The notes under the pieces: generated by a model
The model's database searches: none
What the model saw: the letters and a program-made list of their open reading frames with translations, nothing else
What the model was told of the DNA's origin: nothing
Part shown: positions 1 through 64,000 of the stretch, in pieces
How the letters are laid out: every line of letters starts with the position of its first letter
How positions within the stretch are numbered: position 1 is the first letter of the stretch
Assembly (NCBI GenBank): GCA_001306305.2
Contig: CP155577.1
Span: 186,001 to 250,000, forward strand
Reading direction: 5' to 3'
DNA from: Citromicrobium bathyomarinum
GTDB taxonomy: Bacteria > Pseudomonadota > Alphaproteobacteria > Sphingomonadales > Sphingomonadaceae
Length of the DNA: 64,000 nucleotides
Made by a program: the position numbers and the translations under genes

Positions 1-490
1 TGAAGAAGATCGAATAGAGCTTTTTGCCGAACTGGTTGGTGGTCCAGTCCTCGAAGCTCTTCACATTGCGGTTGGGGAAGGCACGCGCCCACAGGTAGCT
101 GGCCATGCACATGGTCGAGCGCCACAGGCCGAGGTTACGCAGCGCCTCGAACGCGCGCAGCGGGTAGGAGTAGAACATGCCCTCGTAATAGATGCGGCTC
201 ATCCGCGGGCGCTCGATGAAGTCGTCGGGCAGGATCTCGTTCCACAGGTCGACGACCTGCTGGGACTTGGAAAAGAACCGGTGCCCGCCGATGTCGAAGC
301 GGTAGCCCTCGTGCTCCACGGTGCGGCTAATGCCGCCCACGTAGGTCGCATCCTTCTCGATGATGGCCACGCTCTTGCCCGCCTTGGTCAGCAGGTAGCC
401 TGCGGTGAGCCCTGCGGGGCCTGCACCGATGATCGCCACGTCTACATCGATTGACGGGACATTGAGAGCTGGTCGGTTCGCTTCGGTCAT
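1..490 (-). CDS. FAD-dependent oxidoreductase, UDP-galactopyranose mutase/amine-oxidase-like (partial, C-terminus outside window)
   Basis: The reading frame starts at the ATG at 490 and runs off the left edge after about 163 codons with no stop, so only the N-terminal part is present. After about 15 polar residues comes a Rossmann βαβ dinucleotide site (VAIIGAGPAGL, about residues 19-29). This is followed by the GGIS and GYRFDIGGHRFFSK motifs that mark the FAD-binding region of the UDP-galactopyranose mutase / protoporphyrinogen-oxidase-like group. A soluble flavoprotein acting on a sugar-nucleotide or amine-like substrate is expected, but the substrate cannot be told from this fragment. It lies 88 bp upstream of, and on the same strand as, the frame ending at 579. 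Confidence 0.8.
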   Translation of the reverse strand, partial: MTEANRPALNVPSIDVDVAIIGAGPAGLTAGYLLTKAGKSVAIIEKDATYVGGISRTVEHEGYRFDIGGHRFFSKSQQVVDLWNEILPDDFIERPRMSRIYYEGMFYSYPLRAFEALRNLGLWRSTMCMASYLWARAFPNRNVKSFEDWTTNQFGKKLYSIFF

Positions 491-578
491 CAGACCCCCC
501 GGTTGCGGTTCGCTTGACCGGGGAGTGAAGGAAATTGGTTAGGGAGCCGTAAACGAAAGCCCTGGCCGCGCGGCTACG

Positions 579-1631
579 CTATTCGAGAATTTCGAGCATC
601 CGCTCATACGCCGGGCGCCAGTTTCCGCCCCATTCGGCCAGCCATTCCTCGCTGTAATAGGTCGAGGCGTAGCGTGCGCCGTCGTCGCACAGCAGGGTGA
701 CGATGCTACCGGTCTGCCCGGCGGAGGCCATTTCCTCGATCAGCTGAAGGCAGGCGAACAGGTTGGTGCCGGTCGATCCGCCGACCTTGCGGCCCAGCGT
801 CTTCGACAGGGCGAACATCGCGCCGATCGAGTCGGCATCCTGCACCGCGATCATCCGATCGATCACGCCCGGCTCGAAACTGGGTTCGACCCGCGCGCGC
901 CCGATCCCCTCGATCCGGCATTCGCAGCGACCGTCCAGCGTCTCGACCGCGCGGTCGGCGTAATGGCGATGGAAGACCGAGCCTGCGGGATCGGCGACGC
1001 ACAGCTGCGTCGGGCGGCGCTGATAACGGATATAACGGCCCAGCGTGGCCGACGTGCCGCCGGTGCCCGCGCCGCACACGATCCACGTGGGATCGGGATG
1101 ATCCTCCTCGCTCATCTGCGAGAAGATGCTCTGCGCGATGTTGTTGTTGCCGCGCCAGTCGGTCGCCCGCTCGGCGTAGGTAAACTGGTCGAGGTAATGC
1201 CCGCCGGTCTCCGCCGCGAGCCGCTCCGATTCCGCGTAGACCATGCCCGGATCTTCGACCGGATGAATCTGCCCGCCGTAGAACCGGATCTGCTCCAGCT
1301 TCGCCTCGGCGGTGCTCGCAGGCACCACCGCGATGAACGGCAGGTCGAGCAGTTTGGCGAAATAGGCTTCGGACACGGCGGTCGAGCCCGAGGATGCCTC
1401 GATCAGCGTGGTGCCCTCGCCGATCCAACCGTTGCACAGCCCGTAGAGGAACAGCGACCGGGCGAGCCGGTGCTTGAGGCTGCCCGTGGGGTGCGAGCTT
1501 TCGTCTTTGAGATAAAGCTCGATCCCCCGGCAATGCGGCAGCGGCACACGGATCAGGTGCGTGTCGGAGGAGCGGTTGTAGTCCGCCTCGATCAGGCGGA
1601 TTGCGCGGTTGAGCCATGTTTCCCAGGTCAT
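579..1631 (-). CDS. PLP-dependent cysteine synthase family protein
   Basis: A 350-residue fold-type II PLP enzyme of the cysteine synthase/cystathionine β-synthase group. The PLP lysine sits in the motif [14 protein letters not shown] near residue 45. It is followed by [13 protein letters not shown] (substrate loop), a glycine-rich phosphate cradle [14 protein letters not shown], and VGGSTGTNL near the C-terminus. Family members make cysteine or related amino acids by β-replacement on O-acetylserine-like substrates. This one is longer than CysK and lacks the CBS regulatory domains, so the exact substrate is open. I chose the ATG at 1631, because a longer frame would run into the tRNA-Leu gene. 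The gene lies 47 bp after that tRNA on the same strand. Confidence 0.85.
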
Positions 1632-1678
1632 GCGCGCGCCTGTGCGACATGCGCCTGGCGAGGGCAAGGGCTCCACAA

Positions 1679-1763
1679 TGGTGCGGGTGGTGGGACTCGA
1701 ACCCACACGTCCAGAGGACAGGGGATTTTAAGTCCCCGGCGTCTACCATTCCGCCACACCCGC
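1679..1763 (-). tRNA. tRNA-Leu (anticodon UAA)
   Basis: An 85-nt class II tRNA read on the minus strand. The acceptor stem GCGGGTG pairs with CACCCGC, the discriminator is A and the 3' CCA is encoded (1679-1681). The D-arm is GCGGAATGGTAGACGC, the anticodon arm GGGGA-CTTAAAA-TCCCC gives anticodon UAA, a long variable arm is present, and the T-arm is GTGGG-TTCGAGT-CCCAC. All stems pair fully, so it is expected to be functional. Confidence 0.96.
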
Positions 1764-1841
1764 GCAGCCGGAGCGGGCGCGAATAGCCGTGTTTTGCTGT
1801 TATGGCGAGCGCCCGATGCGTCTCGGGCGAGGTCCGGGCGA

Positions 1842-2123
1842 TCAGTCCGGATTGAGCGCGTTGCGCATTTCCTTGCCGGGCTTGAAATAGGGCACGCGCT
1901 TGGCCGGCACGTCGACCGCTTCGCCGGTGCGCGGGTTGCGCCCGGTGCGCGCTTCGCGCTCGCGGGTGGAGAAGGCGCCGAAACCGCGCAGTTCGATCCG
2001 TCCGCCCTCGGCCAGACGCTGGGCGATCTCCTCGAAGAAGATGTCGACGACCTGCTCGACTTCCTGAGCGCGCAATTCGGGGTTGTCCTGCGCAAGCTTC
2101 TGCAAAAGCTCGGATCTGATCAT
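1842..2123 (-). CDS. ihfB: integration host factor subunit beta
   Basis: A 93-residue member of the HU/IHF DNA-bending family, at the usual IhfB length. The N-terminus [17 protein letters not shown] and the β-subunit signature [15 protein letters not shown] are present. The DNA-intercalating arm carries [16 protein letters not shown], followed by the conserved end [13 protein letters not shown]. IhfB pairs with IhfA to bend DNA sharply at asymmetric sites in promoters and recombination substrates. It stands alone here, downstream of the GntR regulator on the same strand, with 179 bp between them in which I recognise no other gene. Confidence 0.97.
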
Positions 2124-2302
2124 GCCTCGCGCCTCCCGTCTAAAGCGTGCCCGGCCGGTTCACCCGCGAATGCGTCCCGGCTCTTCAATACGACGACCCT
2201 AATGTGGGGGCCTTCGTGGCAAAACCGGTCCGATTTTGCAATGCACCAACATGATAAATGTGAATTTTAGTCCGACGAAGGGCACGTCGCGCCCATGGCC
2301 GG

Positions 2303-2662
2303 TCAGGCGTCGGCAGAGTCCAGCAGTTCGCGCGCGGACAGGCCCAGCCGGTCGAGCCGCTCGCGGATCGCGGGCCATTCGTCCTGCAGGAAGCCCTTGC
2401 GCTCCGCCGCGCGCAGTTTCGCCGCCGCGCCCTCGCGCACATACATGCCGACCCCGCGGCGCACCGCGATCAGGCCATCGGTCTGGAATTGCTGGAAGGC
2501 CTTGGCCACGGTCAGCGGGTTGGCACCATGCTCCGCCGCAAAGGCGCGGACCGAGGGAAGCATCTCCCCTTCAGCGAACACCCCGTCCATGATGTTTGCC
2601 GCAATCAGATCGCGCAGGCGCAGATAGACGGGGCGCTGGGAGGTGGGGCCGGTGTTCGCCAT
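2303..2662 (-). CDS. small GntR-family (YtrA-like) transcriptional regulator
   Basis: A 119-residue protein that is little more than a winged-helix DNA-binding domain. The N-terminal GntR signature is PVYLRLRDLIAANIMDG and LPSVRAFAAEHGANPLTVAKAFQQF, with recognition helix around residues 45-65. A short helical tail follows. The short C-terminus and lack of a ligand-binding FCD/UTRA domain fit the YtrA subgroup, whose members usually repress their own operon and nearby transporter genes. It is divergent from the POT peptide transporter at 2853, so that gene is a candidate target, though this is inference. A GTG-N6-CAC element lies just upstream of its start. Confidence 0.9.
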   Translation of the reverse strand: MANTGPTSQRPVYLRLRDLIAANIMDGVFAEGEMLPSVRAFAAEHGANPLTVAKAFQQFQTDGLIAVRRGVGMYVREGAAAKLRAAERKGFLQDEWPAIRERLDRLGLSARELLDSADA

Positions 2663-2671
2663 GGTGGTTCA

Positions 2672-2683
2672 GTGACATAACAC
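2672..2683. promoter_or_regulatory. candidate GntR operator half-palindrome
   Basis: The sequence GTGACATAACAC has GTG-N6-CAC symmetry and lies 9 to 20 bp upstream of the GntR start codon. It is in the right place for autoregulation by a YtrA-like repressor. Only one copy is seen and symmetry is limited to three bases per side, so this is a weak call. Confidence 0.25.
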
Positions 2684-2852
2684 AGCGGGTCGGGTCAAGG
2701 TTCCTGCGCGCCGCGCGCCGCGCGCTTGTTCAGCGCATAATCAGACATGCAGGCGTCACTTGGGCTTCACACGGCGGTTTTGCACGCTAGGGTGCGCGCC
2801 ATAATGGGCCGGAGAAGAGGCGGCCCGACAGATACTTCGGGGAAGCAACTAC

Positions 2853-4712
2853 ATGAAAGACATGGCTTTGTGGAACGAGGGCGATTGGATCGCCGCGATC
2901 GCTGCCGTAATCCTGACAGCGTTTCTGGTGGTTGGCGCGCTTGCCATCACCAGGCCCAAAGAAGAGGTCCTCGGACATCCCAAGGGCCTCTACGTTCTGT
3001 TCTTCGCCGAAATGTGGGAGCGCTTCTCCTATTACGGCATGCGCGCCCTGCTGGTGCTCTATCTCGTCAAGCACTGGCTCTATTCCGATGGCGGAGCGAG
3101 CCTGATCTACGGGGCCTATACCAGCCTCGTCTACATCACCCCGGTGCTCGGCGGCTGGCTCGCCGACAAGTATCTCGGTCAGCGCAAGGCCGTGCTGTAC
3201 GGCGCCGTCCTGCTGACAGCGGGACACTTCTTCATGGCGTTCGAGGGCGATGGGTCGGGCTATGCCAACGATCCCGCGCTCAACATCTTCTGGCTGGCGC
3301 TGGCGCTGATCATCGTCGGATCGGGCTTCCTGAAGGCCAATATCTCGGTGATCGTCGGCCAGCTCTATCCGCGCACCGACGTGCGCCGCGACTCGGCCTA
3401 CACGATCTTCTACATCGGGATTAACCTCGGCGCGGCCGCCGGTACGATCATCGCGGGTTACCTGGGTGAAACGATCGGCTGGGCCTACGGCTTCGGCGCG
3501 GCGGGTATCGGCATGCTGCTAGGCCTCGTCGTGTTCGTCCTCGGCAAGCCGCTGCTTCGCGGCCAGGGCGAACCTCCCTCGATCCAAAAGCTCGCGAGCA
3601 AGGTTGCTGGCATCAAGCTGGAATGGGTGCTGTACCTTGTCGGCCTCGTTGGCGTGGCGATCATCTGGGCGCTCATCCAGTTCCAGGAAGCGGTCGGCTG
3701 GATCCTGCTGGCTTCGGGAATCTTGCTGCTCGGCTACGTGCTGCAGCAGGCACTCTACCGTCTCGAAGACAATACCGGTGGCATCAGCGCAGGATCGACC
3801 AAGCCGGTCTTCTTCGGCGGTGTGGTCGTCCTCCTCGTGACCGCGGCGGTCCTGTGGATCATGGGCGATGCTGGCTATGTCATCGGCGGTATCGGCGGCG
3901 CGATCGGCCTGCTGCTGGTCGTCGCGGCCTGCATCATGGAAGCGGGCAAATCGCGCAACGATGCGCGCGATCGCGTCTTCGCGATGATCTTCATCATCCT
4001 GCTGATGCCGTTGTTCTGGGGCCTGTTCGAGCAGGCAGGCGGTTCGGTGAACCTCTTCACCGATCGCTTCGTCGATCGCCAGGGCGTGCCGACCTCGCTG
4101 TTCCAGTCGATCAACCCGATCTACATTATCCTGCTCGGCCCGATTTTCGCGGCGCTGTGGCAGTTCCTCGGCAAGCGGGGCTGGGAACCCAACACCTACG
4201 CAAAAATGGGACTGGGCATCGTGCAGATGGGCCTCGCCTTCGTGGTGCTGGTCTGGGGTGCGAACGCCGCGGGTTCGGCGCTGGTGCCGGTGCTGTTCAT
4301 CTTCCTGTTCTACCTGCTCTCGACCACGGGTGAGCTCTGCCTCAGCCCGGTCGGCCTGTCGGCGATCAACCGCCTTTCGGTGCGCCACATGGCCAGCCTG
4401 ATGATGGCCGCGTTCTTCTTCGGCACCGCCGGGGGCAACTACGTGGCCGGCTTCATGGGCACGCTGATGGGCGAAGGCGGCGAAGGCGGCGAGATCACCC
4501 GTCAGGGCGCACTCGACGTGTACTGGAGCATGGGCCTGGTGGCCGCTGGCATCGGTGCCTTCGTCGTGTTGGTCAGCCCGCTGGTGAAGAAGCTGATGCA
4601 TTTGGATACGCTGACCGACGACGAAGTCGGCGACGATCTGGAAGGCCAGCGCGAAGGCCCGGGCGAGGCGCAGGGTGCGGGTATCCACCCGACCACGCGG
4701 CCTTCCCACTAA
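2853..4712 (+). CDS. POT/PTR2-family proton-coupled peptide transporter
   Basis: A 619-residue, very hydrophobic major-facilitator protein. The POT motif FAEMWERFSYYGMRALLVLYL-type sequence occurs near residues 50-70, with the proton-coupling ExxERFxYYG element. The second PTR2 signature FYIGINLGAAAGTIIAGYLG is near residue 190. About 14 membrane helices and a charged, cytosolic C-terminal tail are visible. POT proteins import di- and tripeptides with protons across the inner membrane. The start has a GGGGA Shine-Dalgarno 9 bp upstream. The gene leads an operon with two amidohydrolases, 21 bp downstream, which suggests uptake followed by hydrolysis of peptides or peptide-like amides. Confidence 0.93.
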   Translation: MKDMALWNEGDWIAAIAAVILTAFLVVGALAITRPKEEVLGHPKGLYVLFFAEMWERFSYYGMRALLVLYLVKHWLYSDGGASLIYGAYTSLVYITPVLGGWLADKYLGQRKAVLYGAVLLTAGHFFMAFEGDGSGYANDPALNIFWLALALIIVGSGFLKANISVIVGQLYPRTDVRRDSAYTIFYIGINLGAAAGTIIAGYLGETIGWAYGFGAAGIGMLLGLVVFVLGKPLLRGQGEPPSIQKLASKVAGIKLEWVLYLVGLVGVAIIWALIQFQEAVGWILLASGILLLGYVLQQALYRLEDNTGGISAGSTKPVFFGGVVVLLVTAAVLWIMGDAGYVIGGIGGAIGLLLVVAACIMEAGKSRNDARDRVFAMIFIILLMPLFWGLFEQAGGSVNLFTDRFVDRQGVPTSLFQSINPIYIILLGPIFAALWQFLGKRGWEPNTYAKMGLGIVQMGLAFVVLVWGANAAGSALVPVLFIFLFYLLSTTGELCLSPVGLSAINRLSVRHMASLMMAAFFFGTAGGNYVAGFMGTLMGEGGEGGEITRQGALDVYWSMGLVAAGIGAFVVLVSPLVKKLMHLDTLTDDEVGDDLEGQREGPGEAQGAGIHPTTRPSH

Positions 4713-4733
4713 GTCGGCGCAGAGGGGGGAACG

Positions 4734-6122
4734 ATGCGCACACGGACACTGATCGCAACCGCCTGCGCGCTCGCGCTGGGGGCCTGTACGGGGATGGACG
4801 ACGGCACGGGGGGCGAGACGCGCAGCGCGTCCGCCGCCTCGCCGTCGGTCGGTGCGGACGGGGGCACGCCCTACGCCTCCACCTACCAGCGCTATCCGGG
4901 GCGGCCGACCGCGCTGGTCGGCGCGACCGTGTTCGACGGCGCGGGCAACCGGTTCGACAACGCGACCGTGCTGTTTCGCGATGGCGAAGTGGTTGAGGTG
5001 GGCATCGGGCTGTCGACCGATGGCTACGACGTGATCGACGGCACCGGCAAGTTCGTCACCCCCGGTGTGATCGACATCCACTCGCACCTCGGCGACTATC
5101 CCACCCCGTCGGTTCAGGCGCATAGCGACGGGAACGAGGCGACCAGCCCGACCACGCCGGAAGTCTGGGCCGAACATTCGGTCTGGCCGCAGGACCCGGG
5201 CTTCAGCCGCGCGCTCGCCAATGGCGGGGTCACCGCGCTGCAAATCCTGCCCGGTTCGGCCAACCTCACCGGCGGCCGCTCGGTTACGCTGAAGAATGTC
5301 GCCTCGCGCACGGTGCAGGGGATGAAGTTCCCCGGCGCGCCCTACGGCATGAAGATGGCCTGCGGGGAGAATCCCAAGCGCGTCTATGGCAGCCGCGGAC
5401 GGATGCCCTCCACCCGGATGGGCAACTTCGCGGTCAACCGGCAGATGTGGCTCGACGCGCGCGCCTATGCCGCGGGCGATCGCTCCAAACGCGACCTCGC
5501 CAAGGAGACGCTGGCAGGCGTGCTCGACGGTGACATCCTGATCCACAACCACTGCTACCGCGCCGACGAAATGGCGCTGGTGATGGATATGGCCAAGGAG
5601 ATGGGCTACAAGGTCACCGCCTTCCACCACGCCGTCGAAAGCTACAAGATCGCCGATCTGCTGCGCGAAAACGACGTGTGCAGCGCGATCTGGGCCGACT
5701 GGTACGGCTTCAAGATGGAAAGCTACGACGGTATCCGCGAGAACGCGGCGCTGCTGTGGAAGTCGGGCGCCTGCGTGGTGATCCACTCGGACGACGAGAA
5801 CGGCATCCAGCGCCTCAACCAGGAAGCCGCCAAGGCGCAGGCCGCCGGGCGGCGCATGGGGCTCGACATTCCCGATGCCGACGTGGTCGGCTGGTTCACG
5901 CTCAACGCAGCCAAGGCGATGGGCATCGACAAAATGACCGGCAGCCTCGAACCCGGCAAGATGGCCGATGTGGTGCTGTGGAACGGCGACCCGCTGAGCG
6001 TCTATTCACGGCCCGAAAAGGTCTGGATCGACGGCGCGCTGCTGTACGACGCGCTGGATCGCAGCCGCCGCCCGGTGAGCGATTTCGAACTCGGCCAGCC
6101 CGGTGCGGGAGACGTCAAATGA
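4734..6122 (+). CDS. exported amidohydrolase family lipoprotein (metal site intact)
   Basis: A 462-residue imidazolonepropionase/dipeptidase-like amidohydrolase. The N-terminus is a lipoprotein signal with lipobox LGAC (Cys at about residue 18), so it should be membrane-anchored on the periplasmic side. The TIM-barrel metal ligands are visible: IDIHSHLGD (HxH), HNHCYRAD, AFHHAVE and HSDDENG. The C-terminal composite β-domain reads GSLEPGKMADVVLWNGDPL. It catalyses hydrolysis of an amide or peptide-like bond, with an unknown substrate. A strong GAGGGGGG Shine-Dalgarno precedes the ATG. The stop overlaps the start of the next amidohydrolase (ATGA), indicating translational coupling and perhaps a hetero-oligomer. 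Confidence 0.9.
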   Translation: MRTRTLIATACALALGACTGMDDGTGGETRSASAASPSVGADGGTPYASTYQRYPGRPTALVGATVFDGAGNRFDNATVLFRDGEVVEVGIGLSTDGYDVIDGTGKFVTPGVIDIHSHLGDYPTPSVQAHSDGNEATSPTTPEVWAEHSVWPQDPGFSRALANGGVTALQILPGSANLTGGRSVTLKNVASRTVQGMKFPGAPYGMKMACGENPKRVYGSRGRMPSTRMGNFAVNRQMWLDARAYAAGDRSKRDLAKETLAGVLDGDILIHNHCYRADEMALVMDMAKEMGYKVTAFHHAVESYKIADLLRENDVCSAIWADWYGFKMESYDGIRENAALLWKSGACVVIHSDDENGIQRLNQEAAKAQAAGRRMGLDIPDADVVGWFTLNAAKAMGIDKMTGSLEPGKMADVVLWNGDPLSVYSRPEKVWIDGALLYDALDRSRRPVSDFELGQPGAGDVK

Positions 6123-7501
6123 TCCGCCTCGCTCTGCTCGGCAGCGCCGCCGCGCTCGCTCTTGTCGCTCCTGCCGCCGCGCAGGACTTCACCATCACCA
6201 ATGCGACCGTCGCCACCGGCGACGGCTCCGAGCCGGTCGAGAACGCCACCGTGGTGGTCCGCAACGGGCGGATCGTCGCGGCGGGCGCGGGCATCAGCGT
6301 GCCTGCGGGCGGAGAGGTAATCGACGGCACCGGCAAGTGGGTGACCCCGGGGATCTTCTCCGCAGTCACCGATCTCGGCCTGTCCGACGTCGACGGCGTG
6401 AGCGAAAGCAATGACACCGCGGCGGGCAATTCGCCCTTCAGCGCCGCACTCGACGCGTCGACTGCGCTCAACCCCAATTCGCAGGACGTGATGGTCGCGC
6501 GCGCCGACGGGATCACCCGGGCAAGCGTTTCCACCCGCCCCTCCGCCTCGATCTTCGGTGGCCAGGGTGCGGTCATCGATCTGGGGGCCGATCCGGAGAT
6601 GGTCACCCGTCCACGCGCGTTCCAGCTGGTCGATCTGGGCGAGACCGGCGCGCGCATTTCGGGCGGCAGCCGCACCAGCGCCCACGCGCTGCTGCGCAAT
6701 GCGCTGCGCGAGGCGCAGTCCTACGGCGATCGCGCCGCCATCGGCGCCGCGACCGCGCGCCCTTCGGACACCAGCTTCGGTGACGACGTTCCGCTCGACC
6801 CGCGCCTCTCGGGCCGCGACAGCGAGCGGGCGGGCGACGTGCTGCTGACCCGCTTCGATGCGGCCGCACTGGTGCCCGTCGTGCGCGGCGAGCAGCCGCT
6901 CTACGTGGTTGCAGAGCGCGCTTCGGACATTCGCGAGGCAATCAGGCTCAAGCGGGACTTCCCCCGGCTCGACCTCGTCATCCTCGGCGCAAGCGAGGGC
7001 TGGCTGGTCGCGAACGAGATCGCCGCCGCCAATGTGCCGGTGATCGCCGACCCGCTAGACGATCTGCCGACCGGGTTCGACCAGCTCGCCGCGACGCAGA
7101 GCAATATCGGGCGGATGCGCGATGCAGGCGTCACCGTCGCGATCGGGCGGATGAGCGGCGGGACCGGCGAACAGCCGCGCAACGCGCGCCAGTATGCCGG
7201 CAACCTCGTCGCGCTGTCGCGGGTGCCGGGTGCCACAGGCCTGACCTGGGGTGAGGCGCTGGCCACGATCACCTCGATCCCGGCGCAAATCTCCGGCTTC
7301 GGCGGGCGTCTGGGCACGCTCAGCCAGAACGCTGCCGCCGATGTGGTGATCTGGGATGGCGACCCGCTGGAGGTGGGCACAGTGCCCGAAGCGGTGTTCA
7401 TCGACGGCGTCCGCCAACCGACTGACACCCACCAGTCGGGCCTGCGCGAACGCTATCGCGACCTGAACGAGGCTGACCTGCCGCAGGCTTACGACTGGTG
7501 A
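6119..7501 (+). CDS. exported amidohydrolase-like protein lacking the HxH metal motif
   Basis: A 460-residue paralogue of the preceding gene, overlapping it by 4 bp. It has a Sec signal peptide ending in APAAAQ and a good N-terminal β-sandwich (GTGKWVTPGIF), but where active family members carry HxH this protein reads FSAVTDLGLSD. The later region where a catalytic His-Asp would be expected reads AIGRMSGGTG. The C-terminal AADVVIWDGDPLE motif is kept. I read it as a structurally conserved but probably inactive, or differently liganded, partner subunit; this is inference. The gene ends in a GTGA overlap with the FKBP gene. Confidence 0.85.
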   Translation: MIRLALLGSAAALALVAPAAAQDFTITNATVATGDGSEPVENATVVVRNGRIVAAGAGISVPAGGEVIDGTGKWVTPGIFSAVTDLGLSDVDGVSESNDTAAGNSPFSAALDASTALNPNSQDVMVARADGITRASVSTRPSASIFGGQGAVIDLGADPEMVTRPRAFQLVDLGETGARISGGSRTSAHALLRNALREAQSYGDRAAIGAATARPSDTSFGDDVPLDPRLSGRDSERAGDVLLTRFDAAALVPVVRGEQPLYVVAERASDIREAIRLKRDFPRLDLVILGASEGWLVANEIAAANVPVIADPLDDLPTGFDQLAATQSNIGRMRDAGVTVAIGRMSGGTGEQPRNARQYAGNLVALSRVPGATGLTWGEALATITSIPAQISGFGGRLGTLSQNAAADVVIWDGDPLEVGTVPEAVFIDGVRQPTDTHQSGLRERYRDLNEADLPQAYDW

Positions 7502-7977
7502 GGTTCGCGCTCGCCCTTGCGGCGCTGGCGCTTCCCTGCACGGCTATTGCGCAGGATAGCGCTACGCCCGAACAGCCCGCGCACGATCTCGCGTGGCACA
7601 ACCGTCAGCAGGCGGCGATTGCCGAGCTGAAGGCGGAGGATGGCTGGCAGGTGTTGCCCGGCGGGCTCAAGTGGCGTCGCCTCGCCGGAGACGGCAGCGG
7701 GCCGAAGCCGACGGTCGAGGATACGGTCACCGTGCACTATGCCGGGCGTCTGCTCGACGGGACGCAGTTCGACAGTTCCTACGACCGGGGCGAACCCGCG
7801 ACCTTCCCGCTCGGACGGCTGGTGAAGGCGTGGCAGCTCGCGATTCCGCAGATGGGCGTGGGCGATACGATCGAACTCTATACCCCGGCGGATCTGGCCT
7901 ATGGCCCGGTCGGCAAGGGCCCGATCCCGGGCAATGCAACGCTGGTGTTCAAGGTGGAATTGCTCGGTATCGAATAG
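7498..7977 (+). CDS. exported FKBP-type peptidyl-prolyl cis-trans isomerase
   Basis: A 159-residue protein with a Sec signal (cleavage after TAIAQ) and one FKBP domain from about residue 60. The motifs VTVHYAGRLLDGTQFDSSYDRG, split as VHYAGRLLDGTQFDSS, FPLGRLVKAWQLAIPQM, IELYTPADLAYG and ATLVFKVELLGIE match the family core. It should speed prolyl isomerisation during folding in the periplasm. Translation begins at a GTG that overlaps the previous stop (GTGA), so it is coupled to the amidohydrolase pair and may help them or other exported proteins fold. Confidence 0.93.
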   Translation: MRFALALAALALPCTAIAQDSATPEQPAHDLAWHNRQQAAIAELKAEDGWQVLPGGLKWRRLAGDGSGPKPTVEDTVTVHYAGRLLDGTQFDSSYDRGEPATFPLGRLVKAWQLAIPQMGVGDTIELYTPADLAYGPVGKGPIPGNATLVFKVELLGIE

Positions 7978-8003
7978 CCGCATTGGCGCAGGGAGGGATT
8001 GTG

Positions 8004-8672
8004 ATGGTCGACCCGCTGGTTTCGCTGATAGCCGCAAGCATCGCCTTCGTCGGCACGCATTTCGCGATGTCGCACCCGCTTCGCGCATCGATGGTCCGGC
8101 TGCTGCGCGATGGCGGCTTCATGATCGCCTATTCGCTGGTCAGCGCGGCTACGATGGCGTGGATGTATTTCGCCTTCGTCGCCACGCCTGCGGGCGCGCC
8201 GCTATGGGGCGGCTATGGCGACGGCGTGTGGATCGCGGCGAGCATCATCACGCTGCTGGCGCTGGTGCTGTTCGCGGGCTCGCTGATCGGCAACCCTGCC
8301 CTGCCCGCCCCGGGCGCGGAGAAGGCCGCGCTGCAGGCGCCGTCGGGCGTCTTCAAGGTGACCCGTCACCCGATGATGTGGGGCTTCGGCCTGTGGGCGT
8401 TCGCGCACCTGATCGCCGCACCGACATCGCGCACCGTGGTGGTTGCCCTCGCGATCGGAGTGCTCGCGCTGGTCGGCGCACGCCTGCAGGACCGCAAGAA
8501 AGAGCTGCTGATGGGCGATGCGTGGCGGCAGTGGGAGGCGAACACCAGCTACTGGCCCCGCCTAGGCCGCATCTTCTCTGTCGGGATCGTGCCGTGGATC
8601 GGCGGTATCGCAATCTGGCTGGGCGCGACTTGGTGGCACACGATGGATGCAGGCGTGTGGCGCTGGGTCTGA
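8004..8672 (+). CDS. NnrU-family integral membrane protein
   Basis: A 222-residue protein with about six hydrophobic segments. It carries the NnrU-like features FVGTHFAMSHPLRASMVRLL at the N-terminus and GVFKVTRHPMMWGFGLWAFAH in the middle, an arrangement shared with isoprenylcysteine-methyltransferase-like membrane proteins. NnrU was first linked to nitric oxide/denitrification operons, but no such genes are nearby, so the role here is unknown. The ATG at 8004 follows GGGAGGG by 6 bp; a GTG directly before it is possible. It is the last gene of the POT/amidohydrolase operon, 26 bp after the FKBP gene. Confidence 0.85.
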   Translation: MVDPLVSLIAASIAFVGTHFAMSHPLRASMVRLLRDGGFMIAYSLVSAATMAWMYFAFVATPAGAPLWGGYGDGVWIAASIITLLALVLFAGSLIGNPALPAPGAEKAALQAPSGVFKVTRHPMMWGFGLWAFAHLIAAPTSRTVVVALAIGVLALVGARLQDRKKELLMGDAWRQWEANTSYWPRLGRIFSVGIVPWIGGIAIWLGATWWHTMDAGVWRWV

Positions 8673-8690
8673 GCGCCCCGCGAGCAAGAA

Positions 8691-9488
8691 CTACTCGCCC
8701 CTGAAATCGGCCCCGCGCTTTTCCAGCAGCGCGGCGACGCCTTCCGCGTGATCCGCGGTGTGGTGCATCAGCCCCTGCGTATTGGCCGCGAGTTCGAGCG
8801 CGCCATCGTAGCTCAACCCGCGCGACTGGCGCAGCAGCATCTTGGTCTGGCGCAGCGCGGCGGGCGGCATGGCGGCGACCTTGGCGGCGAGCGTCTGCGC
8901 CTGTTCCACCAGCGCGTCGGGTTCGACCACCCGGCTGACCAGACCCCATTCCTGCGCGGTGGCGGCGTCGATCACATCCCCGGTGAAGAACAGCTCCGCC
9001 GCGCGCGCATCGCCGATCACCCGCGGGAGCAGCCAGGTGCCGCCATCGCCCGGGACCAGACCGAGCTTGAGGAAGGTCACGCCGAACTTCGCGCTGCTGC
9101 TCGCGATGCGCATGTCGGCGAGGCAGGCAAGATCGCAGCCCAGACCGATCGCCGGGCCGTTAATCGCCGCGATCAGCGGAACGCGCAGGCCGTGCAGCGC
9201 GCGCAGGATGCGGTGGATATTGTCGCGATAGCCGTCGGCGATGGTCACCGGCGATCCGGCGAAATTGCCGGTGCGGTTCTGCATCGCCTTCACATCGCCG
9301 CCCGCGCTGAACGCCCGCCCCGCGCCGGTCAGGATCGCGCAGCGGATGGTGCTGTCGGCATTGATCGCGTCGCAGGCGGCCGCAAAGGCCTCGCCGTCCC
9401 CCGCCTGGCCGAGAGCATTCATGCTCTCCGGCCGGGTGAGGGTCAGCGTGGCGATTGCGCCGGTGGCGCTATGGTCGAGAACGGACAT
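8691..9488 (-). CDS. enoyl-CoA hydratase/isomerase (crotonase) family protein
   Basis: A 265-residue crotonase-fold protein. The first oxyanion-hole segment AFSAGGDVKAMQ and the second AINGPAIGLGCDLACLADMRIAS are both present. The acidic positions fall in LKLGLVPGDGGTWLLPRVIGDARAAELFFTGD. Such enzymes hydrate or isomerise 2-enoyl-CoA thioesters in fatty acid or aromatic catabolism. The CoA substrate is not evident from the sequence. It converges on the NnrU gene with only 18 bp between stops and seems monocistronic. Confidence 0.92.
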   Translation of the reverse strand: MSVLDHSATGAIATLTLTRPESMNALGQAGDGEAFAAACDAINADSTIRCAILTGAGRAFSAGGDVKAMQNRTGNFAGSPVTIADGYRDNIHRILRALHGLRVPLIAAINGPAIGLGCDLACLADMRIASSSAKFGVTFLKLGLVPGDGGTWLLPRVIGDARAAELFFTGDVIDAATAQEWGLVSRVVEPDALVEQAQTLAAKVAAMPPAALRQTKMLLRQSRGLSYDGALELAANTQGLMHHTADHAEGVAALLEKRGADFRGE

Positions 9489-9551
9489 GCGCCTGCCTAG
9501 CGCGCTGTCCGCCGGTTCGTAAACCGCTACGCCGAAGCGCGCTCGCGTCCG

Positions 9552-12137
9552 CTAGAACACCCCGATGTCGTTGCTCAGCGAGACGAAGGTGCCGTCGGCG
9601 CCGAACCCGATCAGGTCGGCGTGGCCATCGCCATCGACATCGGCGACGATGCGCGGGAAGCGATCATTGCTGCTCCACCCGCCCGCACTATCACTCGAAC
9701 CGAATGCTTCGAGCGCCTGCTCCCACGCGCCGAAGGTGCCATCGCTCTGGCCATAGGCAACGTAGACGCCATCACGGCCGAACCCGACGATGTCCGCCCG
9801 TCCGTCGCCGTTCACATCGGCGACCTCGCGCGGCAAGAGGTCGTCGCTGGACCACCCCCCCGCGCTAGCGGCGGTGCCGAATGCATTGGTCGCGAGGAAG
9901 TAGTCGCCGAAGGTGCCGTCCGTCTCGCCCAGCGCGACGAAGGCACCCGCCGACCCGAAGCCGACGAGATCGGCACGACCATCGCCATTCACGTCCGCCA
10001 CGGTGCGCGGATAGCGATCATTGCTGGTGAAGCCGCCTGCGCTGGGCGATTCGCCGAAGGCGTCGATGCCGAGGAAGTATTCGCCGAAGGTTCCGTTCGC
10101 CTGACCGAGCGCGACGTAGGTGCCATTGGCAGCAAAGCCGACGATATCGGCCCGGCCATCGCCATTCACATCGCCCATGACGCGCGGATAACGATCCGCG
10201 TTGACCCAGCCGCCGGCTTCGCTGTTGGTCCCGAAATTGGCCGTTGCGAGCAGCGTAGCACCGAAGCCGCCATTGCCATCGGCCAGCGCGACATAGGTGC
10301 CGGCTGCCCCGAAACCGACGATGTCGGCATTCCCGTCGCCGTTCACGTCGGCAAGCATGCGCGGATAGCGATTGGCGTCCGCCCAGCCACCGGCTTCATC
10401 GGCCGCGCCGAAGCCCTGATAGGCCAGAGTGGGCGCAGCGAAATTGCCATTGCCAGTGGCCAGCGCGACGTACACGCCTGCCGATCCGAAACCGATCAGA
10501 TCGGCACGCCCGTCTCCGTTCACATCCGCTGCAGCGCGCGGATAGATGGTGTTGTTGACCCAGCCGCCACCGGCGTCCGAATAGCCGAAACTGGCGATCG
10601 CCAGCGTCGGATTGCCGAACAGGCCGATATTGATCGTGCCGTCGCCGAACTCCGCACGCTCCACCCCGGACAGCGTATCGACGCCATCCGCGCCGGTGAT
10701 CCGGACCCGCCCGTCATCCAGGCGCTCAATCGTGTAATCGCCGCGGTTGCCGCTGAAGCGGGCCACATCGGTGCCGAGGCCGCCGAAGATCTCGTCATCG
10801 CCCAGACCGCCGACGATCAGGTCATTGCCCGCTTCGCCCCACAGCCGATCATTGCCGCCACCGCCGAAGATCTGGTCGTTACCCGCGCCGCCGTCGATCT
10901 GATCAGCGCCGAGCAGGCCGGAGAGGATATCGTCGCCCTCATAGCCGAGCAGGATGTCGCGCCCGTCACCGCCGGTCAGCGTATCGGGGTTCGGGGTGCC
11001 GAAGAAGCGATCGGGAAGGTCGTAGACATATTGCGTATTCACCGCCGGGAAGCCGCTGTTGATGAACAGCTGACCGGTCTCGGCATTATACTGCAGAAGC
11101 TGCCCCTCGGTCTGCTCGGCGGCATAGAACGGGTCGCCCAGAGCATTGCCGGAGGGATCGAACAGCTGGATGATCGCGCGGTCGGTCTCCGCATCCTCCG
11201 GGCGGGACCAGACGATCGTTCCATCTGGCAGCACCGTCACGCTTCCGCCCGACACGTCGGGAACCACGACATCGGTTCCGATCGGCTGTCCATCGGTGCC
11301 ATAGCGCCTTACGTGCAGTCCCTCGTCGCCCCAGACGACAGCCACGGTGCCGTCGGCAAGAGCAAATACATCGTTCAGGTAGGTGTTCGCCGAGGGTGCG
11401 ATGCCGGTTGCGATGGTGAAGCTGCTGCCCACCCGTACGCCCGAGGCGTCAACGCGCTCGCCCACCAGATTGAATGTGCCGTTGCCACCCTGCGGCCCGG
11501 CGTCCAGCCAGATCGCAAAGCTGCCACTGCCGAGCTCTGCGGCCCGAACATATTGCTGGTCGCCCGACGGGTCCGACACCAGATTGCGGATCGTCGTGCT
11601 GCCATCGTCGAGAATCGCCACCCGGACGTCTCGCGTTTCGACACCCTGCTCGGTACGCTGGAGATAGTCGTAATAGACCTGCAGCGAGCCATCAGGGAGC
11701 CGGATCATGTCCGTGATATCGGAGGCGAACTCCGGCCACGGATACTGGTTCAGGAACGTGCCATCGGGCGCGAAGTCGAAGATGTAGCGCGGATAGCCGC
11801 TCAGTTGCGACGTCTGGAACGCGAAGCTGCCATCCTCGAACGCGACGCCGGTAAGCCCGTAGAATCCGGTGAACGTCGGTGACGCTGCGTTGCCGGCCTG
11901 TACAGGAGAGCCGACCGCATTCCCCGCGGCATCGAAGCGCTGCACGTACAGCGTGTGAAGGACGTCGGACGATTGGTTGCGCGACCGGGTGAGCTCGTAG
12001 AAGACGACCGTTCCGCCGTCCGGCATGGCCAGCTGGAAGCGATCTCCGATGTCGTAGGTATAATTGGCATCGGGCGGCGGCGGCGTGGGCACCAGAGTCC
12101 GCGAACCATCCTCGATAATATACTGGATATCACTCAT
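9552..12137 (-). CDS. RTX calcium-binding and FG-GAP/VCBS repeat protein
   Basis: An 861-residue acidic protein in three parts. Residues 1 to about 380 are β-rich with DG-type turns and no clear family. Residues about 384 to 456 hold RTX nonapeptides (GGDGRDILLG, GGAGNDQIFG, GGGGNDRLWG, GGLGDDEIFG) that bind calcium. Residues about 509 to 861 are six 59-residue repeats, each with FG....AGGW....R(Y/F)PR..ADVNGDGRAD(I/L)(V/I)GFG..GTYVAL, an FG-GAP-type β-propeller blade with a calcium-binding DVNGDGRAD loop. There is no N-terminal signal, and RTX proteins usually leave by type I secretion, but no type I transporter is nearby and the C-terminus is FG-GAP rather than a typical secretion signal. 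The ATG at 12137 follows GGGGAG; a TTG directly before it is less likely. Confidence 0.88.
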   Translation of the reverse strand: MSDIQYIIEDGSRTLVPTPPPPDANYTYDIGDRFQLAMPDGGTVVFYELTRSRNQSSDVLHTLYVQRFDAAGNAVGSPVQAGNAASPTFTGFYGLTGVAFEDGSFAFQTSQLSGYPRYIFDFAPDGTFLNQYPWPEFASDITDMIRLPDGSLQVYYDYLQRTEQGVETRDVRVAILDDGSTTIRNLVSDPSGDQQYVRAAELGSGSFAIWLDAGPQGGNGTFNLVGERVDASGVRVGSSFTIATGIAPSANTYLNDVFALADGTVAVVWGDEGLHVRRYGTDGQPIGTDVVVPDVSGGSVTVLPDGTIVWSRPEDAETDRAIIQLFDPSGNALGDPFYAAEQTEGQLLQYNAETGQLFINSGFPAVNTQYVYDLPDRFFGTPNPDTLTGGDGRDILLGYEGDDILSGLLGADQIDGGAGNDQIFGGGGNDRLWGEAGNDLIVGGLGDDEIFGGLGTDVARFSGNRGDYTIERLDDGRVRITGADGVDTLSGVERAEFGDGTINIGLFGNPTLAIASFGYSDAGGGWVNNTIYPRAAADVNGDGRADLIGFGSAGVYVALATGNGNFAAPTLAYQGFGAADEAGGWADANRYPRMLADVNGDGNADIVGFGAAGTYVALADGNGGFGATLLATANFGTNSEAGGWVNADRYPRVMGDVNGDGRADIVGFAANGTYVALGQANGTFGEYFLGIDAFGESPSAGGFTSNDRYPRTVADVNGDGRADLVGFGSAGAFVALGETDGTFGDYFLATNAFGTAASAGGWSSDDLLPREVADVNGDGRADIVGFGRDGVYVAYGQSDGTFGAWEQALEAFGSSDSAGGWSSNDRFPRIVADVDGDGHADLIGFGADGTFVSLSNDIGVF

Positions 12138-12232
12138 CAAACCATCTCCCCGGAGGCGCCTGGCAGCGCAAGGCTGCGTGACTTCTACAGCAAAGTTCGG
12201 TCAGATATAAGTCGCTAGTCCGCCTCTTCTTT

Positions 12233-12285
12233 TCGGCAGGGAGGCAAGGCGGGCCTGCGCCCACGCCTGTTCGCCTCCCCGCCGA
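12233..12285. repeat. long inverted repeat between two genes
   Basis: TCGGCAGGGAGGC at 12233-12245 is mirrored by GCCTCCCCGCCGA at 12273-12285, giving about 12 paired bases around a 27-base loop. It lies between the LuxR-HTH/Ig gene and the RTX gene. No T-run follows on either strand, so a classical terminator is unlikely. An mRNA 3' stabiliser or attenuator is possible. Confidence 0.5.
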
Positions 12286-12325
12286 GTGGTGGCCCGGCGC
12301 GGCCCCGACTGCGTCGTCTGCAAGC

Positions 12326-13003
12326 TCAGCGCGTGGACGAAAATGTGATCCGGTAGGGCGCGGCGGGCATGCCCGTGTCGGCGGAGCGGAAATTCATGAA
12401 GCTGCCGTGATTGGCCCAGATCACATACTTCTGCCCGGGCGCTGCGACACACTCCATCGAGAAGGTCCGCCCGTCGTCGGACGCCCGAACCTTGCCATCG
12501 CACTGCGGCGGCGCGTTCTCCGGACCGCTGGCGAAGCTGAAGCTGTCGCGCTGCATTTCGCGATCGAACGTGACCGACAGCGTGAAAGCTCCGGGTTCGA
12601 CGACCCCGCCGTCGGCCGGGCTGCTCGATACGACTTGCGGCGCGGTCGAGCCAGAAGCCGCAGGCTTGCCACCCGTCGACAGGGTGCCGGACGCCATGAG
12701 TATGATGAGAACGGTCAGTACCACGATGATGCCTCCTGTGATGAACGGCCATGGTCCTGACCGCCGCGGGGCGGCCCCGTCCATCACGGAAATCTCGTCA
12801 CGATTTTTCTGGGCGGCGTAGATCCGCGCGGCCTCGCGGCTGCTGCCCACGCCCAGCTTGCGCCGGGCACTGCGCAGCAGCTCGTTGGCCGCCGCTTCGC
12901 TATCGCCGGTATGCGCGATCGCGCTTTTGACGGTGTGCCCTTCGGCCAGCAGGCCGAGGATGGCGCGCTCCCGGTCGGTCAGTTCGCCGGGTGCCGCCAC
13001 CAT
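12326..13003 (-). CDS. membrane-tethered LuxR-type HTH protein with extracytoplasmic Ig-like domain
   Basis: A 225-residue protein starting at the ATG at 13003, 7 bp after the dxs stop. Residues 7-63 form a LuxR C-terminal helix-turn-helix (ELTDRERAILGLLAEGHTVK ... ARRKLGVGSSREAARIY). Residues about 86-106 are one membrane helix. Residues about 122-225 resemble a bacterial SbsA-type Ig-like domain (VSSSPADGG...LSVTFDREM) with two cysteines, ending near AAPYRITFSSTR. The layout resembles ToxR/CadC-style one-component regulators, with the sensor outside and DNA-binding inside. It lies directly upstream of the RTX/FG-GAP gene on the same strand and could control it, which is inference. Confidence 0.82.
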   Translation of the reverse strand: MVAAPGELTDRERAILGLLAEGHTVKSAIAHTGDSEAAANELLRSARRKLGVGSSREAARIYAAQKNRDEISVMDGAAPRRSGPWPFITGGIIVVLTVLIILMASGTLSTGGKPAASGSTAPQVVSSSPADGGVVEPGAFTLSVTFDREMQRDSFSFASGPENAPPQCDGKVRASDDGRTFSMECVAAPGQKYVIWANHGSFMNFRSADTGMPAAPYRITFSSTR

Positions 13004-13010
13004 TCGCGCT

Positions 13011-14942
13011 CTAGGCCCTCGCCTCTTCGACCCCTGCCGAATTGTGGCGCAGCGCAGCCAGCACGGTATCGAGGATGTTCGCGGCATTGAGCCCGGCCTC
13101 GTCGTACTGCTTCTTCGGGTCGTCCTGGTCCTGGAAGATATCGGGCAGGCGCATGGTGCGCACTTTCAGCCCTTCGTCGAGCAGGCCGGAATCGCTGGCA
13201 AAGGTCAGCACGTGCGCGCCGAGCCCGCCGATCGCGGCCTCCTCGATCGTCACCACGACATCGTGATCGCGCATCGCCTTCTCGATCAGCACGGTGTCGA
13301 GCGGCTTGGCGAAGCGCATGTCGGCAACGGTGGTCGACAGGCCGCGTGCCTCCAGCTGCTCCGCCGCGTCGAGCGCTTCGCCCAGCCGCGTGCCGAGCGA
13401 AAGGATCGCCACCTTGCTGCCTTCCTTGACGATGCGGCCCTTGCCGATCTCCAGCTTTTCCAGTTTCTCTGGAATCTCCACACCCGTGCCCGCGCCGCGC
13501 GGATAGCGGAAGGCGATGGGCCCGTCGTCGTATTCGGCGGCGGTGTAGGTCATGTGCGCCAGCTCCGCCTCGTCGGCGGCGGCCATCACCACCATGTTGG
13601 GCAGCGTGGCGAGATAGGTGACGTCGAAGCTGCCCGCGTGGGTCGCACCATCCGCGCCGACCAGCCCGGCGCGGTCGATCGCGAAGCGCACCGGCAGGTT
13701 CTGGATCGCAACATCGTGGACCACCTGGTCGTAGGCGCGCTGGAGGAAGGTCGAGTAGATCGCCGCGAACGGTCGCATGCCCTGCGCGGCGAGGCCGGCG
13801 GCAAAGGTAACCCCGTGCTGTTCGGCAATGCCGACGTCGAAGGTGCGCTCCGGGTGCGCCTTGGCGAATTTGTCGACGCCCGTGCCGCTCGGCATGGCGG
13901 CGGTGATCGCCACGATCCGCTTGTCGGTCTCGGCCAGCTTGGCGAGCGTTTCGCCGAACACGTTCTGGTAGTTGGGCGGGCCGCCCGACGATTTCTTCTG
14001 TTCGCCGGTGATGACGTCGAACTTGGAGACGCCGTGATACTTGTCGGACGCCTGTTCGGCGAACTTGTAGCCCTTGCCCTTCTCGGTCACGACGTGGATC
14101 AGCACCGGGCCCTGATCGGAATCGCGCACATTCTCCAGCACCGGGATCAGGTGGTCTAGATTGTGCCCGTCGATCGGCCCGACGTAATAGAAGCCCAGTT
14201 CCTCGAACAGGGTCCCGCCGGTCACCATGCCGCGGGTGAATTCTTCCGCCTTGCCGAGCGAGGAGTGGATCCGGCGGTGCATCTTCTTGGCGACCTTGGA
14301 GGCAAGGCTGCGCAGGCCGAGATATTCGCCGCTCGAGACAACGCGCGCCAGATAGGCCGACAGGCCGCCCACCGGCGGAGCGATCGACATGTCGTTGTCG
14401 TTGAGGATCACGACCAGCCGATTGCCCGCCTGTTCGGCATTGTTCATCGCCTCGTAGGCCATGCCGGCGCTCATCGCGCCATCGCCGATCACCGCGATCG
14501 CGCGGCCCGGCTTGTCCTGCAGCTTGTTGGCCATGGCAAAGCCGATGCCCGCGCTGATCGAAGTAGAGCTGTGCGCCGCGCCGAAGGGGTCGTATTCACT
14601 CTCGGAGCGCTTGGTGAAGCCCGACAGGCCGCCGCCCTGACGCAGCGTGCGGATGCGATCGCGCCGCCCGGTCAGGATCTTGTGCGGGTAGCACTGGTGG
14701 CCCACGTCCCAGATCAGGCGGTCTTCGGGCGTATTGAAGATGTAGTGGATCGCCACGGTCAGCTCGACCACACCGAGGCCGGAGCCCAGATGCCCGCCGG
14801 TCGTGCCGACCGCATCGATCATTTCGGTGCGCAATTCGTCGGCCAGCTGGCGCAGCTTGCCACGCTCAAGTTTCCGGAGGTCGGCGGGAAGATTGACCTG
14901 GTCGAGCAGGGGCGTTTCGGGACGTTCAGACATGACGGCCAT
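13011..14942 (-). CDS. dxs: 1-deoxy-D-xylulose-5-phosphate synthase
   Basis: A 643-residue thiamine-diphosphate enzyme that condenses pyruvate and glyceraldehyde 3-phosphate, the first step of the MEP isoprenoid pathway (carotenoids, quinones). Visible motifs are [32 protein letters not shown], the ThDP-binding [17 protein letters not shown] and the pyrimidine-domain [18 protein letters not shown]. Length matches the family. The ATG at 14942 has GGGAG 7 bp upstream; an ATG nine bases later (14933) is the alternative start. A LuxR-HTH/Ig gene follows after 7 bp. Confidence 0.97.
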
Positions 14943-15000
14943 GTCTAGACTCCCGCTTTCGGCTTGTCGATTCAAAGCGCTTCGTGTCCGGATCGACGTT

Positions 15001-15471
15001 TCAGCGGCTGCATTCGGCGCACAGGCCGCGCAGCTCGATCACCGGGCGCACGTCGGAATAGCCCGCATCGCGGCCCGCTTCGCGCAAGGCGCCGGTGACC
15101 CGGTCATCGTCGATATGATCCGCCGCGCCGCAATCGTCGCAGATCAGGAAGATGCAGTCGTGCCGGCATCCCGGGTGCGAGTTGACGAGGAAGGCGTTCG
15201 CGCTCTCGATCCGGTTGGCGAGGTTGCCGCGCACGAAGATGTCGAGAATGCGATAGACGCTGTTCGGCGCGACCCGGCTGCCGCGCTGATTGCTGAGGTT
15301 TTCGGCGATGTCGTAGGCCGAGACGGGCCGGGTATGCTTCGCCAGTTCATCGAACACCTCGGCGCGCATACCGGTCCAGCGTTCGCCCTGTTCTTCGAGC
15401 GAGCGTTTCGCGGCCTCGGCAAGGGCCTCGCCCTCGTGTTCCTTGTGCGTGTGTCGGTGTGCAGTAGCCAT
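15001..15471 (-). CDS. Fur-family transcriptional regulator, Zur-like
   Basis: A 156-residue Fur superfamily protein with a histidine-rich start ([10 protein letters not shown]). The winged helix covers residues about 25-90 ([14 protein letters not shown] ... [22 protein letters not shown]). A C-terminal metal-binding half follows with [23 protein letters not shown] and LCAEC, giving two CxxC pairs for structural zinc. The lack of a Fur-like HHxHH block and the similarity to zinc-responsive members favour Zur, a repressor of zinc uptake genes. It is alone on the minus strand, between dxs and msrA. Confidence 0.88.
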
Positions 15472-15528
15472 GGCCGACTAGATAGCGTGCCCCGGAGCGC
15501 CTTTCCAGTTCGCGCGTGCTGCTCGGCC

Positions 15529-16224
15529 TCAGTCTTTCAGAAAGCTGGCGCGGTAGACCGCCGGATAGAATTCCCTGAGCGCGGCGACCTTGGGCGCATC
15601 CCAGCGAACGATATAGCCGTGGCGCGGGTTCTTGAGCGCGAAGTTCTGGTGATAGTCCTCCGCCGGATAGAACGCCTGCGCGCGCACGATATCGGTCACG
15701 ATCGGCTTGTCCCACACGCCGGAGCGTTTCATTTGTGCAAGATAGGCCTTGGCCACGCGCAACTGTTCGGCCGAGGTCGGTATTACCTCTGCATTGTACT
15801 GCGATCCGCGATCCGGCCCCTGCCGGTTGCGCAGAGTCGGGTCCGCGACCACCGAGAAGAAGATCCGCAGCAGCTGGTCGTAACGGATCTGCGAGGGATC
15901 ATAGGTGATCTTCACTGCCTCGACATGGTCGGTCACCCCGCTGGAGACGAGCTTGTAGCTCGCCTGCCGCTCGGTCCCGCCGTGATAGCCGGCGACCGCG
16001 CTCTTCACGCCTTTGACGTGGCTGAACACCGCCTCGACACCCCAGAAGCATCCACCCGCGAAGATCGCGGTCTTGAGCCCGCTTTCCTTCGCCTTGGTCT
16101 GGGCTATCGGCGCGCGGACGTGGTTTTCCGCCGCCATCGCCTGCCCGCACCCGGCCAGCGCGAGCGATCCTGCAAGCAGCAGGCCGAGCATGCCGGAGGC
16201 AAGGCGGGGACGGCGTGCGGCCAT
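15529..16224 (-). CDS. msrA: peptide-methionine (S)-S-oxide reductase, exported lipoprotein form
   Basis: A 231-residue MsrA. The catalytic motif AIFAGGCFWGVEAVFSHVKG holds the active cysteine in GCFWG. Further family motifs are YHGGTERQASYKLVSSGVTDHVEAV, DPTLRNRQGPDRGSQY and PAEDYHQNF. A lipoprotein signal with lipobox LAGC precedes the domain, so this copy repairs oxidised methionine in envelope proteins. It ends AREFYP...RASFLKD without a fused MsrB domain. The ATG at 16224 overlaps the stop of a 39-codon ORF (TGATG), which points to coupled translation. Confidence 0.93.
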   Translation of the reverse strand: MAARRPRLASGMLGLLLAGSLALAGCGQAMAAENHVRAPIAQTKAKESGLKTAIFAGGCFWGVEAVFSHVKGVKSAVAGYHGGTERQASYKLVSSGVTDHVEAVKITYDPSQIRYDQLLRIFFSVVADPTLRNRQGPDRGSQYNAEVIPTSAEQLRVAKAYLAQMKRSGVWDKPIVTDIVRAQAFYPAEDYHQNFALKNPRHGYIVRWDAPKVAALREFYPAVYRASFLKD

Positions 16225-16343
16225 CAGAAGAGCCCCAGCGCGAGGCCTTCTACCCCGCCGAAGCGGGTTGCTAGCAATGCGACGGCACCAAGGCCAAAGC
16301 CGATGCCGAAATTGCGGAGAAGGTCGGAACTGAAGAACTTCAT
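16224..16343 (-). CDS. 39-residue hydrophobic small protein coupled to msrA
   Basis: A short ORF beginning MKFFSSDLLRNFGIGFGLGA and ending VEGLALGLF. It has one hydrophobic, glycine-rich stretch at about residues 12-28 that could span a membrane. Its TGA shares bases with the msrA ATG (TGATG), an arrangement typical of real coupled genes. The ribosome-binding site is weak (GAGCAG). I do not recognise a family. Confidence 0.55.
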   Translation of the reverse strand: MKFFSSDLLRNFGIGFGLGAVALLATRFGGVEGLALGLF

Positions 16344-16481
16344 GGGACTGCTCGTTCGTGTGTCTCAATAGCTACGTGAGCAATGGATGTAGGGATGCAT
16401 CCCTGTCGTCGCGGTGAATTCGACGAACAGCTACGGCTAACCGTGCAAGACCTAGGACGGGGCACGCCCGCCCCGGCCCAA

Positions 16482-18071
16482 TCAGTGGCGGAAGTGGCGC
16501 ATTCCGGTGAAAACCATCGCCAAGCCGGCCTCGTTCGCGGCGTCGATTACTTCCTGGTCGCGCATCGAACCACCCGGCTGGATGATCGCGGTCGCGCCTG
16601 CCTCGGCCGCGGCCAGCAGGCCGTCGGCGAAGGGGAAGAACGCATCGGAGGCGACTGCACTGCCGACCGTGCGCGGCTCTGCCCAACCGTATTTCTCGGC
16701 AGCTTCGGCGGCCTTGATCGCGGCGATGCGGCTCGAATCGCGGCGGTTCATCTGGCCCGCGCCGATCCCGGCGGTCGCGCCGTCCTTGGCATAGACGATC
16801 GCGTTGGACTTGACGTGGCGCGCCACGGTCCACGCGAACAGGCAGTCCTTCAGCTCCTGCTGCGTCGGTTCGCGCGTCGTCACGACTTTCAGATCGTCGG
16901 TCGAAATGGTCGCGTTGTCGCGGCTCTGCACCAGCAGCCCGCCGGTGATCGGCTTGACGCTCAGCCCCTCGCGCCGCGGGTCGGGCAGGTCGCCGACGGT
17001 CAGCAGGCGCAGGTTCTTCTTCTTGGCAAAGGCCTCCCGCGCCTCGTCGCTCACGCCCGGCGCGATGACGACTTCGGTGAAGATCTCGCAGATCGCCCGC
17101 GCGGTCTCGCCGTCGAGCTCGCGGTTGACCGCGACGATCCCGCCGAACGCCGAGACGCTATCGCAGGCGAGCGCTTCGTTCCACGCATCGATCAGCGTGC
17201 CACGCTGGGCCACGCCGCACGGGTTGGCGTGCTTGACGATCACCACCGCGGGCTCCTGCCCGCCGAACTCCGCGCACAGCTCCAGCGCGGCGTCGGCGTC
17301 GTTGTAGTTGTTGTAGCTCAGTTCCTTGCCCTGAAGCTGCTCGGCCTGCGCGATGCCCTGCGCGTGCGGCCCGGTCGGCGTGTAGAGCGCGGCCTGCTGG
17401 TGCGGGTTCTCGCCATAGCGCAGCACCGTCGGAGCTTTGCCCCCGACCGAGAGGTAATCGGGAAATTGCTGCTGCTGGTCGGCAAAGGCGAACCACTGGC
17501 TGATCATCGCATCATAGGCGGCGGTCGCGGCGAAGGCCTTGGCCGCCATCTTGCGCCGGAAATCGAGGCTGGTCCCGCCCTTGCCGCTTTCCAGTTCCGC
17601 AATCAGCGTCGCATAATCCGCCGGATCGGTGAGGATGGTGACGAACTGGTGGTTCTTCGCTGCCGAGCGGACCATCGAAGGCCCGCCAATGTCGATATTC
17701 TCGATCACCTCGGGCCGGTCCGCGCCCTTCGCGACCGTCGCCTCGAACGGGTAGAGATTGACCACCACCAGATCGATCGCGCCGATCTCGTGTTCCTGCA
17801 TCGAGGCGACGTGATCATCGTTGTCGCGCAGCGCCAGCAGCCCGCCGTGCACCTTGGGGTGGAGCGTCTTGACCCGCCCGTCCATCATCTCGGGGAAGCC
17901 CGTCAGGTCGGAGACATCGCGCACCTCCAGCCCCGCTTCGCGCAGCGCCCTGGCGGTGCCGCCGGTCGATACAAGCTCCACGCCCCGGTCGGCGAGGGCG
18001 CGGCCAAGCTGGGGCAATCCCTCCTTGTCGGAAACCGAAAGGAGAGCCCTGCGGATAGCGATGTCAGTCAC
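16482..18071 (-). CDS. purH: bifunctional AICAR formyltransferase / IMP cyclohydrolase
   Basis: A 529-residue enzyme for the last two steps of purine synthesis, AICAR to FAICAR to IMP. The N-terminal IMP cyclohydrolase domain has [29 protein letters not shown] and [20 protein letters not shown]. The C-terminal transformylase domain has KHANPCGVA, the [17 protein letters not shown] region and ends [31 protein letters not shown]. Translation starts at GTG, 3 bp after the heparinase-like gene, so it is probably co-transcribed with rpe and that gene. Confidence 0.97.
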
Positions 18072-18074
18072 GTG

Positions 18075-20015
18075 TTATCCCATCTTCTTGAACAACCAGG
18101 CGAAGCTGCCGCCGCTGCGCGGAGCCATCCCCTGCAATACGAGCTGCTGGATCGGCTGCGGCCGACCCTGTCCGTCGACGAAGAGGCTGTCTTCGATCGA
18201 GAGCGTGCCCGTATATTCACCCGCGACGCGGAATTGCCAGTGCGAACCGTCGGGCAGTGCGAGTCCTGCGCCCTTGCGGTCCTCCGAAAGGCGAGCGACG
18301 ATCCCCGGGCCGAGATGGAAACGGATCGCGTAGCCCACCTTGCCGCGCTTGCCGCGCTTGCTCGCGGGCAACAGCACGTCTTCCCCGGCCAGCTCCGTCC
18401 CATCCTCGCGCAGCACCAGCACGCGCTTGTGGTTGAGGCCGAAGCGCCCGGCATAGCCGTCATGCGTCGCCTCGATCCGGGTCGCGCCGCCGCGCGTGCC
18501 GCCGACCGTGCGCCGGTCGACCTCGACCTCGCCCACGCCCGCGCCGAGCTTGCCCTTGATCAGGATCGCGGTCGAATTGACGTCTTCGAGAACCAGCGTG
18601 GAGTGCGCCGCAGTCGCGCGCAGACCCTGCTCGATCCGCGCGGGCACCTGCCCCCCGGCCCACGCCGCGCCGCCGCAATTGACGATCAGGCGCTGGCCTG
18701 CGGACGAAAGTTCGAAGGCGAGGGTAGAGGCGCAGCCCGACCGCGCGTAGCGGGCCAGAGGCGGCGGGGCCGCATCGAACTGCAGCACCGTCTTGCCCGC
18801 ATGCGCCCTGTGATAGCCCCAGCCGCGCGGCTCCTTCAGCGGGCGGGTGCGCACCCCGCTCGCGCCGATCAGCTCGCTGACCCGTTCGGAGGCCACGGCA
18901 CCCGCGCCCTGCCAGTTGCCCAGCCCGCCCTCGCCATGAACCACCGCAAGCAGCGGCGGGACCAGCAGTTCGGAGACGGCGCCGACGAACTTGGGCGGCT
19001 CGATCTTCATCGAGCGATAGCAGGCGGCCAGCTCGGTCAGCAGCTCGAGCATGTCCATCTGCGACAACGGGCTGCGCGATTGCACGCCGCCATCCTCGCC
19101 CACGAAATCGCCCAGCGCGCGGGCCAGCCCGGCTTCGGCATAGAGGCGGCGCGGCTTTCCTTCGGGCAGCAGCAGCCCTGCGGCGACCAGCCCGGCCCAG
19201 GCATGAATCTCTGCCTCCCGGTCGGGTGCCTTGGTGACATGGGAATCGAGCCAGTCGGCCGTCTTGTCCAGCGCGGCCAGCGTGCGTCCGCGCACCGCCT
19301 TGTTCGACAGGATCAGCGGCGCGTGGACCAGCCAGGCAAGCAGCCGCCTGCCCGCCGCCTCGACCTCCCAAGCATGGCCCTTGCCGGGCGTGGCGAAGGC
19401 ATCCAGCCACATGCGGTGGATGCGCAGCGCGGTCGCCTCGACCTGCGGACGCGCGCCGGAGCCGGCCAGATCGCGCAGCCAGAGATAGGAATGCACCGCA
19501 CGCTCCAGCGGCGGGGCCATCCGGGTACCGTTCTTGAAGTCGAGCTGGGCGATCGGCAGCTTGACCCCGTGGACCAGGAAATGCCCGGCCCTGAGCGCAA
19601 TTCCCGCCGCCCGGTCGCCCGGCAGCGAGGGCGTGACGGTCGCGAGCACGCGGCGCTTGGCAGGCTTCGACAGCGGCGAGGTGATCAGCCGCCCGCGGAT
19701 GCCGGCTGCGTAGGCCATGCGGACCAGCCGCTCGCCCGCACTGACCCGGGGCGCGCCGATTTCCTGCGGAACCAGCGCACGCGAGGGGGCCAGAACTTCA
19801 ACCTGCGGGATATCGCGAGACGCGGGTGGGGTTTCGGCCGATGCCATGGGGAGCGGAGCGGGCGGGTCTTCCGGCGCGCTCAGCGCGGTCGGCTCGGGCT
19901 TGTCGGCCAGCGTCATGATCAACTGGCGCGCGGCGCGTTCCTCGCGATCGGGCACCTCTTCATGCGCGTCGTCCTGCGCGCTTCCTGCCGGACCATGCCC
20001 CACCCGTTCGACCAT
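18075..20015 (-). CDS. heparinase II/III family protein
   Basis: A 646-residue protein. It has an N-terminal low-complexity, proline-rich cytosolic-looking stretch of about 85 residues, then an α/α-toroid half and a C-terminal β-sandwich (about residues 380-640). The C-terminal half carries the heparinase II/III features RGWGYHRAHAGKTVLQFDAA, LIVNCGGAAW, AAHSTLVLEDVNST and EATHDGYAGRFGLNHKRVL. Family members are polysaccharide lyases or related uronide-binding enzymes; whether this one is catalytic is not clear. No signal peptide is seen. Its ATG overlaps the rpe stop (TGATG), and it lies 3 bp before purH. Confidence 0.85.
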   Translation of the reverse strand: MVERVGHGPAGSAQDDAHEEVPDREERAARQLIMTLADKPEPTALSAPEDPPAPLPMASAETPPASRDIPQVEVLAPSRALVPQEIGAPRVSAGERLVRMAYAAGIRGRLITSPLSKPAKRRVLATVTPSLPGDRAAGIALRAGHFLVHGVKLPIAQLDFKNGTRMAPPLERAVHSYLWLRDLAGSGARPQVEATALRIHRMWLDAFATPGKGHAWEVEAAGRRLLAWLVHAPLILSNKAVRGRTLAALDKTADWLDSHVTKAPDREAEIHAWAGLVAAGLLLPEGKPRRLYAEAGLARALGDFVGEDGGVQSRSPLSQMDMLELLTELAACYRSMKIEPPKFVGAVSELLVPPLLAVVHGEGGLGNWQGAGAVASERVSELIGASGVRTRPLKEPRGWGYHRAHAGKTVLQFDAAPPPLARYARSGCASTLAFELSSAGQRLIVNCGGAAWAGGQVPARIEQGLRATAAHSTLVLEDVNSTAILIKGKLGAGVGEVEVDRRTVGGTRGGATRIEATHDGYAGRFGLNHKRVLVLREDGTELAGEDVLLPASKRGKRGKVGYAIRFHLGPGIVARLSEDRKGAGLALPDGSHWQFRVAGEYTGTLSIEDSLFVDGQGRPQPIQQLVLQGMAPRSGGSFAWLFKKMG

Positions 20016-20680
20016 CAGCTCTCCCTGCCCTTCAGTCTTTCGATATTGGCGGCGTAGCGATCGGGTCCGCCTCTGAACGTCGCCGATCCCGCCACCAGCA
20101 CATCGGCCCCGGCGGCGACGCAGCGCGGTGCGGTCTCCGCATCCACTCCGCCGTCAACCTCCAGCCAGATCTCCCGCCCGGTCGCGTCGATCATCGTCCG
20201 GATCGCCTCGATCTTGCGCAGCTGGCTGTCGATGAAGCTCTGCCCGCCGAAGCCTGGATTGACGCTCATCACCAGCACCAGGTCGACCATGTCGATCAGG
20301 TATTCGAGCACGCTTTCCGACGTGCCGGGGTTGAGCACCACGCCCGCCTTCTTGCCCAGCGAACGGATCGTCTGCAGCGTGCGATGCGTGTGCGGCCCGG
20401 CCTCGGGATGGATCGTAATATGGTCGGCACCCGCCTCGGCAAAGGCTTCCAGCCACTGGTCGACCGGGCTGACCATCAGGTGCACGTCGAACGGCTTGTC
20501 GCTGTGCGGGCGCAGCGCCTTCACCACGCCCGGGCCGATCGTGAGGTTGGGCACGAAATGCCCGTCCATCACATCGATATGGATCCAGTCCGCACCTGCA
20601 GCGTCGACGCTGCGCACCTCCTCCCCAAGCCGGGCGAAATCGGCGGAAAGGATGGACGGGGCAATCAGCGGTACGGTCAT
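20015..20680 (-). CDS. rpe: ribulose-phosphate 3-epimerase
   Basis: A 221-residue TIM-barrel enzyme that interconverts ribulose 5-phosphate and xylulose 5-phosphate in the pentose phosphate pathway. Motifs are [61 protein letters not shown] and the phosphate-binding [25 protein letters not shown]. Catalytic Asp residues and metal-binding His are present in VMDGHF and VHLM. Its stop overlaps the start of the downstream heparinase-like gene. Confidence 0.97.
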
Positions 20681-20914
20681 CTTGACGAAATCGGCTTGTA
20701 TGACAGGCGGGAGCTTCGGCTCCCCTTAGCGCGCGGCGAATCGGAAAGAGACAGCAGCGACCACGTTTTCCCCCGCGAGTCGTCGTTATGCCGCAAGGAT
20801 AAGGCAGTTCATGGCCAATTCACGGCCTTGCCGATATTGGACAGGGAAAGCGGGCAGGCTTGCGACGCGATCGCCATTGCCCCAAATCCCACACTCATGA
20901 ACGGAAATAGATCG

Positions 20915-21433
20915 ATGCGTTTCAGCCCCGTCAGCCTTGCTGCACGCGCCGCGTTCGCCGCCGCAGCGGGCAGCCTCGCCCTCTCGCCGGTCGCGGCGCA
21001 GCAGGTCACCTATGCCAAGGTGATCTACAACGACCTGAGCAAGTGCAGCAGCGGCGCGGGCCCTGCAATCCGGATCACGGTCACCGGCCTGCGCTCGAAC
21101 GAGGGCGGCCTGTACGTGCGCACTTTCCGCGCGCGCGGCTCGGAATGGCTGCGCTCGCAGCGCTATCTGACCCGGCTCGAAACCAAGCCGCGCAAGGGCA
21201 CGATGACGGTCTGCGTGCCGGTGGACAACGCGGGCGATTACGCGCTGACCGTGCACCACGATGTCAACGACAATCGCAAGAGCGACCTGTCGGTCGATGG
21301 CGGCGGCATCTCGAACAATCCCGAGGTCAAAACCCTGCTCGGCATCCCCCTCCCTCCGTCGCTCAGCAGTGCGCGTTTTACGGTCGGCTCGGGGGTCACC
21401 AACCTGCGGATCGATATGCGCTACAAGGATTGA
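20915..21433 (+). CDS. exported DUF2141 domain protein
   Basis: A 172-residue secreted protein with a Sec signal ending LSPVAAQQ. The DUF2141 domain spans about residues 50-165, with IRITVTGLRSNEGGLYVRTF, VCVPVDNAGDYALTVHHDVNDN, SDLSVDGGGISNNPEV and RFTVGSGVTNLRIDMRY. DUF2141 proteins are small periplasmic β-proteins of unknown function, common in sphingomonads. The ATG at 20915 follows GGAAA; an in-frame ATG 18 bp upstream (20897) lacks a ribosome-binding site. Confidence 0.85.
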   Translation: MRFSPVSLAARAAFAAAAGSLALSPVAAQQVTYAKVIYNDLSKCSSGAGPAIRITVTGLRSNEGGLYVRTFRARGSEWLRSQRYLTRLETKPRKGTMTVCVPVDNAGDYALTVHHDVNDNRKSDLSVDGGGISNNPEVKTLLGIPLPPSLSSARFTVGSGVTNLRIDMRYKD

Positions 21434-21526
21434 GCGCTCCCGGCCGCATTATCCGCCAAGCGATCCTTGCGCTGGAGATCAAATCTCTGTCTGACCGGCG
21501 GGCAGCCCCCAGACTGAGGATGACTC

Positions 21527-23854
21527 ATGGCCACGAAGACGAAGCCGGGGATCGAACCGGACCGTATCAGTTTGCTCGAAACGCTCGACCGGCGGCTGCG
21601 CTGGCTGTCCTCGTGGACGATCCACAACGCCAATAATGTGCGCGAGAGTCGCGATAACCTGAAGGTCGGCGGGCATCAGGCGAGCTGCGCTTCGATCAGC
21701 AGCATCATGACCGCGCTCTATTTCCACGCGCTGGGCCCTAACGACAAGGTCGCGGTCAAGCCGCACGCGGGGCCGGTGCTGCATGCGATTCACTATCTGC
21801 TCGGCAGCCAGTCGCGCGAACAGCTGGAGGCGTTTCGCGGCTTCGGCGGCGCGCAGAGCTACCCCAGCCGCACCAAGGACCGCATTCCGGTCGATTTCTC
21901 GACCGGCTCGGTCGGGCTGGGTGTGGCGGTGACCGCCTTTGCCAGCTTGGTGCAGGATTATCTGGTCGCCCACAGCGCGCTCGCGCCTGAAAAGACCGGT
22001 CGGATGGTCGCGCTGATGGGCGATGCCGAACTCGACGAGGGCAATATCTACGAATGCCTGATCGAGGGGTACAAGCACGACGTGCGCAATTGCTGGTGGA
22101 TCGTCGACTACAACCGCCAGTCGCTCGACCATACCACCGCCGACCGCATGTTCCGCCGGTTCGACGACATCTTCCGCACCTGCGGCTGGCGGGTCGTCAC
22201 GCTCAAATACGGCAAGCTGATGGAGCAGGCCTTCGAGGAGCCGGGAGGCGAGGCGCTGCGCGAGTGGATCGATACCACCTCCAACGCCGAATATGCCGCG
22301 CTGACCTATCAGGGCGGCGAGCAATGGCGCGCACGGCTGACCAGGGATATCGGCGCGCAGGAGGGTGTGGCCAAGCTGCTTGAGCGGCGCGACGACGAGG
22401 CGCTGGCGCGGCTGATGACCAATCTGGGCGGCCATTGCATGGAAAGCCTGACCGAAGCTTTCGACGCGGCCGACGACGACACGCCCACGCTGTTCATCGC
22501 CTACACCATCAAGGGCTACGGCCTGCCCTTCGCGGGCCATAAGGACAACCATGCCGGCCTGATGAACACCAGCCAGATCGAGGCGCTGCGCGACCAGCAG
22601 GGCATCGCCGAGGGGAGCGAGTGGGAACCCTACGCCGGGATTGGCGACAATACTGAATCCGCGCTGCGCGATCTGGTCGAAGGCACACACATCGCGCGCG
22701 ACAAGGGTCAGGTCCACGCGCCCACCTTCGATGTGCCTGCGATCGCCGCACCCGAAGGCAGCGAGCAGGCGACGCAGACCGCTTTCGGCAAGATCCTGCT
22801 CGACCTCGCCAAGGGCGGTTCGCCGCTGGCCGACCGGATCATCACGACATCGCCCGATGTGACCGTGTCCACCAACCTCGGCGCGTGGGTGAACCAGCGC
22901 GGACTGTTCCGGCGGCAGCAGATGGAGGATGTATTCCGCAAGGCGCGCATTCCCTCGGCCCAGAAGTGGGAGGGCGATACGGCAGGCCAGCATCTGGAAC
23001 TGGGCATTGCGGAAAACAACCTGTTCCTCGCGCTGGCCGCGATGGGGCTGTCGGGTGCGCTGTTCGGCGAGAGGCTGCTTCCCATCGGCACGGTCTACGA
23101 TCCCTTCATCGCGCGCGGCCTCGATGCGCTGAACTATGCCTGTTACCAGGATGCGCGCTTCATGCTGGTCGCAACCCCGGCGGGGGTTACGCTGGGGCCG
23201 GAAGGCGGCGCACACCAGTCGATCAATCCGCCGCTGATCGCGATGGGCCAGCCGGGCCTGCGGCATTACGAACCCGCCTTCGTCGATGAACTGGCGCTGC
23301 TGATGGAGGAGGCGTTCGGCCTGCTTCAGGCCCCCGACGGCGAAGCGGTCTACTTCCGCCTCACTACGCGCGCCATCCCGCAGGTCGAGCGCACCGACGA
23401 TGCGTGGCGCGAGGGGGCCAAGAAGGGCGCCTACTGGCTGCGAGAGCCGGGCGAAGGTGCCGAGGCTGCGATCGTGACCATGGGCGCGATTACACCCGAG
23501 GCCATCACCGCCTGCGATGCGATGGCGGACGACCTGCCCGGCCTCGGCCTGCTGGTGGTGACATCGCCCGACCTGCTGCACCGCGAATGGAGCGCGCGCA
23601 TGGCGCAGGATGGCGCGGGACCGTCCCATATCGAAAGCCTGCTGTCGCAGCTGCCCGCCGGAGCGCAGTTGGTCACCATGCTCGACGGCTCACCGGGCGC
23701 ACTCTCCTGGCTGGGCGGGGTCGATGGACGCCGAGTCTCTCCGCTGGGCGTGGATCGCTTCGGCCAGACCGGCGATCTGGTCGATCTCTACCGCGAATAT
23801 CGCCTCGATCCCGACGCCGTGATCGCAGCGATGGCCAAGCTGTTCGCGGCTTGA
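21527..23854 (+). CDS. AceE-like transketolase family protein (homodimeric 2-oxoacid dehydrogenase E1-like)
   Basis: A 775-residue ThDP-dependent protein resembling homodimeric pyruvate dehydrogenase E1 but about 110 residues shorter than AceE. Motifs are HNANNVRESRDNLKVGGHQA, SYPSRTKDRIPVDFSTGSVG, the ThDP/Mg site GDAELDEGNIYECLIEGYKH and WIVDYNRQSLD. In the second half are HLELGIAENNLFLALAAMG, LSGALFGERLLPIGTVYDPF and GVTLGPEGGAHQS. It probably decarboxylates a 2-oxoacid. It differs from the usual E1α/E1β type and no E2/E3 gene is next to it, so its partner and substrate are unknown. A GAGGAT ribosome-binding site precedes the ATG. Confidence 0.88.
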   Translation: MATKTKPGIEPDRISLLETLDRRLRWLSSWTIHNANNVRESRDNLKVGGHQASCASISSIMTALYFHALGPNDKVAVKPHAGPVLHAIHYLLGSQSREQLEAFRGFGGAQSYPSRTKDRIPVDFSTGSVGLGVAVTAFASLVQDYLVAHSALAPEKTGRMVALMGDAELDEGNIYECLIEGYKHDVRNCWWIVDYNRQSLDHTTADRMFRRFDDIFRTCGWRVVTLKYGKLMEQAFEEPGGEALREWIDTTSNAEYAALTYQGGEQWRARLTRDIGAQEGVAKLLERRDDEALARLMTNLGGHCMESLTEAFDAADDDTPTLFIAYTIKGYGLPFAGHKDNHAGLMNTSQIEALRDQQGIAEGSEWEPYAGIGDNTESALRDLVEGTHIARDKGQVHAPTFDVPAIAAPEGSEQATQTAFGKILLDLAKGGSPLADRIITTSPDVTVSTNLGAWVNQRGLFRRQQMEDVFRKARIPSAQKWEGDTAGQHLELGIAENNLFLALAAMGLSGALFGERLLPIGTVYDPFIARGLDALNYACYQDARFMLVATPAGVTLGPEGGAHQSINPPLIAMGQPGLRHYEPAFVDELALLMEEAFGLLQAPDGEAVYFRLTTRAIPQVERTDDAWREGAKKGAYWLREPGEGAEAAIVTMGAITPEAITACDAMADDLPGLGLLVVTSPDLLHREWSARMAQDGAGPSHIESLLSQLPAGAQLVTMLDGSPGALSWLGGVDGRRVSPLGVDRFGQTGDLVDLYREYRLDPDAVIAAMAKLFAA

Positions 23855-23870
23855 GGCAAGGACGACCCAG

Positions 23871-24065
23871 ATGACAACGCCCGTGCTTGCCCACGAGCTG
23901 GTGCAACAGCGCGACAGCATTCCTGTCGACGATGTCATCGATGGCCCCATCCTGGATGTCCACCCCACGGCAGAGAGCCCTGTCGGCGCGCTCCGTGTAA
24001 TGCGGCGCAAGCTGAACGCAGGCTATTGTGGGCTCAGGATCTGTGGGCTCAGGATCGCAAAATAG
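23871..24065 (+). CDS. 64-codon hypothetical ORF with an in-frame duplication
   Basis: An ORF beginning MTTPVLAHELVQQRDSIPVD, 16 bp after the transketolase gene and preceded by AAGGA at 8 bp. Its end contains a perfect 15-bp tandem duplication (24027-24056), so the protein reads CGLRI twice before the stop. I recognise no family. It may be a remnant of a longer gene whose 3' part was lost, or a small real protein. The rest of the 340-bp gap up to the tRNA holds only micro-repeats. Confidence 0.4.
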   Translation: MTTPVLAHELVQQRDSIPVDDVIDGPILDVHPTAESPVGALRVMRRKLNAGYCGLRICGLRIAK

Positions 24066-24095
24066 CAGCGCGCGAAGATCTGTGTCGCTGTGTCG
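24027..24095. repeat. two adjacent perfect tandem micro-duplications
   Basis: TGTGGGCTCAGGATC occurs twice head-to-tail at 24027-24041 and 24042-24056. CTGTGTCG occurs twice head-to-tail at 24080-24087 and 24088-24095. Both look like replication-slippage products in a non-conserved spacer next to tRNA-Leu. Confidence 0.85.
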
Positions 24096-24176
24096 ACGCC
24101 GATTGGCCGATTTCCCCCGCGGACATCCCTAATCACATCGAGATTGGACGCCCCGCACAGCGCCGCTGTACCAATA

Positions 24177-24191
24177 CCAATCCTTGATTGG
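24177..24191 (-). terminator. possible tRNA 3' trailer hairpin
   Basis: CCAATC-CTT-GATTGG is a perfect 6-bp inverted repeat just downstream of the tRNA-Leu(CAG) CCA end on the minus strand. Only scattered T residues follow, so it may be a weak terminator or a processing signal. Confidence 0.35.
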
Positions 24192-24194
24192 AAA

Positions 24195-24281
24195 TGGTGC
24201 CCAGAAGAGGACTCGAACCTCCACGACCTTGCGATCGCCGCCACCTGAAGACGGTGCGTCTACCAATTCCGCCATCTGGGC
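24195..24281 (-). tRNA. tRNA-Leu (anticodon CAG)
   Basis: An 87-nt class II tRNA. The acceptor GCCCAGA pairs with TCTGGGC, and discriminator A and CCA are encoded (24195-24197). The D-arm is GCGGAATTGGTAGACGC, the anticodon arm CCGTC-TTCAGGT-GGCGG (anticodon CAG, one T-G wobble), and the long variable arm contains GCGATCGC. The T-loop is TTCGAGT. It looks functional. Confidence 0.95.
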
Positions 24282-24465
24282 ACACGTGGCAGGCCGGTCA
24301 TCGAAGGCGCGGCCGCCGGGTAGGCGCGGGCCACTAACCGAGGGAGGGCATGCCTGTCAACGCAAATAGAGAACACGCATGCCAGCCTTGCGAGGCTCGT
24401 CGCCATCCGGCAAAGCGGCGCTGCATATCAACCGCCCAATTGCCCCCTTCGGAAAGGCCTACCCG

Positions 24466-25416
24466 ATGCCCATCACCAATCCGCTCGCCGACAAGGTGGT
24501 GACGATCTTCGGCGGCAGCGGCTTTATCGGCCGCCACGTCGCCGAAGACCTGCTGCAACAGAATGCCCGCGTGCGAATCGCCGCGCGCCATCCGGAAGAA
24601 GCGTTCTCGCTCAAGCCGCTGGCCAAGCTCGGCCAGCTGCAGTTCGCCCGGTGCGACATTCTCGACGAGCGCAGCGTGCGTGCCTGCGTCGAAGGGAGCG
24701 ATGCGGTCGTCAACCTGGTCGGCACCTTCGAAGGCGACCTGATGAAGCTGATGGGCGAGGCTGCGGGCAATCTGGCGCGCGCGGCTAAGGACGCGGGCGC
24801 GAGCCGCTTCGTTCAGGTCAGCGCGATCGGCGCGGACCGCAACGGCCCGTCCACCTACGCGCAGGCCAAGGCACTGGGCGAGGAACTGGTGCGCGATGCC
24901 TTCCCCAAGGCGACGATCCTGCGCCCCTCGATCATCTTCGGCCCCGATGGCGGCATTCTGAACCTGTTCGCCGATCTGATCGCGAGCCTGCCGGTGCTGC
25001 CGGTGTTCGCGCCCGATTCGCCGCTGCAGGTGGTCCATGTCGACGATGTCGCGGCGGCGATCACCAAGGCGCTCCTCGACCCGTCCGAGTTCGGCGGCAA
25101 GATCTACGAGCTGGCCGGTCCGGACAAGTGGACGATGATGGAGCTCAATCAGCGGATCGCCAAGGCGCAGCGGCGCAAGCGCACCTTCGTTCCGATGCCC
25201 GACAGTGCCAGCGCCGCTTTCGCCGCGCTGCCCGGCACGCCGATGGGGACGGACCAGTGGCGCATGCTCAAGGCGGGCAGCACCGCCTCTGAAGGGGTGC
25301 CTGGCTTCGCTGCGCTTGGTATCCAGCCGCGCCCGCTGGAGCTGGTGATCGACCACTACATGGTGCGCTATCGCAAGCATGGCCGCTTTGCAGAGAAGAT
25401 GGACAGCGCAGGCTGA
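24466..25416 (+). CDS. NAD(P)-binding NDUFA9-like atypical SDR protein
   Basis: A 316-residue extended short-chain dehydrogenase-like protein. The nucleotide site VVTIFGGSGFIGRHVAEDLL lies at residues about 10-29. SAIGADRNGPSTYAQAKALGE replaces the classical YxxxK surroundings, and LRPSIIFGPDGG is the usual atypical SDR motif. These features match the complex I NDUFA9-like group, thought to bind NADPH structurally or to act in quinone/CoQ-related assembly; bacterial members are not well characterised. The ATG at 24466 has GGAAAGG 8 bp upstream; a longer frame start has no such site. It converges on nfeD. Confidence 0.88.
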   Translation: MPITNPLADKVVTIFGGSGFIGRHVAEDLLQQNARVRIAARHPEEAFSLKPLAKLGQLQFARCDILDERSVRACVEGSDAVVNLVGTFEGDLMKLMGEAAGNLARAAKDAGASRFVQVSAIGADRNGPSTYAQAKALGEELVRDAFPKATILRPSIIFGPDGGILNLFADLIASLPVLPVFAPDSPLQVVHVDDVAAAITKALLDPSEFGGKIYELAGPDKWTMMELNQRIAKAQRRKRTFVPMPDSASAAFAALPGTPMGTDQWRMLKAGSTASEGVPGFAALGIQPRPLELVIDHYMVRYRKHGRFAEKMDSAG

Positions 25417-25434
25417 GGGCGCCCGCGCGCAAGC

Positions 25435-25926
25435 TCAGCCTTCGGCAGGCGTTTCGTCGGTATCCGGCGTCTTCGCCTCGGCGATCAAGGCGATCGGTTC
25501 GACCAGCAGGATCGCACCGTCATTGCCGCTGATCCGCACGCGCTGCCCGGCCGGAGTGTCGGGCCCGCGCGCGATCCACTCGCTGTCGCCCAGCCGCACG
25601 CGCCCGCTGCCGCTCTCGATCGGCTGGACGACCAGCGCCGTCTCCCCGACCATCCGCCCGCCACGCTGGTTGAGCAGCGGATCGCTGCTGACGATCGGCT
25701 TGTCATTGAGGTAGCGGCGCGCGCTGTAGACCGCGATCAGAGAGAGCGAGACGAAGCTGACGATCTCCAGCGGCCAGCCGAAGGGCAGCACGAACGCCAG
25801 CGCGCCTGTGACGAGCGCGGCCACGGCGAGCCAGATGAGGTAGACCCCCGGCACCAGCAGTTCGAGCACGGCCAGCAAGAGGCCCAGCGCGATCCATATC
25901 CAGTAGTGGTCGATCCCGTCGATCAT
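25435..25926 (-). CDS. NfeD family membrane protein
   Basis: A 163-residue protein with three or four hydrophobic segments in residues about 8-70, including WIALGLLLAVLELLVPGVYL, then a C-terminal OB-fold (about 85-150: NQRGGRMVGETALVVQPIES, RVRLGDSEWIARGPD, RVRISG). NfeD proteins partner with SPFH-domain proteins in membrane microdomains, and the upstream gene, 13 bp away, is such a protein, so the two are almost certainly an operon and a complex. Confidence 0.92.
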   Translation of the reverse strand: MIDGIDHYWIWIALGLLLAVLELLVPGVYLIWLAVAALVTGALAFVLPFGWPLEIVSFVSLSLIAVYSARRYLNDKPIVSSDPLLNQRGGRMVGETALVVQPIESGSGRVRLGDSEWIARGPDTPAGQRVRISGNDGAILLVEPIALIAEAKTPDTDETPAEG

Positions 25927-25939
25927 CGCCGCTTACCGA

Positions 25940-26962
25940 TCACTGCGGATCGCCGCGGCCCGCGCGGGGCACTGAGGCGCGTTCGCGGGTCACCGGATCG
26001 CGCTCGCGCGAGAGCGGCACGCCGTTGTTGCCGCCGACCGGCGCGTTATCGCCCGGATTGATGGCATCGCGCACCAGTTCGCCGATCCCGCCGAGCGAAC
26101 CGATCAGCTGGGTCGCCTCGACCGGGAACAAGATCGTCTTGGCATTGGGGCTGTCGGCGAACTTGCCCACCGCCTTGGTGTATTCCTGCGCGACGAAGTA
26201 GTTAATCGCCTGGTTGCCCGAGGATGCGATCGCGTCGGACACCATCTGGGTGGCCTTGGCTTCGGCTTCGGCGGCACGCTCGCGCGCCTCGGCATCTCGG
26301 AACGCACTCTCGCGTGCACCTTCGGCCTTCAGGATCGCGCTCTGCTTCTCACCCTCGGCGCGCAGGATGCGGCTCTGGCGATCGCCCTCGGCTTCGAGGA
26401 TCTCGGCGCGCTTGAGGCGTTCGGCCTTCATCTGGCGGGCCATCGCTTCGGAAATGTCGCGCGGCGGGCGGATGTCCTTGATCTCGACCCGGGTGATCTT
26501 GATCCCCCACGGCGACGTCGCATGGTCGACCACGCTGAGCAGGCGGGCGTTGATCTCGTCGCGCTTGGACAGCGTCTCGTCCAGATCCATACTGCCCATC
26601 ACGGTGCGCAGGTTGGTGGTGGTCAGCGCCATGATCGCGGGGTGCAGGCCAGAGACCTCGTAGGCCGCCTTGGGCGCGTCGAGCACCTGGAAGAACACCA
26701 CCGCATCGACCCCGACCATGGCGTTGTCCTTGGTGATGATTTCCTGCCCAGGAATATCGAGCACCTGTTCCATCATGTTGATGCGGTGGCCGACCCGGTC
26801 GATCAGCGGAAAGATGATCGTCAGGCCCGGATCGGCAGCCTTGGTGAACTTGCCGAACCGCTCGATCGTGTAGACGTAGCCCTGCTTCACCATGGTAATG
26901 GCGGTCATCAGGAAGACGAGCAGCAGGAACACCAGCAGCCCGAGAACGACAATTCCACCCAT
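25940..26962 (-). CDS. SPFH/band-7 domain protein (QmcA/stomatin-like)
   Basis: A 340-residue membrane scaffold protein. One N-terminal helix ([20 protein letters not shown]) is followed by the SPFH domain (about residues 25-190: [55 protein letters not shown]). A long charged coiled-coil (about 190-260, rich in [20 protein letters not shown]-type repeats) and a variable tail follow. SPFH proteins oligomerise on the membrane and influence protease and lipid-domain function. It is translated just before nfeD. I used the ATG at 26962; upstream in-frame sequence lacks family similarity. Confidence 0.93.
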
Positions 26963-27063
26963 CCGATCCACTCCTGATTTTACAGGATTACAGCGTAGCG
27001 GGCGGGGGCGACGAGGCCAAGTGAAACCGGGGTCTGGCGGGCGTATGCGGGCGTGTAACAACG

Positions 27064-27093
27064 AAAAAGGGCCGCCCTTGCGAGCGACCCCTT
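27064..27093 (-). terminator. Rho-independent terminator after the 75-residue membrane protein gene
   Basis: Read on the minus strand, AAAGGG...AAGGGCGGCCCTTTTTCG forms a short GC hairpin followed by five T residues at 27064-27068. It lies about 50 bp after the stop of the gene at 27145-27372. Confidence 0.65.
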
Positions 27094-27101
27094 TCAATCC
27101 C

Positions 27102-27121
27102 GAGCCGCGCTATCGCGGCTC
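27102..27121. repeat. perfect 8-bp inverted repeat
   Basis: GAGCCGCG-CTAT-CGCGGCTC forms a perfect hairpin between the stop of the small membrane protein gene and the T-run terminator at 27064-27093. It may be part of a composite transcript end. No T-run follows directly. Confidence 0.7.
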
Positions 27122-27144
27122 AAGGCGATTCCGATAGAATGAGC

Positions 27145-27372
27145 TTAATTGCTCACCGCATCGTCGTCACCCGAATCGGCCAGCGCGTAGGCACCAGCGA
27201 TCACACCGGCGATCAGCGCCAGCGCGAGGAACTGGGTGCCGTAGCTGAGACCCGCGAGTTCGCTTTCTTCCGACGCCGGAGCGGCGGTGCGAACGGGTTC
27301 GGCCTGAGCGGCGATGGACCCACCGGCGAGAGCGAGCGCGGCGGCGGCAGTCAAAGTCTTGGCAATACGCAC
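27145..27372 (-). CDS. small exported/membrane protein, unknown function
   Basis: A 75-residue protein with a signal-like N-terminus (RIAKTLTAAAALALAGG ... AQA) and a second hydrophobic stretch (TQFLALALIAGVIAGAYALA) followed by an acidic end DSGDDDAVSN. I start it at GTG 27372 because AGAGGGGAAG lies 4 bp upstream; an ATG 27 bases earlier has no such site. No family recognised. Two 13-bp direct repeats lie upstream of the gene. Confidence 0.7.
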   Translation of the reverse strand: MRIAKTLTAAAALALAGGSIAAQAEPVRTAAPASEESELAGLSYGTQFLALALIAGVIAGAYALADSGDDDAVSN

Positions 27373-27404
27373 GTATCTTCCCCTCTTAAGAAGCTTCATT
27401 CAGC

Positions 27405-27435
27405 CCCATGCACAAGCGCCATCCCATGCACAAGC
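27405..27435. repeat. two 13-bp direct repeats upstream of the small membrane protein
   Basis: CCCATGCACAAGC occurs exactly at 27405-27417 and 27423-27435, 18 bp apart start to start. That is close to two helical turns, as in paired regulator sites. The position upstream of the start at 27372 suits a promoter element. Confidence 0.55.
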
Positions 27436-27466
27436 CTGTGGATTCGGCAGCGGAACACGATTTTGA

Positions 27467-27492
27467 GCGCTGTCGCATTCTTGCAACAGCGC
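27467..27492. repeat. inverted repeat just past the dienelactone hydrolase stop
   Basis: GCGCTGT (27467-27473) mirrors ACAGCGC (27486-27492) around a 12-base loop, 9 bp after the stop at 27501. On the minus strand no T-run follows; it may be an mRNA 3' end hairpin. Confidence 0.45.
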
Positions 27493-27500
27493 GCCAGTCG

Positions 27501-28379
27501 TCACAGCGCAGTAGCGTAAAGCGCCATCAAATCAGCAAAGGCCTTCTCCGCAGCAGGTTCGGCATAGGCCGGGCTGTCCGGCACGGTCCAGCCGTGATCG
27601 CCATCATAGACCTCGATTCTAGCCGGACGTCCCGCCTCTTCCGCCGCCTCGCGCAGGATGCGCTTGTGATCGGGCGCCTCCGCGTCGTCGTTCTTCGCGA
27701 TCGCGACCAAGTAATGCGCCTGCGTATCGTCGAAGGTGCGATGCGGGCTCATCGGATCATCCTCGCGCACCAGCCCGCCACCGTGGAAGCTGGCGACACC
27801 CTTGACCCGTGCGGGAACCGCCGCCGCCGTCCAGAAGGTGAACGGCCCGCCCATGCAATAGCCCTGCGTGCCGATCCCACGCGCGGTGTCGACTTCCTTT
27901 TGCGCATCGAGCCAGTCGACCGCTGCGGTCGCGTCGCTCATGATCGCCTGTGCAGTCAGCTTGTCGCGCCACGGCTTGACCTTCTGGAAGCCGCCATTGC
28001 CCGCGAAGGTGGCGAAATCGGCGAACTGCTCGCCCGCGACGTCGCGGTAATAGGGGTTGACCACCAGCACCGCATAGCCATGCCCGGCCAGCCGCCGCGC
28101 CATGGCGCGCTTCGCCTCGCGCAGGCCGGCAATATCGGGCCAGAACAGCACGCCGGGCGCCGCGCCGGAGGCAGGCGCGACGAAGAAGCCGTCCATCGTG
28201 CCTGCAGAGGTCTCGAAGGATACCTGACGCTCGGTCAGCGCCGGCAGCGAGGCATCGCCGCCGGAGCCCCCCGCCATCGGTGCGCAGGCCCCGATCGCGG
28301 CCACCCCGCCGAGGATGCCGAACTGCCGCCGGTTGAGCCCCTGCTTCGCCCACTGGGCCAGCTTCGCCTCATCACACAT
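27501..28379 (-). CDS. exported dienelactone hydrolase family protein
   Basis: A 292-residue α/β-hydrolase. The N-terminus has a Tat-like signal (LNRRQFGILGGVAAIG) with a lipobox-like ACAP, so the protein is predicted to be exported folded and possibly lipid-anchored. The nucleophile elbow GYCMGG holds a cysteine, as in dienelactone hydrolases. The His is in the DGDHGWTVPDSPAY segment and the acid lies near AKNDDAEAPDHK. The physiological substrate is unknown. AGGGGAGG precedes the ATG by 7 bp. Confidence 0.88.
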   Translation of the reverse strand: MCDEAKLAQWAKQGLNRRQFGILGGVAAIGACAPMAGGSGGDASLPALTERQVSFETSAGTMDGFFVAPASGAAPGVLFWPDIAGLREAKRAMARRLAGHGYAVLVVNPYYRDVAGEQFADFATFAGNGGFQKVKPWRDKLTAQAIMSDATAAVDWLDAQKEVDTARGIGTQGYCMGGPFTFWTAAAVPARVKGVASFHGGGLVREDDPMSPHRTFDDTQAHYLVAIAKNDDAEAPDHKRILREAAEEAGRPARIEVYDGDHGWTVPDSPAYAEPAAEKAFADLMALYATAL

Positions 28380-28443
28380 ACGCGTGCCTCCCCTGAAATG
28401 AGCCGCGGCTCGGGCCCGCAGCGCGCCCGGTTATCGTGCTTGC

Positions 28444-29094
28444 CTACTGCTTTTCGAAGGCGGCGCTGATCGTCAGTTCGACCTCGTCGCTCACCAGCGG
28501 GAGCGCGTAGTCGACCCCGAAATCGGACCGCATAATCGTCGCGGTGCCTTCGAAGCCGATCGTTTCGACCTTTTTCATCGGGTTGGAGCCTGCGCCGGTA
28601 AAGCGGGCGTCGATGGTGACCGGCTTGGTCACGCCATTCATGGTCAGATCGCCGGTAATGCTGGCACTGGTACCATCCGCGCCGACGTCGACACTGGTCG
28701 AGACGAAGCGCGCAGCTTCAGGCTCGGCGCCGAAGAAATCGGGGTCGCCGCCATCCTTGGCGGGGCGCAGAAGGTGATCGCGCAGTCCTTCGCTGACCAC
28801 GGTAACGCTGGTGATCGGGATGGTCACGTCGACCTTGGCGGAGGACAGGTCGGCAGGATCGATCTGCAGCATGCCGTCAACGTCGCCGAACGCGCCGAAA
28901 TAGCTGTTGAAGCCGAAATGGTTGACCGTCCACGCGACCAGCGTGTGCGCAGGATCGGTCACATAGGTGCCGCCGCTGACCCGGCTGGCGTCCATCTGGC
29001 CCGGCACCTGCGGCGCGCCTTCCTGGAGAGCGAGAGCAGGAACGGTGGCCAGGCCGACGAGGGCGGCCACGGTGAGAGACTGGATCATGCGCAT
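28444..29094 (-). CDS. YceI family periplasmic protein
   Basis: A 216-residue secreted protein with a Sec signal (VAALVGLATVPALALQ). The YceI lipocalin-like domain spans about residues 40-214, with YVTDPAHTLVAWTVNHFGFN, GMLQIDPADLSSAKVDVTI, ITGDLTMNGVTKPVTIDARF and DFGVDYALPLVSDEVELTIS. YceI proteins bind isoprenoid-type lipids in the periplasm. The ATG has GGAGGG 7 bp upstream. It lies 64 bp upstream of the dienelactone hydrolase gene on the same strand. Confidence 0.93.
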   Translation of the reverse strand: MRMIQSLTVAALVGLATVPALALQEGAPQVPGQMDASRVSGGTYVTDPAHTLVAWTVNHFGFNSYFGAFGDVDGMLQIDPADLSSAKVDVTIPITSVTVVSEGLRDHLLRPAKDGGDPDFFGAEPEAARFVSTSVDVGADGTSASITGDLTMNGVTKPVTIDARFTGAGSNPMKKVETIGFEGTATIMRSDFGVDYALPLVSDEVELTISAAFEKQ

Positions 29095-29232
29095 GGAAGA
29101 ACCCTCCGGAAGGTGTGATAGCGAACGTGGGGCGGCTCTCGCGCAGATGCGCGGGTTTCGCGCGCGCGTGCCTCCCGGGATAAAGCGCGAGACCGCCTGT
29201 GGTTCCCGTAGCAGAGGGCCGGGTGCGTCCGC

Positions 29233-30249
29233 TCAGCGCCGGGTCAGCGCCTCCTCGCTTTCCGCCATCAGCGTGGCGATGATCTGCGCAACGGGCTCCT
29301 CTTCCTTGACCATGCCGACCGATTGCCCGGCCATCAGGCTGCCGTTCTCGACATCGCCGTCGATCACTGCGCGGCGCAGCGCGCCCGCCCAGTAGTGCTC
29401 GACCTGCAGCTGCGCCTCGGCCATCGCGATCTCCTCGCGGTCGAGCCGTCCGGCGATCTCGCGCTGGGTCGCGGTGAATTCCTCGGTGCCCTTGTTCTTG
29501 AGCGCGCGCACCGGGATCACCGGCAGCCGCGCATCGACCTGGACGCTGGCGACCGCTTCGCGGGCGGAGGCGCGGAAGAAGGCCTTCTTGAAGTTCTCGT
29601 GCGCGATGCTCTCGGTCGCGCAGGCAAAGCGCGTGCCGAGCTGGACGCCGCAGGCGCCCATCTCCAGATAACCGGCAATCGCGCTGCCGCGCCCGATGCC
29701 GCCCGCGACGAAGATCAGGTGATCCTGCGACAGTTCGGGCAGCATTTCCTGCGCCAGCACGCTGGTCGAGACCGGCCCGATATGGCCGCCCGCTTCCATC
29801 CCTTCGATCACCAGCGCGTCCGCGCCCGAACGCAATAGCTTCTTCGCCAACGCCAGCGTGGGCGCGAAGCAAATGACCTTGGCCGGGTTCTTTCCGCCCT
29901 TGATCGCCTCGACGCTGCCCTTGGGCGGGATGCCGCCCGCGAGCACCACGTGGGTGACGGCGTGCTTTTCACACACCGCGATCAGATCGAACAGCTGCGG
30001 GTGCATGGTAATCAGGTTGACGCCGAAGGGTTTGTCGGTGCGCTTCTTCGTCTCGGCAATCTCGGTATCGAGCAGCTCGGGCGTCATCGCGCCGCAGGCA
30101 ATCACGCCGAAGCCGCCCGCGTTGGAGATCGCGGAAACGAGGTTGCGTTCGGAAACCCAGCTCATCGCGCCGCATAGTATCGCGTATTTGCTGCCGAGGA
30201 ATTGGGTGCCGCGCGCCATCAGCGCGTCTGTCTTGGGAGTGTTGCTCAT
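29233..30249 (-). CDS. nitronate monooxygenase family protein
   Basis: A 338-residue FMN-dependent TIM-barrel protein of the 2-nitropropane dioxygenase family. Motifs are KYAILCGAMSWVSERNLVSA, GGFGVIACGAMTPELL, FGVNLITMHP, ALVIEGMEAGGHIGPVSTSV, FVAGGIGRGSAIAGYLEMGA and VQLGTRFACATES. The FMN phosphate-binding and conserved His (GGHIGP) positions are present. It oxidises alkyl nitronates or acts as an enoyl-ACP-reductase-like enzyme; the substrate is open. The ATG at 30249 gives the usual family N-terminus. Confidence 0.92.
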   Translation of the reverse strand: MSNTPKTDALMARGTQFLGSKYAILCGAMSWVSERNLVSAISNAGGFGVIACGAMTPELLDTEIAETKKRTDKPFGVNLITMHPQLFDLIAVCEKHAVTHVVLAGGIPPKGSVEAIKGGKNPAKVICFAPTLALAKKLLRSGADALVIEGMEAGGHIGPVSTSVLAQEMLPELSQDHLIFVAGGIGRGSAIAGYLEMGACGVQLGTRFACATESIAHENFKKAFFRASAREAVASVQVDARLPVIPVRALKNKGTEEFTATQREIAGRLDREEIAMAEAQLQVEHYWAGALRRAVIDGDVENGSLMAGQSVGMVKEEEPVAQIIATLMAESEEALTRR

Positions 30250-30288
30250 GCTGGCGCGGTTACGAGCGTCGAGCGCGGTGGGCAAGAA

Positions 30289-31104
30289 CTACAACCAGCC
30301 CGAGTCCTTCAACTCCGCGACACGGGCACGCGAGACCGGCGCCTCCAACCCGCCGGTAAGCACCAGCCGCAGGTTGCGCCCGTCGCGCTTCACATCCTCG
30401 ACTGCGTCGCGCGCGACCCACCAGCTGCGGTGGACCTGCGCGCCCTCGACCCCGCCCAGCTCGGCCACTGCGTCGCGCATCCTGAGCAGGATCAGTTCGG
30501 AGCCGAGCGCGGTATGCACACGCACATAGTGGTCCTCCATTTCCAGCGCGAGCAGGTCGCTGCCCAGATGCGCGGGCAGGCGGTCGAGAAAGCGGGCCTC
30601 TGGCGCAGGCGGAGTTTCGACCTGTGAAGGCGCGGGTGTCGGCGGCGGAGCGTCGGCCACAGGCATGGCCTTGCGCCGCTCGATCTGGTGGAACAGCACG
30701 GTCACACCGCTGCCGACCAGCAGCACGTAGGGGTAGGTCCGCGCAAAGTTGTCGAACGGAGGCAGCGAGAAGGGGCCCGGCAGCTGACCCGCCCAGAACA
30801 CCGCCAATGTCACCGGCACGCTCGCCAGCAGGCACGCGGCGACCCATAGCGGCCATTCCGGCAGATCGAGCCGGGGGCCGAGGCTGGTGACCAACGCGCC
30901 GATCGGCCGGAAGCAGGCATATCCTGTCAGCGCGAGACCGACCCAGTAGAGGAGGCGGACGGACAGCGGCATCTGGAAACTTCCGAAGGGGCCCATCACC
31001 GCCAGCACCACGCCGAGCACAATCATGATCGACAGGTCGATCAGCACCTTGCGCAGCACCGGGTGCTGGGCAGTATCCTCGGCGCGGCGCTCGCTCGTGT
31101 CCAT
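30289..31104 (-). CDS. membrane-bound LytTR-family transcriptional regulator
   Basis: A 271-residue protein with four membrane helices in residues about 20-145 and a C-terminal LytTR DNA-binding domain (about 170-270: FLDRLPAHLGSDLLALEMED, HYVRVHTALGSELILLRMRD, AQVHRSWWVARDAVEDVKRD). LytTR domains bind DNA with a β-fold. The start is uncertain: 31104 and 31125 are ATG candidates and neither has a strong Shine-Dalgarno. It is divergent from the DUF2306-like gene, a pairing I associate with sphingomonads, so that gene is the likely target. Confidence 0.87.
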   Translation of the reverse strand: MDTSERRAEDTAQHPVLRKVLIDLSIMIVLGVVLAVMGPFGSFQMPLSVRLLYWVGLALTGYACFRPIGALVTSLGPRLDLPEWPLWVAACLLASVPVTLAVFWAGQLPGPFSLPPFDNFARTYPYVLLVGSGVTVLFHQIERRKAMPVADAPPPTPAPSQVETPPAPEARFLDRLPAHLGSDLLALEMEDHYVRVHTALGSELILLRMRDAVAELGGVEGAQVHRSWWVARDAVEDVKRDGRNLRLVLTGGLEAPVSRARVAELKDSGWL

Positions 31105-31259
31105 CGGCGCAAAGTGGCGGACCATTCGCGCTTCGTAAAGTGGCAAACATACGCGAATCCGGCGCTTTCACGAAGGGTCTGCGTCGTCCGCGAAGTCCGC
31201 GTTGCACGCGAACGGGCCTGAGGCATCCAGGGGGAGACAGACATCCAGGAGACCTTCGC

Positions 31260-31784
31260 ATGACCACCCTCGCCGCCCCCGCAGCCCGCTCGAAGCCCCG
31301 GTTCGACAACGGCCCGATCCTCAAATCGATCATCACCATTGCCGGCGCGCTGATGACGGCTGCCATCGCAATGGCGGTCTTCAAATTCCTTGCCGGGCTC
31401 GCACCCGACGACGGCCGCTACCGCAACATCGCGATTGCTATCCACATCGTCACCGTGCTGCCCTGCGTTCCGCTCGGCGCCTACCTGCTGCTCTCCACCA
31501 AGGGCACGAAGCTGCACAAGATGCTGGGCAAGATCTGGGTGTCGCTGATGGTCGTCACCGCCATCGCGATCACTTTCGTGCGCGGCGGGACGGACTTCAG
31601 CTGGATTCACATCTTCGTGCCGATCACGCTGCTGGGTGCGTGGCAGGTGGTCCGCACGGCCCGGAAGGGCGACATCGCGAGCCATCGCCGGAACATCACG
31701 CGGATGTACCTCGGCGCGCTGATGATCCCCGGCCTCTTCTCGTTCCTGCCGACCCGCCTGATGGGGATGTGGCTGTTCGGCTGA
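31260..31784 (+). CDS. DUF2306-like integral membrane protein
   Basis: A 174-residue protein with four hydrophobic helices. After a basic N-terminus come KSIITIAGALMTAAIAMAVF, IAIAIHIVTVLPCVPLGAYL, MLGKIWVSLMVVTAIAITFV and IHIFVPITLLGAWQV. The histidine and HKMLGKIWV pattern resembles DUF2306 membrane proteins. AGGAG lies 8 bp before the ATG. It is divergent from the LytTR regulator and probably controlled by it. The biochemical role is unknown. Confidence 0.82.
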   Translation: MTTLAAPAARSKPRFDNGPILKSIITIAGALMTAAIAMAVFKFLAGLAPDDGRYRNIAIAIHIVTVLPCVPLGAYLLLSTKGTKLHKMLGKIWVSLMVVTAIAITFVRGGTDFSWIHIFVPITLLGAWQVVRTARKGDIASHRRNITRMYLGALMIPGLFSFLPTRLMGMWLFG

Positions 31785-31788
31785 GCGC

Positions 31789-32946
31789 CTAATCGTAGGT
31801 CAGCGTGACCCGGTCCGCTGCCTCTTTTGCGAGGCGGCGGGCTTCGTCCGTATCGCCCGCAGTTGCCAGCGCGACACCCATGCGGCGGAAGGGGCGCGTG
31901 ACCGGCTTGGCGAAGATGCGGACATCGGAGCCGTTGGCCATCGCCTCCGCCAGCCCGTCGTAGGAGACGTTCTCGCTCTCGCGGTCGGCAAGGATCACCG
32001 CGCTGGCCGCAGGGCGCGCGCGGATCGTGTCGGGCACGGGCAGGCCCATCACCGCGCGTGCGTGCAAGTCGAACTCGGTCAGGTTCTGGCTGACCAGCGT
32101 GACCATCCCGGTGTCGTGCGGGCGCGGGCTCAATTCGGAGAAGATCACCGCATCACCGCGCACGAAGAACTCGACACCGAACAACCCGTGCCCACCCAAA
32201 TTATCGACCACCTTGCGCGCCATCTCCTGCGCTTGCGTGAGCGCGGCCTCGCTCATGCCGTGCGGCTGCCAGCTTTCCTGATAGTCGCCGCGCTCCTGCC
32301 GGTGCCCGATCGGCGGGCAGAAGGTGACGCCGTTCTTGTGCCGCACCGTCAGCAGCGTGATCTCGTAATCGAAATCAATGAACTGCTCGACGATCACCCG
32401 CGCCCGGTCGCCGCGCATATTGGCCACGGCATAGTCCCACGCGGCTTCCAGCCCCTCGGCGTCCTGCACCGTGCTCTGGCCCTTGCCCGAGGACGACATC
32501 ACCGGCTTGATGACGCAGGGAAAGCCCGTGTCCTCTGCCGCCGCGCGCACTTCGTCGAGGCTGGTCGCATAGCCGTAGCGCGAGGTCCGCACGCCCAGCT
32601 CCTGCGCCGCCAGATCGCGGATCGCATCGCGGTTCATAGTCAGCTGCGCCGCGCGCGCGGTGGGTACGACATGGACGCCATTGGCCTCGACCTCGGCCAG
32701 CACTTCGGTGCGGATAGCCTCGATCTCGGGCACGACATGGTCGGGCTTGTGCTTCTCGATCACGCTGCGCAACGCATCGCCGTCGAGCATCGAGAACACC
32801 TCGCGCGCGTCGGCCAGCTGCATCGCGGGCGCATTGTCGTAGCTGTCGCAGGCGATGACATAGGCGCCCAGCCGCTTGGCCGAGATCACGAACTCGCGCC
32901 CCAGCTCACCCGAGCCGAGCAGCAGGATTTTGGCGGTGTGGCTCAC
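31789..32946 (-). CDS. purT: formate-dependent phosphoribosylglycinamide formyltransferase
   Basis: A 385-residue ATP-grasp enzyme that formylates GAR with formate and ATP, a folate-independent route for the third step of purine synthesis. Motifs are [64 protein letters not shown] and [20 protein letters not shown]. Length equals typical PurT. The start is a GTG at 32946 with GAGG upstream, 10 bp after the aspartate kinase stop, so they are likely co-transcribed. Confidence 0.95.
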
Positions 32947-32956
32947 GCCGCCAGCC

Positions 32957-34249
32957 TCAGGCCGCGTCTTCCGCGTCGAGGCCGTAGGCCGTGTGCAGCA
33001 CGCGCACCGCAAGCTCGGTCTCGTCCTCGTCGATCATCACCGAGACCTTGATCTCGCTCGTGGTGATCGCCTGGATGTTGATGCCCCTGTCGGCCAGCGC
33101 ACGGAACATGTCGCTCGCGACCCCTGCGTGGCTCTTCATGCCCACGCCGACGACACTGATCTTGGCGATATGGCTGTCGGTGATGATCCGGTTGTAGCCG
33201 ATCGCCTCGCGCTTGTCCTCCAGCAGGGCCTGCGCGCGGGCGAGGTCGGTCTGGGGAATCGTGAAGGTCACGTCGGTCTCACCCTTGTCGCGGCCCACGT
33301 TCTGGATGATCATGTCGACATTGATGCTGGCCTCGGCCAGCGGGCCGAAGATCTCCGCCACCGCGCCCGGCTTGTCGGGCACGCGGGTGAGGATGATCTT
33401 GGCTTCGTTCTTGTCGTGCGCGATGCCGGTGACGAGCTTGCGTTCCATTTTTCCCTCTTCGACCATCCGCTCCATTTCTTCCTCGGAGACGATCAGCGTG
33501 CCCGGCAGGTCGTCTGCCGGGGTCGCGCTGTCGTCCACGAAGCTGGAGAGCACCTGTATGCGTACGCCTTCCTTCATCGCGAGGCTGACAGAGCGGGTCT
33601 GCAGCACCTTCGCGCCGACGGAGGCGAGTTCGAGCATTTCCTCGTAGGTCACCGCCTTGAGCTTGCGCGCCTTGGCGACGATCCGCGGGTCGGTGGTGTA
33701 GACCCCGTCGACATCGGTGTAGATATCGCAGCGGTCCGCCTTGACCGCTGCCGCAACCGCGACCGCGCTGGTGTCCGACCCGCCCCGGCCGAGCGTGGTG
33801 ACGCGCCCTTCCGCGCTCAGCCCCTGGAAGCCCGGGATCACCGCAATCGTGCCCTCGGCCATGCTGGCGAGCAGCGCATCGCTGTCGATCGCATCGACGC
33901 GCGCCTTGGCATGGGCCTCGATCGTGCGAATCGGGAGCTGCCAGCCGAGCCAGCTGCGCGCCTTCTGCCCCAGCGACTGGAGCGTCATCGCGAGCAGGCC
34001 GGAGGTGACCTGTTCCCCGCTCGCCACGACCACGTCGTATTCCGCCGGGTCGTAGAGGGCGTGCGCTTCCCGGGCGAAGTTGACCAGCCGGTCCGTCTCG
34101 CCCGCCATTGCGGAGACGACCACCGCAACCTCGTTCGCCGGCCCGCCGTCTTTGGGAGCCGCCTGCTTGCGCACGATCTGCGCCACGCGCCGAATGCGCT
34201 CGGTCCCCGCCATCGAGGTCCCGCCGAATTTCATCACGATCCGCGCCAA
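32957..34249 (-). CDS. lysC: aspartate kinase
   Basis: A 430-residue enzyme making aspartyl phosphate, the entry to lysine, threonine and methionine synthesis. The kinase core has [25 protein letters not shown] and [20 protein letters not shown]. The C-terminus has two ACT domains (from about residue 265) for feedback control. I prefer a TTG start at 34249 (giving [10 protein letters not shown], the common family N-terminus), because GGAAGG lies 8 bp upstream; ATG at 34234 is the alternative. It is divergent from ubiG with about 50 bp between the starts. Confidence 0.94.
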
Positions 34250-34302
34250 GGGCGAAGCCTTCCTCGCTGGTGCCACTTTCGGCGCGGTGTTAGGGAGCGG
34301 GG

Positions 34303-35031
34303 ATGAGCGATGCAACAGCAACCATTCGCCCCGATGAAGCCGCCCATTTCGGCGCACTGGCAGCGGACTGGTGGGACCCGAAGGGCTCCTCCGCCATGCT
34401 CCACCGTTTGAACCCGGTGCGGCTGGGCTTCATTCGCGAGTCGATCGACCGCCACTGGGGCGGCGATATCGAGAGCGCTTCGCCGCTTGCGGGCAAGGCG
34501 GCGGTCGACGTCGGCTGCGGCGCGGGCCTGCTGTGCGAACCCTTGTCGCGCCTCGGCGCCGAGGTGACGGGTGTCGATGCCGCACCCGAGAATGCCGCCG
34601 CCGCCGCCGCCCATGCGGAAGCTGCCGGGCTCGACATCCGCTACATGGCGGGCGAGATCGGCACGCTGGACCTTGGCAGTTTCGACCTCGTCACCTGCAT
34701 GGAGGTGATCGAGCATGTCGCGGACAAGCCCGCCTTCCTCGCTGCGCTCACCGCCAAACTTGCCGATGACGGCCTCCTCATCCTCTCCACCCCCAATCGC
34801 ACCGCCGCCAGCCGCCTGCTGCTGGTCGGCGCGGCGGAGGCGGTCGGCGCGGTGCCGAGGGGCACGCACCACTGGGACGACTTCGTGACTCCCGATGAGC
34901 TGGCCGACCTGCTCGCCGATGCGGGCCTGACCGTCACCCAGACCCAAGGCATTGCCTGGCGTCCGGGCAAGGGCCTGCACCTGTCGGACGACATGAGCCT
35001 CAACTACATTCTGGCCGCGCGGCGCGCCTAG
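34303..35031 (+). CDS. ubiG: bifunctional 2-polyprenyl-6-hydroxyphenol methylase / 3-demethylubiquinol 3-O-methyltransferase
   Basis: A 242-residue class I SAM methyltransferase for the O-methylation steps of ubiquinone synthesis. Family motifs are FGALAADWWDPKGSSAMLHR, the SAM site VDVGCGAGLLCEPLSRLGAE, MEVIEHVADKP and ILSTPNRTAASRLLLVGAAE with GTHHWDDFVTPDELADLL. The ATG follows AGGGAG by 5 bp. Its stop overlaps the stop of the convergent glycerophosphodiesterase gene by 4 bp. Confidence 0.96.
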   Translation: MSDATATIRPDEAAHFGALAADWWDPKGSSAMLHRLNPVRLGFIRESIDRHWGGDIESASPLAGKAAVDVGCGAGLLCEPLSRLGAEVTGVDAAPENAAAAAAHAEAAGLDIRYMAGEIGTLDLGSFDLVTCMEVIEHVADKPAFLAALTAKLADDGLLILSTPNRTAASRLLLVGAAEAVGAVPRGTHHWDDFVTPDELADLLADAGLTVTQTQGIAWRPGKGLHLSDDMSLNYILAARRA

Positions 35032-36080
35032 TCCGCCCGCACCAGCCCGGGATCGTCGGTGAAGTAGCCGTCGACTCCGGCGGCCTTGAGCAGTTTCACC
35101 AGCCCCCGGATGTCGCCGATCCCGTTTTCGCTCGCGTCCGATCGCAGCGATGCGGGCAGGAACACGTTTTCCTTTCGCACGGTCCACGGGTGAACCTTCA
35201 GCCCCGCCGCATGGGCATCGCGCACGAGGTCGGTCGGCGTGCCGTCGTCGTTCAGCACATGGCCCATCCACGGACCGATCCCGTCGGCATAGGTCGCCAC
35301 TTCGGCGAGGCCGGTCGGCGTCATGATCCCCGCCCAGGTGATCCCCGGCTCGTCATAGGGGCCGCCTTCGGGGCGGATCAGCAGGATCAGCGGCGCGTCG
35401 ATCATCTTGTCGAGCCGTTGCAGCGGCGCGATGTCGAACACTTGGACGAACACGTCCGAATCCGCGCCATCGAGTCCCTCTGCCTTGAGCTGCCGGACCA
35501 GCAGGTCGACCGTATCGATCCCGCTTTCCTGCAACAGCCAGGTGGGGTGCTTGAGCTCGGGATAGAGCCCGATCTTGCGGCCCGTTTCGGCTTCCTTCGC
35601 ACGCTTGAGCGCGATGATGTCGGCAAAGGTCGGGATTGCGTAGAGCCCGTCGAAGCGCGCATTGGCCGGGCGCAGCGCGGGCATCCGCTCCTTCGCGCGC
35701 AGCGTCTGCAATTCGGCGAGCGTGAAGTCCTCCGCGAACCAGCCGTTGACCATCTGGCCTTCGATATTCTTGGTCCGGCGGCGGTCGGCGAACTCGGGAT
35801 GGTCGGCGACATTGGTCGTCTCGCCGATCTCGTTCTCGTGCCGGGCGACCAGCACCAGATCCTTGGTCACCACCAGATCGGGCTCGATATAGTCCGCCCC
35901 CTGGTCGATCGCGCGTTCGTAGCTGGCGAGCGTATGCTCGGGCCGTTCGCCGCTCGCGCCGCGATGGGCGATGATCAGCGTGTCGCCATCGGCATTCACG
36001 GGGGTCAGGTCAGCCATGCCTTGCGCGCTCGCACAGGCGGGTGACAGGGCGATGGCCAGTGCCCCAAGCCATTTCAGCAC
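35028..36080 (-). CDS. exported glycerophosphodiester phosphodiesterase
   Basis: A 350-residue GlpQ-like periplasmic enzyme with a signal peptide (ALAIALSPACASAQG). The TIM-barrel metal motifs are IIAHRGASGERPEHTLASYE, YIEPDLVVTKD and LVARHENEIG. The middle contains YPELKHPTW. It hydrolyses glycerophosphodiesters to glycerol 3-phosphate and an alcohol, scavenging phospholipid head groups. The start is GTG at 36080. It overlaps the ArsC/Spx-like gene upstream by 7 bp. Confidence 0.93.
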   Translation of the reverse strand: MLKWLGALAIALSPACASAQGMADLTPVNADGDTLIIAHRGASGERPEHTLASYERAIDQGADYIEPDLVVTKDLVLVARHENEIGETTNVADHPEFADRRRTKNIEGQMVNGWFAEDFTLAELQTLRAKERMPALRPANARFDGLYAIPTFADIIALKRAKEAETGRKIGLYPELKHPTWLLQESGIDTVDLLVRQLKAEGLDGADSDVFVQVFDIAPLQRLDKMIDAPLILLIRPEGGPYDEPGITWAGIMTPTGLAEVATYADGIGPWMGHVLNDDGTPTDLVRDAHAAGLKVHPWTVRKENVFLPASLRSDASENGIGDIRGLVKLLKAAGVDGYFTDDPGLVRAD

Positions 36081-36421
36081 AATTCATCCTTCCATTCCGG
36101 TTCCCTGAAGCCGACCAGCAGGCCGCCCTCATGTTCGAGTACGGGGCGTTTGATCAGGCTTGGATGTTGCACCATCAAGGCAATCGCCTTCTCTTGGCTG
36201 AGATCTGCCTTGTCGCCCTCGTCCAGCTTGCGAAACGTCGTGCCGCGCTTGTTGAGCAGCACTTCCCAGCCCGCGACATCGGCCCAGCCGCCGACCTCGT
36301 CGGCGCTCGGCGCGTCCTTCTTGAAGTCGCGGAAGCTGTGCTCGATGCCCTGCGCCTCCAGCCACTTCCTCGCCTTCTTGACCGTATCGCAATTGGGAAT
36401 GCCGTTGAGCGTGGTGGTCAT
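36074..36421 (-). CDS. ArsC/Spx-family reductase-like protein (YffB type)
   Basis: A 115-residue thioredoxin-fold protein. It starts TLNGIPNCDTVKKARKWLEA with a single N-terminal cysteine (NCDT rather than a CxxC). It has SFRDFKKDAPSADEVG, LLNKRGTTFRKLDEGDKADL, the ArsC-like HPSLIKRPVLEHEG and VGFREPEW. This matches the YffB subgroup, thought to be glutathione-dependent thiol reductases rather than true arsenate reductases. It overlaps both neighbours by a few bases, in a tight three-gene set. Confidence 0.92.
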   Translation of the reverse strand: MTTTLNGIPNCDTVKKARKWLEAQGIEHSFRDFKKDAPSADEVGGWADVAGWEVLLNKRGTTFRKLDEGDKADLSQEKAIALMVQHPSLIKRPVLEHEGGLLVGFREPEWKDELC

Positions 36422-36744
36422 GCGTCCTCTTCGTCTGGCTCATCATGTTGGTAGTGGATCACCTGCGGGTCGAGGCAGGTGAACATCGTGTAGCGGGCAT
36501 AGTAATGCTTCCTGCCCGCGCCCTGAACGCCGGCATGGTCCGGGTGGCAGCGCCACGCCTTGGCCGCCTCGCGCGTCGCCCATTCGGAGATCGTCACCGT
36601 CTCGCCATCATCGGCGGCGTAGGTCTTCACGGCGAGGAAGCCGGGCTGCTCGCGCGCGAGCGCCTCCATCGCATCGGCGTGTTCGGCATAGGCCGCCGCG
36701 TCGTAGCGGGCGCGTTTGCGGCTGCGGAAGACGACCAGGTACAT
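36418..36744 (-). CDS. antibiotic biosynthesis monooxygenase (ABM) domain protein
   Basis: A 108-residue ferredoxin-like α+β barrel protein. Motifs are MYLVVFRSRKRARYDAAAYA, MEALAREQPGFLAVKTYAAD, DGETVTISEWATREAAKAW and HPDHAGVQGAGRKHYYARY. These small dimeric proteins act as cofactor-free monooxygenases or heme/quinone handling proteins; the substrate is unknown. I took the ATG at 36744, since the upstream in-frame part lacks similarity. The stop overlaps the next start by 4 bp (ATGA). Confidence 0.85.
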   Translation of the reverse strand: MYLVVFRSRKRARYDAAAYAEHADAMEALAREQPGFLAVKTYAADDGETVTISEWATREAAKAWRCHPDHAGVQGAGRKHYYARYTMFTCLDPQVIHYQHDEPDEEDA

Positions 36745-36805
36745 CAGGCGATTCGCCCGCCAGCCGCCGCGCGCCTGACACATCTGACACACAGTCCAGA
36801 GACAC

Positions 36806-36841
36806 AAAACGCCCCGCCGGGCAGGTGCCGTGGCGGAGCGT
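36806..36841 (-). terminator. Rho-independent terminator after the Gly/Tyr-rich lipoprotein gene
   Basis: On the minus strand, ACGCTCCGCC pairs with GGCGGGGCGT (10 bp, one wobble) around a 13-base loop and runs into TTTTG. It lies about 100 bp downstream of the lipoprotein stop and before the ABM gene. Confidence 0.75.
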
Positions 36842-36937
36842 CTGGCAAGCGGTGGGCGTGGCTCGACATGCGCGCAGGTCTAGCGCGCCCGCCACGATTA
36901 GGACAGCGCCATGCGCCGCCCCGCCCGATGATTTTGC

Positions 36938-37318
36938 CTAGCCGAAGCGGAAATCGAGAATCCGGCCCGAGGAGCTGAATCCGCAGGTAAACTGGTCGCG
37001 CGACCGGTCGCGCACGTCGATCCGGCCCTGCACGGTAAAGACGCCGCGCTCGCGTTCCTCGGCATAGGTGATCTGGACCCGGCCATAGCGGCTTGCCTCG
37101 CGCCCGCAGGCGTTCACCGCCGCGCGCTCGAACTCACTGTTCTGGCGGTAGGAATAGCCGTAGCCGTCACCATACCCGTCGCCATAGCCGCCACCATAAC
37201 CATCATTATAGCCGCCGCCCGGGCCGTAGCCGTCATCGTACCCGTAACCGGGGCCATAGGCGCAGCCGCCCAGCAGCAGGGTGCCGGCGAGCAGAGCGGG
37301 AATCATCAGTTTACGCAT
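36938..37318 (-). CDS. glycine/tyrosine-rich lipoprotein
   Basis: A 126-residue lipoprotein. The signal has lipobox LGGC (LLAGTLLLGGCAYG). Next comes a low-complexity block of about 40 residues of GYGDGYG / GYGGGYGDGY units, then a folded C-terminal domain of about 70 residues with two cysteines (NACGREASRYGRVQITYAEE ... QFTCGFSSSGRILDFRFG). Only a short tail like this is seen in small envelope proteins; I recognise no named family. GGGGAGAG lies 5 bp before the ATG. A terminator follows. Confidence 0.82.
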   Translation of the reverse strand: MRKLMIPALLAGTLLLGGCAYGPGYGYDDGYGPGGGYNDGYGGGYGDGYGDGYGYSYRQNSEFERAAVNACGREASRYGRVQITYAEERERGVFTVQGRIDVRDRSRDQFTCGFSSSGRILDFRFG

Positions 37319-37441
37319 GGAATCTCTCCCCAAAATTGCGAGTCCACCATCCCCGCTGTTCGAATGGAGACTCTACGATCGGAGAAATCCTGTGTTCCCG
37401 CCGTGGCTTAGCAGCGCGAGGCTGAGCGGCGGGCATGGGGC

Positions 37442-37909
37442 CTAGGGCGCGTGGGCATCGGCGATGGCGACCGCCAGCGCATCCGCCGCGTCCGCCCCGG
37501 CGATCGTCACCCCGGGCAGCAGCACCTTGAGCATCGCCTGCACCTGGCGTTTCTCCGCCGCGCCGGTGCCGACCACCGACTTCTTGACGTAGCGCGCAGC
37601 ATGTTCGCGCACGTCGAGCCCGTGCGCGCCGCACGCGGCCAGCACGCTGCCGCGCGCCTGCGCCAGCTTGAGCGTGGATTTGGGATTCTTGTTGAGGAAG
37701 ATTTCCTCGCACGCCCCTCGCGCGGGCCGATACTGCTCGATCACCACCGCCAGCTCGCGCTGCAGCTGCGCCAGCCGCTCGGTCATCGGCGCTTTCGCAT
37801 CGGTCGCGATCTGCCCGTTGGCGATGTGGGAGAGGCGCGAACCCTCGCTGCGGATCACGCCCCAGCCGGTGCAGGTGAGCGAGGGGTCGAGGCCGAGGAT
37901 GATGGTCAT
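37442..37909 (-). CDS. ruvC: crossover junction endodeoxyribonuclease RuvC
   Basis: A 155-residue Holliday-junction resolvase. Acidic catalytic residues are in [16 protein letters not shown] (Asp), [20 protein letters not shown] (Glu) and [16 protein letters not shown] (two Asp). RuvC cuts the junction after RuvAB branch migration. No ruvA or ruvB gene is seen in this window. YebC is the gene upstream on the same strand, as in many proteobacteria. Confidence 0.96.
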
Positions 37910-37929
37910 TGTCTCGTCCCCAAGCCGTC

Positions 37930-38012
37930 ATGCTGAACTCGTTTCAGCATCCCGTCCGCCACCCGCGCCGAAATCGAAGGTGGTAGGGCTGGACCCTGAA
38001 ACAAGTTCAGGG
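37930..38012. repeat. sphingomonad-type two-hairpin intergenic repeat
   Basis: ATGCTGAA (37930-37937) mirrors TTCAGCAT (37943-37950). A second hairpin, CCCTGAA-ACAAG-TTCAGGG, lies at 37994-38012. The two similar hairpins flank about 44 bp, and the whole unit fills the ruvC-yebC gap. I recognise this arrangement as a dispersed intergenic repeat common in sphingomonad genomes. Confidence 0.75.
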
Positions 38013-38040
38013 TGACGCCCCCTCCACCAACAGTCGCAGC

Positions 38041-38784
38041 CTAGTCCAGCTTCTCCATCACCTCGTCGGAGATGTCGTAATTGCCCCAGACGGTCTGCAC
38101 GTCGTCATCATCGTCGAGCGCGTCGATCAGCTTCAGGAGCGTGCCTGCGTTCTTCTCGTCCATGTCGACGGTCAGGTTGGGCTTCCACGCGAGCTTGACG
38201 GTCTCCGCCGAACCGAGCGATTTTTCGAGGTTTTCGGCCACTGCGTGCAGATCGTCCGGCGCGGTCCAGATCTCGTGGCCGTCGTCGCTCGACGCGATGT
38301 CTTCCGCGCCCGCTTCCAGCGCGGCTTCCAGCACCTTTTCCTCGTCGCCCGCATCGGCGGGATAGACGATCAGGCCGAGCCGTTCGAACCCATGCGCGAC
38401 CGAGCCTTCGGTGCCGAGGTTGCCGCCGTTCTTGGAAAACGCGGTGCGGATATTGGTTGCGGTGCGGTTGCGGTTGTCGGTCAGCGCCTCGACGATGATC
38501 GCGCTGCCGCCGGGGCCGTAGCCTTCGTAGCGCACTTCCTCGTAGTTATCGCCGTCGTTGGCGGAGGCCTTGTCGATCGCGCGCTGGATATTGTCCTTCG
38601 GCATGGACTGCGCCTTGGCCGCGTTGACCGCGAGCCGCAGGCGCGGGTTCATGTCCGGATCGGGCATGCCCATCTTCGCCGCGACGGTGATCTCGCGGGA
38701 AAGCTTGGAAAACAGGTTGGACCGTTTCTTGTCCTGCGCACCCTTGCGGTGCATGATGTTCTTGAATTTGGAATGGCCTGCCAT
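38041..38784 (-). CDS. YebC/PmpR family regulatory protein
   Basis: A 247-residue YebC-family protein with the standard start [20 protein letters not shown]. It continues with [55 protein letters not shown] and [19 protein letters not shown]. Recent work gives this family a role in translation of difficult (proline-rich) sequences; older work calls it a DNA-binding regulator. It is upstream of ruvC, a common pairing. Confidence 0.95.
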
Positions 38785-38912
38785 GGGAACCTGCAAAAAG
38801 TGATGCTTTTTAGGGACCCCGGACTGGAGCCCCGTCAGACAGTCGGCACTAGCGAAGGTCGGCGCGAACGACAACGCCGTGTCGCCTGCGCGTTTCGATT
38901 GGACTGTGCGAA

Positions 38913-39263
38913 CTAGATCCGCACCGCCGTACCGCTGGCGCTCACCATCAGCATCGAGCCGGTATCGCCGATTACCTCGTAATCGAGATCGACGCCGACC
39001 ACCGCGTTTGCACCCAGCTTCTGCGCCTCGGCCTGCATTTCCTGAATCGCGTCGTGGCGCGCTTCTTTCAGCACCTTTTCATAGGAGCCTGCGCGCCCGC
39101 CCACGATGTCGCGAATCCCGGCGAAGAGGTCGCGGAACATGTTCGCGCCGATGATCGCCTCGCCGGTCACGATGCCGAGGTAATCCTGCACCGGACGCCC
39201 CTCGACGGTGGGCGTGGTGGTGACGATGATGCCGGTTTCGGCGGTTCTCCACGGGCTGGCCAT
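38913..39263 (-). CDS. YbjQ/UPF0145 heavy-metal-binding domain protein
   Basis: A 116-residue protein with [58 protein letters not shown] and [16 protein letters not shown]. This is the full UPF0145 domain; members form pentameric rings of unknown role. It precedes yebC on the same strand with about 130 bp between. Confidence 0.93.
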
Positions 39264-39331
39264 TCGCGCATTCTCCTTCTCATCGCAGGATAGCGGAAGC
39301 GATTTTGCGGGGCCAGCCCCGGGAGGCGCGA

Positions 39332-39568
39332 TCAGCCCATGCCGAGCGCGGCCTTGTAGGTGTCGAGGATCATTTCCTGCTCGCTGCGGTCGTCGGGCTT
39401 CATCTTCCGCAGGCGCACGATCTGGCGCATGATCTTGGGGTCGTAACCGACCGCCTTGGCTTCGGCATAGACGTCGCGGATATCGTCGGCGATGCCCTTC
39501 TTCTCTTCTTCGAGGCGTTCGATGCGCTCGATCAGCAGGCGCAGGCGGTCGTCGGTGGTCTCGGCCAT
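39332..39568 (-). CDS. gapR: GapR-type nucleoid-associated protein (DUF2312)
   Basis: A 78-residue helical protein. Its first half is a charged coiled-coil ([20 protein letters not shown]), followed by [20 protein letters not shown] and [14 protein letters not shown]. This is the DUF2312/GapR family, which in Caulobacter binds overtwisted, AT-rich DNA ahead of replication and transcription and stimulates topoisomerases. The length is normal. Confidence 0.93.
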
Positions 39569-39650
39569 TTGGGGGTAATCTCCGGTAAGGGGTAGAATCG
39601 GTTGGCCGCTGGGTAGCCAGCAGGCGCCGGATCGTGAACCCGGCGCGTGC

Positions 39651-39962
39651 CTAATCCACGCGATTCTTCTTGAGGCTCGCCTCCATCCGGTCGAGCTGCT
39701 CCTGCGTGGCGGGGGTCTGGCGGGTCGCCTTCCACTCGTCCTGAGGCATCCCGTGGATCAGCTCGCGGGCCTGCGCCTTGTCGCCGTCATAGCCCGCATC
39801 GCGAATCCAGTCGGCCAGGCAATTGCGGCAGAAGCCGGACAGGCCCATCAGATCGATGTTCTGCGCATCGTGGCGATGGCGCAGGTGGCGCACCAGCCGC
39901 CGGAACGCGGCGGCGGCGACCGCATCGTCCAGCTGGTCGAGGGGATCGGGTGATTGCGCCAT
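39651..39962 (-). CDS. DUF1244 domain protein
   Basis: A 103-residue protein with the DUF1244 core [40 protein letters not shown] and [19 protein letters not shown]. Two cysteines in CRNCLADW are conserved and may bind metal. Function unknown. I start it at the ATG at 39962. It is divergent from pyk with about 55 bp between. Confidence 0.9.
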
Positions 39963-40017
39963 GGCGGGGCTCCTTTGGCTCTTGTCTTGCAACATTCCCC
40001 TGCCATAGCCGTGGGCC

Positions 40018-41490
40018 ATGCCCAAGCCCGATCCCCAGCTCAGCCCCCGAAGCCGCAAGGTCAAGATCCTCGCCACCGTCGGCCCCGCCAGCAGCGATCC
40101 GGAGATGCTGCGCCGCCTGTTCCGCGCCGGCGTCGATGCGTTCCGCGTTAACATGAGCCATGGCGAGCAGGCGACTCACGCCAAGACCATCGCCGCGATC
40201 CGCGCGCTGGAGAAGGAATTCGACCGCCCGATCGCGATCCTCGCCGACCTTCAGGGGCCCAAACTGCGCGTGGGCACCTTCAAGGACGGCAAGGCGGTGA
40301 TTCGCCATTCGGGGCACTTCACGCTTGATCGCGACCCTACGCCGGGCGACGAAACCCGCGTCCACCTGCCCCACCCCGAGCTGTTCGGCATCCTCGAAAA
40401 AGGCCAGCGGCTGCTGATCAATGACGGCAAGATCCGCCTGAAGGTGATCCGCGCGGACGAGGACGCGATCCTGTGCTCGGCAGAAGTCGGCGGAGTCATC
40501 TCCGACCGCAAGGGCGTCAACGTGCCCGATGCCGAGGTGCCGATCCCCGCGCTGACCGACAAGGACCGCAAGGATCTGGCCTTCGCCTGCCAGCAGGGCG
40601 CGGACTGGATCGCGCTCTCCTTCGTGCAGCGGCCCGAAGATGTGGCCGAAGCGCGCAAGCTGATGACCGCGACCGACGGGATGATGCCCGCGCTGTGCGC
40701 CAAGATCGAAAAGCCGAGCGCAGTGCGCCGCCTGTCCGAAATCGTCGACCTTTCAGACGGGATCATGGTCGCGCGCGGGGATCTGGGCGTGGAGCTGGAC
40801 CCGGAAGACGTGCCCCCGCTGCAGAAGCGGATCGTCGACATGACGCGGCAGGCGGGCAAGCCGGTGATCGTCGCCACCCAGATGCTCGAATCGATGATCG
40901 AGAGCCCTGCGCCGACGCGCGCCGAAGTCTCCGACGTCGCCAATGCGGTGTACGACGGCGCGGATGCGGTGATGCTCAGCGCCGAGACTGCGGCGGGCGA
41001 ATGGCCCGAGGAAACCGTCGCGATCATGGACCGGATCGTGACCAAGGTGGAGCAGGACGAGGGCTATCGCGCGCGGATGAAGTTCCTCGAAACGAAGGCC
41101 GATCCGACCACCGCCGACGCGCTCAGCCATGCATGCTCGACCATTGCCGAGACGGTCAGCGTGGCGGCGATCACGGTGTTCACCTTCTCCGGATCGACCG
41201 CGCGGCGCGTTGCGCGCGAGCGGCCTTCTGTGCCGATGCTGGTACTGACCCCGCAGAAACGGGTCGCCCGGCGGGTCGCGCTGCTATGGGGCGCGCACGC
41301 GGTGGTGACGCGCGACATCCTCAGCTTCGAAGAAATGATCGGCAAGGGCAAGCGGATGGCGCTGCGCCACGGCTTCGGCAAGGCGGGCAACAAGCTGATC
41401 GTGCTGGCGGGGGTGCCCTTCGGCACCCCGGGCAGCACCAACCTGCTGCACGTCGTCTCGCTCAGCGGGGACGAACTGAAGGGGCGGTGA
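40018..41490 (+). CDS. pyk: pyruvate kinase
   Basis: A 490-residue enzyme converting phosphoenolpyruvate and ADP to pyruvate and ATP. Motifs are KILATVGPASSDPEMLRRLF, RVNMSHGEQATHAKTI, LADLQGPKLRVG, the PK signature IMVARGDLGVELDPEDVPPL and VIVATQMLESMIESPAPTRA. The C-domain has TFSGSTARRVARERPSVPML. It ends in a fully formed effector domain. Confidence 0.96.
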   Translation: MPKPDPQLSPRSRKVKILATVGPASSDPEMLRRLFRAGVDAFRVNMSHGEQATHAKTIAAIRALEKEFDRPIAILADLQGPKLRVGTFKDGKAVIRHSGHFTLDRDPTPGDETRVHLPHPELFGILEKGQRLLINDGKIRLKVIRADEDAILCSAEVGGVISDRKGVNVPDAEVPIPALTDKDRKDLAFACQQGADWIALSFVQRPEDVAEARKLMTATDGMMPALCAKIEKPSAVRRLSEIVDLSDGIMVARGDLGVELDPEDVPPLQKRIVDMTRQAGKPVIVATQMLESMIESPAPTRAEVSDVANAVYDGADAVMLSAETAAGEWPEETVAIMDRIVTKVEQDEGYRARMKFLETKADPTTADALSHACSTIAETVSVAAITVFTFSGSTARRVARERPSVPMLVLTPQKRVARRVALLWGAHAVVTRDILSFEEMIGKGKRMALRHGFGKAGNKLIVLAGVPFGTPGSTNLLHVVSLSGDELKGR

Positions 41491-41599
41491 GTTACGTCGG
41501 CGTCAGGGTCAACAGACGCAAGCGCCCAAGCGCCGGTCTCTCCATAAGAAAACCTTTATCCTATCGCTGTAGACCCGCCCCCATGCGGAGAAGGCGACA

Positions 41600-42757
41600 G
41601 TGGCGATAGCGATAGACCTGCATCTGACGATCCTGGGGGTGATCGTAGGATTGATCCTCGTGTCATTGCTCGTCCACCTTGCCTTGCGTCGTGGCTCCGC
41701 GCTCGGGTGGATGGCAGCGGCACTGCTGTGCGTATCGGTCGAGCTGCTGATCTTGCGTTACGGGGCGCATTCGCGAGTGGGCGTCGCAGCCATCGCCGTG
41801 CTGGTCCCCGCGATCTATTTCTTCGCCGCGCAGGCGATCCGCGAGGTGACCGGGCTTGGCCTCACGAGCCTTCGGGTCACCGGCATCGCCGCGGGTCTGA
41901 TTGCGCTGTCACTCGTGCTTCTGACCATGCCGGTGCCCCCCACGGTGCAATACGTCCCTTTCCAGCTGGCGAGCATATTCCTCTTTCTGGACGGCACGCT
42001 CGCGCTTGCCCGAAAGCGCAACCGGGATGCGTTCGAAAACGGCCTGGTGGCGCTCGGGTTTCTCGTCATTACAGGCGTAATCCTGCGCGTGCCGATGTTT
42101 CCGGCCCTGCTGGACGAGCCCACCCCCTGGGCAGTGTTCGACGCTGCCCTGTTCGAGCGCGTCTACATTCAGTGCATGGGGGTGCTCAACGCGAGCCTCG
42201 CCCTGCTCATCGTCGCGCGGATCGTGGCAAAGGTGATCGTTGGATATCGTCACAGCTCCGAGCGCGACGGACTGACCGAACTGCTCAATCGCAGGGCTTT
42301 CGACGCACTGGTCGGCAGGCCCGCCACGGCCCCGGGCGCGATCATCATGTGCGACATCGACCGGTTCAAGCAGATCAACGACCGCTTCGGCCATCATGTC
42401 GGCGACGAGGTGATCCGATCCTTCGCCTGCATGCTAAGCGAGCACGGGCATCATGCAGGCCGCGTGGGTGGCGAGGAATTCGCGCTGCTGCTGCTCGATA
42501 CCGGCCTCGACGAGGCGGCGGCGCAGGCAGAGCGGATCCGCAGCGCGTTCGACAGCCTGTACCATCCGGCGATCGGCCCCGACGTGCAGCTGAGCGCAAG
42601 TTTCGGAGTCGCCGCGTTCGAGCCCGGCAGCTCCGTTCGTGCAGCCATGCGCAGCGCCGACCGCGCGCTGTACACTGCCAAGCACACCGGCCGGAACCGC
42701 GTGACGGTCGCCCGCGAAGAAGACGCCTTGCCCGCACCGCTCCTCTCCGCAGCCTGA
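41600..42757 (+). CDS. membrane diguanylate cyclase (GGDEF domain)
   Basis: A 385-residue protein with an N-terminal membrane region of about seven helices (residues 5-215) and a C-terminal GGDEF domain (about 220-375). The signature is RVGGEEFALLL and the metal/substrate loop is IIMCDIDRFKQINDRFGHHV, so it is predicted to make cyclic di-GMP from GTP. No RxxD inhibitory site is seen in the expected place. The start is GTG at 41600, with GGAG upstream. Confidence 0.93.
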   Translation: MAIAIDLHLTILGVIVGLILVSLLVHLALRRGSALGWMAAALLCVSVELLILRYGAHSRVGVAAIAVLVPAIYFFAAQAIREVTGLGLTSLRVTGIAAGLIALSLVLLTMPVPPTVQYVPFQLASIFLFLDGTLALARKRNRDAFENGLVALGFLVITGVILRVPMFPALLDEPTPWAVFDAALFERVYIQCMGVLNASLALLIVARIVAKVIVGYRHSSERDGLTELLNRRAFDALVGRPATAPGAIIMCDIDRFKQINDRFGHHVGDEVIRSFACMLSEHGHHAGRVGGEEFALLLLDTGLDEAAAQAERIRSAFDSLYHPAIGPDVQLSASFGVAAFEPGSSVRAAMRSADRALYTAKHTGRNRVTVAREEDALPAPLLSAA

Positions 42758-42775
42758 GGGCTCGGCGGGAAGGTT

Positions 42776-43783
42776 CTAGCCCCAGCCGCCCACAAACGCC
42801 GCGACGTTGCCGCCCAGCGCGTCGACCGCGTAACCGCCTTCCATCACCACCAGCGTCGGCAGGCCGAGCGTGGCGATCATCTCGCCCATCGTGGCGTAAT
42901 CCTCTCGCCTTAGCCTGAAATGCGAGATCGGGTCTTCGGCGAAGGTATCCGCGCCGTAGGAGACGATCAGCAGGTCCGCACCATGCGCGCGCACCGTATC
43001 CAGCGCCGTCTCGAGCGCGGGCGCATAGCCCGCCCAGTCGGGGCCCTGCGGCAGTGGCAGATTGAGCGTCGCGCCCTCGCCCTGCCCGCTCCCGCGCTCG
43101 TCGGCATGGCCCCAATAGAAGGGAAAATCGGTCTTCGGATCGGCGTGGATCGAAGCGAACAACACCTCGCCATCATCGTAGAAGATGTCCTGCGTGCCGT
43201 TGCCGTGGTGGTAGTCGACATCGAGGATCGCGATCCGGCGCACCCCACGCGCCTGCGCTGCGCGCGCGGCGATGGCGGCGTTGTTGAGGTAGCAATAGCC
43301 GCCCATGTAATCCGCCCCGCAATGGTGCCCGGGCGGGCGACACAGCGCGAGGGCAGCGTTGTCTCCGCCCAGTACGGCATCGAGCGCGGTCAGCGCGCTT
43401 TGCGCTCCGCCATAGGCCGCTGCCCACGTTCCGGCGGCGACCGGCGTCGAGGCGTCCATTGCATAGGCCCCGATCTTTGCATCGATCCGGTCGAGCGCGA
43501 GCGCGCGGCGTGCGACCACCGGGAAGACGTAGCCCATCGCATCGCCCTCACGTCCGGCGGCGAGCCACAGGTCGTGCGCCTCGCGCAGAAAGGCCACATA
43601 GGCGGGGTCGTGGACCGCGAGGATCGGCTCGATCCCGAAGTCGCGTGCGGGCTCCCCCGGGCCGAGCGCGTCGAGCAGCGCGGCGAAGCGCGCCGGGCTT
43701 TCGGCGTAGTCCATCCATCCGCCATTATGCAGTTCGCGGATGGGCGCGTGGTGGGCCTGTGCGGGGTCGGAGAAGTGCCGCAT
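42776..43783 (-). CDS. histone deacetylase family protein
   Basis: A 335-residue zinc-dependent deacetylase-like protein. Metal and catalytic motifs are LCRPPGHHCGADYMGGYCYL, NNAAIAARAA, IAILDVDYHHGNGTQDIFYD, VLFASIHADP and IVSYGADTFAEDP, with MEGGYAVDALGGNVA near the end. Bacterial members deacetylate acetylpolyamines, acetoin-related proteins or lysines. The enzyme is small and cytosolic. It lies 7 bp after gltX on the same strand. Confidence 0.93.
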   Translation of the reverse strand: MRHFSDPAQAHHAPIRELHNGGWMDYAESPARFAALLDALGPGEPARDFGIEPILAVHDPAYVAFLREAHDLWLAAGREGDAMGYVFPVVARRALALDRIDAKIGAYAMDASTPVAAGTWAAAYGGAQSALTALDAVLGGDNAALALCRPPGHHCGADYMGGYCYLNNAAIAARAAQARGVRRIAILDVDYHHGNGTQDIFYDDGEVLFASIHADPKTDFPFYWGHADERGSGQGEGATLNLPLPQGPDWAGYAPALETALDTVRAHGADLLIVSYGADTFAEDPISHFRLRREDYATMGEMIATLGLPTLVVMEGGYAVDALGGNVAAFVGGWG

Positions 43784-43790
43784 TGGAAGC

Positions 43791-45164
43791 CTAGCCAGCC
43801 GCCCGCTCCAGCCGGGCGCGCGCTTGCGTCTCGCCGATCAGCGGCAGCAGTTCGCCCATGTCGGGGCCGTGGTCCATGCCGGTCAGCGCCTGACGCAGCG
43901 GCAGGAACAGCGGCTTGCCCTTGCGCCCGGTGCGCTCTTTCAGCGTGGAGGTCAGCGCGCCCCACGGATTGTCGCCCCATGTCAGCGCATCCGCCGCGTC
44001 GGCCAGAAACGCGCGGTCTTCGTCGGAGAATGCGGGCTGCTCGATCGGCCCGGTGACCAGCCGCCAAAGCTCGGCCGCCTCGCCGACATGCGACAGGTTG
44101 GGCCGGATAGCGTGCCAGCCCGCCTCGTCGATTCCCCCGGGCAGGCGATCCTGCACCTGCGCATAATCCATCTGGTGGACGATCGCCGCGTTGAGCCGCT
44201 CCAGCTCCGCCTCGTCGAACTTGGCCGGCGCGCGGCCGAAGCTCTCCAGATCGAAGCCTTCGATCAGCGTCGCACGGTCGGCGATCGGCTCGACCGGCTG
44301 ACTGGTGCCCAGCCGCGCCAGCAGCGAAAGGATCGCCTCCGGCTCGATCCCCTGCTCGCGCAATGCCTCGCACGACAGCGAGCCGAGGCGCTTGGACAGC
44401 TTGCCTTCCTTGCCGACCAGCAGCGCGGTGTGGCCGAAGCGCGGGAAGCTGTCGATCACATCGCAGTGATCGGGCCCGACCCCGGCCGCATGCAGCGCGG
44501 TGAACATCTGCACCTGGACGGCAGTGTTGGACACATGGTCCTCCCCGCGCAGCACGTCGGTCACGCCCATGTCCATGTCGTCGATCACGCTTGGCAGCAT
44601 GTAGAGCCAGCTGCCGTCGGCGCGGCGGATAACCGGATCGGAACGCTGCGCGGGATCGAATTTCTGCGGGCCGCGCACGCCGTCTTCCCACGCAATCAGT
44701 TCGTCATGGTCGAGCTTGAAGCGCCAGTGCGGGGCGATGCCTTCGGCTTCCTTCGCGGCGCGCTCGTCCTCGCTCATCGAGAGCGCCGCGCGGTCGTAGA
44801 TCGGGGGCAGGCCGCGCCCCAGCGCGATCTTGCGCTTAAGCTCCAGCTCCTGCGCGGTCTCGTAGGCGGGATATACCCGGCCTGCGTCCTTCAGCTTGGC
44901 AAAGGCGTCTTCATACAGGTCGAGCCGCTGCGACTGGCGGAACTCGGCATCGGGTTCCAGTCCCAGCCAGGCGAGGTCTTCGCGGATCGCGGTGACATAT
45001 TCCTCGCGGCTTCGCTCTGCATCGGTATCGTCGATCCGAAGCAGGAACTTGCCCGGCCCTTCATCGTCGCCCTTCCGGGCGAGCAGCCAGTTGTGAAGCG
45101 CAGTGCGCAGGTTGCCGACGTGGAGGCGGCCCGTGGGTGAAGGCGCGAAGCGGGTGACGATCAT
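43791..45164 (-). CDS. gltX: glutamate-tRNA ligase
   Basis: A 457-residue class I synthetase. The HIGH-type motif is TRFAPSPTGRLHVGNLRTAL, the KMSKS-type motif is GKEGKLSKRLGS, and IDDTDAERSREEYVTAIRED follows. A C-terminal helical anticodon-binding domain is present. Alphaproteobacteria often carry two GltX paralogues, one of them non-discriminating; this looks like a full-length one, but which type it is cannot be told here. Confidence 0.95.
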   Translation of the reverse strand: MIVTRFAPSPTGRLHVGNLRTALHNWLLARKGDDEGPGKFLLRIDDTDAERSREEYVTAIREDLAWLGLEPDAEFRQSQRLDLYEDAFAKLKDAGRVYPAYETAQELELKRKIALGRGLPPIYDRAALSMSEDERAAKEAEGIAPHWRFKLDHDELIAWEDGVRGPQKFDPAQRSDPVIRRADGSWLYMLPSVIDDMDMGVTDVLRGEDHVSNTAVQVQMFTALHAAGVGPDHCDVIDSFPRFGHTALLVGKEGKLSKRLGSLSCEALREQGIEPEAILSLLARLGTSQPVEPIADRATLIEGFDLESFGRAPAKFDEAELERLNAAIVHQMDYAQVQDRLPGGIDEAGWHAIRPNLSHVGEAAELWRLVTGPIEQPAFSDEDRAFLADAADALTWGDNPWGALTSTLKERTGRKGKPLFLPLRQALTGMDHGPDMGELLPLIGETQARARLERAAG

Positions 45165-45220
45165 GGCAAGCAGCGCTACTCGCGCGCTCGCACGCCTTCA
45201 AGCGTGTGTCGCTGCGCGGG

Positions 45221-47545
45221 CTAGGCCACCTGGCAGCGGATCGGGTGGACGTTGGAGGCGATTTGCTCCTGCGCGGGCCGGTGATCGGGCTGAGTATCTA
45301 GCGGCGCAGCGGAGGGTCGGGCCGCCAGCTCGCTCTCCATCGGGCGCGAGATGTAATAGCCCTGCGCCTCCTGGCAGCCGTGCCGTTTCAGCCAGTCGTA
45401 CTGCTCCTTCGTCTCGACGCCCTCGGCAGTGGTTTCCATGCCCAGCGCCCGGGCGAGCATGATGACGTTGCGGACGATCGCCTGGCAATCGGCGCGCTCC
45501 AGCATTTCCGAGACGAAGCATCGGTCGATCTTGATCTTGTCGAAGGGGAAGGCGCGCAGGTAGTTGAGCGAGGAATAGCCCGTCCCGAAATCGTCGAGCG
45601 CGATCCGCACGCCCAGATCGCGCAGGCGATGGAGCAGTTCCACATTGCTCTCGCTGTCGTGCATCAGCGCGCTCTCGGTGATCTCGATCTCGACCCTCTG
45701 CGGGTCAATCTGCGCTTCGACGATGGCGTTGGTCAGCACGGTGACGAGGTTCGGATTGCACATCTGCACTGGCGAGAGGTTGATCGCGATCCGGTGCGGC
45801 TCGTCCCAGCTGGCCGCTTCCTCGATCGCCTGGCGGATGATCCATTCGCCCAGCGGGATGATCAGCCCGGTCTCTTCTGCGATATCGATGAACTCGCCCG
45901 GCAGGATCCGCCCACGCACGGGATGTTCCCACCGAACAAGCGTTTCCTTGCCGGTCCACTTGCCGGTCTTGAGACACACCTGCGGCTGGTAGACGAGCGT
46001 GAACTGCCCTTCCGTGATCGCGGTGCGCAGGTCGAGCTCCAGATTGCGGCGGGCGTGTTCGTTGTGATTGAGCGAGGGGTCGTAATCGGCGAAGGTCGAT
46101 CGGCCGGCGCGCTTTGCGGCATACAGTGCAAGGTCGGCCTGGCGCATCAGCTCTTCGCCGTCGATGCTGTCATCCTCGCTGTAGCCGACCCCGACCGAGG
46201 CGGACACGCGCACCGTCTGCCCATCGATATTGAACGGCTGCGCCATCGCTTCCACGATCCGCTCCGCACACTGGTGGACCGCTTCGAGATTGCGCACCCG
46301 GGTCAGCAGGACCGCGAATTCGTCGCCTCCCAGCCGCGCGGCGAGATCGTGTTCGCGGATCACGCCGAGAATCCGGCGCGCAGCCGCGCGGACCAGCCCG
46401 TCGCCGACATGATGGCCGAGCGTGTCGTTGACCGACTTGAAGTGGTCGAGGTCGATATAGAGCAGCGCGATCCGCCGCCGCCTGCCGGTTCCGGCAAGCA
46501 TTTCGTTCAGGCTTTCGTTGAACAGATGGCGGTTGGCGAGCTCGGTCAGCTGGTCGTAACGTGCCATCCGCGCGACCCGCTGTTCGGTCTGGCGGCTCTC
46601 GGTCACATCGCGCAGCACACCGCGCACGGAGCCGTCGCTGGCCGGATTGCCGGAGATGGTCCACCAGCGCTTTTCTGTGCCCACGGTGATTTCCAGTGCA
46701 AGATCGCGGAACCGCACCCGGTCGAGCAGCAGCGTCGCCAGCCTCTCTCGCGCCGGGCCGGCATCGAACAGGCCGACCAGCTCGCGCCCTTCGAGAAAGT
46801 CGCGGTCGACCCCGGCGGCATGGCCGAAGCGTTCGCATACGTTCATCAGGCAATTGCCCTCGTCGACCTCCCACAGCCAGTCGGACGAGGACTCCTCGTA
46901 TTCGTGGAGCAGCAGCTTGACCGTTTCGGCGGTCCGTCGCTGGTCGAACTGTTCGCGGCAGGACTGTTCGAACTGGCGCCCCTGCCGCCGGGTCGAACGG
47001 ATCAGCGCGTAGCCGAACGCGAGCGCGAGCATGAGCGAGGGCCAGGAAAATTCGTCTCTCATGGTGAAGGACAGCACTGCTGCCGCCAGCATCGCCCCGC
47101 CCAGATAACTGGTCAGCGGCGCAGGCATCGAGCGGTAGGCGATCACCGAGGATGCCAGCAGTCCCGCGGTCAGGACCGCGAAGAACACCGGATGCGCATT
47201 GAACAGGGTGGGGAAGAACACCACCGCGCCCAGCACCCAGAACGCGGTTTCGGTGTTTGCGGCAATCTGCAGTTCACGGTGGAACTTGCGAAGGTGCGTG
47301 ACATCGATCGTGTCGGGATAGAAATCCAGCGAGAGACGCCATTGGCGGAAATTGCAAAAGGCAATCGTTGCCGCCCATGGCAAGCCGTAGGTGGCGGCAG
47401 GATGGCCCCACAGCGCGACCACGCAGGCCAGCGCCGCGAAGGAATGAAGCGCGCACAGCGATGGCAGATGGGAGGTCAGTTCGCGCAGTCGCCAGGCGAG
47501 CAGAAGATTGCGCTCCCCCAGAATCGCCATCTGTTTATCGATCAC
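45221..47545 (-). CDS. membrane PAS-GGDEF-EAL protein
   Basis: A 774-residue cyclic di-GMP protein. Residues about 20-195 hold five or six membrane helices. A PAS-like sensor spans about 215-320 (WLWEVDEGNCLMNVCERFGH). The GGDEF domain lies at about 335-490 with AARLGGDEFAVLL and DLDHFKSVNDTLGHHVG. The EAL domain is at about 510-755 with ETLVRWEHPVRG, INLSPVQM, IEITESAL, DDFGTGYSSLNYLRAF and TTAEGVET, so both half-sites look catalytically complete. Output could be synthesis or breakdown. Translation starts at GTG with AGGAGGG 7 bp upstream. Confidence 0.93.
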   Translation of the reverse strand: MIDKQMAILGERNLLLAWRLRELTSHLPSLCALHSFAALACVVALWGHPAATYGLPWAATIAFCNFRQWRLSLDFYPDTIDVTHLRKFHRELQIAANTETAFWVLGAVVFFPTLFNAHPVFFAVLTAGLLASSVIAYRSMPAPLTSYLGGAMLAAAVLSFTMRDEFSWPSLMLALAFGYALIRSTRRQGRQFEQSCREQFDQRRTAETVKLLLHEYEESSSDWLWEVDEGNCLMNVCERFGHAAGVDRDFLEGRELVGLFDAGPARERLATLLLDRVRFRDLALEITVGTEKRWWTISGNPASDGSVRGVLRDVTESRQTEQRVARMARYDQLTELANRHLFNESLNEMLAGTGRRRRIALLYIDLDHFKSVNDTLGHHVGDGLVRAAARRILGVIREHDLAARLGGDEFAVLLTRVRNLEAVHQCAERIVEAMAQPFNIDGQTVRVSASVGVGYSEDDSIDGEELMRQADLALYAAKRAGRSTFADYDPSLNHNEHARRNLELDLRTAITEGQFTLVYQPQVCLKTGKWTGKETLVRWEHPVRGRILPGEFIDIAEETGLIIPLGEWIIRQAIEEAASWDEPHRIAINLSPVQMCNPNLVTVLTNAIVEAQIDPQRVEIEITESALMHDSESNVELLHRLRDLGVRIALDDFGTGYSSLNYLRAFPFDKIKIDRCFVSEMLERADCQAIVRNVIMLARALGMETTAEGVETKEQYDWLKRHGCQEAQGYYISRPMESELAARPSAAPLDTQPDHRPAQEQIASNVHPIRCQVA

Positions 47546-47719
47546 ACAGCGTCCCTCCTCGAGGGAAACGACTAGCCAGCAAGTCTTAAAGGACCATCAA
47601 ACAGACTGTCCCGTTTTTGAAACAAAAGTGCTGGTTGACGACATTTTTTCTGCAGTGAATTGAACCATGGGTCGAATGACCGCTCCCAGGTTCAGCGCGC
47701 AACGGGTCGGCGCCTCGTT

Positions 47720-47743
47720 CGGCGAGCGTCAGCCCGCTCGCCG
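47720..47743 (-). terminator. hairpin past the two-domain lipoprotein gene
   Basis: CGGCGAGCG-TCAGCC-CGCTCGCCG is a perfect 9-bp hairpin, 12 bp after the stop at 47755. No T-run follows on the minus strand, so it may stabilise the mRNA end rather than terminate by itself. Confidence 0.5.
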
Positions 47744-47754
47744 TCGCCGAACCT

Positions 47755-48579
47755 TTACTGACCGAACAGCGTCAGGCTGCGCCCATGGCCGGACAGGCGC
47801 ACCCCGTTGTGCGGCGTACGCTCGATCCGGTCGGCGGCGCGGATCGCGTCCATCACCTCGGCCAGACGCGGCGGAGGCGCAATCTTGCAGACAGGCGCAG
47901 CCGGGTCGGGGCGGGTGTCGCCCGCGATCACTTCGAAGCGCGCGCCGGAGATGCGGTAGGCCACGTGCGCCCCGGCGCAGCGCGGGGTCCACCAGATTTC
48001 ATGCTCGTCGGCGCTCAGCGCGATGCCGTAGGGTTCATCGAAGTCCTCGCCATCGATCCCGGCCACCCGCCACTCCCCTGCGAGCGTCGTTGGCGCGGCA
48101 GGGATTGCGGGGTGGAGCGCGATGCTCGCCCCCGCCCGTGACAGCATTACCGAACCGTCTGCAGCTTGTGCCACGCTCCACCGGCCTTGGAGCGCATCGA
48201 GCACGCGCGGCAGATCCTGCGGGTAACCGATCTCGCAGACGACCTGCTCGCCATCTGGTTCGGGCCGGGAGAATTCGATTCCGCTGCCCGCTGCGCGATA
48301 TGAGATCGACTGGCCCGCGCAGTCCGGTTCCCACACCAGCGAATCGCCTCGGCCGGTCAGGGCGATCGGATGGGGCAAGGCCCTGCCATCGATCCTTGCA
48401 ATCACCCACTTGCCGGAAAGGTCGGGCAAGAGCGCGGCATCCGGCGCGCCATTCGCCGCCGCCGCAGCGCGGGCCCCATCCTCTCCGGCCTGCCCGGAGG
48501 GGCCGACGCAGCCACTCACCACCAGCATCGCGGCCAGAAGGGCGGACGAACCGGCAAGGCTGACGGGTGTGGTGCGCAT
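47755..48579 (-). CDS. lipoprotein with two tandem META-like domains
   Basis: A 274-residue lipoprotein with lipobox VSGC. The mature part has two similar halves. The first runs from about residue 55 (LSGKWVIARIDGRALPHPIA ... SLVWEPDCAGQSISYRAAGS). The second runs from about residue 165 (LAGEWRVAGIDGEDFDEPYG ... EIWWTPRCAGAHVAYRISGA). Each ends with a CxI-like segment (VVCEIGYPQDL, PVCKIAPPPRL). The layout suggests a duplicated META/HslJ-type domain. No enzyme motif is seen. It lies downstream of the rpoC terminator. Confidence 0.75.
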   Translation of the reverse strand: MRTTPVSLAGSSALLAAMLVVSGCVGPSGQAGEDGARAAAAANGAPDAALLPDLSGKWVIARIDGRALPHPIALTGRGDSLVWEPDCAGQSISYRAAGSGIEFSRPEPDGEQVVCEIGYPQDLPRVLDALQGRWSVAQAADGSVMLSRAGASIALHPAIPAAPTTLAGEWRVAGIDGEDFDEPYGIALSADEHEIWWTPRCAGAHVAYRISGARFEVIAGDTRPDPAAPVCKIAPPPRLAEVMDAIRAADRIERTPHNGVRLSGHGRSLTLFGQ

Positions 48580-48619
48580 GGTCTGTATCCTGTGTGCCGC
48601 GGGAACGCATTCCGGCGTG

Positions 48620-48655
48620 AAAAAGGCCCCGGAAGATCGCTCTTCCGGGGCCCCT
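48620..48655 (-). terminator. strong Rho-independent terminator of rpoC
   Basis: On the minus strand, GGCCCCGGAAGA pairs perfectly with TCTTCCGGGGCC (12 bp, 4-base loop), followed by five T residues (48620-48624). It is 29 bp past the rpoC stop. Confidence 0.95.
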
Positions 48656-48683
48656 TTCTCTTCGCCGTGGCGTGAACCTGCGC

Positions 48684-53027
<4,344 letters not shown>

Positions 53028-53069
53028 TTCTCAATCCCTCTTGGGGGTGAAATCCGTATCTCGATCAGT

Positions 53070-53149
53070 TGCCGGTGGCTGGGAGTTGAACCCGCACCCC
53101 GTCACCGGGGACCACTTGAGTGGTGCGTCTACCGTTCCGCCACACCGGC
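53070..53149 (-). tRNA. degenerate tRNA-Leu-like element between rpoB and rpoC
   Basis: An 80-nt class II tRNA shape in the same strand as rpoBC. The acceptor GCCGGTG/CACCGGC pairs 7 of 7. The D-arm GCGGAACGGTAGACGC matches the other two tRNA-Leu genes in the window, and the variable arm CCCCG-GTGA-CGGGG is intact. However, the anticodon arm is only ACCAC-TCAA-GTGGT, a 4-base loop instead of 7. The T-stem GCGGG/CCC-A-GC carries one inserted A, and no CCA is encoded. The remaining CTCAA suggests descent from tRNA-Leu(CAA). It is most likely a pseudogene or a tRNA-like mRNA element. It begins 7 bp after the rpoB stop. Confidence 0.6.
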
Positions 53150-53156
53150 CTGATCT

Positions 53157-57350
<4,194 letters not shown>

Positions 57351-57594
57351 AAGTCGAGAGAACCTCTTCTGCCGTTCGCGCAGGAACGAAGGCAAAAGGC
57401 CCTCGCCACGCGCGAGTCATGAAAAATATCGCTGCACGAGGGGAACAGGCCATGACGCGGGCGGCATATCGGCAGGCGCACCATGCGTCTGCCGTTGGGG
57501 TCATACCGCCGCGAGGGTCTGGCCGCGCCGCTTCCTTCCCGGGATCCGAATCTCGCGCGTGATTCGGCCTTGCTCGAAGCTGACGTGTCCGCGC

Positions 57595-57623
57595 CATATA
57601 GGAATCTGCACGCCAAGTGTCAA
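57595..57623 (-). promoter_or_regulatory. near-consensus σ70 promoter for rpoBC
   Basis: On the minus strand, TTGACA (57623-57618) and TATATG (57600-57595) are separated by exactly 17 bp. A leader of about 240 nt would run to the rpoB ATG. AT-rich sequence upstream of the -35 (AAACGAAAAATTCCCC) could act as an UP element. Confidence 0.75.
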
Positions 57624-57642
57624 AGGCAGGGGGAATTTTTCG

Positions 57643-57743
57643 TTTATCGATCAGGGATTTATCGTTTTTCGATATTTATCGATTGACGATAAGTGCGGGC
57701 GGGATTATTGAATATCGATATCGGACAACAAGGAGATCGATAA
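57643..57743. promoter_or_regulatory. TTATCG operator array between rpoBC and the DUF2975 operon
   Basis: Seven TTATCG-type elements occur in 100 bp: TTATCGAT (57644), TTATCG (57659), TTTCGATA (57667), TTATCGAT (57676), CGATAA (57687), the palindrome ATATCGATAT (57712-57721) and ATCGATAA (57736-57743). The 4th and 5th form a perfect TTATCG-ATTGA-CGATAA palindrome (57676-57692). It overlaps a TTGACG -35 (57683-57688) that lies 17 bp from a weak TATTGA -10 (57706-57711), reading into the operon. I infer binding by the Xre regulator encoded at 58691. The rest of the 393-bp gap is the rpoB leader and holds no gene I can support. Confidence 0.65.
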
Positions 57744-57881
57744 ATGACCGACACCGCCAAACACATCACCGCCGCTCTTGCCGCGATCATCATCGCCGCC
57801 ACCAGCATGACCGCCGTGGTCACCGTGCCGCCCGCCGAAGACGGCATGGTTGCCACCGTCCACACGATCGAAGTCGCCTGA
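57744..57881 (+). CDS. 45-residue hydrophobic mini-protein A (TVPPA motif)
   Basis: Begins MTDTAKHITAALAAIIIAAT. It has one hydrophobic stretch (residues about 8-27), followed by SMTAVVTVPPAEDG and a short tail. AAGGAG lies 8 bp before the ATG, and it is the first gene behind the TTATCG array. The core matches the next ORF at 12 of 17 positions. I know no function; it could be an exported or membrane peptide. Confidence 0.72.
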   Translation: MTDTAKHITAALAAIIIAATSMTAVVTVPPAEDGMVATVHTIEVA

Positions 57882-57919
57882 TCCGGCGCCCCGACACCTT
57901 CAGAACAGAAAGCCCCATC

Positions 57920-58072
57920 ATGCCCAAGCTTGCCCAGAACCTCCTCGTCCTCACCGTCGCCGTGCTGGTCGCCGGTACCAGCCTGACCGCGATCACCACC
58001 GTGCCGCCCGCACAGGATGGCACCGCCACCGCCTACGCCAACCTCTCGCACAGCCCGCAAGAGCTGGCCTGA
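57920..58072 (+). CDS. 50-residue hydrophobic mini-protein B (TVPPA motif)
   Basis: Begins MPKLAQNLLVLTVAVLVAGT and continues SLTAITTVPPAQDG with a polar tail. It is a paralogue of mini-protein A, 38 bp downstream, with the hydrophobic stretch and the TVPPAxDG core in the same order. No strong Shine-Dalgarno is seen. The duplication of such a small gene in one operon argues that the peptides are used rather than chance ORFs. Confidence 0.7.
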   Translation: MPKLAQNLLVLTVAVLVAGTSLTAITTVPPAQDGTATAYANLSHSPQELA

Positions 58073-58127
58073 CCCGACACCCGACGCCCGCCCCCACCAT
58101 GGGGCCCGACAACAGGGGAGAACCATC

Positions 58128-58691
58128 ATGACCAATGCCCTCAACGATCCGCTGCTGCTCATCGGCAAGATCTTCTGCATCTTCCTCCAGGCCGTCATGG
58201 CGCTCGCCACAATCGCCCTCGGCATCGCAATTCCCGTGATTATCTTCGCGCAAGGGACGATCCAGGCGGAAATCGCCAAGGAACTGCCCGGCATGACCGA
58301 GCAATTCCCCGGCCTGTTGATCGCCGCGATCATGGCCATCGGCCTCGCGATCGTCGCCATGCTGTTCGTCTTTTTCGGCAAGCTGCGCCGGATCATCGGC
58401 ACGGTCGGCGAAGGCGACCCCTTCCAGCCGCAGAACGCCACACGGCTGAGCCAGATGGGCTGGCTGATGCTGGGCACGCAGCTGGTCGTCATCCCCGCCG
58501 GATTCATCGTCATGCAGCTGGCGAACTACGCCGACGCGATCGAGAAGGCCGGCGCAAAGGACTTCCACATGTCCTTCGACGATGGCGGGTTCGATATGAC
58601 CGCGCTGCTGCTGACCGTGATCCTGTTCATCCTCGCCCGCGTGTTCCGCCACGGTGCCGCGATGCGCGAAGATCTGGAAGGAACCGTGTGA
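58128..58691 (+). CDS. DUF2975 membrane protein
   Basis: A 187-residue protein with four membrane helices (about 16-40, 62-84, 111-131, 157-174). The DUF2975 signature GEGDPFQPQNATRLSQMGW lies between helices 2 and 3. GGGGAG lies 8 bp before the ATG at 58128. The family is nearly always found beside a small YozG-type Xre regulator, as here, with the stop overlapping the next start (TGATG). The molecular role of the family is unknown. Confidence 0.9.
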   Translation: MTNALNDPLLLIGKIFCIFLQAVMALATIALGIAIPVIIFAQGTIQAEIAKELPGMTEQFPGLLIAAIMAIGLAIVAMLFVFFGKLRRIIGTVGEGDPFQPQNATRLSQMGWLMLGTQLVVIPAGFIVMQLANYADAIEKAGAKDFHMSFDDGGFDMTALLLTVILFILARVFRHGAAMREDLEGTV

Positions 58692-58939
58692 TGCCCCCCT
58701 CCCCCGACACTCCCGACGGAGCTGCCATCATGGTGAAACTGGACGACCTGCTGCACGAACGCCGCATGACCCTGACCGAACTGGCCGAGCGAGTCGGCAT
58801 GACGCTGGCCAACCTCTCCATCCTCAAGACCGGCAAGGCCAAGGCGATCCGCTTCTCCACGCTCGAGGCAATCTGCCGCGAACTGGAATGCCAGCCGGGC
58901 GACCTGCTCGCCTACGACACCCGCAGCGAAACCGCCTGA
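58691..58939 (+). CDS. YozG-like Xre/Cro-family transcriptional regulator
   Basis: An 82-residue protein that is almost only a helix-turn-helix: VKLDDLLHERRMTLTELAER, VGMTLANLSILKTGKAKAIR and FSTLEAICRELECQPGDLLA. This is the small Cro/C1-like group that accompanies DUF2975 proteins. AAGGAA lies 7 bp before the ATG at 58691; an in-frame ATG at 58730 with GGAG is an alternative. As the last gene of the operon it is a good candidate for autoregulation through the TTATCG array, by inference. Confidence 0.9.
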   Translation: MPPSPDTPDGAAIMVKLDDLLHERRMTLTELAERVGMTLANLSILKTGKAKAIRFSTLEAICRELECQPGDLLAYDTRSETA

Positions 58940-59138
58940 ACCCGCGCGCGAAGCTCCCTGCACGCCCATCCGCACGGGAGCTTCGCCTTTCCCTCCAAGG
59001 CAGCCGATCCAGAGAAACACGCTAAGTCCCTGAACAATATTGCTTGGCGCGGGAACCGTGATGGAGCATGGGCGGTTGCCACCAAATCCGAATGCCGGGG
59101 GAATGGTCCCCCGGATCGAGAAAACAGGGGGAATTACC

Positions 59139-59387
59139 TTGAAGAAGATCATCGCAACCGCCGCCATCGCCACCTTCGCGCTCTCGCTCGCCGCATGTAA
59201 CGGTGCCAACGAAGAAGCCGGCGAACAGGCCGACGACGTCACCGAAGCGCAGGGCGAAGTCCTCGACGCGCAGTCGGGCGTGACCGAAGCCCAGGCCGAT
59301 CTGGCCGAAGAAAAGGGCGACGAAGCCACTGCCGAGCAGCTTGAAGAAAAGGCTGACCAGCAGGAAGAAACCGCCGACGAGATGTAA
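59139..59387 (+). CDS. small acidic coiled-coil lipoprotein
   Basis: An 82-residue protein beginning at TTG (59139), with GGGGG 8 bp upstream. The lipobox is LAAC (FALSLAACNGANEEAGEQAD). The mature part is very acidic, with QADDVTEAQGEVLDAQSGVT and EAQADLAEEKGDEATAEQLE-type heptads that predict a helical coiled coil. No named family. It is followed 30 bp later by a strong terminator and is probably a single-gene unit, as 199 bp separate it from the Xre gene. Confidence 0.8.
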   Translation: MKKIIATAAIATFALSLAACNGANEEAGEQADDVTEAQGEVLDAQSGVTEAQADLAEEKGDEATAEQLEEKADQQEETADEM

Positions 59388-59416
59388 TCTCGCCGGGTTT
59401 TCGGACCTGACAGAAG

Positions 59417-59452
59417 CGGCCGCGCGATCCTTGGGGATTGCGCGGCCGTTTT
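59417..59452 (+). terminator. Rho-independent terminator after the small lipoprotein gene
   Basis: CGGCCGCGCGATCC pairs with GGATTGCGCGGCCG (14 bp with one T-G/C-T imperfection) around TTGG and is followed by TTTT. It ends the unit that starts at 59139. Confidence 0.9.
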
Positions 59453-59466
59453 GCGTCGGGCCGCGA

Positions 59467-59820
59467 TCAGCTCTCGCGGCAGCGAATCCAGTGGTGTCTG
59501 CCCTGGTAAAGCACCGATCCATCATAGGCATCGCCCTTGCGCACCGTCTTGACCACCGCCAGCCGCTCGTTCGCCTGCGGGTCAGTCAGCACCAGCCGCA
59601 ACTCGCCGTCGTCGAGCCACCATTGCGGCGCATCGACGGACACGTCCCTGCCATCGACCTGCAACCTGTGGGCGAACAGCGCCGAACCCGCCGTGTGGCC
59701 GAACCCGACCGCGATCTCGATCGCCGGCTCGGCCGCAGTTCGGCACACAAAGCCCCCGGTCGCATGGGCCGGGCTGGCGAGCATCGCGAATACGGGCAGG
59801 GCGATCAGGAGACTGCGCAT
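59467..59820 (-). CDS. secreted protein of unknown function
   Basis: A 117-residue protein with a Sec signal (MRSLLIALPVFAMLASPAHA). The mature domain of about 95 residues has a cysteine near each end (GGFVCRTAAEPAIEIAVGFG ... HHWIRCRES), which suggests a disulfide, and many β-type stretches (WWLDDGELRLVLTD). No family recognised. It converges on the small lipoprotein terminator. Confidence 0.8.
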   Translation of the reverse strand: MRSLLIALPVFAMLASPAHATGGFVCRTAAEPAIEIAVGFGHTAGSALFAHRLQVDGRDVSVDAPQWWLDDGELRLVLTDPQANERLAVVKTVRKGDAYDGSVLYQGRHHWIRCRES

Positions 59821-59882
59821 GGCAGCCTGTTGCCCGGACCCGCGTGAACCGGCGGTGGACGGCACGCGCCACCCGCTTTTGC

Positions 59883-59910
59883 TTGACTCCGCCCACGTTC
59901 TCGCTAAGTG
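59883..59910 (+). promoter_or_regulatory. predicted promoter of rplJ-rplL
   Basis: TTGACT (59883-59888), a 16-bp spacer and TAAGTG (59905-59910) fit the alphaproteobacterial σ70 pattern. The start would lie near 59917, leaving a leader of about 260 nt before rplJ. Confidence 0.5.
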
Positions 59911-59916
59911 CCCGCC

Positions 59917-60179
59917 CCGACCGCTCCGGCCATGCGCCCTGCGGTCATCCGTCCGAGACAGTTGGTGACCGGAATATGCCGGTCTTAATTTCCAGCCTAG
60001 ACGGGGAAACGAGATTTACAGCGGCCCGCATGTCCCCATGCGCCGCAATCGCATCCGATAGCCGGATGCACCTCCTTCCCTTGTCAAACGGACCCATGGC
60101 CTCGCAGCTTTTGCGGCGGGGTCGAACGTGAGCCGGTCGTCTCCGCCTGTGCGGGGTCGGCCATAGTGAAGGAGTAAGC
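59917..60179 (+). promoter_or_regulatory. long leader of rplJ, probable L10 autoregulatory leader
   Basis: The 260-nt untranslated stretch before rplJ holds several GC stems, including GCCGGTCGTCTCCGCC-TGTG-CGGGGTCGGC just before the start, and no convincing ORF. In many bacteria the L10-L7/L12 complex binds such a leader to shut off its own translation. I infer that role from position and length, not from a proven kink-turn. Confidence 0.45.
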
Positions 60180-60695
60180 ATGGATCGTTCGCAAAAAACC
60201 GATGCGGTCGCTCAGCTGAACAACGTCTTCAACGAGGCGGGCGTGGTGGTTGTCACCCGCAACCTCGGCCTGACGGTGGCAGAGTCCACCGATCTGCGCG
60301 CGAAGATGCGGGAAGCCGGCGCGACTTACCAGGTTGCGAAGAACCGTCTTGCCAAGATCGCCCTCAAGGACACCGACTACGCAGGTATCGAAGAATACCT
60401 GTCCGGTCCGACCGCCCTCGCTTACAGCGAAGATCCGGTCGCCGCGGCCAAGGCCGTGGTGGAGTTCGCGAAGACCAACGACCGCATCGAAGTGGTCGGT
60501 GGCTCGATGGGCTCGCAGGTGCTCGACGAAGCAGGTGTCAGGGCTCTCGCCTCGATGCCGAGCCTCGACGAACTGCGTGGCAAGCTCGTTGGTCTGGTCA
60601 ACGCCCCCGCGACGAAAATCGCGCAGGTCGTCAATGCCCCGGCGAACAAGCTCGCTCGTGTCTTCGGCGCATATGCCGCCAAGGACGCTGCGTAA
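60180..60695 (+). CDS. rplJ: 50S ribosomal protein L10
   Basis: A 171-residue L10 that forms the base of the ribosomal stalk and binds L7/L12 dimers through its C-terminal helix. Conserved segments are MDRSQKTDAVAQLNNVFNEA, VVVVTRNLGLTVAESTDLRA, YQVAKNRLAKIALKDTDYAG and ALASMPSLDELRGKLVGLVN. AAGGAG lies 5 bp before the ATG. It precedes rplL by 70 bp. No rplK/rplA lies upstream in the usual position. Confidence 0.97.
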   Translation: MDRSQKTDAVAQLNNVFNEAGVVVVTRNLGLTVAESTDLRAKMREAGATYQVAKNRLAKIALKDTDYAGIEEYLSGPTALAYSEDPVAAAKAVVEFAKTNDRIEVVGGSMGSQVLDEAGVRALASMPSLDELRGKLVGLVNAPATKIAQVVNAPANKLARVFGAYAAKDAA

Positions 60696-60765
60696 GACGT
60701 TTTTCCGCACGACATATCCGGTCGCGGCATGAGCCCGGCCACGCTATTTTTTGGAGTGAATTATC

Positions 60766-61140
60766 ATGGCTGACATCGCCAAGCTCGTTGAAGAACTTTC
60801 GAAGCTGACCGTCCTCGAAGCAGCTGACCTCGCCAAGGCTCTTGAAGAAGAGTGGGGCGTGAGCGCCGCTGCCGCCGTTGCGGTTGCTGGCCCGGCTGCC
60901 GGTGGCGACGCCCCGGCCGCTGAAGAAAAGGACGAATTCGACGTCATTCTCACCGGCGACGGTGGCAAGAAGATCCAGGTCATCAAGGAAGTCCGCGCCA
61001 TCACCGGCCTGGGCCTCACCGAAGCCAAGGCTCTCGTCGAAGGCGCGCCCAAGCCGCTCAAGGAAGGCGTCAACAAGGCCGAAGCAGAAGAAGTCAAGAG
61101 CAAGATCGAAGCCGCTGGCGGCACGGTCGAGCTCAAGTAA
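60766..61140 (+). CDS. rplL: 50S ribosomal protein L7/L12
   Basis: A 124-residue L7/L12. It has the N-terminal dimerisation helix pair ([20 protein letters not shown]), a flexible alanine-rich hinge with [13 protein letters not shown], and the C-terminal factor-binding domain ([40 protein letters not shown]). Length and hinge are typical. GGAG precedes the ATG. A strong terminator ends the unit. Confidence 0.98.
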
Positions 61141-61168
61141 GCTCTTCTCGCTTCCGAGCGAAATCGAA

Positions 61169-61199
61169 GGGCGGTGCCAGCGATGGCGCCGCCCTTTTT
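61169..61199 (+). terminator. Rho-independent terminator of rplJ-rplL
   Basis: GGGCGGTGCC pairs with GGCGCCGCCC (one T-G wobble) around AGCGAT, followed by TTTTT (61195-61199), 29 bp past the rplL stop. rpoBC does not follow. Confidence 0.95.
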
Positions 61200-61253
61200 C
61201 GTGGTGGCCGGAAGATCAATTGCGCCATTTCGCCGGACCAGCGATAAGAACGA

Positions 61254-61580
61254 ATGACGGCGAATAATCTTGAGTGGCTCATGAACTGGTATGTTCGCGA
61301 GTGTGACGATTATTGGGAGCACTCTTATGGGGTCAAAATCGACACCTTGGACAACCCCGGATGGACGATCGCAATCGACCTACGCGAGACCTCGCTAGAA
61401 GGGCGCACCTTCGCGGCCGAGCATGGCGAACCTGCGGCTGACATTCATGAATGGCGTGAGAAGGGAAGCTGGTGGATCGCAAAGGCCAACGGAACCAGTT
61501 TCTCTGCCGCGTGTGGCCCGACCGACCTCTCTTCGGTAATCGGCCTCTTCCGCGACTGGTCGGAAAATTCGAGCGATTAG
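61254..61580 (+). CDS. orphan Imm53-family immunity protein
   Basis: A 108-residue acidic protein with LEWLMNWYVRECDDYWEHSY, GVKIDTLDNPGWTIAIDLRE and GPTDLSSVIGLFRDWSE. This pattern is the Imm53 family, which neutralises polymorphic toxins in contact-dependent or secreted toxin loci. No toxin gene or toxin-like repeat is near it. The local composition is more AT-rich than the neighbouring ribosomal genes, which fits acquisition. The ribosome-binding site is weak. Confidence 0.8.
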   Translation: MTANNLEWLMNWYVRECDDYWEHSYGVKIDTLDNPGWTIAIDLRETSLEGRTFAAEHGEPAADIHEWREKGSWWIAKANGTSFSAACGPTDLSSVIGLFRDWSENSSD

Positions 61581-61686
61581 TGCCGACTGTACCGTCTAGG
61601 ATTCGTGCCCCCGCACTCAATCCTATGAGATCGATGTCGAGCTGCCGCCGAATAGATCTCCCGCAAGGCACGTCATTGGCCGAGGC

Positions 61687-63444
61687 TCAGGTCACCCGGC
61701 CGCGCAGCACGTTGCGTTCCTTGCCCGCGTGCAGATCGTCCGCATCGATCTGCGCCTGCAGCCGCGCCATGTCGTTCTCGCGGTAATCCTGCTCGAGCTG
61801 CTCGATCGCGCGCGCGTCGGTGTCGAGATGCTCCAGCACTGCGCGGCCCATCGCAATCGCGCTTTCGCGCAGCTCACGCACCTGAAACGCGATCTGTGCC
61901 GGGGCCAGCTTCATCACGTGCCGCCGGTCGAAGGTGCGCACGAACAGCGCGGCGTCGGGGAAGGCCTCGCGGACCGAGGCGAGGAATTCGGCGTCGATCT
62001 GGTCGCCATCGATGCAGAAACAGATCAGCTTCGCCTCGCGCGCTCCGGCCTGGCGCAGCATGTCCATCCGCAACCCGTCCCCGAAGAACACCTTGATCCC
62101 GAACTCCTCGGCAGTGTCGATCTGCGGCACGTTCCTGTCGATCATCGTGACGTCGAGCCCGGCGGTGGCGAGCATTTGCGCGACCGTTTGGCCGAACCGG
62201 CCGAAACCGATCACCAGCGCCTGCGGCGTTTCGCCATCCGGCCCCTCGCGCTCCTCCCGCGCGCCGGCAGCAGGCGTGCGCAAACGCGCGGTCGCCATCA
62301 TCAGGAACGGCGTGGTCGCCATGGAAAGCGTGACGATCGCGGTAAACAGGCTGGCGGTCTGCGTATCGATCACCCCGCCGCTTTGCGCGGCATTGAACAG
62401 CACGAACCCGAACTCGCCCCCCTGGCTCAGCAGCAGGCCGAGCGCGAGGGCGCTGCGCCACGGTAGCTTGACCACCATGCCCAGCCCGGTGATGATCGCG
62501 GCCTTGGTCGCCACCAGCGCCGCCGCCATGCCGATCACGAACAGCGGCTGCGCGGCGATCGCCTGCAGGTCGAGCATCATCCCGACCGAAACGAAGAACA
62601 GGCCCAGCAGGATCGAGCGGAACGGCTCGATATCGGCCTCCAGCTCGTGCCGGTAGGGCGTATCGGCCAGCATCACCCCGGCGATGAATGCGCCCAGCGC
62701 GGTCGACAGGCCGATCGCCTCCATCACCGCCGCCGAGGCGACCACCGCGAACAGCGCGGCGACGACGAACATCTCGCGCTCGCCCAGCCGCCCGATCAGG
62801 CGCAGCAGCGGGCGCAGCAGGAACCGCCCGGCGAGCACCAGGGCGACACAGGCACCCAGCGCGATCGGCAGCTGGACCCATCCGCCGGTGCCGCCATCCT
62901 CGCCCCCCTGCACGCCGAGCGCGGCGACGATCGCGAGCAGCGGGATGATCGAGAGATCCTGAAACAGCAGGATGGAAAACGCCCGTTCCCCCACCGGGGT
63001 ACGCAGGTTGCCGCCCGATTGCAGCATCGGCAGCACCTGCGCGGTGGACGACAGGCCGAGCGAGAGGCCCACCGCCAGCGCCGCCGCCATCGGATAGCTG
63101 GTCGCGAGCCAGATCACCCCCGACACCGCAAGGCCGCACAGCGCAACCTGCGTCAGGCCGAGGCCGAAGATCGCCCCGCGCAACCGCCACAGCCTGCTGG
63201 GTGCCAGTTCCAGCCCGACCACGAACAGCAGCATGACGATGCCCAGCTCCCCGAAACTGAGCGTTTCCTCGCCGCTGCCCGCCAGCCCCAGTACCTGCGG
63301 GCCGACCACCGCGCCTGCGACAAGGTAGCCGAGCGTCGCGCCCAGCCCCAGCTTGCGAAAGAGGATCACGAACAGCAGCGCGGCGGCCAGCAGCACGACC
63401 CCGCTTTCGAGCGCTACGTGCGCGGAGGCTTCGCCGTGTTCCAT
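61687..63444 (-). CDS. CPA2-family monovalent cation:proton antiporter with RCK/TrkA-N domain
   Basis: A 585-residue KefB/KefC-like protein. The first about 385 residues are a Na+/H+-exchanger-type membrane domain of about 12 helices (LGYLVAGAVVGPQVLGLAGS, LGIVMLLFVVGLEL, ALGLSLGLSSTAQVLPMLQS, FILLFQDLSIIPLLAIVAAL in part). Residues about 405-520 are a TrkA-N domain (ALVIGFGRFGQTVAQMLATA, VTMIDRNVPQIDTAEEFGIK), followed by a helical tail. It exchanges K+ or Na+ for protons; KefC-type glutathione gating is possible but not shown. The ATG at 63444 follows GGGGAA; a TTG at 63480 is the alternative. Confidence 0.93.
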   Translation of the reverse strand: MEHGEASAHVALESGVVLLAAALLFVILFRKLGLGATLGYLVAGAVVGPQVLGLAGSGEETLSFGELGIVMLLFVVGLELAPSRLWRLRGAIFGLGLTQVALCGLAVSGVIWLATSYPMAAALAVGLSLGLSSTAQVLPMLQSGGNLRTPVGERAFSILLFQDLSIIPLLAIVAALGVQGGEDGGTGGWVQLPIALGACVALVLAGRFLLRPLLRLIGRLGEREMFVVAALFAVVASAAVMEAIGLSTALGAFIAGVMLADTPYRHELEADIEPFRSILLGLFFVSVGMMLDLQAIAAQPLFVIGMAAALVATKAAIITGLGMVVKLPWRSALALGLLLSQGGEFGFVLFNAAQSGGVIDTQTASLFTAIVTLSMATTPFLMMATARLRTPAAGAREEREGPDGETPQALVIGFGRFGQTVAQMLATAGLDVTMIDRNVPQIDTAEEFGIKVFFGDGLRMDMLRQAGAREAKLICFCIDGDQIDAEFLASVREAFPDAALFVRTFDRRHVMKLAPAQIAFQVRELRESAIAMGRAVLEHLDTDARAIEQLEQDYRENDMARLQAQIDADDLHAGKERNVLRGRVT

Positions 63445-63545
63445 GCCAGTGTGTTCCCCGGGTATCAGGTCGATCCGCAAAACCCATGGAGCGCATGCTC
63501 CCCCTAGGCAAGCGGCACGCGCACCAATATCCGGGCCGGCTTTTT

Positions 63546-64000
63546 ATGGCTTACGAACCCAACCCCTCACGGGATCCGTCCCCCTGGCGCACCGAGATAT
63601 TCGCCACGCTCCGGCTCAGCTGGCCGCTGGCGCTCGCCAACCTGCTGCAAATGCTGACCTATGCGATCGACGTGATCTTCATCGCGCGGCTGGGGGAAGA
63701 GCCGCTGGCCGCCTCCGCGCTGGCGGTGTCGGTGTTCGGGCTGATCGTGTGGGCGCTATGCTCGATGACGGGGATGGTCGCGGCGGTGATTTCGGCGGAG
63801 CTGGGCGCGCGGGCACCGGCCTTGCGGCCCGTTCGCCGTGCGACCCGCATGGCGCTGTGGCTCGCGGTGCTGAGCGGCGCGGCGGGGATGATCGCGTGCC
63901 TGGGGTTCGAGCAGTTTGCCCTGCTGACCGGGCAGGAGCCCGCGCTCGCCGCACTGGGGCAGAGCTACATGCTGATCCTCGTCTGGTCGGTGATTCCGTT
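63546..64000 (+). CDS. MATE-family efflux transporter (partial, C-terminus outside window)
   Basis: The frame begins MAYEPNPSRDPSPWRTEIFA and stays open to the right edge, about 151 codons. It has the MATE-type N-terminal helices LSWPLALANLLQMLTYAIDV, IFIARLGEEPLAASALAVSV and FGLIVWALCSMTGMVAAVIS, with about five hydrophobic segments in the visible part. MATE proteins export drugs or metabolites in exchange for Na+ or protons. It is divergent from the CPA2 antiporter gene with about 100 bp between. Confidence 0.85.
   Translation, partial: MAYEPNPSRDPSPWRTEIFATLRLSWPLALANLLQMLTYAIDVIFIARLGEEPLAASALAVSVFGLIVWALCSMTGMVAAVISAELGARAPALRPVRRATRMALWLAVLSGAAGMIACLGFEQFALLTGQEPALAALGQSYMLILVWSVIP

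Follow-up and report, generated by a model that had tools for sequence, protein, structure and literature searches.

Mini-proteins at the head of a conserved, probably self-controlled DUF2975-Xre operon in Sphingomonadales

Introduction

Why should a bacterium encode two very small, mutually similar proteins, a membrane protein of the DUF2975 family and an Xre-type regulator in a single operon behind a dense array of short repeats? This arrangement occurs in a 64 kb stretch of DNA (hereafter the window) that lies inside the 3.3 Mb single-contig genome of an Erythrobacter-group bacterium, where an earlier note had taken the Xre protein to repress its own operon through the array and the peptides to be exported or membrane effectors.

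One half of the operon belongs to a recognised arrangement. YoaS of Bacillus is a DUF2975 protein, and YoaS/YozG is the Bacillus version of a DUF2975 protein paired with an HTH_26 Xre regulator. According to the passages of Makarova et al. 2009 that deal with such pairs (PMC2701414), YoaS-like membrane proteins stand beside Xre regulators with a table count of 32, and were left out of the toxin-antitoxin predictions on the ground that membrane components were unknown in type II systems. A passage of PMC4326333 also mentions yozG. The DUF2975-Xre pair has hence been known, as YoaS-like, since 2009. DUF2975 itself is widespread (we found it in 5 of 14 control genomes, including those of Bacillus subtilis and Caulobacter), and the literature we searched yielded no characterised function for it. 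What the two mini-proteins and the repeats add to this pair is the question addressed here.

Results

Gene content and setting of the operon

Located between minus-strand rpoB and the ribosomal protein genes rplJ/rplL (named by recognition of their translations), the operon is followed by two further ORFs. Its four genes are all on the plus strand. Mini-protein 1 (57744..57881) has 45 residues, one hydrophobic segment, the motif TVPPAEDG and a tail ending in EVA; mini-protein 2 (57920..58072), its paralogue, has 50 residues, a tail ending in ELA and no clear Shine-Dalgarno sequence. They are followed by the DUF2975 membrane protein (58128..58691), with 187 residues, four hydrophobic segments and the C-terminal end MREDLEGTV, and by the YozG-like Xre/HTH_26 regulator (58691..58939). 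The coordinates and gene order given for this locus before agree with the ORFs, their translations and Pfam, and the 12 of 17 identical residues claimed for the two mini-proteins hold by eye (AATSMTAVVTVPPAEDG / AGTSLTAITTVPPAQDG). Against Pfam, the DUF2975 protein scores 52.4 bits with PF11188 (cut-off 27) and the Xre protein 78 bits with HTH_26 (cut-off 22). As in YoaS/YozG, therefore, genes of these two families are adjacent, and the locus belongs among the DUF2975-YozG pairs. By DUF2975 similarity, the closest records with a species name are those of Alteriqipengyuania abyssalis (93%) and Citromicrobium bathyomarinum (91%).

The overlap TGATG by which the earlier note joined DUF2975 to Xre is present at 58689-58693, but it provides just one of two possible Xre starts. 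The alternative, an ATG at 58730, has its own Shine-Dalgarno sequence (GACGGAG) and marks where the conserved part of Xre begins; some relatives have just a short leader after TGATG, others a longer one with an inner start. Downstream of the operon, a 115-aa ORF (59040-59387) has by eye a lipoprotein-like N-terminus and acidic repeats, and matches no Pfam family above cut-off.

Three palindromes over a candidate promoter

Upstream of the genes, what had been described as an array of TTATCG elements is more aptly read as three TTATYG-N5-CRATAA palindromes, with operators 1 and 3 off by one end base, plus extra half-sites; the dense clustering and the placement of a palindrome on the -35 box stand. 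Operator 1 (TTATCG-TTTTT-CGATAT, 57659..57675) is situated slightly upstream of the -35, operator 2 (57676..57692) is a perfect 6-5-6 palindrome, TTATCG-ATTGA-CGATAA, that contains the probable -35 (TTGACG, 57683..57688, plus strand), and operator 3 (TTATTG-AATAT-CGATAT, 57705..57721) contains the probable -10 (TATTGA, 57706..57711, plus strand), 17 bp further on. Both boxes were assigned by eye: a strict sigma-70 scan of 57400-59200 returned no promoter, so that TTGACG-17-TATTGA (57683-57711) is our own reading. Nine TATCG/CGATA pentamers fall within 57645-57742, five of them inside full TTATCG/CGATAA hexamers. Among the half-sites, CGATAA at 57738..57743 lies between the Shine-Dalgarno sequence and the start codon of mini-protein 1, and an isolated TTATCG (57644..57649, plus strand) upstream of the array is recognisable by eye in 6 of 8 loci of the genus, being absent from two (L014, L023). 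The scan of 57400-59200 revealed no terminator-like site, and the operon region has no match in Rfam.

Is the array unusual for this DNA? Enrichment of TTATCG as such can be rejected, with 15 copies in the window against 12.8 expected. The palindrome, with one mismatch allowed, occurs 3 times in the window against 1.7 expected, and 22 of 100 shuffles reach 3. Given the lack of TTATCG enrichment, the case rests on clustering and on exact palindromes: all three palindromes found in the one-mismatch search are exact matches, and none of 20000 first-order Markov sequences, generated from a model of the 106-bp segment itself, reached three.

The operator across genomes

In the whole 3.3 Mb genome the core TATYG-N5-CRATA occurs 4 times, 3 of them in the operon promoter, and the reversed control pattern 0 times. 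A search of the same genome with two mismatches allowed proved uninformative (76 matches against 55 for the control). Across ten genomes of the genus, one of them from the same species, the three operon sites are present in nine, and each genome has 0-4 operator-core sites elsewhere. No such site recurs among these genomes save two, shared by a pair of close species (G003/G007); with the reversed control, six of the ten genomes have no match, three have 1-2 and one (G008) has 8. Judged by these sites, Xre appears to control mainly the genes of its own operon.

A stricter double-operator pattern matches 109 of 396 genomes of the order; among the matches listed the reverse control has 0, and the double operator is single in each genome except one (G066), which has two. 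Thirty double-operator loci were examined, and DUF2975 and Xre are present in 30/30, an HMM-detected mini-ORF in 28/30. The second double operator of G066 (L211, G066:C1 near 576890) stands before another gene, a 235-aa ORF running away from the operator and resembling, by eye, a CPBP-type membrane protein.

For promoter architecture we compared 104 distinct operons, all with a mini-protein. Most have three operators (71), the remainder two (21), one (6) or four (6), spaced mostly by 16 or 17 bp and then by 29 or 40. In the window, the spacing between operators 1 and 2 is the commonest among relatives (16-17 bp), and the 29-bp spacing of operators 2 and 3 was counted 45 times in the 104 promoters. 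Of the 104, 100 have TTGAC within an operator, and 73 have a further CGATA half-site that abuts the start codon. As to the TTATCG element named in the earlier note, sites are indeed kept beside DUF2975/Xre in relatives, but the half-sites TATCG and TATTG are about equally common there, as the consensus of the 45 promoters with 16/17-29 spacing makes plain.

Outside the order, we considered the 27 best-scoring DUF2975 loci of the class. Xre follows DUF2975 in 26 of them; in the 27th, the script recovered Xre without a DUF2975 frame on its strand. The exact operator core occurs at 11 of the 26 loci and is lacking at 15, with several of the others carrying a different palindrome at a similar place.

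Distribution and duplication of the mini-proteins

An HMM built from 31 mini-protein sequences was run against the 396 genomes of the order. At E<=0.01 it matches in 112, but weak matches are unreliable. At E<=1e-4 there are 97 matches in 95 genomes (counted by hand), with two each in the window genome and in G001. A script that considered one locus per genome confirmed, for 91 of the 95, the succession mini-protein, DUF2975, Xre behind one or more operators; in the other four (L186, L189, L191, L192) the mini-protein stands before a PspC gene. Both the mini-ORFs and the operators are thus conserved beside DUF2975/Xre in related genomes, the lack of which the earlier note had held would refute it. 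The 17 genomes with matches only above 1e-4 were dropped, many of these matches lying inside long ORFs; two of them, G052 (L126) and G390 (L193), do carry the cassette. A second set, of named genomes picked for their DUF2975 similarity and in part shared with the first, comprised 80 loci. Xre is directly downstream in 80/80 and at least one operator is present in 80/80; the HMM detects a mini-ORF in 76/80, three more have a divergent one by eye, and one (L304) has none.

Duplicated mini-proteins, as in the window, are real but a minority state, a single mini-protein being usual. The HMM finds a pair in six genomes that belong to the genus of the window (L001, L009, L014, L024, L025, L031) and in one MAG (L248), and two loci of the genus (L035, L023) have a single copy. 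Two further loci (L089, L308) have two pieces at the same distances, which in L089 represent one ORF broken by an in-frame stop, the DUF2975 and Xre matches there being intact. In another genus, two candidate small ORFs that the HMM missed can be seen by eye before DUF2975 (L204, L205).

The slot in front of DUF2975 may also hold something other than an HMM-detected protein. In the genus of the PspC-linked genomes, all 16 operator-selected loci have an ORF of 41-68 aa in the slot, with a similar layout but missed by the HMM. Its distance from operator 3 is 38 bp at 11 of these loci, 36 bp at one (L203) and 14 bp at four; L204 and L205, with their two small ORFs each, belong to this genus. Two of the PspC-linked genomes themselves, G364 and G210, have in addition a DUF2975 cassette whose small ORF is divergent (L206, L208). 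Elsewhere there is no room for a mini-ORF although operators, DUF2975 and Xre are kept (L122/L213, which represent one genome, and L125), and a small hydrophobic ORF in front is absent from 22 of the 26 loci outside the order. Taken together, these cassettes and outside loci indicate that the core does not need the mini-protein. Two loci of the same class outside the order (L336, L342) have a different small hydrophobic ORF, LNxxLLAAxPTALVAxLxQ, before DUF2975, possibly of independent origin. There is also an orphan mini-protein (L194, E 1.9e-4); the 2.6 kb examined at this locus contain neither an operator nor DUF2975 or Xre.

Sequence and selection

The family consists of proteins of 36-53 aa with a hydrophobic segment, encoded before DUF2975-Xre; the window copies, ending in VA and LA, fit this description. 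Among 106 distinct mini-proteins (three sequences shorter than 36 aa, namely the two pieces of L089 and one from L130 for which no start was found, were left out), 104 have a C-terminal Ala, 100 end in [LIVM]A, and 104 have a Pro at residues 25-34. The net charge over residues 2-10 is +1 in 75, and K/R occurs beyond residue 30 in 10. The predicted outer tail mostly comprises 13-17 residues and ends in an aliphatic residue followed by Ala. Reading topology, here as for DUF2975, from hydrophobicity and charge, these features fit a protein with its N-terminus inside, one helix and its tail outside, either anchored or cleaved, and so support the membrane or export character proposed before, as far as sequence features go.

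Purifying selection at the protein level is evident for the mini-ORFs as a family, the median dN/dS being 0.30 in 99 pairs that match in length and are no less than 60% identical, but it is weak for mini-protein 2. Substitution patterns speaking against protein selection, the other outcome that by the earlier note would refute it, were thus not seen for the family. In comparison with two members of the genus, mini-protein 1 has 0 and 1 nonsynonymous changes against 5 and 7 synonymous ones. The corresponding values for mini-protein 2 are 7.5 and 6.5 against 4.5 and 3.5; with dN/dS of 0.63 and 0.73 it is much less constrained than mini-protein 1.

Database searches gave little. Mini-protein 1 has no Pfam match and mini-protein 2 a sub-cut-off match to PTCRA (E 0.013); NCBIfam has no match for either, and in PHROGs mini-protein 1 matches one family of unknown function (E 0.0014). 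Among the anti-phage systems of PADLOC there is no match for the mini-proteins or DUF2975, and two weak HTH matches for Xre (capH, 2.9e-5; HTH_VI, 4.7e-4). Among solved structures, DUF2975 has no relative at E<=0.1 and Xre one remote match. The earlier view that the pairing of such peptides with this module is undescribed accords with our searches of Pfam, NCBIfam, PHROGs and the literature, in which we found no description of it.

Conservation along the operon is highly uneven. Averaged over pairs of the 104 operons, identity amounts to 0.91 in the Xre core, 0.84 in the DUF2975 C-tail, 0.62 in the loop between DUF2975 helices 2 and 3 (predicted to be cytosolic) and 0.63 in helix 4. It is 0.30-0.33 in the other helices, 0.35 in the mini-protein, and 0.19 and 0.21 in the two predicted outer loops, the helix borders having been set by us from the sequence. 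A fixed side predicted to face Xre and a free outer side are what one would expect if DUF2975 were the membrane partner of Xre and its sensing side varied. Note that the DUF2975 end LEGTV also encodes the Shine-Dalgarno sequence of xre, from which part of its conservation may come. Co-diversification of the mini-protein and the outer loops is not supported, since the partial correlation of their divergence (0.17) hardly exceeds that for the helices (0.14) or the cytosolic parts (0.11). Three loci (L104, L111, L197) have two tandem DUF2975 genes before one Xre.

Mini-proteins in front of PspC genes

In the four genomes of another genus where an HMM-matching mini-protein precedes PspC (L186, L189, L191, L192), the promoter type and the membrane partner differ from those of our operon: a sigma-54-like TTGGCACG site replaces the operator promoter. 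When the HMM was made from DUF2975-linked mini-proteins only, these four still scored E 1.4e-7 to 1.2e-4 among 2693 ORFs, and PF04024 matches the L186 PspC protein with 56.4 bits. A second similar small ORF lies downstream in L186. PspC was recognised by script at 18 of 31 PspC loci, and a small ORF of this kind at 6 of the 18. The proteins of the operon in the window have no Psp domain in the Pfam scan.

The window's own genome has two such arrangements (PspC identified by Pfam, PspA and PspB by recognition). In L215 (G000:C1 near 3197894-3198600, minus strand), three tandem ORFs of 37-45 aa, one inside a longer frame, precede a 71-aa PspC protein behind a sigma-54-like site; in L216 (G000:C1 near 2316600-2318222, plus strand), a 44-aa ORF precedes PspA-, PspB- and PspC-like genes, again with a sigma-54-like site. 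Their scores against the mini-protein HMM are insignificant (E 0.9-1.1 for L215, 6.4 for the L216 frame), so that these ORFs resemble the mini-proteins by layout only.

Discussion

The operon is real, conserved and probably self-controlled. Starting from gene order, protein-level selection, operator architecture and the near-unique location of the operator, all of which come from comparison, we infer a largely self-contained, autorepressed module for membrane sensing, to which we assign a probability of roughly 55%. Xre, presumably as a dimer on each TTATYG-N5-CRATAA, would cover the -35 and the probable -10 and repress its own operon. DUF2975 would act as its membrane partner, the cytosolic loop and C-tail holding Xre at the membrane or altering its binding to DNA, and sensing on the outer side would release or alter Xre and turn the operon on. 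The mini-protein, as the first product, would work in the same membrane, most likely as a ligand or brake of DUF2975, or else as a small protein of membrane stress. The regulatory half of this reading is a well-supported prediction: autoregulation through the array, as proposed before, is the natural reading of operators that are conserved and so placed. For the mini-protein, input to a membrane sensor is the leading reading.

How does the module compare with known systems? The passages on YoaS-like proteins in PMC2701414 mention neither a mini-protein nor an operator array; here both are present. In the LytTR systems HdrRM and BrsRM, as portrayed in parts of PMC6193735, a regulator is coupled to a transmembrane inhibitor and regulates itself through repeats in its own promoter. 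There, however, activation goes through direct repeats upstream of the -35; the palindromes of our operon lie over the -35 and the probable -10, which suggests repression. Operator 1 lies upstream of the -35, direct repeats in that position are absent, and with its HTH_26 regulator the operon is no LytTR system. As an alternative to repression, Xre may activate its own operon. A membrane inhibitor of an Xre protein was not found in the literature searched. YohP of E. coli, a very small, stress-induced membrane protein whose synthesis, in the relevant part of PMC12719787, raises PspA and PspC, is alike in general description. The main text of the 2024 Psp survey PMC11237479 names neither DUF2975 nor Sphingo-. 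The mini-protein family and the operator layout, for which the literature and databases searched hold no description, may thus be unrecognised.

The main rival reading of the mini-protein takes its cue from B. subtilis, where, according to portions of PMC11995493 and PMC6818787, the autorepressor SdpR is bound by a polytopic membrane partner, SdpI, and SdpC is a hydrophobic exported toxin. The toxin operon sdpABC is there separate from sdpRI, and the regulator of our operon is of the HTH_26 type. Imagine that the mini-protein were a toxic peptide, DUF2975 its antidote and sensor, and Xre the repressor that keeps both off. A small hydrophobic first gene, a polytopic membrane gene and a probable autorepressor are what one would expect, a variable peptide would sit well with variable outer loops, the authors of PMC2701414 raise the possibility, in the passages on YoaS-like/Xre pairs, that these are novel systems, and the second double operator of L211 stands before a gene that by eye looks CPBP-type. 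Yet there is no processing or export gene in the operon; DUF2975 has no SdpI match in Pfam at E<=1; and DUF2975 and Xre persist without the mini-protein. Nor would one expect a toxin to be under purifying selection as strong as that on mini-protein 1 (though mini-protein 2 is not), or its relatives to stand before PspC genes. We regard this reading as rather unlikely.

The mini-protein might alternatively be the precursor of a signal, which signal peptidase would cleave behind a PPAxA-like site to yield a short peptide ending in -LA that DUF2975 senses. The fixed C-terminus, variable sequence and positive N-terminus are compatible with this, as is an AxA-like motif within 10 residues of the first Pro in 91 of 106 sequences, a loose pattern counted without a null in alanine-rich tails. 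The window copies, however, with PPAEDG and PPAQDG, have no good AxA site by eye, and a signal that seems to target nothing but its own operon would be hard to understand unless it had some other mode of action. We find the idea improbable. It is very improbable that the mini-ORFs are mere leaders that set DUF2975 translation or attenuation. They are first in the operon, short and near the promoter, and mini-protein 2 has no clear Shine-Dalgarno sequence and weak constraint; but the median dN/dS of the family and the near-zero value of mini-protein 1 within the genus, the conserved C-terminal Ala, the missing terminator-like site and Rfam match, and the related mini-ORFs before the unrelated PspC gene all argue against it.

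If, as in the leading reading, the mini-protein is an input to a membrane sensor, a broader and still tentative possibility is a new class of envelope sensor, in which a dedicated small single-helix protein, with an outer tail and a fixed aliphatic-Ala end, feeds a DUF2975 antirepressor of an Xre that mainly targets its own operon, and a small protein of this kind feeds PspC in sigma-54 operons. That the small-protein family also precedes PspC would connect an uncharacterised module to envelope stress and, if the broader idea is true, two unrelated circuits of envelope stress in Sphingomonadales would draw on a single small-protein family. With an operator defined by comparison, an apparent regulon of about one operon and a small-protein family as its first product, the function of the module should be readily testable.
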